A stretch of 41,845 nucleotides of DNA, taken from the NCBI GenBank assembly GCA_030041455.1, contig JASHNV010000064.1:1-41845 (forward strand), given 5' to 3'. The notes under the pieces were generated by a model. The model saw only the letters and a program-made list of their open reading frames with translations, ran no database searches and was not told where the DNA came from. Both the position numbers and the translations under genes were made by a program. Each line of letters begins with the position of its first letter. Positions within the stretch are counted from its first letter, which is position 1. This DNA comes from Spirochaetia bacterium. Its GTDB lineage: Bacteria > Spirochaetota > Spirochaetia > DAHUYW01. Positions 1-41,845 of the stretch are shown in pieces.

Positions 1-945
1 TTCCTCATCAAGGAGGGCCTGCCCGCGATCATGTCGGGCCACCTCGCCTATCCCGAGCTCTCAGGCGACGATGTGCCGGCCACCCTGTCCCGCTACTTCG
101 CGACCGATCTTCTCCGGGATCGGCTCGGCTTTCAGGGGCTGATCGTGACCGACGACCTCCTCATGGCGGGGGCGGGAATCGGCGAGAGCGATCTCGCGGA
201 CATCTGCGAGGCGGGCGTCCTCGCCGGCGACGACATCCTCCTCGTCTCCCAGACCCCTTCGATCGACGCGCCGGTGTGGACCCGTCTTCTCGCGCGGATG
301 CACCGGGATCCCGGCTTTCGCGCCCTCGTGCGCGCGGCGGCCGAACGGATCATCCGCGTCAAGGCGAGCTACCTCAAGGGGCCGGGCTCGGTTCCCCTCT
401 TTCCCGACGCCGCACAGGCGCGCAGGACCCTTCCGGACCGCGAAGGCGAGGACTTCTTCTTCGAGCAGGCCTGCAGGGCCGTCACGGTCGTCAAGCCGGG
501 CATGATTCCGCTCAAGATCCCCGCATCCGGCCCCCGGCCTCGGATCCTCCTCGCCGGACAGCTCGACGACTTTTTCTCCGAGGGACTGAAGCGCTTCCCC
601 GGCGCCGCGCGCTACCGGTTCTCCTACGATCCGTTCTACTCGGCGATCCCCTCGGAGGTCGCCGGTCTCAGGGCGATCGCGGACGACTACGACGTCATCG
701 TCCTCTGCGTGGCGAACCCCAACAGCGAGCAGGCGCTCGACGGGCTCAGGGGAACCCGGGCGAAGGTGATCGCCCTCTCGGCGCTCTCCCCCGAGTACCT
801 GCACAGCGCGGCGTGGGTGGCCTCCGCGATCGCCGTCTACGGAACGGACAGGGACTCCTTCGCCGCCGGGTTCGCGGCGATCAAGGGGGATTTCGTGCCG
901 AGCGGGCGCCTTCCGATCACGCTCCTCTCGGGGGTGTTTCGGTGA
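1..945 (+). CDS. Glycoside hydrolase family 3 protein (NagZ-like beta-N-acetylhexosaminidase), 5'-truncated by the window
   Basis: The reading frame is open from base 1, and residues before the first internal ATG at 31 (LIKEGLPAIMSGHL) already match the family, so the gene starts outside the window. The block TLSRYFATDLLRDRLGF followed by VTDDLLMAG is the GH3 nucleophile region; the first Asp after the Thr corresponds to the catalytic Asp of NagZ. The C-terminal part ends in a PSGRLPIT motif, typical of GH3 enzymes with a second alpha/beta sandwich domain, as in longer NagZ-type proteins. The family removes beta-linked sugars, often GlcNAc from muropeptides or chitooligosaccharides. Substrate cannot be fixed from this fragment; a beta-glucosidase is possible. 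The stop overlaps the GTG of the next gene by 4 bp, so the two are translationally coupled. Confidence 0.85.
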   Translation, partial: FLIKEGLPAIMSGHLAYPELSGDDVPATLSRYFATDLLRDRLGFQGLIVTDDLLMAGAGIGESDLADICEAGVLAGDDILLVSQTPSIDAPVWTRLLARMHRDPGFRALVRAAAERIIRVKASYLKGPGSVPLFPDAAQARRTLPDREGEDFFFEQACRAVTVVKPGMIPLKIPASGPRPRILLAGQLDDFFSEGLKRFPGAARYRFSYDPFYSAIPSEVAGLRAIADDYDVIVLCVANPNSEQALDGLRGTRAKVIALSALSPEYLHSAAWVASAIAVYGTDRDSFAAGFAAIKGDFVPSGRLPITLLSGVFR

Positions 946-1796
946 CCGCCTGGCGGAGCGCGGAGCGAGGCGACTTGGACGAGGTGCTCGCCTATCTCAG
1001 GCCGAGGGAATGGGGTTGCGTCTCGTTCACCTCCCGCCTTCTCGCCCGGAGCTCCGCCGTCGACCACGTTTTCGTCAACCGCGCGCAGACCGGAGACCGA
1101 AGGATCCTCGAAAGCCTCCTCGCCACCGAGCAGGGCCTCGTCATTCCGGCGATCGACCCCGAGCACAATCCGCGGGGAGGCTACGAGGAGGGGCTCTCGC
1201 CCCTCCTCCGCTCGGCGATCAGGCGGGTGCACTCGATCATGGGGATAGCCGACCAGGTCGGCGTCATTCAGTCCCTCGTCCCTTGGCCGCCTTCCGAGCG
1301 CGTCGACTACCACTTGATGACCCGCGAGTACTTCAACGTCCTCCCCCCGACCGGGAGCGTCCCCGGCTTGAAGATCCGCCGCGCGACGATCGCGGACCTC
1401 ATCGCCCTCTTTCCCCTCCAGCGCGACTACGAGAAGGAGGAGGTCCTGCTCGATCCGGGTTCCTTCAACGCGAGCGCGACCTTGCTCTCGCTCCAGAAGA
1501 ACCTCAGGAGGGAGATCGTCTACCTTGCCGAGCTCGACGGCCAGCCGGTCGCGAAGGCCGGAACGAACGCGCGGGGCATCGACTACTGCCAGATCGGCGG
1601 GGTGTTCACGATCCCCGGGCTCCGCAATCGCGGAATCGCCGGGGAGCTCATGCGCACCCTCATGTCGGACATCGCCGGGCAAAAAAAGCACCTGTGCCTG
1701 TTCGTGAAGAAACGCAACGAGCCTGCCGAGCGGCTGTACCGCTCCCTCGGCTTCGCCGTGCGCGACGCGTTCGCGATCAGCTACTTCCGCCCGTGA
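942..1796 (+). CDS. GNAT-family N-acetyltransferase
   Basis: The predicted protein has 284 residues. The frame is open far upstream, but the GTG at 942 overlaps the GH3 stop (GTGA), and the conserved protein begins there (VTAWRSAERGDLDEVLAYL), so I chose it. The C-terminal half (from about residue 140, LKIRRATIADL) is a GNAT fold. The acetyl-CoA binding motif A is visible as GGVFTIPGLRNRGIAGEL, followed by ERLYRSLGF, a typical GNAT C-terminal strand. The N-terminal 130 residues form a separate domain, as in two-domain GNAT proteins. The acceptor is unknown. Coupling to a GH3 glycosidase suggests sugar or cell-wall amino-sugar chemistry, but this is inference only. A 19-bp gap separates it from glgA. 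Confidence 0.8.
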   Translation: MTAWRSAERGDLDEVLAYLRPREWGCVSFTSRLLARSSAVDHVFVNRAQTGDRRILESLLATEQGLVIPAIDPEHNPRGGYEEGLSPLLRSAIRRVHSIMGIADQVGVIQSLVPWPPSERVDYHLMTREYFNVLPPTGSVPGLKIRRATIADLIALFPLQRDYEKEEVLLDPGSFNASATLLSLQKNLRREIVYLAELDGQPVAKAGTNARGIDYCQIGGVFTIPGLRNRGIAGELMRTLMSDIAGQKKHLCLFVKKRNEPAERLYRSLGFAVRDAFAISYFRP

Positions 1797-1815
1797 GGTA
1801 AAAAAGGAGCCATTC

Positions 1816-3300
1816 GTGCCGAGATCGAAAATCTTGATGCTCTCAAGCGAGGCGGTCCCCTTCGCGAAGTCCGGGGGTCTCGCCGACGTGGTCTCGGCGC
1901 TCGCGAAGAGCTTGGCGGAGCTCGACCTCGACGTCCGAATCCTGCTCCCCCTCTACGGGTTCATCGACCGATCGGGCCTCGAGGACACCGGCGCGGAGAT
2001 CGGGGTGCCGGTCGGAATCGAGGACGCCCCGGCGCGGATCTACCGGAGCGCGCTTCCGTCGAGCCCGGTCGTCGTCTACTTCCTCGCCATCGGGCAGCTC
2101 TTCGACCGCGACGGGATCTACGGCGACCGCGCGAACGCGCCGTACCCCGACAACGCGAGGCGCTTCGCCGCGCTCAACCGCGGCGCTTTTGAGGTCTGCC
2201 GCGCGATGGGCTGGATTCCCGACGTCATGCACGTCCACGACTGGCCCGCCTGCCTCGCCCCGCTCTATCTCAACCGGCAGGAGCGCGCCGAGGAGTTCGC
2301 CTCGTGCGCGAGCGTGCTGACGATCCACAACATCGCCTACCAGGGAAAGTTCGCGCGCCAGGACCTGTTCGTCACCCAGGTTCCCTGGGAGGCGATGCGC
2401 GACGCGGACAGCGACGATTGCGCGACGATCAACTTCCTCAAGGCGGGAATCCGCGCCGCCGACATGATCACGACGGTCTCGCCGACCTACGCGAAGGAGA
2501 TCCGGACGAGCGAATACGGCGAAGGTCTCGACCCTCTCCTGCGCGAGCGCGCCTCCGAGGTCGTCGGGATTCTCAACGGCATCGACTACGCGGTGTGGAG
2601 CCCCGCGACCGATCCGCTCATCCCGTTTCGCTACTCGAGCGCGGACCTCGCGCCCAAGGCGCGGGACAAGGAGGCGCTCCAGGCGCGGTGCGGCTTTCCC
2701 CTCGCCCCCGAGGTGCCGCTCATCGGCATGGTGTCGAGACTCGTCGACCAGAAGGGCTTCGCGGAGCTCGTGAAGCCGGGCTGGGGAAGCCTCGAGCGGA
2801 TTTGCTCGCAGATGGCGGTGCAGGCGGTGATCCTCGGCACCGGCGAGCCGTGGTGCGAGGAGGAGCTCAAACGGCTCGAAGCGAGGCTTCCGAACCTCAG
2901 GGTCTACCTCGAGTTCAGCAACGCGACCGCGCACCTCATCGAGGCCGGAAGCGATTTCTTCCTCATGCCCTCGCGCTATGAGCCGTGCGGCCTCAATCAG
3001 ATGTATTCCCTCCGCTACGGGACGCTTCCGATCGTGCGGCGCACCGGAGGCCTCGCCGATACGGTCGAGCAGTACGATCAGGAGAGCGCGGGGGGAACCG
3101 GCTTTCTCTTCGACGACCTCACGCCCGGGTCGGTCTACGACGTGGTCGGCTGGGCGGTGTGGGCCTGGTACAATCGGAAGGACCACGTCGAGACGATGCG
3201 GAGGCGCGCGATGGAGAGGGATTTCTCCTGGACGGTGCCCGCGCGGGCCTACGCCGGAGTCTACGAGCGGGCCAGGCTCAAGCGCGGGAGCCGCCCCTAA
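1816..3300 (+). CDS. glgA: Glycogen synthase (ADP-glucose type, GT5)
   Basis: The protein has 494 residues, normal for bacterial GlgA. It transfers glucose from ADP-glucose to the non-reducing end of an alpha-1,4-glucan in the cytoplasm. The N-terminus has the ADP-glucose binding motif KSGGL (Lys18), then HVHDWPACLAPLYL and LTIHNIAYQGKF, both GT5 signatures. The C-terminal domain contains SRLVDQKGF and YEPCGLNQMYSLRYGT, the nucleotide-sugar binding region. The start is a GTG preceded by AAGGAG at 1804-1809 with good spacing. It probably belongs to the GH3-GNAT-glgA unit and cooperates with glgC at 6822. Its stop codon (3298-3300) overlaps the stop codon of the convergent mrfB-like gene, leaving no room for a separate terminator. 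Confidence 0.96.
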   Translation: MPRSKILMLSSEAVPFAKSGGLADVVSALAKSLAELDLDVRILLPLYGFIDRSGLEDTGAEIGVPVGIEDAPARIYRSALPSSPVVVYFLAIGQLFDRDGIYGDRANAPYPDNARRFAALNRGAFEVCRAMGWIPDVMHVHDWPACLAPLYLNRQERAEEFASCASVLTIHNIAYQGKFARQDLFVTQVPWEAMRDADSDDCATINFLKAGIRAADMITTVSPTYAKEIRTSEYGEGLDPLLRERASEVVGILNGIDYAVWSPATDPLIPFRYSSADLAPKARDKEALQARCGFPLAPEVPLIGMVSRLVDQKGFAELVKPGWGSLERICSQMAVQAVILGTGEPWCEEELKRLEARLPNLRVYLEFSNATAHLIEAGSDFFLMPSRYEPCGLNQMYSLRYGTLPIVRRTGGLADTVEQYDQESAGGTGFLFDDLTPGSVYDVVGWAVWAWYNRKDHVETMRRRAMERDFSWTVPARAYAGVYERARLKRGSRP

Positions 3301-4448
3301 TCCGAACGGCGCGTCTTTCGCTCAAGGCGCGCCTTTCGGGCGAGGAGCCCCGCGCGCTCCTCTTCGCCCATCGAGGCGAGCCGACCCGGCGCGAGGCACA
3401 GCCGCTCCACGATCTTCAGCGCCTCGGCGGGTTGGCGGGCGGCGTGCTCGTAGTATTTCGCGAGCTCGATGCCGCCGAACAGGCTCTCCGAGCGCTCCCA
3501 GAGCTCCCGCCAGATCGCGAGCGCGCGGTCGTAGGAGCCCCGCCGTTTGTGGATGAGGCTCGCGGTCCGCGCCGCGCGGGAGTCTCCGCTCGACGCCGCC
3601 CGCTCGAGGAAGGCGACCCCCGACTCCACGCCGCGCTCGACGAGGAGGCGGCCGAGCGCCTCGCGGTCGAAGCGTCCGCTCGGGGCCGAGCCGCGCGCCG
3701 CCGCGGCGGCGATCCCTTCCATGTGCGCGAGGAGCCTCGCGAGCGACACGATGTCCTGGCGGTGGTGGGCGAATACCGTCCGGAGCCCCGAGGGGTCGCC
3801 CGTGCGGAGAAAGTCGAGGTAGATCTCCGGCACGAGAAAGCTCGGAACGTCCCCGCTCCGCTCGATGCCGAGCACCCGCTCCTCGATCGAGCGGAGCGAG
3901 CACGGGCCGATGAGCGCCTTCCAGAGCCTGCGCGAGGCGTAGAGGAGATCGAGCTGGCGCGCCTCGGGGAAGCGCCGGCCGTTCATGATGAAGCGGGTCC
4001 GAAGGAGCGGGACATCGAACGCCTTGCCGTTGAACGTCACGAGCACGTCGCGCTCGGAGAGCTCGCGTTCGAGGCGCTCGACGAGCTCCCGCTCGCCGGG
4101 AAAGTCCTCGAGAAAGAGCTGCTTCACGACGAGTCGCTCGCCGTCCGCTCGCGCGATCCCCACGAGAAAGGCCGTGCTCCCCGCCCCTCCCGAGAGACCG
4201 GTGGTCTCGGTGTCGAGAAAGACGAGCCGGCTCGCCTCCTCCCCGGGCGCGAGGCCCGGGAGCACGAGCGGGAGAGCGAGCCCGGCGAGCGGGCTTGCAA
4301 GCGTCTCTTCCCGGAGGAAGAGGTGGTCGCCGACGGGACGGAAGCCCTCGATCCCGGAGGGCCTCCGTGGGGTCTCCGCTCGGGGCGGCGCTTCTTCCCG
4401 GCTCCGGGGGCGAATCCACTCAAGCCGGGCGCCGAGGCGGTCAGCCAT
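3297..4448 (-). CDS. mrfB: DnaQ-like exonuclease, YprB/MrfB type, with TPR-like tail
   Basis: The protein has 383 residues. Residues 75-245 are a DEDD-type RNase H-like exonuclease domain: motif I FLDTETTGL (Asp79, Glu81), motif II TFNGKAFDVPLL (Asp145) and motif III HHRQDIVSL (Asp232). All four acidic metal ligands are present, so it should be active. The C-terminal 120 residues are helical, with TPR-like spacing (ALAIWRELWERSESLFGGIELAKYYEH). Known family: Bacillus subtilis MrfB (YprB), a metal-dependent exonuclease acting with the helicase MrfA in repair of mitomycin C damage. The pairing here, with an 8-bp overlap with the upstream helicase gene, supports the same role. The assignment to Mrf repair is by homology and context. 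Confidence 0.82.
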   Translation of the reverse strand: MADRLGARLEWIRPRSREEAPPRAETPRRPSGIEGFRPVGDHLFLREETLASPLAGLALPLVLPGLAPGEEASRLVFLDTETTGLSGGAGSTAFLVGIARADGERLVVKQLFLEDFPGERELVERLERELSERDVLVTFNGKAFDVPLLRTRFIMNGRRFPEARQLDLLYASRRLWKALIGPCSLRSIEERVLGIERSGDVPSFLVPEIYLDFLRTGDPSGLRTVFAHHRQDIVSLARLLAHMEGIAAAAARGSAPSGRFDREALGRLLVERGVESGVAFLERAASSGDSRAARTASLIHKRRGSYDRALAIWRELWERSESLFGGIELAKYYEHAARQPAEALKIVERLCLAPGRLASMGEEERAGLLARKARLERKTRRSD

Positions 4449-6747
4449 CGCGTGCCGCGCCGAGCCACGCCGCGAGGAAGCCGAGCACCGTCTTCTTTCG
4501 CCCCTCGACGGGCCCCGAGTCCCGGGCCGCGGGCCCGATGCAGGAGGGGCAGCCGTCCTCGCACGCGCAGGCGCTTACGAGATCGCGGACCGCGCCCATG
4601 ATCGGCTCGATCCGGTCGAGGAAACCCTCCGAAAGCCCCGTCCCGCCGGGATACCGGTCGTAGACGTAGAGCGCCGGCACGCCGAGGAGCGGATCGCGCA
4701 GCCGCTCGGATACCCCGATGTCGGACGACGAGCAGAGGAGAAAGAGCGGCGCGACGTTCTTCACGAGGGTGCCGATGTCCGCGACGACCTCCTCCCGCGC
4801 CGGGGCCGGAAGGAGGGCGAACGCCGCGCCGCCGGGCGTATCTTCGCCGAGCTCGAGCACGACGCTTCGGGTGTGCATCTGCTCCTCGGGAAGCGCGATC
4901 TCGCCGTAGCCGACGTTCTCGTGGGTATGGAACTTCAGCTTCTTGAACTTGGCGACCTGGGACCTCACGAGCACGTCGCCCGATAGGACGCGGATCCCGA
5001 GCCGCTCGACCTCGCCGTCCTTTTGGAGCACCTTGATGTCGGTCTTCACGATCGCGTCGGTGTAGTAGTTGACCTCCGACTCCTCGACCATGCACCGGCG
5101 GTTTTCGAGATCGAGCTTCTTCACCATGAACTGGGCGCCGCGGTGGAGATAGACCGCACCGTCGAAGAGAAGCTCCTTCGCCGACGGGCGATCCATCTCC
5201 CCGATCACGGCGTTCCGTCCCTTCGTCTCGTCGATGATCACGACGTTCTCCGAGGAGGCGCTGCGAAGCGACACCTGCTCGGCGGGATAGGAGCGCTCCG
5301 ACCAGTAGAAGGCGCCCTCGGTCCTCCGCACGACCCCGCTCTCCTCGAGCAACGCGAGGACTCCGTCCACCGGCCCGCCGAGCCGCTCGCCCTCCTTCAC
5401 CGGCAGCTCGAAGGCTGCGCACTTCAGGTGGTCGGCGAGGATATAGGGGTTGTCGGGGTCGACCCACGCCGACTCGGGGCTCCGAGAGAAGAAATAGTCG
5501 GGATGGGTCACCATGTACTGGTCGAGCGGCGAGGAGGAGGCGATGAGAATCGCGAGGGAGACCGCGCTCCTGCGGCCCGCCCTGCCCGCTTGCTGCCAGG
5601 AGGAGGAGATCGAGCCGGGAAAGCCTGCGAGCACGGAGGCGTCGAGCCCGCCGATGTCGATGCCGAGCTCAAGCGCGTTCGTGGAGACCACTCCCTGGAT
5701 CGCGCCGCTTCGCAGGCCCTGCTCGATCGCCCGGCGCTCGTTGGGCAGGTAGCCGCCGCGGTAGGACTCCACCCGAATCCGATGATTGTCGGTGAACACG
5801 CTCGCGAGGCTCTCGTTGATGTAGGAGGCGATGAGCTCGGTTCGAACCCGCGAGCGGGAGAAGACGATCGTCTTCACCCCGCGCGTGAGGAGGCGCGCGG
5901 CGAGCTTTCGCGACTCGAGCACCACGCCGCGCCGGATGCCCTGGACTCGGTCGACGAGCGGCGGATTGTAGAACACGACGTGCTTCTCGCCTGACGGCGC
6001 CCCGTTTCGATCGACGAGGACCGCGTCCTCCTCGAGGACCCGCTTCGCGAGCTCGAGCGGATTGCCGATCGTCGCCGAGCAGCAGATGAAGCAGGGGTTC
6101 GACCCGTAGAATCGCACGATACGCTTCAGCCGGCGGATGAGGTTCGTCATGTGCGAGCCGAACACGCCGCGGTACATGTGGATCTCGTCGATGACCACGA
6201 AGCGCAGCGAGCTCATGAACTTGATCCACTTCGGATGGTTGGGGAGAATCCCCGCGTGCAGCATGTCGGGGTTGCTGATGATGATCCGCCCGCCGTCGCG
6301 GGCGGCGACCCGCACCGAGCCCGGCGTGTCGCCGTCGTAGGTCGCGATGTGGATCCCGACCTCGCCCGCGAGGACGGTCTCGTTGAGCTCCGACTGCTGG
6401 TCTTGAGCGAGCGCTTTGGTCGGAAAGAGGTAGAGCGCCCTCGCCTCAGGCTCGCGGAGGAGCGCCTGAAGCACCGGCAGGTTGTAGCAGAGGGTCTTGC
6501 CCGACGCAGTCGGCGTGACGACGACCGTGTTGTTGCCTTGGGCGACCGAGCGAAAGCACTCGGCCTGGTGGCTGTAGAGTCGCGTGATGCCTCGCCGCGA
6601 GAGAATCCCCGCGAGCCGAGGGTCGAGCGACTGGGGGAACGGCTCGAAGGTTCCCTCGCGGGCCGGGATCCGCTGCCATCGGGTCACCTGCGCGAGGAAC
6701 TCACGGTCCCGCTCAAGCTCCCCGATCGCCTCCTCAAGTCCCGCCAT
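4441..6747 (-). CDS. mrfA: DEAD/DEAH-box helicase with C-terminal cysteine cluster, YprA/MrfA type
   Basis: The protein has 768 residues, close to Bacillus MrfA. It contains a superfamily 2 helicase core: Walker A TPTASGKT (78-85), DEIH box (187-190), and in the second RecA domain VVSTNALELGIDIGGLD and QQAGRAGRR (motifs V and VI). The C-terminal third is a DUF1998-type region ending in four clustered cysteines (CACEDGCPSC), which in MrfA are needed for function and probably bind metal. Known role: ATP-dependent 3'-5' helicase with MrfB in an excision pathway for mitomycin-type DNA damage. The gene overlaps mrfB by 8 bp. No Shine-Dalgarno site is visible; a -10 box sits 6 nt before the ATG, suggesting a leaderless mRNA. 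Confidence 0.87.
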   Translation of the reverse strand: MAGLEEAIGELERDREFLAQVTRWQRIPAREGTFEPFPQSLDPRLAGILSRRGITRLYSHQAECFRSVAQGNNTVVVTPTASGKTLCYNLPVLQALLREPEARALYLFPTKALAQDQQSELNETVLAGEVGIHIATYDGDTPGSVRVAARDGGRIIISNPDMLHAGILPNHPKWIKFMSSLRFVVIDEIHMYRGVFGSHMTNLIRRLKRIVRFYGSNPCFICCSATIGNPLELAKRVLEEDAVLVDRNGAPSGEKHVVFYNPPLVDRVQGIRRGVVLESRKLAARLLTRGVKTIVFSRSRVRTELIASYINESLASVFTDNHRIRVESYRGGYLPNERRAIEQGLRSGAIQGVVSTNALELGIDIGGLDASVLAGFPGSISSSWQQAGRAGRRSAVSLAILIASSSPLDQYMVTHPDYFFSRSPESAWVDPDNPYILADHLKCAAFELPVKEGERLGGPVDGVLALLEESGVVRRTEGAFYWSERSYPAEQVSLRSASSENVVIIDETKGRNAVIGEMDRPSAKELLFDGAVYLHRGAQFMVKKLDLENRRCMVEESEVNYYTDAIVKTDIKVLQKDGEVERLGIRVLSGDVLVRSQVAKFKKLKFHTHENVGYGEIALPEEQMHTRSVVLELGEDTPGGAAFALLPAPAREEVVADIGTLVKNVAPLFLLCSSSDIGVSERLRDPLLGVPALYVYDRYPGGTGLSEGFLDRIEPIMGAVRDLVSACACEDGCPSCIGPAARDSGPVEGRKKTVLGFLAAWLGAARDG

Positions 6748-6782
6748 GCCGGGATCATAGCATTTCTTCCTTGACCAATCTA
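6748..6782 (-). promoter_or_regulatory. Candidate promoter of mrfA, leaderless configuration
   Basis: Read on the minus strand, TATGAT (6759-6754; 5 of 6 matches to the -10 consensus) is followed by exactly six bases and then the ATG of mrfA. With normal spacing the transcript would begin at the A of the start codon. The -35 candidate TAGATT (6782-6777), 17 bp upstream, is weak. This fits the absence of a ribosome binding site before mrfA. Confidence 0.5.
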
Positions 6783-6799
6783 CTGACCTGACTTAGTAT
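6771..6799 (+). promoter_or_regulatory. Candidate sigma70-type promoter of glgC
   Basis: TTGACC at 6771-6776 is separated by 17 bp from TAGTAT at 6794-6799. The predicted start of transcription near 6806 gives a leader of about 16 nt that includes GGAG at 6811-6814. The -35 box lies inside the region used by the divergent mrfA promoter, so the two promoters may interfere. Confidence 0.55.
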
Positions 6800-6821
6800 T
6801 AATCGTAACGGGAGCGCCAAA

Positions 6822-8102
6822 TTGTTCAAGGTTGTTGCGATCGTGCTCGGTGGTGGCAAAGGCACGCGCCTGTATCCCCTCACCAAAGAGCGTGCCAAGC
6901 CGGCGGTGCCGTTCGGGGGGAAATACCGACTCGTCGACATCCCGCTTTCCAACTGCATCAACGCCGGCTTCAAGCAGATCTACATTCTCACGCAGTTCAA
7001 CTCGGTCTCGCTCCACAATCACCTCGCGAACACCTACATGTTCGACGTGTTCAGCCAGGGCTTCGTCGAGATCCTCGCCGCCGAGCAGACCTTCGAGAAC
7101 TCAAGCTGGTACGAGGGCACCGCCGACGCGGTTCGCAAGAACTTCATGCACTTTCACACGCAGAACCCCACGCACTACATGATCCTCTCAGGCGATCAGC
7201 TCTACCGAATGAACCTCCGGGAGATGTTCGACAAGCACGTTCAAAGCGGCGCGGAGATCACGATCGCCTCGACTCCGGTGACGCGCGAGCAGTGCACCGG
7301 CCTCGGGGTCCTGAAGCTCGGCGACAAGGCGGACATCGTCGATTTCGTGGAAAAGCCGGCTCCCGCCCGCGACCTCGGCGATCTCAAGGTCAAGGCGTCG
7401 ATGCTGCCCGACCAGTCCTTCGCCGATCAGGGGCGGAACTACCTTGCCTCGATGGGCATGTACGTCTTCAACGCCGACTGCCTCGAGAAGGTGCTCGACA
7501 ACGACTTCACGGACTTCGGCAAGGAGATCATTCCGAAGGCGATCCAGTCGCGGCGCGTGAACGCCTACATCTTCAGCGGATTCTGGGTCGACATCGGGAC
7601 CATCAAGTCCTTCTACGAGGCCAATCTCGACCTCGCCTCCGTCAGCCCCAAGTTCAACTTCTACGACGAGAACATGCCGATCTATACCCACCGCCGCCAC
7701 CTGCCGGCGACGAAGGTCAACTACTGCACGATCTCGCAGTCCCTCGCCGCCGAGGGAAGCATCATCACGAACGCGACCATCTCGCGCTCGATCATCGGCA
7801 TCCGGACCCTCATCGAGACGGGGGCGAATCTCGACGGCGCGATCTGCATGGGCGCGAACTATTACGAGACCAACGAGCAGAAGCAGACCAACCGCGAGCA
7901 GGGCGTGCCCGACGTCGGGATCGGCCGCGGCACCTTGGCGAGAAAGGCGATCATCGACATGAACGCGCGCATCGGCGAGGGATGCAGGATCGGGGTCGAC
8001 GAGCGGGCGCGCGAGGACGGCGATTTCGACAATTACTACATCCGCGACGGAATCATCTGCATTCCGAAGAACGCCGTGATCCAGCCGGGGACGTCGATCT
8101 AG
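6822..8102 (+). CDS. glgC: Glucose-1-phosphate adenylyltransferase (ADP-glucose pyrophosphorylase)
   Basis: The protein has 426 residues, typical for GlgC. It makes ADP-glucose and pyrophosphate from ATP and glucose-1-phosphate, the committed step of bacterial glycogen synthesis. The N-terminus carries the nucleotidyltransferase signature LGGGKGTRLYPLT followed by KPAVPFGGKYRLVDIPLSN. WYEGTADAVRKN, GDQLYRMN and FVEKP follow in order, and the C-terminal part is a left-handed beta-helix-like domain (SRSIIG, IDMNARIGEGCRIG). The start is TTG at 6822, chosen because GGAG lies 7 nt upstream and the family N-terminus begins right after it. The gene has its own promoter and is separated from glgA by the mrfAB pair on the other strand. 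It converges on the next gene with an 11-bp gap. Confidence 0.96.
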   Translation: MFKVVAIVLGGGKGTRLYPLTKERAKPAVPFGGKYRLVDIPLSNCINAGFKQIYILTQFNSVSLHNHLANTYMFDVFSQGFVEILAAEQTFENSSWYEGTADAVRKNFMHFHTQNPTHYMILSGDQLYRMNLREMFDKHVQSGAEITIASTPVTREQCTGLGVLKLGDKADIVDFVEKPAPARDLGDLKVKASMLPDQSFADQGRNYLASMGMYVFNADCLEKVLDNDFTDFGKEIIPKAIQSRRVNAYIFSGFWVDIGTIKSFYEANLDLASVSPKFNFYDENMPIYTHRRHLPATKVNYCTISQSLAAEGSIITNATISRSIIGIRTLIETGANLDGAICMGANYYETNEQKQTNREQGVPDVGIGRGTLARKAIIDMNARIGEGCRIGVDERAREDGDFDNYYIRDGIICIPKNAVIQPGTSI

Positions 8103-8113
8103 GGCGGCGAGCG

Positions 8114-8533
8114 CTACAGAAACAGCACCGCGGGCGCGAGGAAGTGGAGGAGCGCGATCGCGATCCCGGAGAGCCCCACCGCCGTGCGGTGATCGAGGAA
8201 GAGCCGCTCGCAGCGCTCGATAAACGGGCCGCCCGCCGCCTCGGCGCGGCGATCCTTGGAGAAATCGAGCCAGAGGGTGAAGCCGAGGACTATGCCCGCG
8301 AGGGCCGGCAGGAGATCCCCGACCACCGGCACGTCGCCGGGAGTCACGAAGATGAGCTTGCAGATTCCGACCGCGAACGCCGAGAGCGCGACGGCGAGCT
8401 CGAAGCTTCGGTGCCCCTCCACGTAGGAGAGAAAGCCCTTCGGGAGGGAGATTCTCCGCTCGAGAAACGAGGCGGCGAGGATGGCGCCGGCCAGGAGATT
8501 CGCCACGACCGAGAGCAGGTAGAACTGAACCAT
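8114..8533 (-). CDS. Four-helix integral membrane protein of unknown function
   Basis: The protein has 139 residues. A longer frame from a GTG at 8557 exists, but the ATG at 8533 is preceded by GGAGGAG at ideal spacing, so I start there. Four hydrophobic segments are visible: FYLLSVVANLLAGAILAASF near the N-terminus, ELAVALSAFAVGICKLIFV, LLPALAGIVLGFTLWL and AVGLSGIAIALLHFLAPAVL at the C-terminus. I do not recognise a family. It lies 64 bp downstream of nnr in the same direction and may be the last gene of the lipoprotein-nnr unit. Nothing in the sequence indicates a substrate or partner. Confidence 0.72.
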   Translation of the reverse strand: MVQFYLLSVVANLLAGAILAASFLERRISLPKGFLSYVEGHRSFELAVALSAFAVGICKLIFVTPGDVPVVGDLLPALAGIVLGFTLWLDFSKDRRAEAAGGPFIERCERLFLDHRTAVGLSGIAIALLHFLAPAVLFL

Positions 8534-8597
8534 CGTCTCCTCCAAAGGGCTCCGCACACGAGGCGGCCTCTCATCGCGTTCGCGCCCGGGCGGGTCG

Positions 8598-10127
8598 TTA
8601 GGGCTCGAAACGCGTCGGGCGCGGCGGCCGGGCCGCGCTCTCCTCGAGGCTCGACGCGCGGGAGACGAACTCGACGAGCTCTTCGGCGCTGTACCAGCCG
8701 CGCTCGGCGAACGCCATGCGCCCGGCGAGGTGGTGCGCGATGACCCCCGCGCGCGCCGCCGAGACCGCGTCGAGCCCGGTCGCGAGGAATCCCGCGATGA
8801 TTCCTCCGAGGACGTCGCCCGAGCCGCCGGTCCCGAGGGACGGGTTCATCCCGTCCAGGATCCCGTAGCGTCCGTCGGGAGCGGCGACGATCGAAACGTG
8901 CGCCTTGTACACGATGACGGCTTCAAGCTCCTCGGCGAGCGCGAGGACGCGCGGGAGCGGATTGCCCGCGAGCTCCGCGCGGTCCGCCCCCGAAAGGCGC
9001 GAAAACTCCCCGGGGTGCGGCGTGAGGATCCAGCGCCCTCCGAGCCGGCGGGGAAGGCTCGCGCGCTCGGAGGCGAGCACGTTGAGCCCGTCGGCGTCGA
9101 TCACGCCGCGGGCGCCCGACGAGAGGAAGTACCCGAGCCACGCCTTTCGCGTCTCCGCCTGCCCCCAGCCGGGCCCGACGAGGAGCGCGTCGAAGCGCTC
9201 CGCCTCGAAGCCCTCCGGGGAAGCCGAGTCGTCCCAGGCTCTCGTCATGACCGCCGCGAGCTGAGCGGCGATCACGGGGTAGACCGCGCGCTCGGCGAAG
9301 ACCGTCACGAGGCCCGCGCGGCTCCTCGACGCCGCTCGGGCGGCGAGAACGGCGGCGCCGGTGGTCCCCGCAGCGCCGCCGAAAACCGCCACCGAGCCCC
9401 GCCGGTTCTTGTAGGAGTCGGGCTCGACGGCCGGAACGCGGCTTCTCACCGTCTCGATCGTGAGGAGCTCGCCGGGGATGTCGTCGGCGTCGAGGAGGCC
9501 AGGGGGAAAGCCGATCGCTATCGTGTGGATCGCCCCGGCCAGGCGGCGCGCGCTCGGCAGGTAGAGGCAGAGCTTCGGCAGGCCCATCGTGACGGTGACG
9601 TCGGCTGTTACCGCAGGGTCGCCGTCGCGGTAGCCGTCTCCCACGCCGCTTGGCACGTCGATCGAGACCTTGAAGCTCCGCGACGCGTTGACCGCGCCGA
9701 CCAGGGAATCGAGCGGCTTCTTCAGGGCTCCCTTGAGGCCGGTACCGGCGATCCCGTCGAAGAGGACGCTCGAGCGCTCGATCGCCTCCCGCGCTTCGGC
9801 GCCGTCCCAGCGACAGGCTCGAATGCCGAGGGCCGCGCACATCCCCATTTGGACGGGCTCCGGGTCCCCGGACGTTACGATCGTGAGGTCCCGCTTTCCG
9901 TCGAGAAAGCACTGCCGCGCGATGACGAGCGCGTCGCCGCCGTTGTTGCCCTTTCCGGCGACGAACACGGCCGGCCCTTCGGGAGGCCGGCCGCCCCAGT
10001 ACCGATCCTTGAGGTACTGGTAGGACTTCAAGCCCGCGTTCTCAAGCAGCACGAGAGCCGGAATGCCGTACTCGACCTGCGCCCTGCGGTCGATCTCGGT
10101 CATCCGGCCCGAGTCAACCACCTTCAT
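8598..10127 (-). CDS. nnr: Bifunctional NAD(P)H-hydrate epimerase / ADP-dependent NAD(P)H-hydrate dehydratase
   Basis: The protein has 509 residues and fuses two metabolite-repair enzymes. The N-terminal domain (about 1-215) is a YjeF_N epimerase: GKGNNGGDALV, DGIAGTGLKG and SIDVPSGVGDG are visible. The C-terminal domain (about 225-490) is a ribokinase-like dehydratase, with VGPGWGQ, DADGLN, LTPHPGEFSRL and GTGGSGDVLGGIIAGFLA, the last carrying the catalytic Asp. Together they convert damaged R/S-NAD(P)HX back to NAD(P)H, using ADP in the second step. The ATG lies inside the end of the upstream lipoprotein gene (14-bp overlap), so the two are co-transcribed. The link between lipoprotein and enzyme is unclear and probably only positional. 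Confidence 0.94.
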   Translation of the reverse strand: MKVVDSGRMTEIDRRAQVEYGIPALVLLENAGLKSYQYLKDRYWGGRPPEGPAVFVAGKGNNGGDALVIARQCFLDGKRDLTIVTSGDPEPVQMGMCAALGIRACRWDGAEAREAIERSSVLFDGIAGTGLKGALKKPLDSLVGAVNASRSFKVSIDVPSGVGDGYRDGDPAVTADVTVTMGLPKLCLYLPSARRLAGAIHTIAIGFPPGLLDADDIPGELLTIETVRSRVPAVEPDSYKNRRGSVAVFGGAAGTTGAAVLAARAASRSRAGLVTVFAERAVYPVIAAQLAAVMTRAWDDSASPEGFEAERFDALLVGPGWGQAETRKAWLGYFLSSGARGVIDADGLNVLASERASLPRRLGGRWILTPHPGEFSRLSGADRAELAGNPLPRVLALAEELEAVIVYKAHVSIVAAPDGRYGILDGMNPSLGTGGSGDVLGGIIAGFLATGLDAVSAARAGVIAHHLAGRMAFAERGWYSAEELVEFVSRASSLEESAARPPRPTRFEP

Positions 10128-11358
10128 GGAGCAGCCCCGCGATCAAACGATCGCTCCTCCACCACACCACCTGCGCGCTAAAGGGATGCACGAGGAGACC
10201 GCAGAGAATGCCCGAGGGCGAGAGATAGAGCGCCCTGAGCACCACGTGCGCGTCGTTCATCATGATGCGCGAGCGGTGCACGACGAGACCGTTTCGATTG
10301 AGCACGAGGAGCTCGTCGTGGTCGCTCTGAAGCGGACTGAGAAGATACATGAAGCCCCCCGACGCGACGCCGACGAGCTGGTAGAGCACCTCGACCCGCT
10401 GGTCGGCCGCGAAGCCTCCCGGCTCGGCCTCGAGGATCTGCTTCGGCAGATCGACGTGCCCGACGTAGCGCTGCGTCTCGGCGTTCATCCAGTAGACGCT
10501 TGAGTGCAGGTAATCGACCGCGCCGTTCACTCCGTTGCTCGAGTCCGGCACGTAGTAGTCGAGCTTCAGGTACAGCATGCGCCGGTCCGGGTCGGCGAAC
10601 ATGGTCTCCACCGTCCCGATCACCCCCCTCGCCTTGGGAAGCGGGAGGTCGTCGGTGGAGATCCGCACCTTGTACAGGAGCGCCCCGGCGCTTGAATACC
10701 AGAAGGCGAACCACACCTTCGCCGTTCGGCAGATGACGATGAGATCGCCCTGCGAATTGGTCTGCAGGCGCTCGATGTAGGGGAACGGCGTTCCTCCCAC
10801 CCCCTCCTGGCCGATGTAGTCGAGATACTGCCCGGAGTCGGAGAATCGAAGGACGACTCCGTCGAGAATGGCGCCGAGGGCGGAGTCCATCTGCTGGCGC
10901 TCCGGGGGAACTCGATCCTCGACGAGGATCATCTTGTCCTTCGAGACCGTCACCTCGCCGACCCCGTGGAGGGGGTAGGCGTGCGCCTCGCGCGTGGACG
11001 CCTCGGAGCCGCCGACGCCGGTCGCGAGGAGAACCGGCTTCGGGTTGTCGTCGGCGTTGTAGAGGAGCGAAAGAATATCGCCGTAGGAGGAGAACTCCAT
11101 GACCTTGTCGGCGTAGCCGCTACTGATGTAGAAGAGGCCGTTTCGCATGAACAGCCGCGTTTTCTCGGCCGAGGGAACGCCTTCCGCGTCGAGGAGATCG
11201 AGCTGGTCCTCGCCTTTGCCGAGCGAAAGGGTGAAGAGGGTCTTCATATCCAGATCGATGATGCGCTGGCCGTCGCAGCCGGAAAGCAGCAAGGCGCCTA
11301 AGATCGCGCAGACGCCAAACCCCGCGGCGCCGCGTCGAAGCGCGCTCTTCGGTTGCAT
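10114..11358 (-). CDS. Predicted lipoprotein, conserved-spirochaete type, function unknown
   Basis: The protein has 414 residues. The N-terminus is a lipoprotein signal peptide: positive residues, a hydrophobic stretch (GFGVCAILGALLL) and a lipobox LLSGC with Cys28 as the lipidated residue, followed by Asp. The rest has no membrane segment and consists of repeated beta-rich units (GLFYISSGYADKVMEFSSYGDIL, GGFMYLLSPLQSDHDELLVLNRNGLVV), suggesting a beta-propeller-like fold. I recall a similar family annotated LIC_12708 in spirochaetes but cannot verify that here. There is no good ribosome binding site; a consensus promoter lies only 9 bp upstream of the ATG, implying a nearly leaderless transcript. 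First gene of the unit containing nnr. Confidence 0.8.
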   Translation of the reverse strand: MQPKSALRRGAAGFGVCAILGALLLSGCDGQRIIDLDMKTLFTLSLGKGEDQLDLLDAEGVPSAEKTRLFMRNGLFYISSGYADKVMEFSSYGDILSLLYNADDNPKPVLLATGVGGSEASTREAHAYPLHGVGEVTVSKDKMILVEDRVPPERQQMDSALGAILDGVVLRFSDSGQYLDYIGQEGVGGTPFPYIERLQTNSQGDLIVICRTAKVWFAFWYSSAGALLYKVRISTDDLPLPKARGVIGTVETMFADPDRRMLYLKLDYYVPDSSNGVNGAVDYLHSSVYWMNAETQRYVGHVDLPKQILEAEPGGFAADQRVEVLYQLVGVASGGFMYLLSPLQSDHDELLVLNRNGLVVHRSRIMMNDAHVVLRALYLSPSGILCGLLVHPFSAQVVWWRSDRLIAGLLHEGG

Positions 11359-11367
11359 TACGGCTTG

Positions 11368-11396
11368 ATACTACCGTCGGTCGATAGGCGTGTCAA
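11368..11396 (-). promoter_or_regulatory. Strong sigma70-type promoter of the lipoprotein-nnr unit
   Basis: On the minus strand TTGACA (11396-11391, perfect consensus) is followed by a 17-bp spacer and TAGTAT (11373-11368). Only 9 bp separate the -10 box from the ATG at 11358, so the expected 5' leader is about 3 nt. The -10 sequence is identical to that proposed for glgC. Confidence 0.65.
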
Positions 11397-11468
11397 CGCC
11401 GCGAGGGATGAAAAAAAGGCGACGATCGAGTATATTAAGGGCTGGCTACGGAGGGAGACGTATCGCTC

Positions 11469-14207
<2,739 letters not shown>

Positions 14208-14236
14208 CGGCCGCGGGCGGGATCCGCTCGCGCCTC

Positions 14237-14274
14237 GACCCGCGGCTCGCGCGAAGGCCTTCATGACGCGGGTC
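14237..14274 (+). other. Inverted repeat downstream of secA
   Basis: GACCCGCG (14237-14244) pairs perfectly with CGCGGGTC (14267-14274), and the 22-nt loop contains the smaller palindrome GAAGGCCTTC. There is no U tract after it, so it is not a standard intrinsic terminator. It could attenuate or pause transcription between secA and the next gene, or protect the secA mRNA end. Confidence 0.35.
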
Positions 14275-14314
14275 CGCGCCTGAGAACGCAACGAAAAGAG
14301 GGGGATCGAGCTCC

Positions 14315-16270
14315 ATGAAACGTCTGGTCGTCCTGACCTTCCTCGCCATGCTTTCCGGGGCCGCGGCCTCCGCCCAGGACTGGGTTTCGGTGATACCCGC
14401 CTCCGGGACCGTCCCGACGGGAGCCTTCAAGGCCGGGGTCGATACCGGGGGAGGTCCGCTCTATTTCATCCGCTTCCCCTACCAGGGAGGAGTCGTCGTC
14501 GGGAAATACGATCCGCTCGCGAGGACCGCCTCCATCTCCTACGGCGGAAAGGAGATCCAGATCACCACCGACCCGGTGGAGATCTTCGTCGGATTCGGCT
14601 TCTGGTTCTTCAGCGCGGACGGAAGCCCTCCTCCGAACGCCATCGTGGGAGGGAACGAGAGCGACGGAAGCCCGCTCTACATGATCGCCGGGACGTGGCT
14701 CGGAAACGTCACGTGCGGAAAATATTCCTCCGAATACGCCAAGGGCTACGTTCCGTTCGAGGGAAAGGAAATCGAGGAGACCCGAAATATCTACTTCCTC
14801 GTTCCGGCCGGATCGGGGAGCCCGGGCTCGTCCCGGGCGGGCCAGGACCCCCCGCCCGTCCGCCTGAGCTTCGCTCCCGGCGCCACCTCGGGGGTCGTGA
14901 AGGGAGCGCTCGACCCCGATCAGACGCGCACCTACCTCGTCGGCGCATCCGCCGGGCAGCCGATGATCGTGTCGGTGGACTCCCCGAGCCATGACGCCAC
15001 GATATCGGTGATCGGGAAGGACGGAACGGTTCTCCTCGACGCGGACCGCAAGGCCGCCTACTGGCAGGGCCTGCTCCAGGCCACCGAGGACTATCTCGTT
15101 CAGGTTTACGGCGGGACGCAAGCGGAGGGCTTTACCTTGAGCGTCAGCACTCCCGCGAGGATGACGATCGCCCCCGACTCGCCTTCCCCGGAGCGAAGCG
15201 GCGTGGCGCCCGAGGGAGAGAATCTCGATTTCGTCGTCCGCGGAAACGCCGGGGAAAAGCTCACGATCGATTTGGGACCGAACGGGATCCAGGACGCCGC
15301 GGTTCTCAGGGTCTACGGATTGGAGGACAACGAGACCTACCTGTCCTCCGACGCCGGCCGGACGAGCTTCGACTTTAGCGCTCCGAGCACGCAGGACTAC
15401 GTCGTCGAGCTCGTCCGCAAAATCGGCGCGGAGTTCTTCTACGATCTCCGCGTCTCAAGCCCGCAGGCGAACGGCTCGATTCAAAAAGTCTCGGGCCAAC
15501 GCTTCTTCGGCGACGCGGGCTACCTCTGGGGAGAGTCGGGGAGCGCCTTCGTCATGGAGCGGACCCCTGACGCGGGGAAAACGTGGAACCCGGTCGACCT
15601 CGCCTCGCTCGCGATCGACACGGGGAGCCTCTCGAAGGACTTTAGCGGACTGCCGGCTCTCCCCTACGTGCACTTCAGCAGTCTCACGAGGGGTTGGATG
15701 GTTTGGTCCACCGACGAGTCGGAGATTCACGTCGCGAGCACCCAGGACGGAGGCGCGACCTGGAGCCGGGCGGTCAACTTCTCCACCGACGCGATCGTCG
15801 AATACGAGGCCTTTCCCGGACCGGGACGAGCGTGCCTGCTCGCGGAGATGCCGGAAGGTATGATGCACACCACCCTCGTGACCCTCGCCACCGACGACGA
15901 CGGCGCCACGTGGTCCGTTGATTCTTCGTTCAGCGGCGACGGAGCGGGCGCGATCGTCTTCCGCAGCCCGACCGACGGCTTCATCCCCGTCGACTGTCCG
16001 CCGTGCGGCTATTTCCTCTTCTATCGAACCGAGGACGGAGGCAAGAGCTGGAACACGATCGATCTTCCCCTGCCGCAGGGCGTCTCGAGCGATGACTTCA
16101 ACGGCACCTGGCTCGGCGCTCCGGTCTTCCAGGGCCCCGATCGAAGGCAAGGAAAGATGACCGTAAAGATCGGGCTCGCCTCCCAGGGGATCACCGTCTT
16201 CACCTACACGACCAGCGACGGAGGAGACACCTGGGCGGTCGCGCCCTCGGCGGGCACGGTCGGGTCGTAG
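14315..16270 (+). CDS. Secreted multidomain protein with DM9 (DUF3421) repeats, PPC-like domains and Asp-box repeats
   Basis: The protein has 651 residues with a Sec signal peptide (MKRLVVLTFLAMLSGAAASA) and predicted cleavage before QDW. Residues 25-92 and 98-163 are two DM9-like repeats: each has a P-x-x-A-x-x-G start, a G-x-P-L-Y core, a GKY, and a final Y/F-x-G-KE. Residues 185-280 and 295-383 resemble prepeptidase C-terminal (PPC) beta domains. The C-terminal 270 residues contain five Asp-box motifs (TPDAGKTW, TQDGGATW, TDDDGATW, TEDGGKSW, TSDGGDTW), which build BNR/Ycf48-like propellers. No catalytic residues of a sialidase are obvious, so a binding role (glycan or surface) is more likely than hydrolysis. 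Domain assignment is from motif recognition; function is inferred. GAGGGGG lies upstream of the ATG. Confidence 0.75.
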   Translation: MKRLVVLTFLAMLSGAAASAQDWVSVIPASGTVPTGAFKAGVDTGGGPLYFIRFPYQGGVVVGKYDPLARTASISYGGKEIQITTDPVEIFVGFGFWFFSADGSPPPNAIVGGNESDGSPLYMIAGTWLGNVTCGKYSSEYAKGYVPFEGKEIEETRNIYFLVPAGSGSPGSSRAGQDPPPVRLSFAPGATSGVVKGALDPDQTRTYLVGASAGQPMIVSVDSPSHDATISVIGKDGTVLLDADRKAAYWQGLLQATEDYLVQVYGGTQAEGFTLSVSTPARMTIAPDSPSPERSGVAPEGENLDFVVRGNAGEKLTIDLGPNGIQDAAVLRVYGLEDNETYLSSDAGRTSFDFSAPSTQDYVVELVRKIGAEFFYDLRVSSPQANGSIQKVSGQRFFGDAGYLWGESGSAFVMERTPDAGKTWNPVDLASLAIDTGSLSKDFSGLPALPYVHFSSLTRGWMVWSTDESEIHVASTQDGGATWSRAVNFSTDAIVEYEAFPGPGRACLLAEMPEGMMHTTLVTLATDDDGATWSVDSSFSGDGAGAIVFRSPTDGFIPVDCPPCGYFLFYRTEDGGKSWNTIDLPLPQGVSSDDFNGTWLGAPVFQGPDRRQGKMTVKIGLASQGITVFTYTTSDGGDTWAVAPSAGTVGS

Positions 16271-16314
16271 CCGGCCGGGCTCGACCCCGCTTCGCTCGCG
16301 CCGTGCGACGTCAA

Positions 16315-16335
16315 ACGCCGCCGGCGGCGTCTTTT
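16315..16335 (+). terminator. Candidate intrinsic terminator between convergent genes
   Basis: A perfect 16-bp palindrome, ACGCCGCCGGCGGCGT (16315-16330), is followed by CTTTT. It would form a stem of about 6 bp with a 4-nt loop. It lies 45 bp after the stop of the DM9 gene and also just past the stop of the small convergent membrane gene. Confidence 0.55.
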
Positions 16336-16349
16336 CGCGCGAGGGCTCT

Positions 16350-16472
16350 TCATCCCGGGCGCGAGAGGCTTGCCGTCGAGGCCGGCACCTCCGCGGCGCG
16401 GAGGCTCGTGTACGACTGGATGAACACGAAGAGGGCGAACAGACCGATGACTATGAACACCAGCTTGCGCAT
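16350..16472 (-). CDS. Small single-pass membrane protein (40 residues)
   Basis: The frame begins MRKLVFIVIGLFALFVFIQSY and encodes 40 residues: two positive residues, one transmembrane segment (about residues 4-20), then a short, Ser/Ala-rich tail outside the membrane. AAGGAA lies at a good distance upstream of the ATG at 16472, and the gene starts 19 bp after the M23 peptidase stop in the same direction, so it looks like a real second gene of that unit. The topology suggests an envelope-anchored small protein, perhaps linked to cell-wall metabolism. I recognise no family. Confidence 0.6.
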   Translation of the reverse strand: MRKLVFIVIGLFALFVFIQSYTSLRAAEVPASTASLSRPG

Positions 16473-16491
16473 GAAGATTCCTTCGCTCGGG

Positions 16492-17580
16492 CTACCTGCT
16501 GCCGAGGTAGTTGAGCGGATTGACCGGCACTGAATCCTTGTAGATCGTAAAGTGGAGGTGCGGTCCGGTGCTGTAGCCGGTGTCGCCCATCTCCGCGATC
16601 TCCTGGCCCGCTCGGACGTATTCACCCATGTGCGCGATCCATTTCGACAGATGCCCGTACAGGGTCTGATAGCCTCCGCCGTGGTCGAGCAGGATGTATT
16701 GGCCGTAGCCGCGGTTCACTCCGAGGTAGACCACGCGTCCGTCCATGGCGGCGTCGACCGGCGTACCGATGGCGTTCGCGAGGTCGATCCCGTTGTGAAA
16801 CATGTAGACGCCGGTGAACGGATCGGGCCGCATGCCGAACGGCGAGGTCAGCATGCCCACCGTCGGATAGATGAACAGGGTTCCGAGCGCCTTGCGATAG
16901 GTGAAGGAGTTCATGTGGGCGTGCGGCAGGAAAAGCTGCTGGCCGGCGTAGATCGTCGAGTTCGCGATGTTGTTGGCGTCGAGGACCGCGGCGAGCTTCA
17001 CCTGGTGGGCGCTCGCGATCCCTCCGAGCGAGTCGCCTCGGCGCACCTGGTAGAGAATCCCGTCCATGCTCGGAATCTGGAGCTCCTGCCCGGGTCTCAA
17101 GAAACGAACGTCGCTGATGTCGTTGAAGCTGATGAGCGTCTCGTCGCTGATCCCATGCGACTGCGCGATCCCCGAGATCGTGTCCCCGGGCCTCACGGTG
17201 TAGGAGGACATCTTGAGCGGCTTCGGCCCCTGAAGCCGCTCGGGCGCCCCTCCGCCCGCGAGGGCGGGAGCGGTCTTCAGCCCAAGGCTGTAGGAGTTGA
17301 GGAGCGCCTCCAACTGGGGATCCTTCGGCAGGGCGAGCCCTCCGCGGGAGAGGGCGCTCGTTCCCGGGGAGGAGGTGAGAACGACGGCAACCCCGCCGAT
17401 CGCGAGGATCGCGACGGCGAAGACCGAGACAAGCGGTATCTTCCTCTCGCGGCGCCTCGCGACGCCGCTTCCGCCCGAGCGCGCAAGGCGCTGGCGTACC
17501 CTCGCGACGAGCCACGCGCCCGCGTTGGCTCCGGTCGAAGGTCGTTTCCTGATCTTTTGCTTTCGGATTGTTGCTGTCAT
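16492..17580 (-). CDS. LysM-containing M23 metallopeptidase (murein hydrolase)
   Basis: The protein has 362 residues. The N-terminus is basic (KQKIRKRPS, RRRERK), followed by one membrane anchor (VSVFAVAILAIGGVAVVLT, about 51-69), so most of the protein is periplasmic. Two LysM domains follow: YTVRPGDTISGIAQSHGIS and YQVRRGDSLGGIASAHQVK. The C-terminal 130 residues are a peptidase M23 domain with zinc-ligand motifs FHNGIDLA and HLHF, plus the conserved SPFGMRPDPFTG and GYQTLYGHLS. All expected ligands are present, so it should cleave peptidoglycan cross-bridges. It starts a minus-strand unit with the 40-residue membrane protein and diverges from the PBP gene. The intergenic region gives no strong ribosome binding site (GAGATGAG is the best candidate). 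Confidence 0.93.
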   Translation of the reverse strand: MTATIRKQKIRKRPSTGANAGAWLVARVRQRLARSGGSGVARRRERKIPLVSVFAVAILAIGGVAVVLTSSPGTSALSRGGLALPKDPQLEALLNSYSLGLKTAPALAGGGAPERLQGPKPLKMSSYTVRPGDTISGIAQSHGISDETLISFNDISDVRFLRPGQELQIPSMDGILYQVRRGDSLGGIASAHQVKLAAVLDANNIANSTIYAGQQLFLPHAHMNSFTYRKALGTLFIYPTVGMLTSPFGMRPDPFTGVYMFHNGIDLANAIGTPVDAAMDGRVVYLGVNRGYGQYILLDHGGGYQTLYGHLSKWIAHMGEYVRAGQEIAEMGDTGYSTGPHLHFTIYKDSVPVNPLNYLGSR

Positions 17581-17925
17581 TGACTCATCTCTATGCGAGA
17601 TATCGACAAGAATAATTCTTCATATTACCATTTGATCGCAAAGTTTGGCGCGACATGAATCCGAGCCCCGTCCTCTCGCCCGCCCCAATCCCGGCCGTTT
17701 TCTCGCTTCTCGACGCTCCGCACGCTCGGCCCCGCTCGGCGCCGACGGCCGATCGTAGCAGATCGTCGCGCGGTTTGCAAACCCCCCGCGCTGTCTCGGG
17801 AGGAGGGGCGGAGCTTGAGGGAGCCGCCCGGCCTGTCGAGAATATCCACGTGACCATCGACACCTTGGGCTCCGATCGAGCGCTTTCCGGATCGGCTCTT
17901 CCCGGGAACTCAGGCGGAGGCTCCC
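17581..17925 (+). other. 345-bp divergent intergenic region with AT-rich island and short palindrome
   Basis: This separates the M23 peptidase gene (minus) and the PBP gene (plus). Bases 17606-17640 are strikingly AT-rich for this genome and contain the palindrome AAGAATAATTCTT (17608-17620). On the minus strand a TAATAT lies just beyond it and could be a -10 box, without a clear -35. The remainder (17660-17910) is GC-rich. It holds short open frames on both strands that have no ribosome binding site and no recognisable protein. GGAGG at 17916-17920 is the ribosome binding site of the PBP. I see no RNA gene. Confidence 0.45.
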
Positions 17926-19800
17926 GTGGTTGAGCGCAAGGACCTCGTGCGCTTCGGGGTGTTCGCGGCGTTCATCGCCGTCCTCGTCGTGCTCGTGCTG
18001 TGGAAGTACGTCTCGGTGATGGTCATCGCGCCGGTCACCGACCCCCTCCAGGCTTCCGGCCCCGTCGTCGAGCGGGGGCCGATCCTCGACCGAAACGGAA
18101 AGCTGCTTGCCGTCGAGACCCGCCAGGACTCGGTCACCGCCTGGATTCCCGACGTCGTGGATAAGGCGGACGACGCGCGGCTTCTCTCCGGGGTCCTCGC
18201 GATACCCAAGCAGGAGCTCCTTTCGACCCTGAGCAGCCACACGGGCTTCGTCTTCATCAAGCGGCAGATCTCCCAGAGCGAGAGCAAGCAGATTCAGGCG
18301 CTGAAAGAGGCGGGCAAGCTCGCCGGGATCGAGCTCCGCCCCGATTACGGACGGATCTACACGGAAGGCGACCTCGCCGGCCACGTCATCGGCTACGTCG
18401 GAACCGACAATACCGGACTCGACGGCATCGAGCTCACGTTCAACAACCAGCTCTCTCCCCCGCCGCCGAAGTCGACCGCCGCCGGCGGGGATTTCTTCGG
18501 CAACCAGGTCTTCCTTACCATCGACCAGAATATCCAATATTTCGCCCAGTCGCTCGCGAGCAAGGTCTTCCAGGACTCCGAGGCCGACTCCGTGATCTTG
18601 ATCGTCATGGGAGCGAAGAGCGGCGATATTCTCGCCTACGTTTCCTGTCCGGAGTTCGATCCGAACACCTTCAGCAAGTTTCCGGCCGCGGTGAGGCAGG
18701 ATCGCGCGAACTCCTACATTTACGAGCCGGGCTCGGTCATGAAGATCTTCACCATCTCGTCGTTCCTCGAGCTCGGCGGAATCACCCCCGAGACCGAGTT
18801 CTACGACGACGGAACCTACGAGCATGCGCTTCCCGACGGGGACGTGATTCGCATCAAGGGGCTCGCTCCGCACGAGTGGGAGGACGCCCAGTTGATCATC
18901 AAGTTCTCGTCGAACGTCGGCGCGGCGTACGCGTCGGACACGGTGAGCGACAGCGCGCTCTACCAGATGCTCAAGGCCTTCGGCTTCGGATCGCCGACCT
19001 TCGTGCCGCTCCCCGGCGAAGCGAGCGGCATCCTCCGCCCCATCTCCGAGTGGACGCCGCGCTCGAAGCCCACGATCTCCTTCGGCCAGGAGATCGGGGT
19101 CACCGCCATCCAGGTAGCCGCCGCCGCGACCGCCCTCACCAACGACGGGATCCTCCTGAAGCCGCACATCGTGGAGAAAGTGGTCGGACCCGACGGCAGG
19201 CTCATTCAAAGCTTTCCGCGCGAGCCGATCAGGCGCGTGATCTCAAGCGAGATCGCCCACGAAATGCTCGGCTTCATGGAGACCGGCACCGATCCCGACG
19301 GATTCGCGCACGACGCGAAGGTGCCCGGGATGCCGACCTCGGCGAAGACCGGAACCGCGCAGATGCTCGATCCCCAGACGGGGCGGTACTCGGAGACCGC
19401 CTACACCGGCTCCTGCATCGCGATTTTTCCGACGGACGACCCGCAGGTCATCGTGTACGCGGTCGTGATCAATCCGAAAAAGGGCCCCTACTGGGGATCG
19501 GGCGTGGCGTCGCCCCTGATCCGCCAGGTGTCCGAGCGGCTCATATCGTACCTCGGGATTCCCAAGGAAGGCGATCAGGTGGTGAGCGCGTCCCCGCCCC
19601 GCGCGGGAGCTCGCGCGCCCTTGAGCCTGAGCACGACCCTGCCGGACCTCACCGGGCTGTCGAAGCGCGAGCTCTTGCCGCTCTTCGCGGACCGCGATCT
19701 CAACGTCAGGGTGAGCGGGAGCGGATGGGTGGTGAGCCAGACTCCGCCTCCCGGCACGCCGCTCACCAAGGGGATGACCGTCTCGGTGGTGCTCCAATGA
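17926..19800 (+). CDS. Class B penicillin-binding protein (FtsI/SpoVD-like) with C-terminal PASTA domain
   Basis: The protein has 624 residues, a peptidoglycan transpeptidase. A short cytoplasmic N-terminus is followed by one membrane helix (about 10-33) and the dimerisation region with RGPILDRNGKLLA. The transpeptidase domain has all three active-site motifs: SVMK (Ser270 nucleophile, Lys273), SSN (328-330) and KTG (474-476). The last 60 residues (LPDLTGLSKRELLPLF to VSVVL) form a single PASTA domain, as in SpoVD and some FtsI proteins. The start is a GTG with GGAGG five bases upstream. It is not inside a dcw cluster here, so whether it acts in septation or elongation cannot be decided. The stop overlaps the next ATG (ATGA), implying coupling with the DUF115 gene. 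Confidence 0.93.
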   Translation: MVERKDLVRFGVFAAFIAVLVVLVLWKYVSVMVIAPVTDPLQASGPVVERGPILDRNGKLLAVETRQDSVTAWIPDVVDKADDARLLSGVLAIPKQELLSTLSSHTGFVFIKRQISQSESKQIQALKEAGKLAGIELRPDYGRIYTEGDLAGHVIGYVGTDNTGLDGIELTFNNQLSPPPPKSTAAGGDFFGNQVFLTIDQNIQYFAQSLASKVFQDSEADSVILIVMGAKSGDILAYVSCPEFDPNTFSKFPAAVRQDRANSYIYEPGSVMKIFTISSFLELGGITPETEFYDDGTYEHALPDGDVIRIKGLAPHEWEDAQLIIKFSSNVGAAYASDTVSDSALYQMLKAFGFGSPTFVPLPGEASGILRPISEWTPRSKPTISFGQEIGVTAIQVAAAATALTNDGILLKPHIVEKVVGPDGRLIQSFPREPIRRVISSEIAHEMLGFMETGTDPDGFAHDAKVPGMPTSAKTGTAQMLDPQTGRYSETAYTGSCIAIFPTDDPQVIVYAVVINPKKGPYWGSGVASPLIRQVSERLISYLGIPKEGDQVVSASPPRAGARAPLSLSTTLPDLTGLSKRELLPLFADRDLNVRVSGSGWVVSQTPPPGTPLTKGMTVSVVLQ

Positions 19801-21680
19801 CCTCCGAGCCCCTACCGCTCGCGGAGCCTGAGGCGGCCTTCCTCTCGAGCAACCTCGCGGTGCTCAAGACGCTGCTATCGCCAGAAGCCTACGAGACGCT
19901 CAGGCTCCAGGAAGCCTCCGATCGGCTCGCGATCGTCGCGACCGGGGGGCCGCGGCCGACCGCGCTCTACGACGGCCGTCTCGTCTACTCGAGGAACGAG
20001 CCGTACCGAGAGGCCGAACGAGTCGTGAGGAGGGAGGTGAGCGCGGATAGCGGCGTCTGCCTCTTCGAGAGCTTCGGCCTCGGCTACCACGTCGAGGCGT
20101 TCCTCGAGCTCCACCCCCGGGCCCACGCCGTGGTGGTGGAGCCCGACGTCGGACTCTTCCTCGCGGGCATCGCCTCGCGCGACCTTACCGGGCTCCTGTC
20201 CTCCGAGCGCCTCCACCTCCTCCTCGCCGCCGAGCCTGAGATCGTTCCGATGGTCCTCGACGCCTTTCCGCATAGCGTCCATTCCGTCGTGCGCCTGCGC
20301 GCCTTCGCCGCGAAGGACCGCTCCTATTTCGAGCGCCTCCGCACGGTGCTCGCCGCCTACTACGCCCGCCGGGACATCAACCGGAATACCCTCGCGCGAT
20401 TCGGGAAGCGGTGGGTCAGGAACCTCCTCCGCAACGCCGAGATCGTCGCCCGGTCCCCGGGCGTCGCGACCATCGCCGGGCTGTTTTCCGGGCGCCCGGC
20501 ACTCCTCCTCACGGCGGGCCCGTCGCTCGACGCGGCGCTTCCGAGCCTGAAGGAGCTCGCGCAGCGGTGCGTCGTCATCGCGGTCGACACGAGCCTCCGA
20601 GCCGCCCGCGCCTCGGGCGTCCGGCCCGACTTCCTCGTCGTGGTCGATCCCCAGTACTGGAACTCCCGCCACCTCGACTGGTGCGCTCAAGGACGAGGCG
20701 ACGAGGACGACCGGCCGATCCTCGTTTCCGAGTCGTCGACCTACCCGCGGGTGTTCCAGCGCCACGCCGGACGGACGCTCCTGTGCGGCTCGCTTTTCCC
20801 CCTCGGGAGCCTCCTCGAAAGCCGCCTCGGCGAGAAGGGCGCGCTCGGAGCGGGCGGCTCCGTCTCGACGACCGCCTGGGATTTCGCGAGGCTCCTCGGC
20901 TGCTCCCCCATCTATGCGGCGGGGCTCGATCTTGGCTTTCCCGGACGGCGCACCCATTTCAAGGGCGCTTTCTTCGAGGAGCGGGCGCACACGCTCGCAG
21001 GCCGCCTCGCGACCGGCGAGACCCACTCCTTCCACGCGCTCCACGACGCGGCTCCCTTTCTCGAGGCCAATATGGAAGGCGGCGTCACCCTGACCGACCG
21101 GCGGTTGATCGTCTACAAGTGGTGGTTCGAGAACCAGCTGAAGATCCACCCCGACGCCGACACCCGCTCGATCGGCGCGGAGGGCGTCCGCATCGACGGT
21201 CTCAAGCTCGCGACCGTGGCGGAGATCGCCTCGCTTCCGAGCATCCGGGCCGAAATCGATCGAACGATGTCGCTCTCCCGCGACCGCGCGTCGCCGGACG
21301 ATGGGGCGCTCGACGCCCTCGCGACGGTTCTCCGCGGCCTCTCTGGCGAGATGGCCGGTCTCCGCGACCTCGCTTCCGAGGGCATGGCGGCCACGGAGGA
21401 GCTCTCCCGGGCGCTTGCCTCGGGCCGGGACCCGCGCGCCGCCCTCAGGCGCCTCGAGGGGGTCGACGGGAAAATCCTGAAGGAACGCTCGCGCCACGTG
21501 GCCGGTTTCCTCCTCCAGGAGACCGCGGAGGAGCTCGGCGAGGAGAGCGCCTCGCCTCAGGCGGCCGCCGATCGGTCGGCGGAGCTCTACGGCGAGATCG
21601 CCCGCTCCGCCTGCTACCATCTCGGTCTCATCGACAAGACCCTCGCTCGTCTCGCCGAAAACGCGCGACAAAGTCGCTAA
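19797..21680 (+). CDS. DUF115 / MptE-like protein (motility accessory factor related)
   Basis: The protein has 627 residues. The frame is open much further upstream, but the ATG at 19797 overlaps the PBP stop (ATGA) and starts the conserved protein, so I use it. The central domain has LLLTAGPSLDAALPSL (GPSL at 241-244), the hallmark of the 6-hydroxymethylpterin pyrophosphokinase MptE-like / DUF115 fold, followed by VVIAVDTSLRAARASGVRPDFLVVVDPQ and the late AAGLDLGFPGRRTHFKG. Known members include Maf proteins, which glycosylate flagellins with nonulosonic acids. The neighbouring flagellar operon makes a flagellin-modification role plausible, but its coupling to a PBP could point to surface glycan instead. 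The C-terminal 130 residues are helical. No transmembrane segment is seen. Confidence 0.8.
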   Translation: MTSEPLPLAEPEAAFLSSNLAVLKTLLSPEAYETLRLQEASDRLAIVATGGPRPTALYDGRLVYSRNEPYREAERVVRREVSADSGVCLFESFGLGYHVEAFLELHPRAHAVVVEPDVGLFLAGIASRDLTGLLSSERLHLLLAAEPEIVPMVLDAFPHSVHSVVRLRAFAAKDRSYFERLRTVLAAYYARRDINRNTLARFGKRWVRNLLRNAEIVARSPGVATIAGLFSGRPALLLTAGPSLDAALPSLKELAQRCVVIAVDTSLRAARASGVRPDFLVVVDPQYWNSRHLDWCAQGRGDEDDRPILVSESSTYPRVFQRHAGRTLLCGSLFPLGSLLESRLGEKGALGAGGSVSTTAWDFARLLGCSPIYAAGLDLGFPGRRTHFKGAFFEERAHTLAGRLATGETHSFHALHDAAPFLEANMEGGVTLTDRRLIVYKWWFENQLKIHPDADTRSIGAEGVRIDGLKLATVAEIASLPSIRAEIDRTMSLSRDRASPDDGALDALATVLRGLSGEMAGLRDLASEGMAATEELSRALASGRDPRAALRRLEGVDGKILKERSRHVAGFLLQETAEELGEESASPQAAADRSAELYGEIARSACYHLGLIDKTLARLAENARQSR

Positions 21681-21739
21681 AGCCGCGAGGCGCTTCGTCC
21701 GAGGATAGTAACGGGCGGCGCTTCGGCGTCGCTCGACTC

Positions 21740-21787
21740 AAAAAAGACGGTATGCGTTCGACGTCCAGGCATACCGTTTTTTTTTTT
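21740..21787 (+). terminator. Strong bidirectional intrinsic terminator
   Basis: ACGGTATGC (21747-21755) pairs with GCATACCGT (21769-21777) around a 13-nt loop. The plus strand continues in an uninterrupted T run to 21787; the minus strand has an A/T run on the other side (AAAAAAG at 21740-21746). It ends the PBP-DUF115 unit and, in reverse, the flagellar operon. The cheA stop codon lies at its edge. Confidence 0.92.
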
Positions 21788-23675
21788 ACGCGAAAGTCGA
21801 CTGCGCCGGAAGAAGGAAGGTCAGCCCCGACTCGACGGTGACCTTGTACTGCGACGGACCGGCTTCCTTCGCGGCGGCAATGAGCTCGTCGGGAAAATCG
21901 CGCTCGAAAAGCAGCTCGTCGGCGAGCAGGCACACCCGCCGGCCAAGGTAATTGAGGACGACGAGCGAGCCTTCCGCCGGAACGAGGCGCTCGGCGTCCG
22001 ATCGCTCCCCGCGGTCGAGTCGTCGGATGAGCCCGTCCCTGACCGTATACACGGGCAGCTCCTCGAACCACGCGAGGCCCGCCGTGTCGAGCCTGAGCAC
22101 CGCCGCGTCCGCCCCGACCTTGTTCTCGATATTCCGCTGCTGCAGGCCCACCGAGGCGTCGCCGCAGCGCGCGAGGAGCAGGCTCGTGAACCCGGAGCCC
22201 TCGGGCACCTTCAGGGTGAACGCCGTGCCGCCTCCCTTGCGGGTCTGCATCCGGAGCTCTCCGCCGAGGGCCCGAGATACCTGCTGGTTCACGAGGTCGA
22301 GCCCGACGCCCCGGCCCGATACCGCGCTTGCCTCCTCGCGGGTGCTGAACCCCGGCCGTACGAGGATATCGAGAAGATCCTCGTCGGAGCGGGCCATGCC
22401 GAGCTCCTCGGCGCGCGCGAGGACCTTCTCCTCGTCGACCCCCCACCCGTCGTCGGCGACCTGGACGACGAGCTGTCCGTCCTTTCGAGCGGCGTTCACG
22501 AAGATCGTGCCGACCGGGGGCTTTCCCGCCCGAGCGCGCTCTTCGGGGCTCTCGATCCCGTGATCGACCGCGTTCCGCACGAGATGGAGGAGCGGGTCGG
22601 CGAGGTGATCGAGGAGCCGCCGGTCGACGAGATTCTCCGCGCCGCTTATCCGCACCTGCACGCGCTTGCCGAGCGATCTCGCGAGATCGCGCGCGAAGCG
22701 GGGGATCTCCTTGAGCTCGCGCTGGAGCGGCACCTTGCGGAGCTCCTTCAGGACCGTCTCGAAGCGCGGGAGAAGCTCGTTGAGCGCGGAGGAGCCCGGA
22801 ATGGAGCGCGCGAGCAGCCTGATCTCGGCGGCGTACTCGAGGATCTCGTCGTACTTCTCCGACGGCACGCGAAGGTAGGGTTCCTCGGGAAGCCGCCGCC
22901 TCTCCGCGGCGGGCGGGGCGCTCCCGCGCGAGGCAAGGGAGTCGTAGCCGAGCTCCGCGATCGAGACCCGCGCGATCTGGTCGACGTCCACCGCGTCGTA
23001 GAGCGCGGCAAGCTCCGCCGAGGCGGTGAAGTACACCTCGAAGTCCCGAAAGCGCTCGTCGTCCTCGACCGGGTCGAGCGGAGGAACGGTCGCGATCACG
23101 TTCGCCGAGATCTCGAGGTTGTTCACGACGAGGTAGGCCTTCGCGTACTTGATCGGCGCCGCCTCCGCGATCTCGCAGCTGAGCCGGTAGAGGCGCTCGC
23201 CGCGCTCCGAGGCCTCGCGGAGGAGCTTCCGCTGGAACTCCGAGAGGAGGAGATCGAGATCGCGGGGGGAAGCTTCTCGGGGGGGAGCCTCGGGAGCGGA
23301 AGCCTCATGGGGGGCGGCCTCGCTCGCCGCGAGCTCTCCGGCGCCGCCGTCGGAGCCGACCTCGCGCTCGAGCTCGGCGATTCGCTCCTTGAGGCCGGCG
23401 TTCATCCGCAGCAGGGGATCGAGGAAATCCGCGTCCACCTCCGCCGCGCCGCTCCGCGCGGGCTCCAGGCAGCTCTCCATGTCGTGAGCGTGCGCGGCGA
23501 TGGCCTCGAGCCCGAGAAAGGACGCCTCCGACTTGATCGAGTGAACGTAGCGAAAGGCCTGGTGGACGAGATCGGCGTCGTGGGGCTCGTCGCCCAGCCG
23601 CCGCAGCGTCGAGTCCAGGCTCTCGACCATGCCCGCGGCGTCCTGCAGGAAAAAAAGGAGCTTTTCGCCGTCCAC
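21786..23675 (-). CDS. cheA: Chemotaxis histidine kinase CheA
   Basis: The protein has 629 residues with the CheA domain order. P1 (Hpt) has HSIKSEASFLGL with His45 as phosphorylation site; the usual Gly after Lys is Ser. An acidic/Pro-rich linker leads to a P2-like domain (about 140-245). P3 (270-335) is followed by the P4 ATPase, with N box HLVRNAVDHGIE (364-375), G1 VADDGWGVD and G2 SGRGVGLDLV. The last 135 residues are a divergent CheW-like P5. It should phosphorylate CheY in response to receptors and so control flagellar rotation. The GTG start lies 3 nt after the upstream stop, with GGAGGCGG before it. It is the last gene of the flagellar operon, and no cheW, cheY or cheR gene follows. 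A second, standard cheA may exist elsewhere. Confidence 0.85.
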   Translation of the reverse strand: MDGEKLLFFLQDAAGMVESLDSTLRRLGDEPHDADLVHQAFRYVHSIKSEASFLGLEAIAAHAHDMESCLEPARSGAAEVDADFLDPLLRMNAGLKERIAELEREVGSDGGAGELAASEAAPHEASAPEAPPREASPRDLDLLLSEFQRKLLREASERGERLYRLSCEIAEAAPIKYAKAYLVVNNLEISANVIATVPPLDPVEDDERFRDFEVYFTASAELAALYDAVDVDQIARVSIAELGYDSLASRGSAPPAAERRRLPEEPYLRVPSEKYDEILEYAAEIRLLARSIPGSSALNELLPRFETVLKELRKVPLQRELKEIPRFARDLARSLGKRVQVRISGAENLVDRRLLDHLADPLLHLVRNAVDHGIESPEERARAGKPPVGTIFVNAARKDGQLVVQVADDGWGVDEEKVLARAEELGMARSDEDLLDILVRPGFSTREEASAVSGRGVGLDLVNQQVSRALGGELRMQTRKGGGTAFTLKVPEGSGFTSLLLARCGDASVGLQQRNIENKVGADAAVLRLDTAGLAWFEELPVYTVRDGLIRRLDRGERSDAERLVPAEGSLVVLNYLGRRVCLLADELLFERDFPDELIAAAKEAGPSQYKVTVESGLTFLLPAQSTFA

Positions 23676-23678
23676 CCG

Positions 23679-24155
23679 CTACCGCCTCCGCTCGCCGAGC
23701 GAGATGATGAGCTCCACCTCGCCGAGGGTCTTGTTGAGCTTGCTTGCGATGAGCCGCGGCTCCATTCCCTGGTCATGGAGGTCGAGGACCTCCTCGCGCG
23801 GGCTCTTCGCGCGAACGCCGGGCTCGGCCTCCTTCGCGACCGGGGCGGGCCGGGGCCGGAGGTTCGCGTAGACGCCGTCCTTCGCGAGGCTTCGCTCGGA
23901 CTCCTTCTTGAGGACCACGATGCGCCGGTCGGCCTCCGCGAGCAGGCCGTTCATCCGCGCGATCCGTTCCTCGATCAGCGCGATGTTCCGTTCGGTCGTC
24001 TCGTTGATGTCGACGACCATGCGGCCGATCTCCCGCTTCACCTCCTCGAGCGCGTCGCCCGAGGCGAGGTAGCGCACGATCCGCCTGCGAAAATACACGA
24101 AGAAGGCCGCGAGAATCGCGCCGTTCAGGAAGACGATGAGCAGGGTTGCAGCCAT
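23679..24155 (-). CDS. SwrB-like membrane/coiled-coil protein of the flagellar operon
   Basis: The protein has 158 residues: an N-terminal membrane helix (LLIVFLNGAILAAFFVYF), a coiled coil (about 35-90), a Pro/Ala-rich linker and a C-terminal helix-turn-helix-like block (REEVLDLHDQGMEPRLIASKLNKT). This layout matches SwrB/YlxL-type proteins found at the end of Bacillus and spirochaete flagellar operons; Bacillus SwrB promotes activation of the flagellar export apparatus. The similarity is by architecture and position, not verified by alignment. It starts 13 bp after the preceding gene and ends 3 nt before cheA. Confidence 0.62.
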   Translation of the reverse strand: MAATLLIVFLNGAILAAFFVYFRRRIVRYLASGDALEEVKREIGRMVVDINETTERNIALIEERIARMNGLLAEADRRIVVLKKESERSLAKDGVYANLRPRPAPVAKEAEPGVRAKSPREEVLDLHDQGMEPRLIASKLNKTLGEVELIISLGERRR

Positions 24156-24168
24156 GGCGTCGGGCGCT

Positions 24169-24486
24169 CTATCCGCTGATGTCGATATTCTTGCCGAGCT
24201 CGGGATCGCTGAAGGCGTCGCGCTCGGCCTCGTTCTCCGCTTTTGGCCTGCCCTTTCGCCGTCCGGCCTTGCCGCCGCTTCCGCCCGAGCGCTCGCCGAT
24301 GTGCTCGATCTCCGACGATTCCTTCGCTTCGTTCACGCTGTGCGACTGCTGCTCGGTTCTCCGGACGAGATCGCCCGCCTGGACGGTCTGCGCGAGCTGC
24401 GTGGCTTGGCTCGCGACCGCCTGATCCTTGCCGACATCGGTCATCTTCGAGAAAAGGACCTGCAAATCGATCGGTTCAATCGGCAT
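24169..24486 (-). CDS. Conserved hypothetical protein of the flagellar operon (105 residues)
   Basis: A soluble, hydrophilic protein. The N-terminal 60 residues are predicted helical (MPIEPIDLQVLFSKMTDVGK); the C-terminal part is Gly/Lys-rich (SGGKAGRRKGRP) and ends in an acidic stretch. No domain is recognised and there is no signal peptide or membrane segment. Its ATG overlaps the FapA stop (TAATG), so it is translationally coupled with the flagellar genes. That coupling is the main reason to accept it as real. Confidence 0.65.
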   Translation of the reverse strand: MPIEPIDLQVLFSKMTDVGKDQAVASQATQLAQTVQAGDLVRRTEQQSHSVNEAKESSEIEHIGERSGGSGGKAGRRKGRPKAENEAERDAFSDPELGKNIDISG

Positions 24487-26432
24487 TACTTCCTCCGGTC
24501 GAAGTCTTCCTCCGGCTCTTCGTAACGCGTGACCTTCACGAGATTCGCCTCGTTGACGAAGGTCACCGAGCGGAACTCGTTACGGACCTCGAGGCTCGCC
24601 TCCTTGATGAAGATCTTGACGCCGGGAAAAACGTGTGCGGACGCCGAGATCTTGCCCCGGGTCTTCAGCGAGGCGAGGTAGGAGCGCACGCTCTCGATCT
24701 CGTCCTCGTGCGCCTTCCTCGACACGAGAAGCTCGTGCTTGTGCTCGAGAAGCTCGGTGAGATAGGCCTCTTTCTCCTCGGGCAGCTTCTGCTTCGCCTT
24801 CTTCAGGCTCTCCAAGGTGTGGATGTTCAGGTCCACCTCTTCGAGCTCCTTCACGATCGCCTGGACGGCCTCCTCGTTCTCGGCGAGCCTTGCCTTGCTT
24901 TTCGGATCGTATCCGACCTCCACGATGGTCTCCGATCCGTTGACCGAGCCGAAGGTTTTCGCGGTGACGAGCTCGGCGGCGCGGAGCCTCCCTCCGACGA
25001 TGGTCGCGCGCTTTCCGTGGCAGGCGATGTTGACGTTGGCGTCGACGCCGGAATTGATGATGCCGTCGCTCGCGATGACCGATTCGCCGGCCTCGACGAA
25101 GGCGTTCTCGATGAACTTGGACCAGACGCTCTTTCCCGCGCGCACGAGCCCGCCGTTCTTGCCGTTGATGCCCTGGTGCACGATGACGTCGCCTTCGGCG
25201 TCGAGCTCGCATTTGCCGATGTTGCCGAGCACCTCGATGTTCCCGGCCGCCTTGACCTTGAAGCCGTCCTCGACGCTGCCTCGGACGAGCACCGTCCCGA
25301 GGAAAATGACGTTCCCGCCGGTCTTGAGGTTGACGTTGCCCGGAACGACGTACATCGGCTCGACGTTGATCTTGTCGGCGACGATGAGCACTTGGCCGTT
25401 GATCAGCGAGGTGAGCGTCATCTCGTCCTCGGAGAGCTTCGTGTTCTTGCCCGCCTGGATGCTCGTGTCCGCTCCGGTCTTCGCCGGAAGGTAGCGGCCG
25501 GTGACGGTCATCCCGGGGGTGCCCTCTTTCGCGGGGACCTTCCGCGCGAGAATTTGGCCTTCCACGACGTTCTGCACGAGATTGAGCTCGCGGAAGTCGA
25601 CGCGGCCGTTCTTCTCCTTCAGCTTCACGTTCGAGTGATCCGTCTCGAAGCTGAAGATGATCTTCGCGTCCTCGCCGTTGATCGGCTTCGTTCCCTCGGC
25701 GGCGATGACCGTCTGCCCGTAACGGGGATTGTCGCAGAGCTCGACGATCGCCTCCTCCTTCAAGCCGTGCGTCACGCCGTGGTTCTTCAGCATCTCGACG
25801 ACCGACTCTGCGGACAGGTCGGTGCCTCCGGCGCCGGGTCGCGAGATCGCGATCTGCGCCCTCATCTCCTGGTCGACGACCTCGACGGAAAGCACGGAGT
25901 CGTTCGCGGGATTGTAGCGGTAGTCGGCGACGCGCACGTACTCGCCCTCCGCCTCCCGCACCGCCTCGCCGATGAGTCTCGCGTCGTAGTCGACCACGCC
26001 TCTCGCGGACAGCCGCTCGATCGCCCTGCGCTCCTGCGCGCGCTTGCCCCTGCCGAGAGGCCGGGTGACCTTGATGAGGACTCCCTCCGGGGCGAGGCGG
26101 ACGTACACCTCCCCGTCCCGATCGAGCGCCTTCTGAGTCTGGGCGATGTTGAGCTGCACCGACGCGTCGGGCATGTACTCCTCGACCCCGCGTTTCTCGC
26201 GGACCGCCTCCGAGACGACGAGCGTCCATCGTTTCTTGCCGACGCCGAAGGAGCCCCTCCCTCCGCTTTCGACGACCTCGTACTCGAGGCGCTTGATCGG
26301 GAGACCGAGCTCGATGGACGCCTGGCTGAGCGCCTCCTCGAGCGTGACGCCGCTCACCTGGATCGACTTCTTCTCGCGGTCCGCCTCGGCGCGGGATCGC
26401 ATGTAGTCGCGAAGCTTCTCGACGGTTACCAT
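24486..26432 (-). CDS. FapA-family protein (DUF342) with N-terminal Jag_N domain
   Basis: The protein has 648 residues. Residues 23-75 (KSIQVSGVTLEEALSQASIEL to RGSFGVGKKRW) match the Jag_N domain. The middle (about 180-500) is a FapA region with repeated beta strands of right-handed helix type (GNVNLKTGGNVIFLGTVLVRG, AGNIEVLGNIG, AEGDVIVHQGINGKNGG). Residues 500-590 form a coiled coil (ENEEAVQAIVKELEEVDLNI), and a beta-rich C-terminus follows. FapA proteins are linked to flagellar assembly and polar localisation in Vibrio; Jag_N occurs in the RNA-binding protein Jag/KhpB. The exact role is unknown. It lies 5 bp after the sigma28 gene and overlaps the next gene by one base. Confidence 0.82.
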   Translation of the reverse strand: MVTVEKLRDYMRSRAEADREKKSIQVSGVTLEEALSQASIELGLPIKRLEYEVVESGGRGSFGVGKKRWTLVVSEAVREKRGVEEYMPDASVQLNIAQTQKALDRDGEVYVRLAPEGVLIKVTRPLGRGKRAQERRAIERLSARGVVDYDARLIGEAVREAEGEYVRVADYRYNPANDSVLSVEVVDQEMRAQIAISRPGAGGTDLSAESVVEMLKNHGVTHGLKEEAIVELCDNPRYGQTVIAAEGTKPINGEDAKIIFSFETDHSNVKLKEKNGRVDFRELNLVQNVVEGQILARKVPAKEGTPGMTVTGRYLPAKTGADTSIQAGKNTKLSEDEMTLTSLINGQVLIVADKINVEPMYVVPGNVNLKTGGNVIFLGTVLVRGSVEDGFKVKAAGNIEVLGNIGKCELDAEGDVIVHQGINGKNGGLVRAGKSVWSKFIENAFVEAGESVIASDGIINSGVDANVNIACHGKRATIVGGRLRAAELVTAKTFGSVNGSETIVEVGYDPKSKARLAENEEAVQAIVKELEEVDLNIHTLESLKKAKQKLPEEKEAYLTELLEHKHELLVSRKAHEDEIESVRSYLASLKTRGKISASAHVFPGVKIFIKEASLEVRNEFRSVTFVNEANLVKVTRYEEPEEDFDRRK

Positions 26433-26437
26433 GATGG

Positions 26438-27226
26438 CTAGAGAATCCCCTTCTTGATATTCGTGAGCTTCGCGCGCAGGCGCATGATCGCCTTCGTGTG
26501 AAGCTGGGAGACGCGCGACTCGGTTACGTCAAGAACCTTCCCGATCTCCTTCAGCGTCAAGTCCTCGTAATAGTAGAGAACGAGAACCTTCTTCTCCTTC
26601 TCCGGAAGCTCGCTGATCGCCTTGACGATCACCCGCTTCACCTCCTCTTTCTCGACGATCGTATCGGGGTTCATGCTCTGGGGCGACTCGATGCTCTCCA
26701 CGATGGAGACCTTGTCGTTGTCTTCCCCGGTGTACCACACGTCGTTCAGCGAGAGGAGCGAGGTCGTCGAGATCTTGAGCATGAGCTTTTGGAACTCTCC
26801 CACGCTCATGCCGAGCTCGCGCGAGATCTCCTTGTCCGAGGCGGCGCGTCCGAGGGAGGACTCCAGGCGATGGACGACCTCCTCGACCTCGCGGGTCTTC
26901 TGGCGGACCGAGCGGGGCACCCAGTCGATCGAGCGGAGCTCGTCGAAGATCGCGCCGCGGATGCGCGTGACGGCGTACGTTTTGAACTTGACGTGCTTCT
27001 CGGGGTCGAACTTTCCGATCGCGTCGAAAAGGCCGAAAACGCCGAAGCCGACGAGATCGTCGAACTCGACGTTGTGGGGCATGGCCATCGCGATCTTGCC
27101 CGCGACGTACTTCACGAGCGGAGCGTATTGCCGGACAAACAGGTTGCGGATCTGGGGGTCCTTCGATACTCTATAGAGAGCCCAGAGTTCCTCTTCGGTC
27201 TTACCCTCTAAGAGCTTGTCCCTCAT
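26438..27226 (-). CDS. fliA: Flagellar RNA polymerase sigma factor (FliA/WhiG, sigma28)
   Basis: The protein has 262 residues from the second ATG (27226); the first ATG (27232) overlaps the upstream stop as ATGA but has AAAGG directly against it, whereas AAAGGA is correctly spaced for 27226. Region 2 has [22 protein letters not shown] and [26 protein letters not shown]. Region 3 follows with WVPRSVRQK. Region 4 ([23 protein letters not shown] and [13 protein letters not shown]) is a complete helix-turn-helix that reads the -35 box. It directs transcription of late genes such as flagellin and chemotaxis genes. No anti-sigma factor FlgM is encoded in the window. Spirochaete homologues are often named whiG or fliA. 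Confidence 0.94.
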
Positions 27227-27228
27227 AC

Positions 27229-27849
27229 TCATCCTTTCTGGTCCCGCTTCAAGACCGTTCGAATCGCCCGAGCGACGTCCCGGGCGTCGGTCGCGCCGCC
27301 GAGGATGCCCCCGGCTTTTTGAGCCGACGCGCCGCCGAGCGCGGAGAGCCCTCCGGAGCGCGGCTTGAGAGCGTCATCGTCGAACTCGGGAAGCCGGTCG
27401 GAGCCGGCGTCGTCCCTGATGTCGCTGAAGAATCCTTCGTCGGCCGCCTCCTTGCCGTCCGCGGCCGCCTCGGCTGGAGGAAGCTCCTCGACTTCCTCGA
27501 CCATCGTCGCCTCCCCTGCCCCGCCGGGAGCGTAGTCCTCGTCGCCCGGCGCGCCCTCGGCGAACGCGCCGGGCTCAGCGCCGCGCTCGTGGGGGTTCTC
27601 GCCGGGAAGCACGATGTCGACCGCGCCTGGGCTCTTCTGCTCCGCCTTGCCGCCGACGAGGCTCGCGAGCTCCGGCACAAACCGCGAAAGGACGTAGTAT
27701 GCGAGCGCGGCGAGCGCCCCGAAAAGGATCCCCCAGATGAGCGCGCGGAGCAGGATCGAGCCGAACGGCACCCCGCCGACCAGCCCCACCAAGAAGGAGA
27801 GCGCGAAACCGGCAATTCCGCCCCAATACGCCGCTTTCCAGCTGATCAC
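27229..27849 (-). CDS. Conserved membrane protein of the flagellar operon, acidic tail
   Basis: The protein has 206 residues. Two N-terminal membrane helices ([19 protein letters not shown] and [22 protein letters not shown]) are followed by a long acidic, Gly/Glu/Pro-rich, probably disordered cytoplasmic region ([20 protein letters not shown]) and a short helix at the end ([19 protein letters not shown]). I recognise no family; treponemes have an unnamed membrane protein in this operon position. The GTG start has GAGGTGG upstream, and the stop overlaps the first ATG of the sigma28 gene. A candidate promoter lies about 40 bp upstream, so it may begin a sub-operon. Confidence 0.7.
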
Positions 27850-27887
27850 TTTCAGCCACCTCGCCTCTGCCCGTCTCCCCCGCTAAG

Positions 27888-27914
27888 ATTATGGCAAAAG
27901 AATCCCCGGGTCAA
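27888..27914 (-). promoter_or_regulatory. Candidate internal promoter for the sigma28-fapA-cheA part of the operon
   Basis: On the minus strand TTGACC (27914-27909) is followed by a 15-bp spacer and CATAAT (27893-27888; 5 of 6 matches). The spacer is shorter than ideal. It lies in the 94-bp gap after flhG, one of the few gaps in this operon, and would let sigma28 and cheA be expressed independently of the upstream genes. Confidence 0.45.
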
Positions 27915-27943
27915 GGGCGGGCGCTTGCGCGTCGCGCTTCGAA

Positions 27944-28840
27944 TCATGGAATCCCCATGAGCTTCTTCAGAAAATGACCGATTCCGGCGCCTTCGCGGTA
28001 CTCCACCTTCTCGAGTCTGCTCACGATGTGGCGCACGCAGATCGCCGCCTTGCTCCCGGGCTCCGACACGAGGAACGGCCGCTGCCTGAGGACCGCGTTC
28101 GAGACCGCCGGATCGTCGTAGATGTAGCCGAGGTAATCGATCTTGAGGTTCAGGAACTGTCCGGCGATGTTGATCACCCGCTCCGCCACCTTCCTGCCCT
28201 CGGTCACCGATTTCACCCGGTTCACCACGAGCTTCAGGCTGAGATTCATGTTCTCGATCTCCGTCGCGATGATCTTGATGATCCCGTAGGCGTCGGTGAT
28301 CGCGGTCGGCTCGGGGGTGGTCACGATGAGCGCCTCGTCGGCCGCCTTGATGAAGGAGAGGACGTTGTTCGAGACGCCCGCGCTCGTGTCGATCACGATG
28401 ACGTCGGCGCCTCCGAGCTGCGAGAGCTCCTCGACGAAGGTGTTGCGCTCCTCGTCGCTTAAGTTCGCGATCTTGGAAAACCCCGAGGCGCCCGCGACGA
28501 TCTGGATGCCGTAGTTCGTGTCGAGGATGATCTCGCTCATCCTTTTCTGCTTGCGGATCACGTGGTAGAGATTGTACTTCGGGATGATGCCGAGGATCAC
28601 GTTCACGTTCGCGAGGCCGAGGTCCGCGTCCATCACGATGACCTTCTTGCCGAGCTGCGCGTAGGCGAGCGCGAGGTTGATGGAGATGTTGGTCTTGCCC
28701 ACCCCGCCCTTGCCGCTCGATATCGCGATGATCCTCGTCTTCTTCTGCTCGCCCGTCGCGGGCGTCTGAAGCGAAGCCGCGGGCTTCGCCTGCCCGCGGC
28801 TTCGCACGAGCTCTCTCAGCTGTTCCGCCTGGTCTGCCAT
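27944..28840 (-). CDS. flhG: Flagellar number regulator FlhG (YlxH), MinD/ParA-type ATPase
   Basis: The protein has 298 residues. The N-terminal DQAEQLRELV matches the FlhG segment that stimulates the FlhF GTPase. Residues 43-50 GKGGVGKT form the deviant Walker A with the signature Lys, followed by VIVMDADLGLANVNVILG (switch I), VIVIDTSAGVSNNV (Walker B/switch II) and VTTPEPTAITDAY. The C-terminal region contains LGYIYDDPAVSNAVLRQRPFL and probably a membrane-targeting helix at the very end (IGHFLKKLMG). With FlhF it sets flagellar number and position; in spirochaetes the flagella are subpolar and periplasmic. It follows flhF after 3 nt. Confidence 0.95.
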   Translation of the reverse strand: MADQAEQLRELVRSRGQAKPAASLQTPATGEQKKTRIIAISSGKGGVGKTNISINLALAYAQLGKKVIVMDADLGLANVNVILGIIPKYNLYHVIRKQKRMSEIILDTNYGIQIVAGASGFSKIANLSDEERNTFVEELSQLGGADVIVIDTSAGVSNNVLSFIKAADEALIVTTPEPTAITDAYGIIKIIATEIENMNLSLKLVVNRVKSVTEGRKVAERVINIAGQFLNLKIDYLGYIYDDPAVSNAVLRQRPFLVSEPGSKAAICVRHIVSRLEKVEYREGAGIGHFLKKLMGIP

Positions 28841-28843
28841 CGG

Positions 28844-30043
28844 TTACTTCCAGTCCGCGGCCGGGAAGTCGCTCGTCTTCGGCGCGGTTTTCGCGAATTT
28901 CTGGTCAAGGTACTCGTAGTTCACCTTGAATCCCTCCAAATGCCTGAGGAGCGCCTGCACCGAGGCGCGCTCGATGTCCTGCGGAACGACCTGCCCGGTC
29001 GTGAAGAAGATGAGCGACTTCTGCCGCTCCGCAAGGGCCCCGATGACGTTGCCGACGCGCATCGTCTCGTCGAGCTTCGTGAGCACGACCGCGCGGTACT
29101 TGAAAGGCTCGAACTGCTGGAGGAGCTCGCGGACGTCGCAGGCCTTCGTCGTGGCGCTCAAGGTAAGGTAGATCTCCGCCTCCTCGCCGCAGGCGGCGAG
29201 GAGCTCCTGCATCTCGGCGAGCTTCGTGAAGTCCTTCGGGCTCTTGCCGATGGTGTCGATGAGGATGAGGTCCACGTCCTGGTAGAGCGCGAGCTTTTTC
29301 TTGAGCTCCAGGGTCGTCTCGACGCAGGACACCGGGATCTGCATGATCTCGCCGTAGGTCTCGATCTGGTTTCTCGCGCCGATGCGGTAGTTGTCGATCG
29401 TGAGCATCCTCACGCTCTTCGCCTTCGCGCCCTTGTGTCCGAGGCCGTAGGCCGCAGCGAGCTTCGCTATCGTGGTGGTCTTTCCCACGCCGGTCGGACC
29501 GACGAGGACGACGATGCGCGGAGCGCTTCTCGGCGCGTCGCGGTAGACCGACACCTCCTCGCCGATCCAGCCCATGACCGTGGTCTGCACGAGCCTGAAA
29601 TCGCCGAGGTCCTCGAAGGTGAGGTCCTTCTTCAGCCGCTCGACGATCTTCGCGACGAAGCGCCGCGGGAAATCGTTCTCGAAGAGGAGCGTCTCGATCT
29701 TCTCGATCGAGGGATGCGGCTCGGCGGAGCGCGCGGCGCCGGAGTCGCTCTCGACGCGGCTCTTGATCGCCTGTACGTCGGCGAGGAGCTGCTGGAGGGT
29801 TTGCTCGCTCTTCAGCGTCGAGAGAATCCGCCTCTTTTCCTCGTCGAGGTCGGGCTTCCGGGGCCTCGCGGACTCCTGCGACACGTATCCGGCGATCTCC
29901 ACGCCCTCGCGGCCGAACAGGCCGAGAAACCCGCCGATGCGGACGCTCTTCTGCGTGAGGATCTTCGCGTTCTCGCCGTATTTCAGCCGAATCCTGTCGA
30001 CCACCTCGCGATGCGTCGGAGCCTGTTCGGTAAAGTACTCCAT
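28844..30043 (-). CDS. flhF: Flagellar biosynthesis GTPase FlhF (SRP-like)
   Basis: The protein has 399 residues. The N-terminal B domain (1-110) contains EQAPTHREVVDRIRLKYGENAKIL, typical of FlhF. The NG domain follows: G1 GPTGVGKT (182-189), TIDNYRIGARNQIETYGEIM, G3 as DTIGKSP (the family usually has DTAGRSP), and G4 TKLDE near the end. FlhF localises the flagellar base and is regulated by FlhG. The ATG starts directly after the flhA stop codon (TAGATG), so translation is tightly coupled. The IGK variant of G3 keeps the Asp and Gly needed for nucleotide contacts, so activity is expected. Confidence 0.96.
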   Translation of the reverse strand: MEYFTEQAPTHREVVDRIRLKYGENAKILTQKSVRIGGFLGLFGREGVEIAGYVSQESARPRKPDLDEEKRRILSTLKSEQTLQQLLADVQAIKSRVESDSGAARSAEPHPSIEKIETLLFENDFPRRFVAKIVERLKKDLTFEDLGDFRLVQTTVMGWIGEEVSVYRDAPRSAPRIVVLVGPTGVGKTTTIAKLAAAYGLGHKGAKAKSVRMLTIDNYRIGARNQIETYGEIMQIPVSCVETTLELKKKLALYQDVDLILIDTIGKSPKDFTKLAEMQELLAACGEEAEIYLTLSATTKACDVRELLQQFEPFKYRAVVLTKLDETMRVGNVIGALAERQKSLIFFTTGQVVPQDIERASVQALLRHLEGFKVNYEYLDQKFAKTAPKTSDFPAADWK

Positions 30044-32140
30044 CTATGCCTTCCTTTCCTGATCGATTCGAATCTCTCCGATTCCCTCGACTCGAACGTC
30101 CGGGACCACCTCCGGCACCGAGAGCACCACGAGGCTCGGGATCTCGCGCTCGGTGCTCGACTTGACGAGGGGACGGGCCGCCTCCGAGCAGAGCACGATC
30201 GCGTAGTGTCCCTGCTCCTGAACCCGCTTCACCGAGTTCGTGAGCGCGTTGATCCACGCCCGCTGCGTCGCCGGATCGAGGGCGGCAAGCGCGCCGCCGG
30301 CCGTCTCGACGCGCGAGTCGATGAGCTTCTGCTCGAGCTCCGGGTCGATCGTGAGGACGCGGAGCGTCCGGTCCTCGCCGTACTGCAGGCAGATCTGCCG
30401 TCCGAGCGCCTGGCGGACCTTCTCGATGAGGAAGCCGCCGTCTTTCGAGATCGGCCCGTAGTCGGCGAGGGTCTCGAGGATCGCGACCATGTTGCGGATC
30501 GACACCTGCTCGCGAAGGAGACCCTGCAGCACCTTCTGAATGTCGCCGACGCCGAGCGCCTTGCGGACCTCCTCGACGACCGCGGGGTAGTCGTTCTTCA
30601 GCGCGTCGAGGATCGCCTGAGTCTCTTGGCGCCCGAGGATCTCGGCCGCGTGCCGCTTGATGATCTCCGTGAGATGGGTCGCGATGATCGATGGCGCGTC
30701 GACGACGGTATAGCCGGCCCGCTCCGCGGCCTCCCGGTCCTCCTCGGAGATCCAGAGACCGGCGAGGCCGAAGGCGGGGTCGGTCGTCTTCTCGCCTTCG
30801 ATCTCCTCGCGGGCGTTCCCCGGGTTGATCGCGAGGTAGTAGCCGATCCGAATCGTGCCCCTCCCGACCTCCATGCCCCGTATCTTGAAGCAGTACTCCG
30901 CGGGCTCGAGGCGCATGTTGTCGATGATCCGGATCCGCGGCACGACGAGCCCGAGGTCGAGCGCCGACTCGCGCCGAATCCTCGTGATCCGATCGAGGAG
31001 CTCGGCGCCCTGGTCCTTGTCGACGAGGGGGATGAGCCCGTAGCCGAGCTCGAGGGAGAGCGGGTCGAGGGGAACGACCGGCGAGATCTCCGGGCGCGCC
31101 TCCTTTCCGGCCTCCGCCTTCTCCTGCAGCTTCGCCTGGGCGCCCGCGGCATCCTGGCGGGAGGAGAGCCTGAAGGCGAGAAAGCCGGTGAGCCCGGCCA
31201 TGGGGATGAGCACGTACCAGGGAAAGCCGGGAATGAAGGCCAGCACGAAGAGGAAGGCGGCTGAGATCCAATAGACCCGCGACTGCCGCGTGAACTGCGA
31301 CGTGATATCGCTTCCGAACGTGCCGTCGGAGACCGCCCGCGTGACGATGAGACCGGTCGCCGTGGAGATCAGGAGCGCGGGGAACTGCGTGACCAGGCCG
31401 TCGCCGATCGACAGGGATATGTAGGTCGAGATCGCCTCCTGGAAGGACTCGCCGTGGATCGTCGTGCCGACGATCAGGCCTCCGACGAGGTTCACCGCCG
31501 TGATGAGGATGCCGACCTTGACGTTGCCGGAGACGAACTTCGAGGCTCCGTCCATCGCTCCGTAGAAGTCGACCTCGCGCTGCAGGTCGTTTTTCCTCCG
31601 GTTCGCCTCCTCCTCGCTGAGCGCGCCGGAGTTGTACTCCGCCTCGATCGCCATCTGCTTTCCGGGCAGGGAGTCGAGGGTGAAGCGGGCGGCGACCTCC
31701 GCGACGCGCGTCGCGCCTTTCGTGATCACCACGAACTGCACGGCAATGATGATGATGAAGATGATGAGCCCGATCACGAGCCCCTCGGTGCCCTTCGTTC
31801 CCACGACGAAGCTCGCGAAGGCCCTGATGATCCGTCCGTTGAAGTGCGCGCCCTGCGAGAGGATCAGGCGGGTCGAGCTCACGTTGAGCGCGAGACCGAA
31901 GACGGTCGCGACGAGAAGCAGCGTCGGAAAGACCGAGAACTCGAGGGCGTTTTTCGTGTAGAGAACGATGAGAATGATGAGGAGCGCGAGCATGAGATTG
32001 AACGAGAGCAGCACGTCGAGAATGACCGTCGGGAGCGGTATGATCATCATCATCACCACGACGATGACGCCGGCGGCCACGAAGATGTCGCTTTTCTGCG
32101 CGACGAACGAGCCGGTAATCGCGCGCCCTACGTCGGCCAT
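30044..32140 (-). CDS. flhA: Flagellar export gate protein FlhA
   Basis: The protein has 698 residues, normal length. The N-terminal half has about eight membrane helices (FVAAGVIVVVMMMIIPLP, LLSFNLMLALLIILIVLY) and the conserved loop LNVSSTRLILSQG. The charged FHIPEP loop region (RFTLDSLPGKQMAIEAEYNSG) is intact, including DLQREVDFYGAMDGASKFV. The C-terminal half is the cytoplasmic domain that forms a nonameric ring and docks chaperone-substrate complexes (AGYTVVDAPSIIATHLTEIIKRHAAEILGRQET). It works with FlhB and FliPQR in the export apparatus. A GGGGGTAGGG sequence precedes the ATG. A 52-bp gap separates it from flhB; the next gene, flhF, starts right at its stop. Confidence 0.97.
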   Translation of the reverse strand: MADVGRAITGSFVAQKSDIFVAAGVIVVVMMMIIPLPTVILDVLLSFNLMLALLIILIVLYTKNALEFSVFPTLLLVATVFGLALNVSSTRLILSQGAHFNGRIIRAFASFVVGTKGTEGLVIGLIIFIIIIAVQFVVITKGATRVAEVAARFTLDSLPGKQMAIEAEYNSGALSEEEANRRKNDLQREVDFYGAMDGASKFVSGNVKVGILITAVNLVGGLIVGTTIHGESFQEAISTYISLSIGDGLVTQFPALLISTATGLIVTRAVSDGTFGSDITSQFTRQSRVYWISAAFLFVLAFIPGFPWYVLIPMAGLTGFLAFRLSSRQDAAGAQAKLQEKAEAGKEARPEISPVVPLDPLSLELGYGLIPLVDKDQGAELLDRITRIRRESALDLGLVVPRIRIIDNMRLEPAEYCFKIRGMEVGRGTIRIGYYLAINPGNAREEIEGEKTTDPAFGLAGLWISEEDREAAERAGYTVVDAPSIIATHLTEIIKRHAAEILGRQETQAILDALKNDYPAVVEEVRKALGVGDIQKVLQGLLREQVSIRNMVAILETLADYGPISKDGGFLIEKVRQALGRQICLQYGEDRTLRVLTIDPELEQKLIDSRVETAGGALAALDPATQRAWINALTNSVKRVQEQGHYAIVLCSEAARPLVKSSTEREIPSLVVLSVPEVVPDVRVEGIGEIRIDQERKA

Positions 32141-32192
32141 GACCCTACCCCCCTGCTCCCGCGCCGAACGCGCGAAAGCGGACTCGATCCGT

Positions 32193-33365
32193 TCATACGA
32201 ACATCTCCCTTCCCTTTCCGTTCATGCGGTAGACCTCCGCGAGCACGAGCGCCATGACCTCGTAGTACTGCTCGGGGATGACGTCGCCGATCTCGACCTC
32301 GCGGTAGAGCGCCTGCGCGAGGGGCTTATTCTCTATTATCGGTACATTATTTTCCCGGGCGACCTCCCTGATGCGCAGGGCGATGAGGTCGGCCCCCTTC
32401 GCGATCACCATCGGCGCGGGCATCCGCTCGCGCTTCCACTCGACTCCGACGGCGAAGTGGGTCGGGTTCGTGATCACGACGTCCGCTCTCGGGACGTTCT
32501 GAAGCATGTTCTTGGTGAGGAGATCCCTCATGCGCTCGCGGAGCCTGCTGCGGACGAGCGGATCGCCTTCCGACTGCTTGCGCTCCTCCTTGACCTCCTG
32601 CTTGCTCATCTTGAGGGACTCGACGTGCAGCCTGCGCTGGAACAGGTAGTCGGGAAGGGCGAGGAGGAGAAGCGCGATCGCGCTCTCGATGAGGACGCGA
32701 AGCGCGAGCGCGGCGAACTCGGCGACGCTCACGAGGAAAGGCGCCGTCGTCAGGTTCCCGATCTTCGGGAAGTCGCCGCTGATGTTGAGGTAGGCGATCA
32801 CCGCGACGACGGCGACCTTGACCAAGGACTTCGCGAGGTTGAACGCCGCCTCCGCCGAGAAGAAGGAGCGCTGGAAGAATCGTCCGAATCTCGGCACGAT
32901 GCGGTTCACGTCGGGCGTTATCGGCTTGGTCGTGAACAGGAAGCCGACCTGGAGCACGTTGCCCATGATCGCCGCGACGAAGGCGACGAGGACCACCGGA
33001 AGCGCGAGCCTCAAGAAGTAGGAGAAAGCGGCCGGCGCGATCGTCGCGTCGCGCGTGATGTCGACCGTGGCGGTGGTCTTCAGGAAAAACCTGATCATCT
33101 CGCCCATCGTCTCGAAGAAATAGCCTCCGAGGATCCCGATCGTGACGATCGGGAAGAGCAGGACGAACGCGGAGGTGAGCTCCGAGGACTTCGCGACCTT
33201 GCCCTCTTCGCGCGCCTTGCGGATCTTCTGCTCGGTCGGCTCCTCGGTGCGCCCCTCGTCCTCCGCGGCGAACCACTGGAGGTGCATCGCGAAGCGGGAC
33301 CGCGAGAGCGGGAGCCCGGGCGGGACGAGCGGGCCGGAGGCCTGCGGGAGCAGCTCCAGGATCAT
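32193..33365 (-). CDS. flhB: Flagellar export specificity switch protein FlhB
   Basis: The protein has 390 residues. The family-typical N-terminus (HLQWFAAEDEGRTEEPTEQKIRKAREEG) begins near residue 28, preceded by a 27-residue extension. I kept the upstream ATG (33365) because it overlaps the fliR stop as ATGA, while the internal ATG (33284) has no ribosome binding site. Four membrane helices follow (AFVLLFPIVTIGILGG, LPVVLVAFVAAIMGN, VKVAVVAVIAYLNI, SAIALLLLALPDYLF). The cytoplasmic domain has the autocleavage motif NPTH (300-303) in VITNPTHFAVGVEW. Self-cleavage there switches export from hook to filament proteins. Its partner in the switch is FliK at the right edge. Confidence 0.96.
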   Translation of the reverse strand: MILELLPQASGPLVPPGLPLSRSRFAMHLQWFAAEDEGRTEEPTEQKIRKAREEGKVAKSSELTSAFVLLFPIVTIGILGGYFFETMGEMIRFFLKTTATVDITRDATIAPAAFSYFLRLALPVVLVAFVAAIMGNVLQVGFLFTTKPITPDVNRIVPRFGRFFQRSFFSAEAAFNLAKSLVKVAVVAVIAYLNISGDFPKIGNLTTAPFLVSVAEFAALALRVLIESAIALLLLALPDYLFQRRLHVESLKMSKQEVKEERKQSEGDPLVRSRLRERMRDLLTKNMLQNVPRADVVITNPTHFAVGVEWKRERMPAPMVIAKGADLIALRIREVARENNVPIIENKPLAQALYREVEIGDVIPEQYYEVMALVLAEVYRMNGKGREMFV

Positions 33366-34156
33366 CGGGGAGCCCCCTGCGCCACCATGAGGAGCCGCTC
33401 GAGCCCATCGAAGCTCGAGTCGACCACGAAGGAGAGCGACTGCACGAGGAGCGGCATCGTGAGGAACATCGCCACGAACGCGACCGCGATCGAGACCGGG
33501 AAGCCCATCATGAGGAGGTTCATCTGAGGCGCCGCCTTCGCGAGGAGCCCCATCGCGACCGAAACGAGCACGAGGGTTCCGAGGACCGGGAAGGAAAGCG
33601 TGAGGGCGGTCTTGAACAGCACCCCGAGACCCCCGAGGATCATGGGAAAGAGGCCGTCTCGGTGCAGCACGAAATCGACCGCGCGGGTCGTCTGAAAGCT
33701 CTGTTCGATTCCCACGAGGAAGAAGCGCTGGAAGCCGTCGACCGACAGGAACACGAACATCCCGATGATGTTGATGAACTGGCCGAGGAGCGGGAGCTCG
33801 ACCTGCGCGAGCGCGTCGAACACCTCGGAAGCGCCGAAGCCCATCTGGAGGGAGAAGAACTCGCCGGCCGCCGTGAACGCCGAGTAGATCACCGTGAGAA
33901 AAAAGCTTATGAGAATGCCGACGAGCGCCTCGCCGACGGCAAGCAGCCCGTACTCGAGCGCGGCGCTCGGAATGGGGTAGCCTCGCGCCTCGACGCCCGG
34001 CAGGACCGCCACCGCGGTGAAGAAGGCGAGCCCGATCTTCGCGATCTGCGGCACGCCCGGCGATCCGATGATCGGGGCAAGCTCGATGATCGCGAGAACG
34101 CGAACGAAGACGAGGAAGAAAAGCTGGGCGTTCTGGACGATAAAGTCGACTGCCAC
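33362..34156 (-). CDS. fliR: Flagellar export gate protein FliR
   Basis: The protein has 264 residues with about six membrane helices. Typical segments are FLVFVRVLAIIELAPIIGSPGVPQ near the N-terminus, EFFSLQMGFGASEVFDALAQVELPLLGQF in the middle and LAKAAPQMNLLMMGFPVSIAVAF near the C-terminus; the APQMN block is a FliR/SctT signature. FliR and FliP form the helical core of the export channel. It starts 7 bp after fliQ and overlaps flhB by 4 bp. Confidence 0.96.
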   Translation of the reverse strand: MAVDFIVQNAQLFFLVFVRVLAIIELAPIIGSPGVPQIAKIGLAFFTAVAVLPGVEARGYPIPSAALEYGLLAVGEALVGILISFFLTVIYSAFTAAGEFFSLQMGFGASEVFDALAQVELPLLGQFINIIGMFVFLSVDGFQRFFLVGIEQSFQTTRAVDFVLHRDGLFPMILGGLGVLFKTALTLSFPVLGTLVLVSVAMGLLAKAAPQMNLLMMGFPVSIAVAFVAMFLTMPLLVQSLSFVVDSSFDGLERLLMVAQGAPR

Positions 34157-34163
34157 GGAGCCG

Positions 34164-34433
34164 CTACCTCACCATGTCCGGGATGCGCAGGAACAGCGAC
34201 TGGGTGTACTGGACGAGCGTCGTGAACATCCACGGGCCGAAGAGGATCAGCGCGAGAAGAATGGCGGCGATCTTCGGCACGAACGAGAGCGTCTGCTCCT
34301 GGATGGAGGTGGTCGCCTGGACGACCGATATCACGAGACCCACCGCCATGCTGATGAGAAGCGCCGGAGCCGAGAGGATCATGATCTGGAGCACCCCGGT
34401 CCGCATGAGAAAAGCCGCAAAGCCGATTGTCAT
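34164..34433 (-). CDS. fliQ: Flagellar export gate protein FliQ
   Basis: The protein has 89 residues, the standard size. Two long membrane hairpins are visible: LQIMILSAPALLISMAVGLVI and FVPKIAAILLALILFGPWMF, joined by the conserved QATTSIQEQTLSFVPKI loop. FliQ wraps around the FliP/FliR core as part of the gate. Spacing is 12 bp to fliP upstream and 7 bp to fliR downstream. Confidence 0.96.
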   Translation of the reverse strand: MTIGFAAFLMRTGVLQIMILSAPALLISMAVGLVISVVQATTSIQEQTLSFVPKIAAILLALILFGPWMFTTLVQYTQSLFLRIPDMVR

Positions 34434-34445
34434 GGCGCGTTCCTC

Positions 34446-35246
34446 CTACTTGAAGCTCAGAATGAGCTGCTGGGTGAGCAGGTCCCATCCGTCGACGAGG
34501 ACGAAGAGAATCAGCTTGAACGGCATCGAGATCATCACCGGCGGCAGCATGATCATGCCCATCGACATGAGAATCGAGGCGACCACCATGTCGATCACGA
34601 TGAACGGGATGAAGAGCAAGATGCCTATCTTGAACGCGATGGTCATCTCGTGAAGGACGAACGCCGGAATGAGCACGTAGGTCGGAACGTCGGCGAGGGT
34701 ATTCGGCTTCGGAAGCCCGCGCATGCTCATGAAGAGCGCGATGTTCTTCGGATCGTCCTCCATCTGGCGGTACATGAAGATCCTCAGGGGCTCCATGCCG
34801 GAAGAGTACATCTGTTCGATGCCGATCTTGCCGTCGGCGAACGGCTTGAACGAGTCGACGTACATCCGATTGAAGGTGGGCCACATGATGAACAGCGTCA
34901 TGAACAGCGCCACCCCCATCAATACCTGGTTCTGCGGCACCTGCTGCAGCGAGAGCGCCCGCTTGACGAAGTCGAAGACGATCGAGATCCTCAGAAACGA
35001 CGTCATGAGAATGATGATCGAGGGCGCGAGCGTCAGGACCGCGAGCAGCAGCAGCAGCTGGATGCTGAGCGCCACCTCTTGGTTGCTCTTCGGAGCGCGC
35101 ACCGTGAGGTCGACGAAGGGAATCTGCGGAGCATACCCCCGTTCGGTCGCCACCGTGCGGCTAATCGATTGCGCGAAGGCCCCCGTCGCCGTTGCCATGC
35201 CGAGCGTGGTCAAAAGCGCCGCGAGCAGTATAATTTTCCTTGTCAT
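34446..35246 (-). CDS. fliP: Flagellar export gate protein FliP
   Basis: The protein has 266 residues with a cleavable signal peptide (MTRKIILLAALLTTLGMATA), as usual for FliP. Membrane segments and signatures include LAPSIIILMTSFLRISIVFDFVKRAL, QVPQNQVLMGVALFMTLFIMWPTF and LIPAFVLHEMTIAFKIGILLFIPFIVIDMVVASILMSMGMIMLPP. The last block is the best FliP/SctR signature. FliP forms the pentameric core of the export channel with FliR. It starts 28 bp after fliO. Confidence 0.97.
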   Translation of the reverse strand: MTRKIILLAALLTTLGMATATGAFAQSISRTVATERGYAPQIPFVDLTVRAPKSNQEVALSIQLLLLLAVLTLAPSIIILMTSFLRISIVFDFVKRALSLQQVPQNQVLMGVALFMTLFIMWPTFNRMYVDSFKPFADGKIGIEQMYSSGMEPLRIFMYRQMEDDPKNIALFMSMRGLPKPNTLADVPTYVLIPAFVLHEMTIAFKIGILLFIPFIVIDMVVASILMSMGMIMLPPVMISMPFKLILFVLVDGWDLLTQQLILSFK

Positions 35247-35274
35247 TCCCCCCTCCCAGTGTTCATGACAACCG

Positions 35275-35910
35275 CTACAGCTTCTTCAGCCGGTCTCGTT
35301 GCCGTCTCATGAAGCCCATCGTCTCGGCAATCGATCCGCCGAAATGAAAGCCGCCCCCGCCGAACATCCCCGCGAACACCTCCCGGAACGTTCCGCGCTT
35401 GCCGAGGTAGGGGCCGCGCTCGGAGGCTTTCAGCCGAATCTCGTCGAGACTCTCCTTGTCCTCGATCCTCGCGACGAGCGCGACCCCTCCCTCGGAGGAG
35501 CCGACGAGAAAGATCTCTTTCCCGACCTCCACGAGATGAAGCGAGCGGTTCTGTTGGAGGCTTCGCGTCGAGAGCAGGTTGATGAGGTTGTTGTCCGGAA
35601 GCTTGCTCGCGCCGGCCCTCTTGATGAAGTAGAACAGCAGGTAGATCGCGCCGACGACGAGCGCGAGGACGAGGATCATCTGGACGAAGTCCCAGACGCC
35701 GACGCCCTTGATCGGCCGGGCCGCTTGGGCCTCGGCCGGCGGGTAGGCGATGACGAGGTTCTTCTCGTCGGGCAGCTGGGAAATGCCCGCCGAGGGCGCT
35801 CCCGCCCGGCCGACCACGGCAGGCGTTCGCCCCTGGGCTTGCTGCGCGGGTAGCCCCGCGGTTATGACTGCAAAGATTAGGAAAACGCTACACGAGAATC
35901 TAATATTCAC
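35275..35910 (-). CDS. fliO: Flagellar biosynthesis protein FliO (FliZ)
   Basis: The protein has 211 residues. I use the GTG at 35910 because GGGAGGGG lies just upstream; the TTG at 35922 overlaps that site. The N-terminus is a signal peptide (VNIRFSCSVFLIFAVITAGLPA), then a periplasmic linker, a membrane helix (FVQMILVLALVVGAIYLLFYFI, about residues 71-92) and the FliO cytoplasmic domain (NNLINLLSTRSLQQNRSLHLVEVGKEIFLVGSSEGGV). FliO helps assemble the FliP ring. The C-terminus is extended by about 60 residues with a Gly/Phe-rich stretch (AGMFGGGGFHFGG). It lies 83 bp after fliY and 28 bp before fliP. Confidence 0.88.
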   Translation of the reverse strand: MNIRFSCSVFLIFAVITAGLPAQQAQGRTPAVVGRAGAPSAGISQLPDEKNLVIAYPPAEAQAARPIKGVGVWDFVQMILVLALVVGAIYLLFYFIKRAGASKLPDNNLINLLSTRSLQQNRSLHLVEVGKEIFLVGSSEGGVALVARIEDKESLDEIRLKASERGPYLGKRGTFREVFAGMFGGGGFHFGGSIAETMGFMRRQRDRLKKL

Positions 35911-35993
35911 ATCCCCTCCCAAGTATTGAATATTAATTCGGATGACGGAAAAGCTGTGTATGAGAACGGTTGTGCGCGCCTGCGCCCTGCCTC

Positions 35994-37124
35994 CTACATG
36001 TCGGATACCCTGTCGAGCGGCGAGACGATCTCGGTAACGCGCACGCCGAAGTTCTCGTCGATGACGACGACCTCGCCCTTCGCGATGAGCTTATGGTTGA
36101 CGAGGATGTCGACCGGCTCGCCTGCGAGCTTGTCGAGCTCGATGATGGTTCCTTCGCCCATTCCGAGAATGTCCCGGATCAGCTTCTTCGTCCTGCCGAG
36201 CTCGACGGTCATCTCCATGTACACGTCCATGAGAAGGCCGATGTTGCCCTGGTCCCCTCCGCTTCCCGAGCCGCTTAAGGACGGGAACTGGACCGCCTGG
36301 ACGTTCGCCTGGGGAGCGAGCGGGCTTCCGCCTCCCTGCGGCGAGCCGAACAGCTGGCCGCCGAACCCCTGCGGCGCGCCGCCGCCCGAAGCGCGAGCGG
36401 GGCTCCTCGGGCTCGCGCTCGGCGCCGGCCGCCCCGGCCCGGCAGCGGGCCGGTCGGCCCCCCGCGGCTTCGGCTGCGGCTTCAAGAGCGCGACGAGCTC
36501 GGAGACGAGCGACGCGCTGTAGACCTCGCCGATCTCCGATTCCGGCTCTCCGTCGATCGAAAGGGGGTAGGTGACGTACACGAGGCTCTCCTCCGGGTGG
36601 CTGAGCTCCTCGCGGGCGCCGAGGTGCGTTTGACCCGGCTCGGTCGCGACCGACCCGCCGACCCGCTCGCTCAGATCGGTCACCGCCGCGCCGGCCATCG
36701 TGTTTCCGGCCTCCTCGACCGCCGAGAGCGCCGCGTCGTTGAGCTCGACGCCCTCCTGGCCCATCATGAGGCCGGCGATGATCGTCGCGGTCTCCGTCGG
36801 GAAGACGTAGGAGTGGCTGCCGGAGACCTTCCCCGAAAAGTCGATGCGCACCTCGACGATGTCCGGCGGAAGCCTCCCGACGAGCTCGTCGCGCGAGACG
36901 ATCGCGGCGGTCGGCCGATCGACCTTCACGCTCTTGCCGAACATCCCGGAGAGGTTCGAGCCCTGGGAGCCCGCCTGGCCCCCGAGCAGCCCGGCGAAGG
37001 TGTCGAGCTCCTGGTCGGTGAGCACTCCCGACGGCGCCTGCGGGGTCTCGGAGCCGAAGTCCATGCCCCCGCCGCCCTGCAGCAGCGCGTCTATCTCGTC
37101 CTGTGAAAGGGAACCGTCGCTCAT
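35994..37124 (-). CDS. fliY: Flagellar switch protein FliY (FliN-type, with CheC-like middle domain)
   Basis: The protein has 376 residues. The N-terminus LSQDEIDALLQ is the CheY-P binding segment shared with FliM. The middle domain (about 35-215) is CheC-like. Its second phosphatase site keeps the motif S134-x3-E138-x2-N141 with Pro163 downstream; the equivalent first site (LDTFAGLLGG) has Gly where Glu and Asn are expected. A Pro/Ala/Gly-rich linker (225-285) leads to a C-terminal SpoA/FliN domain (IGLLMDVYMEMTVELGRTKKLI to ENFGVRVTEI) that builds the C-ring. The protein should both bind and perhaps dephosphorylate CheY-P at the switch. It starts 3 nt after fliM. Confidence 0.92.
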   Translation of the reverse strand: MSDGSLSQDEIDALLQGGGGMDFGSETPQAPSGVLTDQELDTFAGLLGGQAGSQGSNLSGMFGKSVKVDRPTAAIVSRDELVGRLPPDIVEVRIDFSGKVSGSHSYVFPTETATIIAGLMMGQEGVELNDAALSAVEEAGNTMAGAAVTDLSERVGGSVATEPGQTHLGAREELSHPEESLVYVTYPLSIDGEPESEIGEVYSASLVSELVALLKPQPKPRGADRPAAGPGRPAPSASPRSPARASGGGAPQGFGGQLFGSPQGGGSPLAPQANVQAVQFPSLSGSGSGGDQGNIGLLMDVYMEMTVELGRTKKLIRDILGMGEGTIIELDKLAGEPVDILVNHKLIAKGEVVVIDENFGVRVTEIVSPLDRVSDM

Positions 37125-37127
37125 GTC

Positions 37128-38153
37128 CTACTCCTCTCCTTCCGCCGACAGCTCTTCGAACTCTTCCTTGGTGACGTCCTCGAGCTTTCGCACGATCTGA
37201 ACCGCGAGCTTGTTGCCCACGACCCCCGGACGGCACAGGAACTTCTCCCGATTGCCCACCTTCAGCACCATCGGGTCGCCCATCCGGACGTTCGGCAGTC
37301 TGATCACGTCGCCGCGCCGCAGCGACAGCACGTCGCGAACCGTCAAATTCATGTTGCCGATCTCCGCGACGACCGGAACGTCGATCGTCGAGATGCGCTC
37401 CTTCAGGATGTTGAGGTTTTCCGTCGTGGCGCCGCTTCGCACCGACGAGTACATGTACTGCGCGGAGAGCTTCGAGATGATCGGCTCGATCGTGAGGTAG
37501 GGAATGCAGAAGTTCATCATCCCCTCGACCTCGCCGACCTTCGTCTCGAGCGTGACGAGAACGACCATCTCCGTGGGCGGCACGATCTGGGCGAACTGCG
37601 GATTCGTCTCGATCTGCCCGAGCCTCGGCCGCAGGTCGATGACCTGGCTCCACGCCTCGCGGAGGTTGCCGAGGATGCGCACGATGATGCCCTCCATGAC
37701 CGACTGCTCGATGTCGGAGAGGTCCCGGGTGACCTTGGCGCCCTCGCCCTTCCCGCCGAACAGCCGATCGATGATCGTGAAGGTCACCGCGGGGTCGATC
37801 TCGAGGACCGCGGACCCTTTCAGCGGATCCATGTTGATGATGCCGAGGGTCGTGGGATTGGGGATCGAGCGGATGAACTCTTCGTAGGTGAGCTGATCGA
37901 CCGAAGCGACGTGGACGTGCACCATGCTGCGGAGCTGCGCCGAGAGCGCGGTGGTGGTCAGACGGGCGAAGGTCTCGTGCATGATCGAGACCGTGCGGAT
38001 CTGCTCCTTGGAGAACTTGTCGGGCCGCTTGAAGTCGTAGATCTTGATCTTACGCTGATCGGCGGCCTGGCTGACCTCCTCGGTCTCGATATCGCCGGTC
38101 GAAATAGCGGTGAGCAGCTGATCAATCTCGTCCTGCGAAAGAACTTCGTTCAT
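37128..38153 (-). CDS. fliM: Flagellar switch protein FliM
   Basis: The protein has 341 residues. I chose the ATG at 38153; the TTG at 38165 would place the GAGGGGGAAG ribosome binding site inside the gene. The N-terminus MNEVLSQDEIDQLL binds CheY-P. The middle domain has HETFARLTTTALSAQLRSMV and LGIINMDPLKGSAVLEIDP, with FGGKGE of the FliG-binding loop. The C-terminal SpoA-like domain (TIDVPVVAEIGNMNLTVRDVLSL and GDPMVLKVGNREKFLCRPG) pairs with FliY/FliN in the C-ring. It is separated by 31 bp from fliL. Confidence 0.96.
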   Translation of the reverse strand: MNEVLSQDEIDQLLTAISTGDIETEEVSQAADQRKIKIYDFKRPDKFSKEQIRTVSIMHETFARLTTTALSAQLRSMVHVHVASVDQLTYEEFIRSIPNPTTLGIINMDPLKGSAVLEIDPAVTFTIIDRLFGGKGEGAKVTRDLSDIEQSVMEGIIVRILGNLREAWSQVIDLRPRLGQIETNPQFAQIVPPTEMVVLVTLETKVGEVEGMMNFCIPYLTIEPIISKLSAQYMYSSVRSGATTENLNILKERISTIDVPVVAEIGNMNLTVRDVLSLRRGDVIRLPNVRMGDPMVLKVGNREKFLCRPGVVGNKLAVQIVRKLEDVTKEEFEELSAEGEE

Positions 38154-38184
38154 CTTCCCCCTCAAAAGTGAACGGTCGGAAAGC

Positions 38185-38739
38185 TTAGCTCAGCGGAACA
38201 ACGTTGTACTCCGTGAAATAAATGTCCTTGATCTTTCCGGTTGTCATGATCCGGTTGATCTCCTCGATGAGCTGCGCCTTCAGCGTCTGCTCGTTTTCCG
38301 GCGTCAGCTGGTCGGCGGTCCGATCGCTGAAAAAGGAGCGGACGAGGTCCTCGAGCTGGACCGTTCGGCCGATCAGCTCCGTCTGAATGACCTTGTTGTT
38401 CTGCTCGTACGCGAGGTTCGCCTCCACGATGAACGTCACGGGGCTCTGGTCCGCGGTCCGCCCGCGGATCTCGGGAAGCGCGAACGAGGAATAGATCGGC
38501 ACGGGCCCCTGGTAGCTCTGCGAAGCTCCCGGATAGCCCGTCTGCGTCTCCCCGCGGCCCATTACGCTCACCGTGATGACGACCACGGTCACGATGAAGA
38601 TGATCGCCGCGATGCCGAGGGCGGCCCACTTGAGAATCTTGATCGCCGCGGCGGGAATGAATCCTACCTTCCGACCGACCTCAAGCTCCTGGTCGGCGTC
38701 TGCCTCGCCGCCGGCCATGAAATTATCTTCGTCGCCCAT
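38185..38739 (-). CDS. fliL: Flagellar basal-body associated protein FliL
   Basis: The protein has 184 residues: a short cytoplasmic N-terminus, one membrane helix (WAALGIAAIIFIVTVVVITVSVM, about 38-60) and a periplasmic SPFH/FliL domain (SPVTFIVEANLAYEQNN, ELIGRTVQLEDLVRSFFSDRT and a final GKIKDIYFTEYNVV). FliL surrounds stators and stabilises torque generation; in Borrelia it is needed for correct flagellar orientation. It normally follows motB, but motA/motB are absent upstream here. GGGGAATC precedes the ATG, and a candidate promoter lies within the 85-bp gap to flbD. Confidence 0.92.
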   Translation of the reverse strand: MGDEDNFMAGGEADADQELEVGRKVGFIPAAAIKILKWAALGIAAIIFIVTVVVITVSVMGRGETQTGYPGASQSYQGPVPIYSSFALPEIRGRTADQSPVTFIVEANLAYEQNNKVIQTELIGRTVQLEDLVRSFFSDRTADQLTPENEQTLKAQLIEEINRIMTTGKIKDIYFTEYNVVPLS

Positions 38740-38762
38740 GATTCCCCGCTAGACCCGCCGAA

Positions 38763-38790
38763 ATTTTACCAAAGTATCGAGGTTTTGCAA
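38763..38790 (-). promoter_or_regulatory. Candidate internal promoter upstream of fliL
   Basis: On the minus strand TTGCAA (38790-38785) is followed by 16 bp and TAAAAT (38768-38763; 5 of 6 matches). It overlaps the dyad GGTTTTGCAAACC (38781-38793), which could be an operator. The predicted start lies about 16 bp upstream of the fliL ATG. The gap is where motA and motB sit in related spirochaetes. Confidence 0.5.
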
Positions 38791-38824
38791 ACCCCTTCGG
38801 CCTAAAAACTTCCGCGTGTCCGTC

Positions 38825-39022
38825 TTACTCCTCGTTCTTGAAAGCGCCGATCAGGCGCCGGTACTCCACGATGCGCCCAAACACGGACGGGTAGTCCTCG
38901 CGGACTACCATCCGTTTGCCGGAGAGCATGATGAGGGTCGTGTCGGGATTGGTCTCGATGTACTCGATTTGATGCGGATTCACGTAGAAGACCTTTCCGT
39001 CAAGCTTCGTAACCGGTATCAT
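38825..39022 (-). CDS. flbD: FlbD/SwrD-family flagellar protein
   Basis: The protein has 65 residues, normal for the family. It begins MIPVTKLDGKVFYVNPHQIEYIE, the FlbD signature, followed by TTLIMLSGKRMVVREDYPSVFGRIVEY. Bacillus SwrD of this family raises flagellar torque, apparently through stator function; the spirochaete protein has the same operon place between flgE and the motor genes. The gene starts 11 bp after the flgE stop. Confidence 0.9.
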   Translation of the reverse strand: MIPVTKLDGKVFYVNPHQIEYIETNPDTTLIMLSGKRMVVREDYPSVFGRIVEYRRLIGAFKNEE

Positions 39023-39033
39023 TCATGCTCTCG

Positions 39034-40422
39034 TTACCTCTTGAGCGTCAGAATATCCTGCAGCATCTGATCCGAGGTCTGGATCGTCTTGGTGTTCGCT
39101 TCGAAGCCGCGCTGCGTCACGATCATGTCGGTGAACTGCTCCGCCAGGTCGACGTTGCTCATCTCAAGGGCGCCGGCGATGATTCTGCCCTTGCCGGCGA
39201 TGCCGCTTTGCGACACGTTCGGGTCGCCCGAGTTGTTCGTCACTACGTAGGTGCTGTTCCCCGCCTTCTCGAGCCCGCCGGGGTTCGTGAAGCTCGCGAG
39301 GGCTATCTGGCCGAGGAGCCGGTTCGTCCCGTTCGTGAACACGCCCGTGATGTTGCCGGACTGATCGATCTTGAAGCCCTCCATGTATCCCATCGTGTAG
39401 CCGTTCTGCCTGAAGGCCTTCGTCGAGCTGTTCTCCGCGAACTGCGTGACCGTGTTGATCACGCTTCCGACCTGGCCGAGGTTCAGGTCGAAATCCTGCC
39501 TCACCGGCGCGCCGCCGGGGCCGGGAGTCGCTCCGTTGACGTTGAACGCCACGTGCGCGACGAGCGTTCCGGCGTTCACGGTATTGCCCTGGCTGTCGAC
39601 GGCCGACTCGAGGGTGCCGAGGTTGCTGAAGTTCACGGTCAGGTTGTTCGCGGCGCCGTTGCCGGGTCCGACGTTGACCGTCGTCTGGGTGGGCTGCGGC
39701 GAGTCGGGGTCGACGGTGACCTGCGCGCGCCAGGCGTTCGGCGTGCCCACCACGCGGGTGAAGTCCACCCGCATCGTGTGCTGGTTGCCGAACGAATCGA
39801 AGATCGTCTTGTCGACGGTCCACGTGCCGGCGAGCGTGTCGGCCGGAGAGGCGTTCGCCGGTATCTCCGGGGTGCGCTTGTCGAGGTTGCACGCGAGATC
39901 GACCTCGCTCGTCGCCGAGGCGGGGTCCTTTCCCCCGACGGGGATCACGAGGTCGGTCGGCTCGGAGGACGGATTGATGAAGGTCCTGCCTCCCACCTGC
40001 TGCGCCTGCCATCCCTGAACGCGCATCCCGGTCGCCGGATTGACGAGGGTGCCGTTCTCATCGAGACCGAAGGCGCCCGCGCGCGTGTAGTAGGTCTGGT
40101 CCCCGTCCTTCAGGACGAAGAAGCCCTCGCCCTCAAGCGCGACGTCGTCGTTCTTGCCGGTCGTCTCGAGGGAGCCCTGCGTGAAGATCGTGTCGATCGC
40201 GCCGATGTTCATCCCGAGTCCGACCTGCTCCGGGTTTACTCCTCCGAGCTCGTCGGTCGGCGAGGCGGCTCCCGAGATCTCCTGGGACAGCATGTCCTCG
40301 AAGTTCACCCTTCCCTTCTTGAACCCGATCGTGTTGACGTTCGCGATGTTGTTGCCGATGACGTCCATGCGGGTCTGGTGGTTCTGGAGACCGGAAACGC
40401 CTGCGTACAGTGATCGCATCAT
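39034..40422 (-). CDS. flgE: Flagellar hook protein FlgE (spirochaete type, self-cross-linking residues present)
   Basis: The protein has 462 residues. The N-terminal rod/hook signature MMRSLYAGVSGLQNHQTRMDVIGNNIANVNTIGFK is split by nothing and continues to the D1 domain; the C-terminal FlgE/FlgF block is EQFTDMIVTQRGFEANTKTIQ. Residues 165 (Lys, codon 39928-39930) and 178 (Cys, codon 39889-39891) are the pair that forms lysinoalanine in Treponema denticola hooks; Asn179 and Thr334, which I recall as supporting residues, are also present. Cys178 is the only cysteine. The product polymerises into the periplasmic hook, capped by FlgD and measured by FliK. AAGGAGG overlapping the flgD stop is its ribosome binding site. 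Confidence 0.97.
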   Translation of the reverse strand: MMRSLYAGVSGLQNHQTRMDVIGNNIANVNTIGFKKGRVNFEDMLSQEISGAASPTDELGGVNPEQVGLGMNIGAIDTIFTQGSLETTGKNDDVALEGEGFFVLKDGDQTYYTRAGAFGLDENGTLVNPATGMRVQGWQAQQVGGRTFINPSSEPTDLVIPVGGKDPASATSEVDLACNLDKRTPEIPANASPADTLAGTWTVDKTIFDSFGNQHTMRVDFTRVVGTPNAWRAQVTVDPDSPQPTQTTVNVGPGNGAANNLTVNFSNLGTLESAVDSQGNTVNAGTLVAHVAFNVNGATPGPGGAPVRQDFDLNLGQVGSVINTVTQFAENSSTKAFRQNGYTMGYMEGFKIDQSGNITGVFTNGTNRLLGQIALASFTNPGGLEKAGNSTYVVTNNSGDPNVSQSGIAGKGRIIAGALEMSNVDLAEQFTDMIVTQRGFEANTKTIQTSDQMLQDILTLKR

Positions 40423-40436
40423 AGCTTACCGCCTCC

Positions 40437-40877
40437 TTACTCGAGCACTTTCGAGATCTGGGAATAATCGTAGTAGTTGCCGCCGACGAGGAGCTGCGGG
40501 ACGTCCTGGCCCGAGATGGCGTCGACGGTTCCCTGCACGATGTTCTCCCCCTCGGCGATCTCGACCTTCTTTCCGAGCAGGTTGAGCGCCTGGCCGGCGG
40601 CGAGGAGCTGCTTGAGCTGGTTGAACGACTCGTTCATGTTCGTCATCTGCTCGAGCGTCGAGAACTGCGCCATCTGCGCGATGAAGCTCTGGTCGTTCAT
40701 CGGCGCGCTCGGGTCCTGGTGGGTGAGCTGCTCCATGAGGAGCTTCAGGAAGTCGTTCTTGCCGAGGCTGCCCGTGGGACCCGCGGAGCCGCTCGGGTTG
40801 AGCGCCTTGTTGAGGGAATCGACCACGCTCTTGGTCTTGGCCAGGTCGGCCGGCGACATCGATACGGAAAGGTCCAT
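40437..40877 (-). CDS. flgD: Flagellar hook-capping protein FlgD (short form)
   Basis: The protein has 146 residues, shorter than the roughly 230 of enteric FlgD. The conserved N-terminal part is present: [41 protein letters not shown], followed by [11 protein letters not shown]. The C-terminal Ig-like half of enteric FlgD is reduced to about 45 residues. FlgD caps the growing hook and helps FlgE subunits fold. The ATG has GGAGGAAG upstream, and the gene is 20 bp after fliK and 14 bp before flgE. Confidence 0.94.
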
Positions 40878-40897
40878 GGTATGTGCTTCCTCCGTTC

Positions 40898-41845
40898 TTA
40901 CACGACTAAATTGACGAGCGAGTAGCCGGAGCCGCCCGGATCGAGATCCGGCACGTGGCTCGCGAGACTCGCCGTCCCCGACAGCGCTCCGGGAAGCGGC
41001 GAATGACGCCCCCGCCCCCTCTCGCCCCCGTCGCGGCCTCCGACGCTCACGTTCAAGGACGCGGTTTGAAACCCGCCGTCGCGAAGCGCCTGGTACAGCC
41101 CGTCGAGGTTCTGCTGGAAAAGCTGTCGCACGCTGTCATTCTCGACAAAAATCTTGCCGCTCACAAGGTTATCCTTCAGGTCAAGACGGATCCGCACGCT
41201 TCCGAGGCTCTCCGGCTTGAGCACGAGCCGAATCTCGCCCGCATCCCCGTCGCGAAGCACGACGCCGGCGTTCTTCACGATCTGATCGGAGAGCGCGGTC
41301 CAGCTCTGCTGCAGTCCGGCGCTCGGCCCCGGCGCCCGGGACGGAGCGGCCGGGGTGAGGGGGGAGCCTCGTCCCGCGAGATCGAGGTGAACGAGCCTGA
41401 TCGCCTGAGGCGCGCTTTTCGTGTCCAGGGGCTTCACCTCGCGGGTCTCCCGGCTCTCCCGGGCGGGAAGGTGGCTCGCCGCGCTCCTGAGATCCACCAC
41501 GACGACCTGCACGGGAGCGGGAGCGTTTTTCGCGCCGACGACAGGCGGCGCGCCGTGCCGGGCTCCGTTCTCGGCCTCCTTCGGTCCCTTCGCCGGCCCG
41601 GGAGTCTCGGGAAGGGCGGCGAGCGCCGCCGCGGCGAGCGCGCCGTCGCGCTCGCGCGAGGCAAGCCGCTTCCGCTTCTCCTCTTCGACCTTTGACGCCT
41701 GTTCGCTCGGAGGAACGGCCTTTTTCGCCGCCTCCTCGCTTCCGCCGACGACCTTCTTCGCCCCTGCGAGCTTGACGGCCGCCTTCTCCCGGGGCGCGGC
41801 GGGTCGTTCCCCGGCGATCTCCTCGCGCGCGCTTTCCCCGCGCTT
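40898..41845 (-). CDS. fliK: Flagellar hook-length control protein FliK, N-terminally truncated by the window
   Basis: The frame is open to base 41845, so the start lies beyond the window; 315 codons are visible, plus the stop. The upstream part is low-complexity, rich in Ala, Lys, Glu and Pro ([20 protein letters not shown]), typical of the molecular-ruler region of FliK. The C-terminal Flg_hook domain is clear: [21 protein letters not shown], then [20 protein letters not shown] and [17 protein letters not shown]. FliK is exported, measures the hook and makes FlhB switch to filament export. It is the first visible gene of the operon; flgD starts 20 bp after it. Confidence 0.9.

Follow-up and report, generated by a model that had tools for sequence, protein, structure and literature searches.

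The closest described relative of the protein analysed here is CGL1 (CgDM9CP-1), a mannose lectin of the oyster Crassostrea gigas (PDB 5id8, 5idb, 5mh0-5mh3), which consists of the DM9 domain alone, at 143 aa, and forms a homodimer. Its mannose sites have been resolved to individual residues, with site A comprising Asp22, Lys43, Glu59, His52, Phe126 and the main chain of Ala127, and site B comprising Lys114, Glu130, Phe55, Tyr123 and the main chain of Ala56 (PMC4932603); the D22A and K43A substitutions abolish mannose binding, H52A is nearly without effect, and the ligands of CGL1-type DM9 include peptidoglycan and LPS (PMC5712788). The natterins join an N-terminal DM9 lectin domain to a larger C-terminal part, an aerolysin-type pore domain (PMC8402412). 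Bacterial DM9 proteins have been recorded in Legionella and Enterobacter (PMC5712788), the Legionella DM9 having been reported as a 'eukaryotic motif' (PMC4256840). DM9 in bacteria is already known, and what is new here is the domain setting.

This setting is found in a 651-residue protein encoded in a window of 41,845 nucleotides, by which we mean the whole stretch of DNA analysed. The first-pass guess that the host is a spirochaete is supported by four matches in its genome to FlaA, the flagellar sheath family of spirochaetes, vs. 0 in 14 control genomes. According to the ORF list, the gene occupies 14315..16270 of the plus strand, exactly as in the first-pass annotation, with an ATG start preceded by a purine-rich GAGGGGGA stretch and a stop codon at 16268-16270; a genome search revealed a single full-length copy in the host. 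A promoter scan found nothing, and terminator-like sites on the minus strand were at chance level only. The GC content of the gene is 65.1% (61.4% in the DM9 part) vs. 65.4% for the window, and its GC3, at 0.80 vs. 0.91 for secA, is high like that of its neighbours; base composition as read from the sequence is slightly low and is no proof of recent foreign origin. At the N-terminus we recognized by eye a Sec signal peptide (14315..14374, plus strand; MKRLVVLTFLAMLSGAAASA followed by Q) with AxA-type cleavage between ASA and QD, which contains no cysteine and lacks a lipobox, so the protein is not a lipoprotein. Surface exposure and host contact, as first proposed for this protein, were not borne out, since the signal peptide predicts export only and neither an anchor nor a signal for outer-membrane sorting was recognized; the final location, the biological purpose and the role of the non-DM9 domains are what we infer. 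On the whole, we consider it probable that this is an exported glycan-binding protein, namely a two-site mannose-type DM9 lectin on a lineage-specific scaffold.

Two DM9 repeats follow the signal peptide, the first at 14378..14587 (plus strand, residues 22-91) and the second at 14588..14809 (plus strand, residues 92-165). Pfam DM9 (PF11901) matched residues 43-154 in two stretches with 91.7 bits (E 3.9e-26), thus passing the curated cut-off of 26.2 bits, and the repeat is real because the two halves of the DM9 part match each other (36% identical, E 6.5e-11). A plain phmmer search of the PDB with the DM9 part yielded oyster CGL1, deposited as Natterin-3, as the top match (E 3.6e-5), and a profile built from eleven bacterial DM9 sequences returned CGL1 entries only (E 6e-25). 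With the alignment of these eleven sequences as input, AlphaFold2 produced a model with a mean pLDDT of 94.5 and a pTM of 0.88, for which ranks 1-4 among the Foldseek matches in the PDB were all CGL1 (TM 0.81-0.83, 2.2-2.4 A), the best at E 2.3e-9 and TM 0.83. By predicted structure, the tandem DM9 repeats therefore have the CGL1 (N-type lectin) fold. The earlier reading of two DM9-like repeats behind a signal peptide was accordingly upheld, with both the HMM search and the predicted fold pointing to DM9 and neither to an unrelated structure. The likeness to CGL1 lies in the two DM9 repeats and the predicted fold, whereas the present protein is bacterial and exported, with its DM9 fused to ~490 further residues. 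With the natterins it shares an N-terminal DM9 followed by a larger C-terminal part, but this part comprises sandwiches and Asp boxes instead, and no Pfam match to an aerolysin-type pore domain was found after the DM9. As a side observation, the nematode sperm protein MFP2 (2bjr) came next after CGL1 in the Foldseek search with the DM9 model (14375-14809; E 5e-4, TM 0.71), and on this modelled structure the DM9 fold may extend to MFP2.

Despite an overall identity to CGL1 of only 38/126 (30%), the contact residues are largely retained. By alignment, Asp43, Lys64, Tyr76 and Glu80 of repeat 1 take the places of CGL1 Asp22, Lys43, Phe55 and Glu59, and Lys136, Tyr145, Phe148 and Glu152 of repeat 2 those of Lys114, Tyr123, Phe126 and Glu130. 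Site A is thus represented by Asp43, Lys64, Glu80, Ser73, Phe148 and Glu149, and site B by Lys136, Glu152, Tyr76, Tyr145 and Gly77. Among the side-chain contact positions of the two mannose sites, 7 of 9 are identical and one is a Phe to Tyr change; the sole side chain lost is His52 (Ser73 here), which is dispensable in CGL1 (PMC5712788). Both binding-essential residues, Asp22 and Lys43, are kept, as is Glu59. As most of the CGL1 contact residues are kept, sugar binding by the DM9 head is likely on sequence grounds, and the sugar-binding role suggested at first pass gains support from the conservation of residues shown to be essential by mutagenesis of the oyster lectin (PMC5712788). We surmise that, upon Sec export, the N-terminal two-repeat domain would fold like oyster CGL1, and that its two inter-repeat pockets would most likely accommodate terminal mannose-type sugars, with site A acting via Asp43-Lys64-Glu80 plus Phe148 and site B via Lys136-Glu152 plus Tyr76/Tyr145. 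There are nevertheless differences in detail: 1) the main-chain contact Ala127 of CGL1 is replaced by Glu149, where other bacterial DM9s have Gly, and loop lengths after Lys64 vary among DM9s, so the candidate site A may be altered; 2) by repeat symmetry, Glu115 occupies the Asp22-equivalent place of repeat 2, where CGL1 site B has no acid; 3) the Lys and Glu site positions are invariant across the two-repeat bacterial DM9s compared, but the Asp22 place is Glu in most of them, and sugar specificity is for this reason not readable from sequence.

Behind the DM9 head lie two beta-sandwich domains, at 14855..15163 (plus strand, residues 181-283) and 15164..15481 (plus strand, residues 284-389), which are related to each other (24% identical, E 1e-5). 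They had been annotated as two PPC-like domains, a description that stands at the level of the fold but not as a family label, given that Pfam PPC (PF04151) scored 20.9 bits on the isolated pair, under the cut-off of 25.9, and that PliG, the periplasmic g-type lysozyme inhibitor, is closer. PliG was the closest PDB sequence to the middle domains (4dzg; E 5.2e-5 with a single sequence, 1.4e-6 with a three-sequence profile), and the first sandwich is tied to it by sequence, profile and Foldseek, the last aligning it with A. hydrophila PliG across 108 columns at 30% identity and 2.6 A (TM 0.73 by target length). The second sandwich is placed by its sub-cut-off PPC score, a weak profile match to another PliG chain, 4dy3, and its kinship to the first. 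The model of the pair is mostly at pLDDT 70-89, and its top Foldseek match was the ColG tandem collagen-binding pair (E 3.3e-9), with a TM of only 0.30 over the pair. Since no solved sequence is closer to either domain than PliG, and since its structure also matches the first domain well, one could propose that the middle domains guard against goose-type lysozyme while the DM9 and the Asp boxes place the protein on the cell envelope. We regard this as very unlikely, as the SGxY motif of the inhibitory loop, defined for PliG families (PMC5507604), was absent from both sandwiches in a sequence search, occurring only in a paralogue described below, and as the same fold also serves the ColG collagen-binding and PPC domains. 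The lysozyme-inhibitor reading was rejected for lack of this motif. Compared with PliG, the present protein shares sequence and fold similarity but has two such domains in tandem without SGxY; with the PPC and ColG domains it shares the beta-sandwich fold while remaining below the Pfam PPC cut-off. We therefore refer to the middle domains as PliG/PPC-type sandwiches that lack the inhibitor signature; they may serve as a spacer or form an additional unit for binding.

The remainder of the protein (15482..16267, plus strand, residues 390-651) carries five Asp boxes, counted as S/T-x-D-x-G-x-T/S-W, at 15563, 15740, 15890, 16028 and 16211, i.e. residues 417, 476, 526, 572 and 633, spaced 46-61 residues apart. 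The five boxes claimed at first pass were confirmed, in that shuffling the protein 20,000 times produced 0.0055 boxes on average, with a maximum of 1. Among the models proposed for an HMM check, DM9 was well above its cut-off and PPC below, whereas BNR on the isolated C-terminal part scored 27.0 bits, exactly at its cut-off of 27, and Ycf48 gave weak matches. Repeated Asp boxes are shared with Ycf48 and other Asp-box (BNR) proteins, but the region here is short and no curated cut-off is clearly passed; presumably it forms a partial or small beta-propeller. Asp boxes are common in sialidases, and sialidases appeared among the Foldseek matches of the C-terminal model, so the region might be read as a catalytic sialidase or other glycosidase with DM9 as its carbohydrate-binding module. 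These structural matches are not usable, because the model, built from a three-sequence alignment, has a pLDDT of about 30; furthermore, 262 residues are short for a six-bladed sialidase, there is no FRIP/YRIP motif and GH33 gave no Pfam match. A catalytic role of this kind is in our view scarcely credible, and the sialidase (GH33) reading was rejected for want of FRIP and a usable model. We favor instead a further, non-catalytic recognition unit as the part that the Asp-box region would play in a glycan-binding protein.

Relatives of the parts suggest a modular family. A search of 60 relatives turned up no full-length relative, and across 297 genomes of the class the sandwich pair had no close match beyond the genus. 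The whole-protein search of genome contigs found Asp-box proteins only (in Paenibacillus, Curvibacter, a Chitinophagaceae MAG and an Ignavibacteria MAG), and the genomes of these matches gave no DM9 match. Within the host genome, a paralogue on contig C183 (L028:421-1713) is a 431-aa frame without DM9, in which the signal peptide is followed by two sandwiches and three Asp boxes; it is the only one of the three family members to carry the SGxY motif, as SGDY in its first sandwich. A near-identical second copy of this paralogue is truncated at the end of contig C135 (L036 end). The two copies are 93-97% identical in DNA and have the same gene upstream, a situation that reflects either a recent duplication or a strain mixture in the assembly. 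The third member, a 488-aa frame on contig C42 of the congeneric genome G001, lacks Asp boxes and has the two sandwiches (48% identical) behind an N-terminal region unrelated to the present one. From the architectures of the C183 and C42 proteins it follows that the paired sandwich is the constant element, with the ends varying. We postulate a small genus-specific family that keeps the sandwich pair and exchanges the attached parts. The combination of DM9, two sandwiches and Asp boxes was found nowhere else among the sequences searched, nor was a description of the same architecture found in the literature searched; the protein is a rare domain combination in which each part is of a known kind.

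The gene is surrounded by secA, a small minus-strand reading frame (MRKLV...), a LysM-M23 peptidase, a penicillin-binding protein and others. The host order is sampled by two genomes, the host and G001, both of the same genus, and in G001 the arrangement of all these neighbours is unchanged (SecA 78% identical), but the gene is missing from its syntenic place between secA and the small frame. DNA similarity to G001 ends at the secA stop codon and restarts 98 bp later within the small frame, so that the interval 14208..16398 is represented by 98 bp there vs. about 2.2 kb here. The small frame itself (window 16353-16475, minus strand; MRKLVFIVIGLFALFVFIQSYTSLRAAEVPASTASLSRPG), kept in G001 beside the empty place, probably encodes a single-pass membrane protein. 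The gene would have been inserted between secA and the small frame in the host species or lost from the congener; that it was gained or assembled within the genus is a simpler explanation than its loss in G001, yet the two cannot be separated because the order has two genomes. The housekeeping envelope genes nearby (secA, LysM-M23 peptidase, penicillin-binding protein), the weak Ycf48 matches, the lack of a visible surface anchor and the binding of peptidoglycan and LPS by CGL1-type DM9 (PMC5712788) would all accord with a structural or assembly factor of the periplasm or envelope that keeps the DM9 fold for protein-protein or peptidoglycan contact and has a Ycf48-like Asp-box part, rather than a lectin for outside sugars. 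We judge this doubtful, as the sugar-contact residues are kept and as the gene, being absent in G001 while its neighbours are conserved, is not a core part of the locus. An exported lectin remains our preferred interpretation.

Elsewhere in bacteria, DM9 is thinly spread. Matches above the curated cut-off were found in 6/393 genomes of the host phylum, 2/398 of the phylum of Curvibacter and 3/395 of that of the Chitinophagaceae MAG, vs. 0/398 of the phylum of Paenibacillus, where control genomes gave no match either and absence is not proven. DM9 thus occurs in about 1% of the bacterial genomes sampled and in at least three phyla, in agreement with the rarity initially assumed. Tblastn with DM9 against plasmids and phages gave no match, and a profile scan of viral contigs yielded none confirmed. 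The other DM9 proteins in the sampled genomes are mostly short, exported proteins with a pair of DM9 repeats or a single one; like those of Legionella and other bacteria they share the DM9, but they are mostly DM9 alone and none has the present architecture. One further DM9 is part of a 267-aa frame. In a 448-aa frame (L041:1468-2811, minus strand), two DM9 repeats lie behind a stretch with a HEATH..H motif resembling a metal site; Pfam recognizes only the DM9, and the protein is possibly a peptidase with a lectin tail. In another genome, G336, two different contigs each carry a DM9 gene with a single repeat and no signal peptide (L029:5687-5917 and L030:78-332, both minus strand); the two genes are near-identical and lie in patches 91-95% identical, one of them near an apparent integrase fragment (L012 825-1271, by eye); the repeat is apparently very close to a tandem pair (L040) from the phylum of the Chitinophagaceae MAG, which suggests recent DM9 copying and transfer between phyla.

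DM9 lectins have been studied almost only as animal immune proteins and are best known from oysters and insects. We speculate, and tentatively at that, that this uncultured spirochaete order possesses a modular exported scaffold of paired PliG/PPC sandwiches with swapped recognition heads. In one species the head would be a mannose lectin of the animal type in which both pockets are complete, each having the acid that CGL1 site B lacks, and the protein would be the bacterial equivalent of a pattern-recognition lectin of invertebrates. The protein adds to the evidence for a thin spread of DM9 across bacteria, and it offers a clean test of bacterial DM9 sugar binding, as it preserves the residues essential in CGL1, has its DM9 in a novel domain context and is present in one congener of the two.
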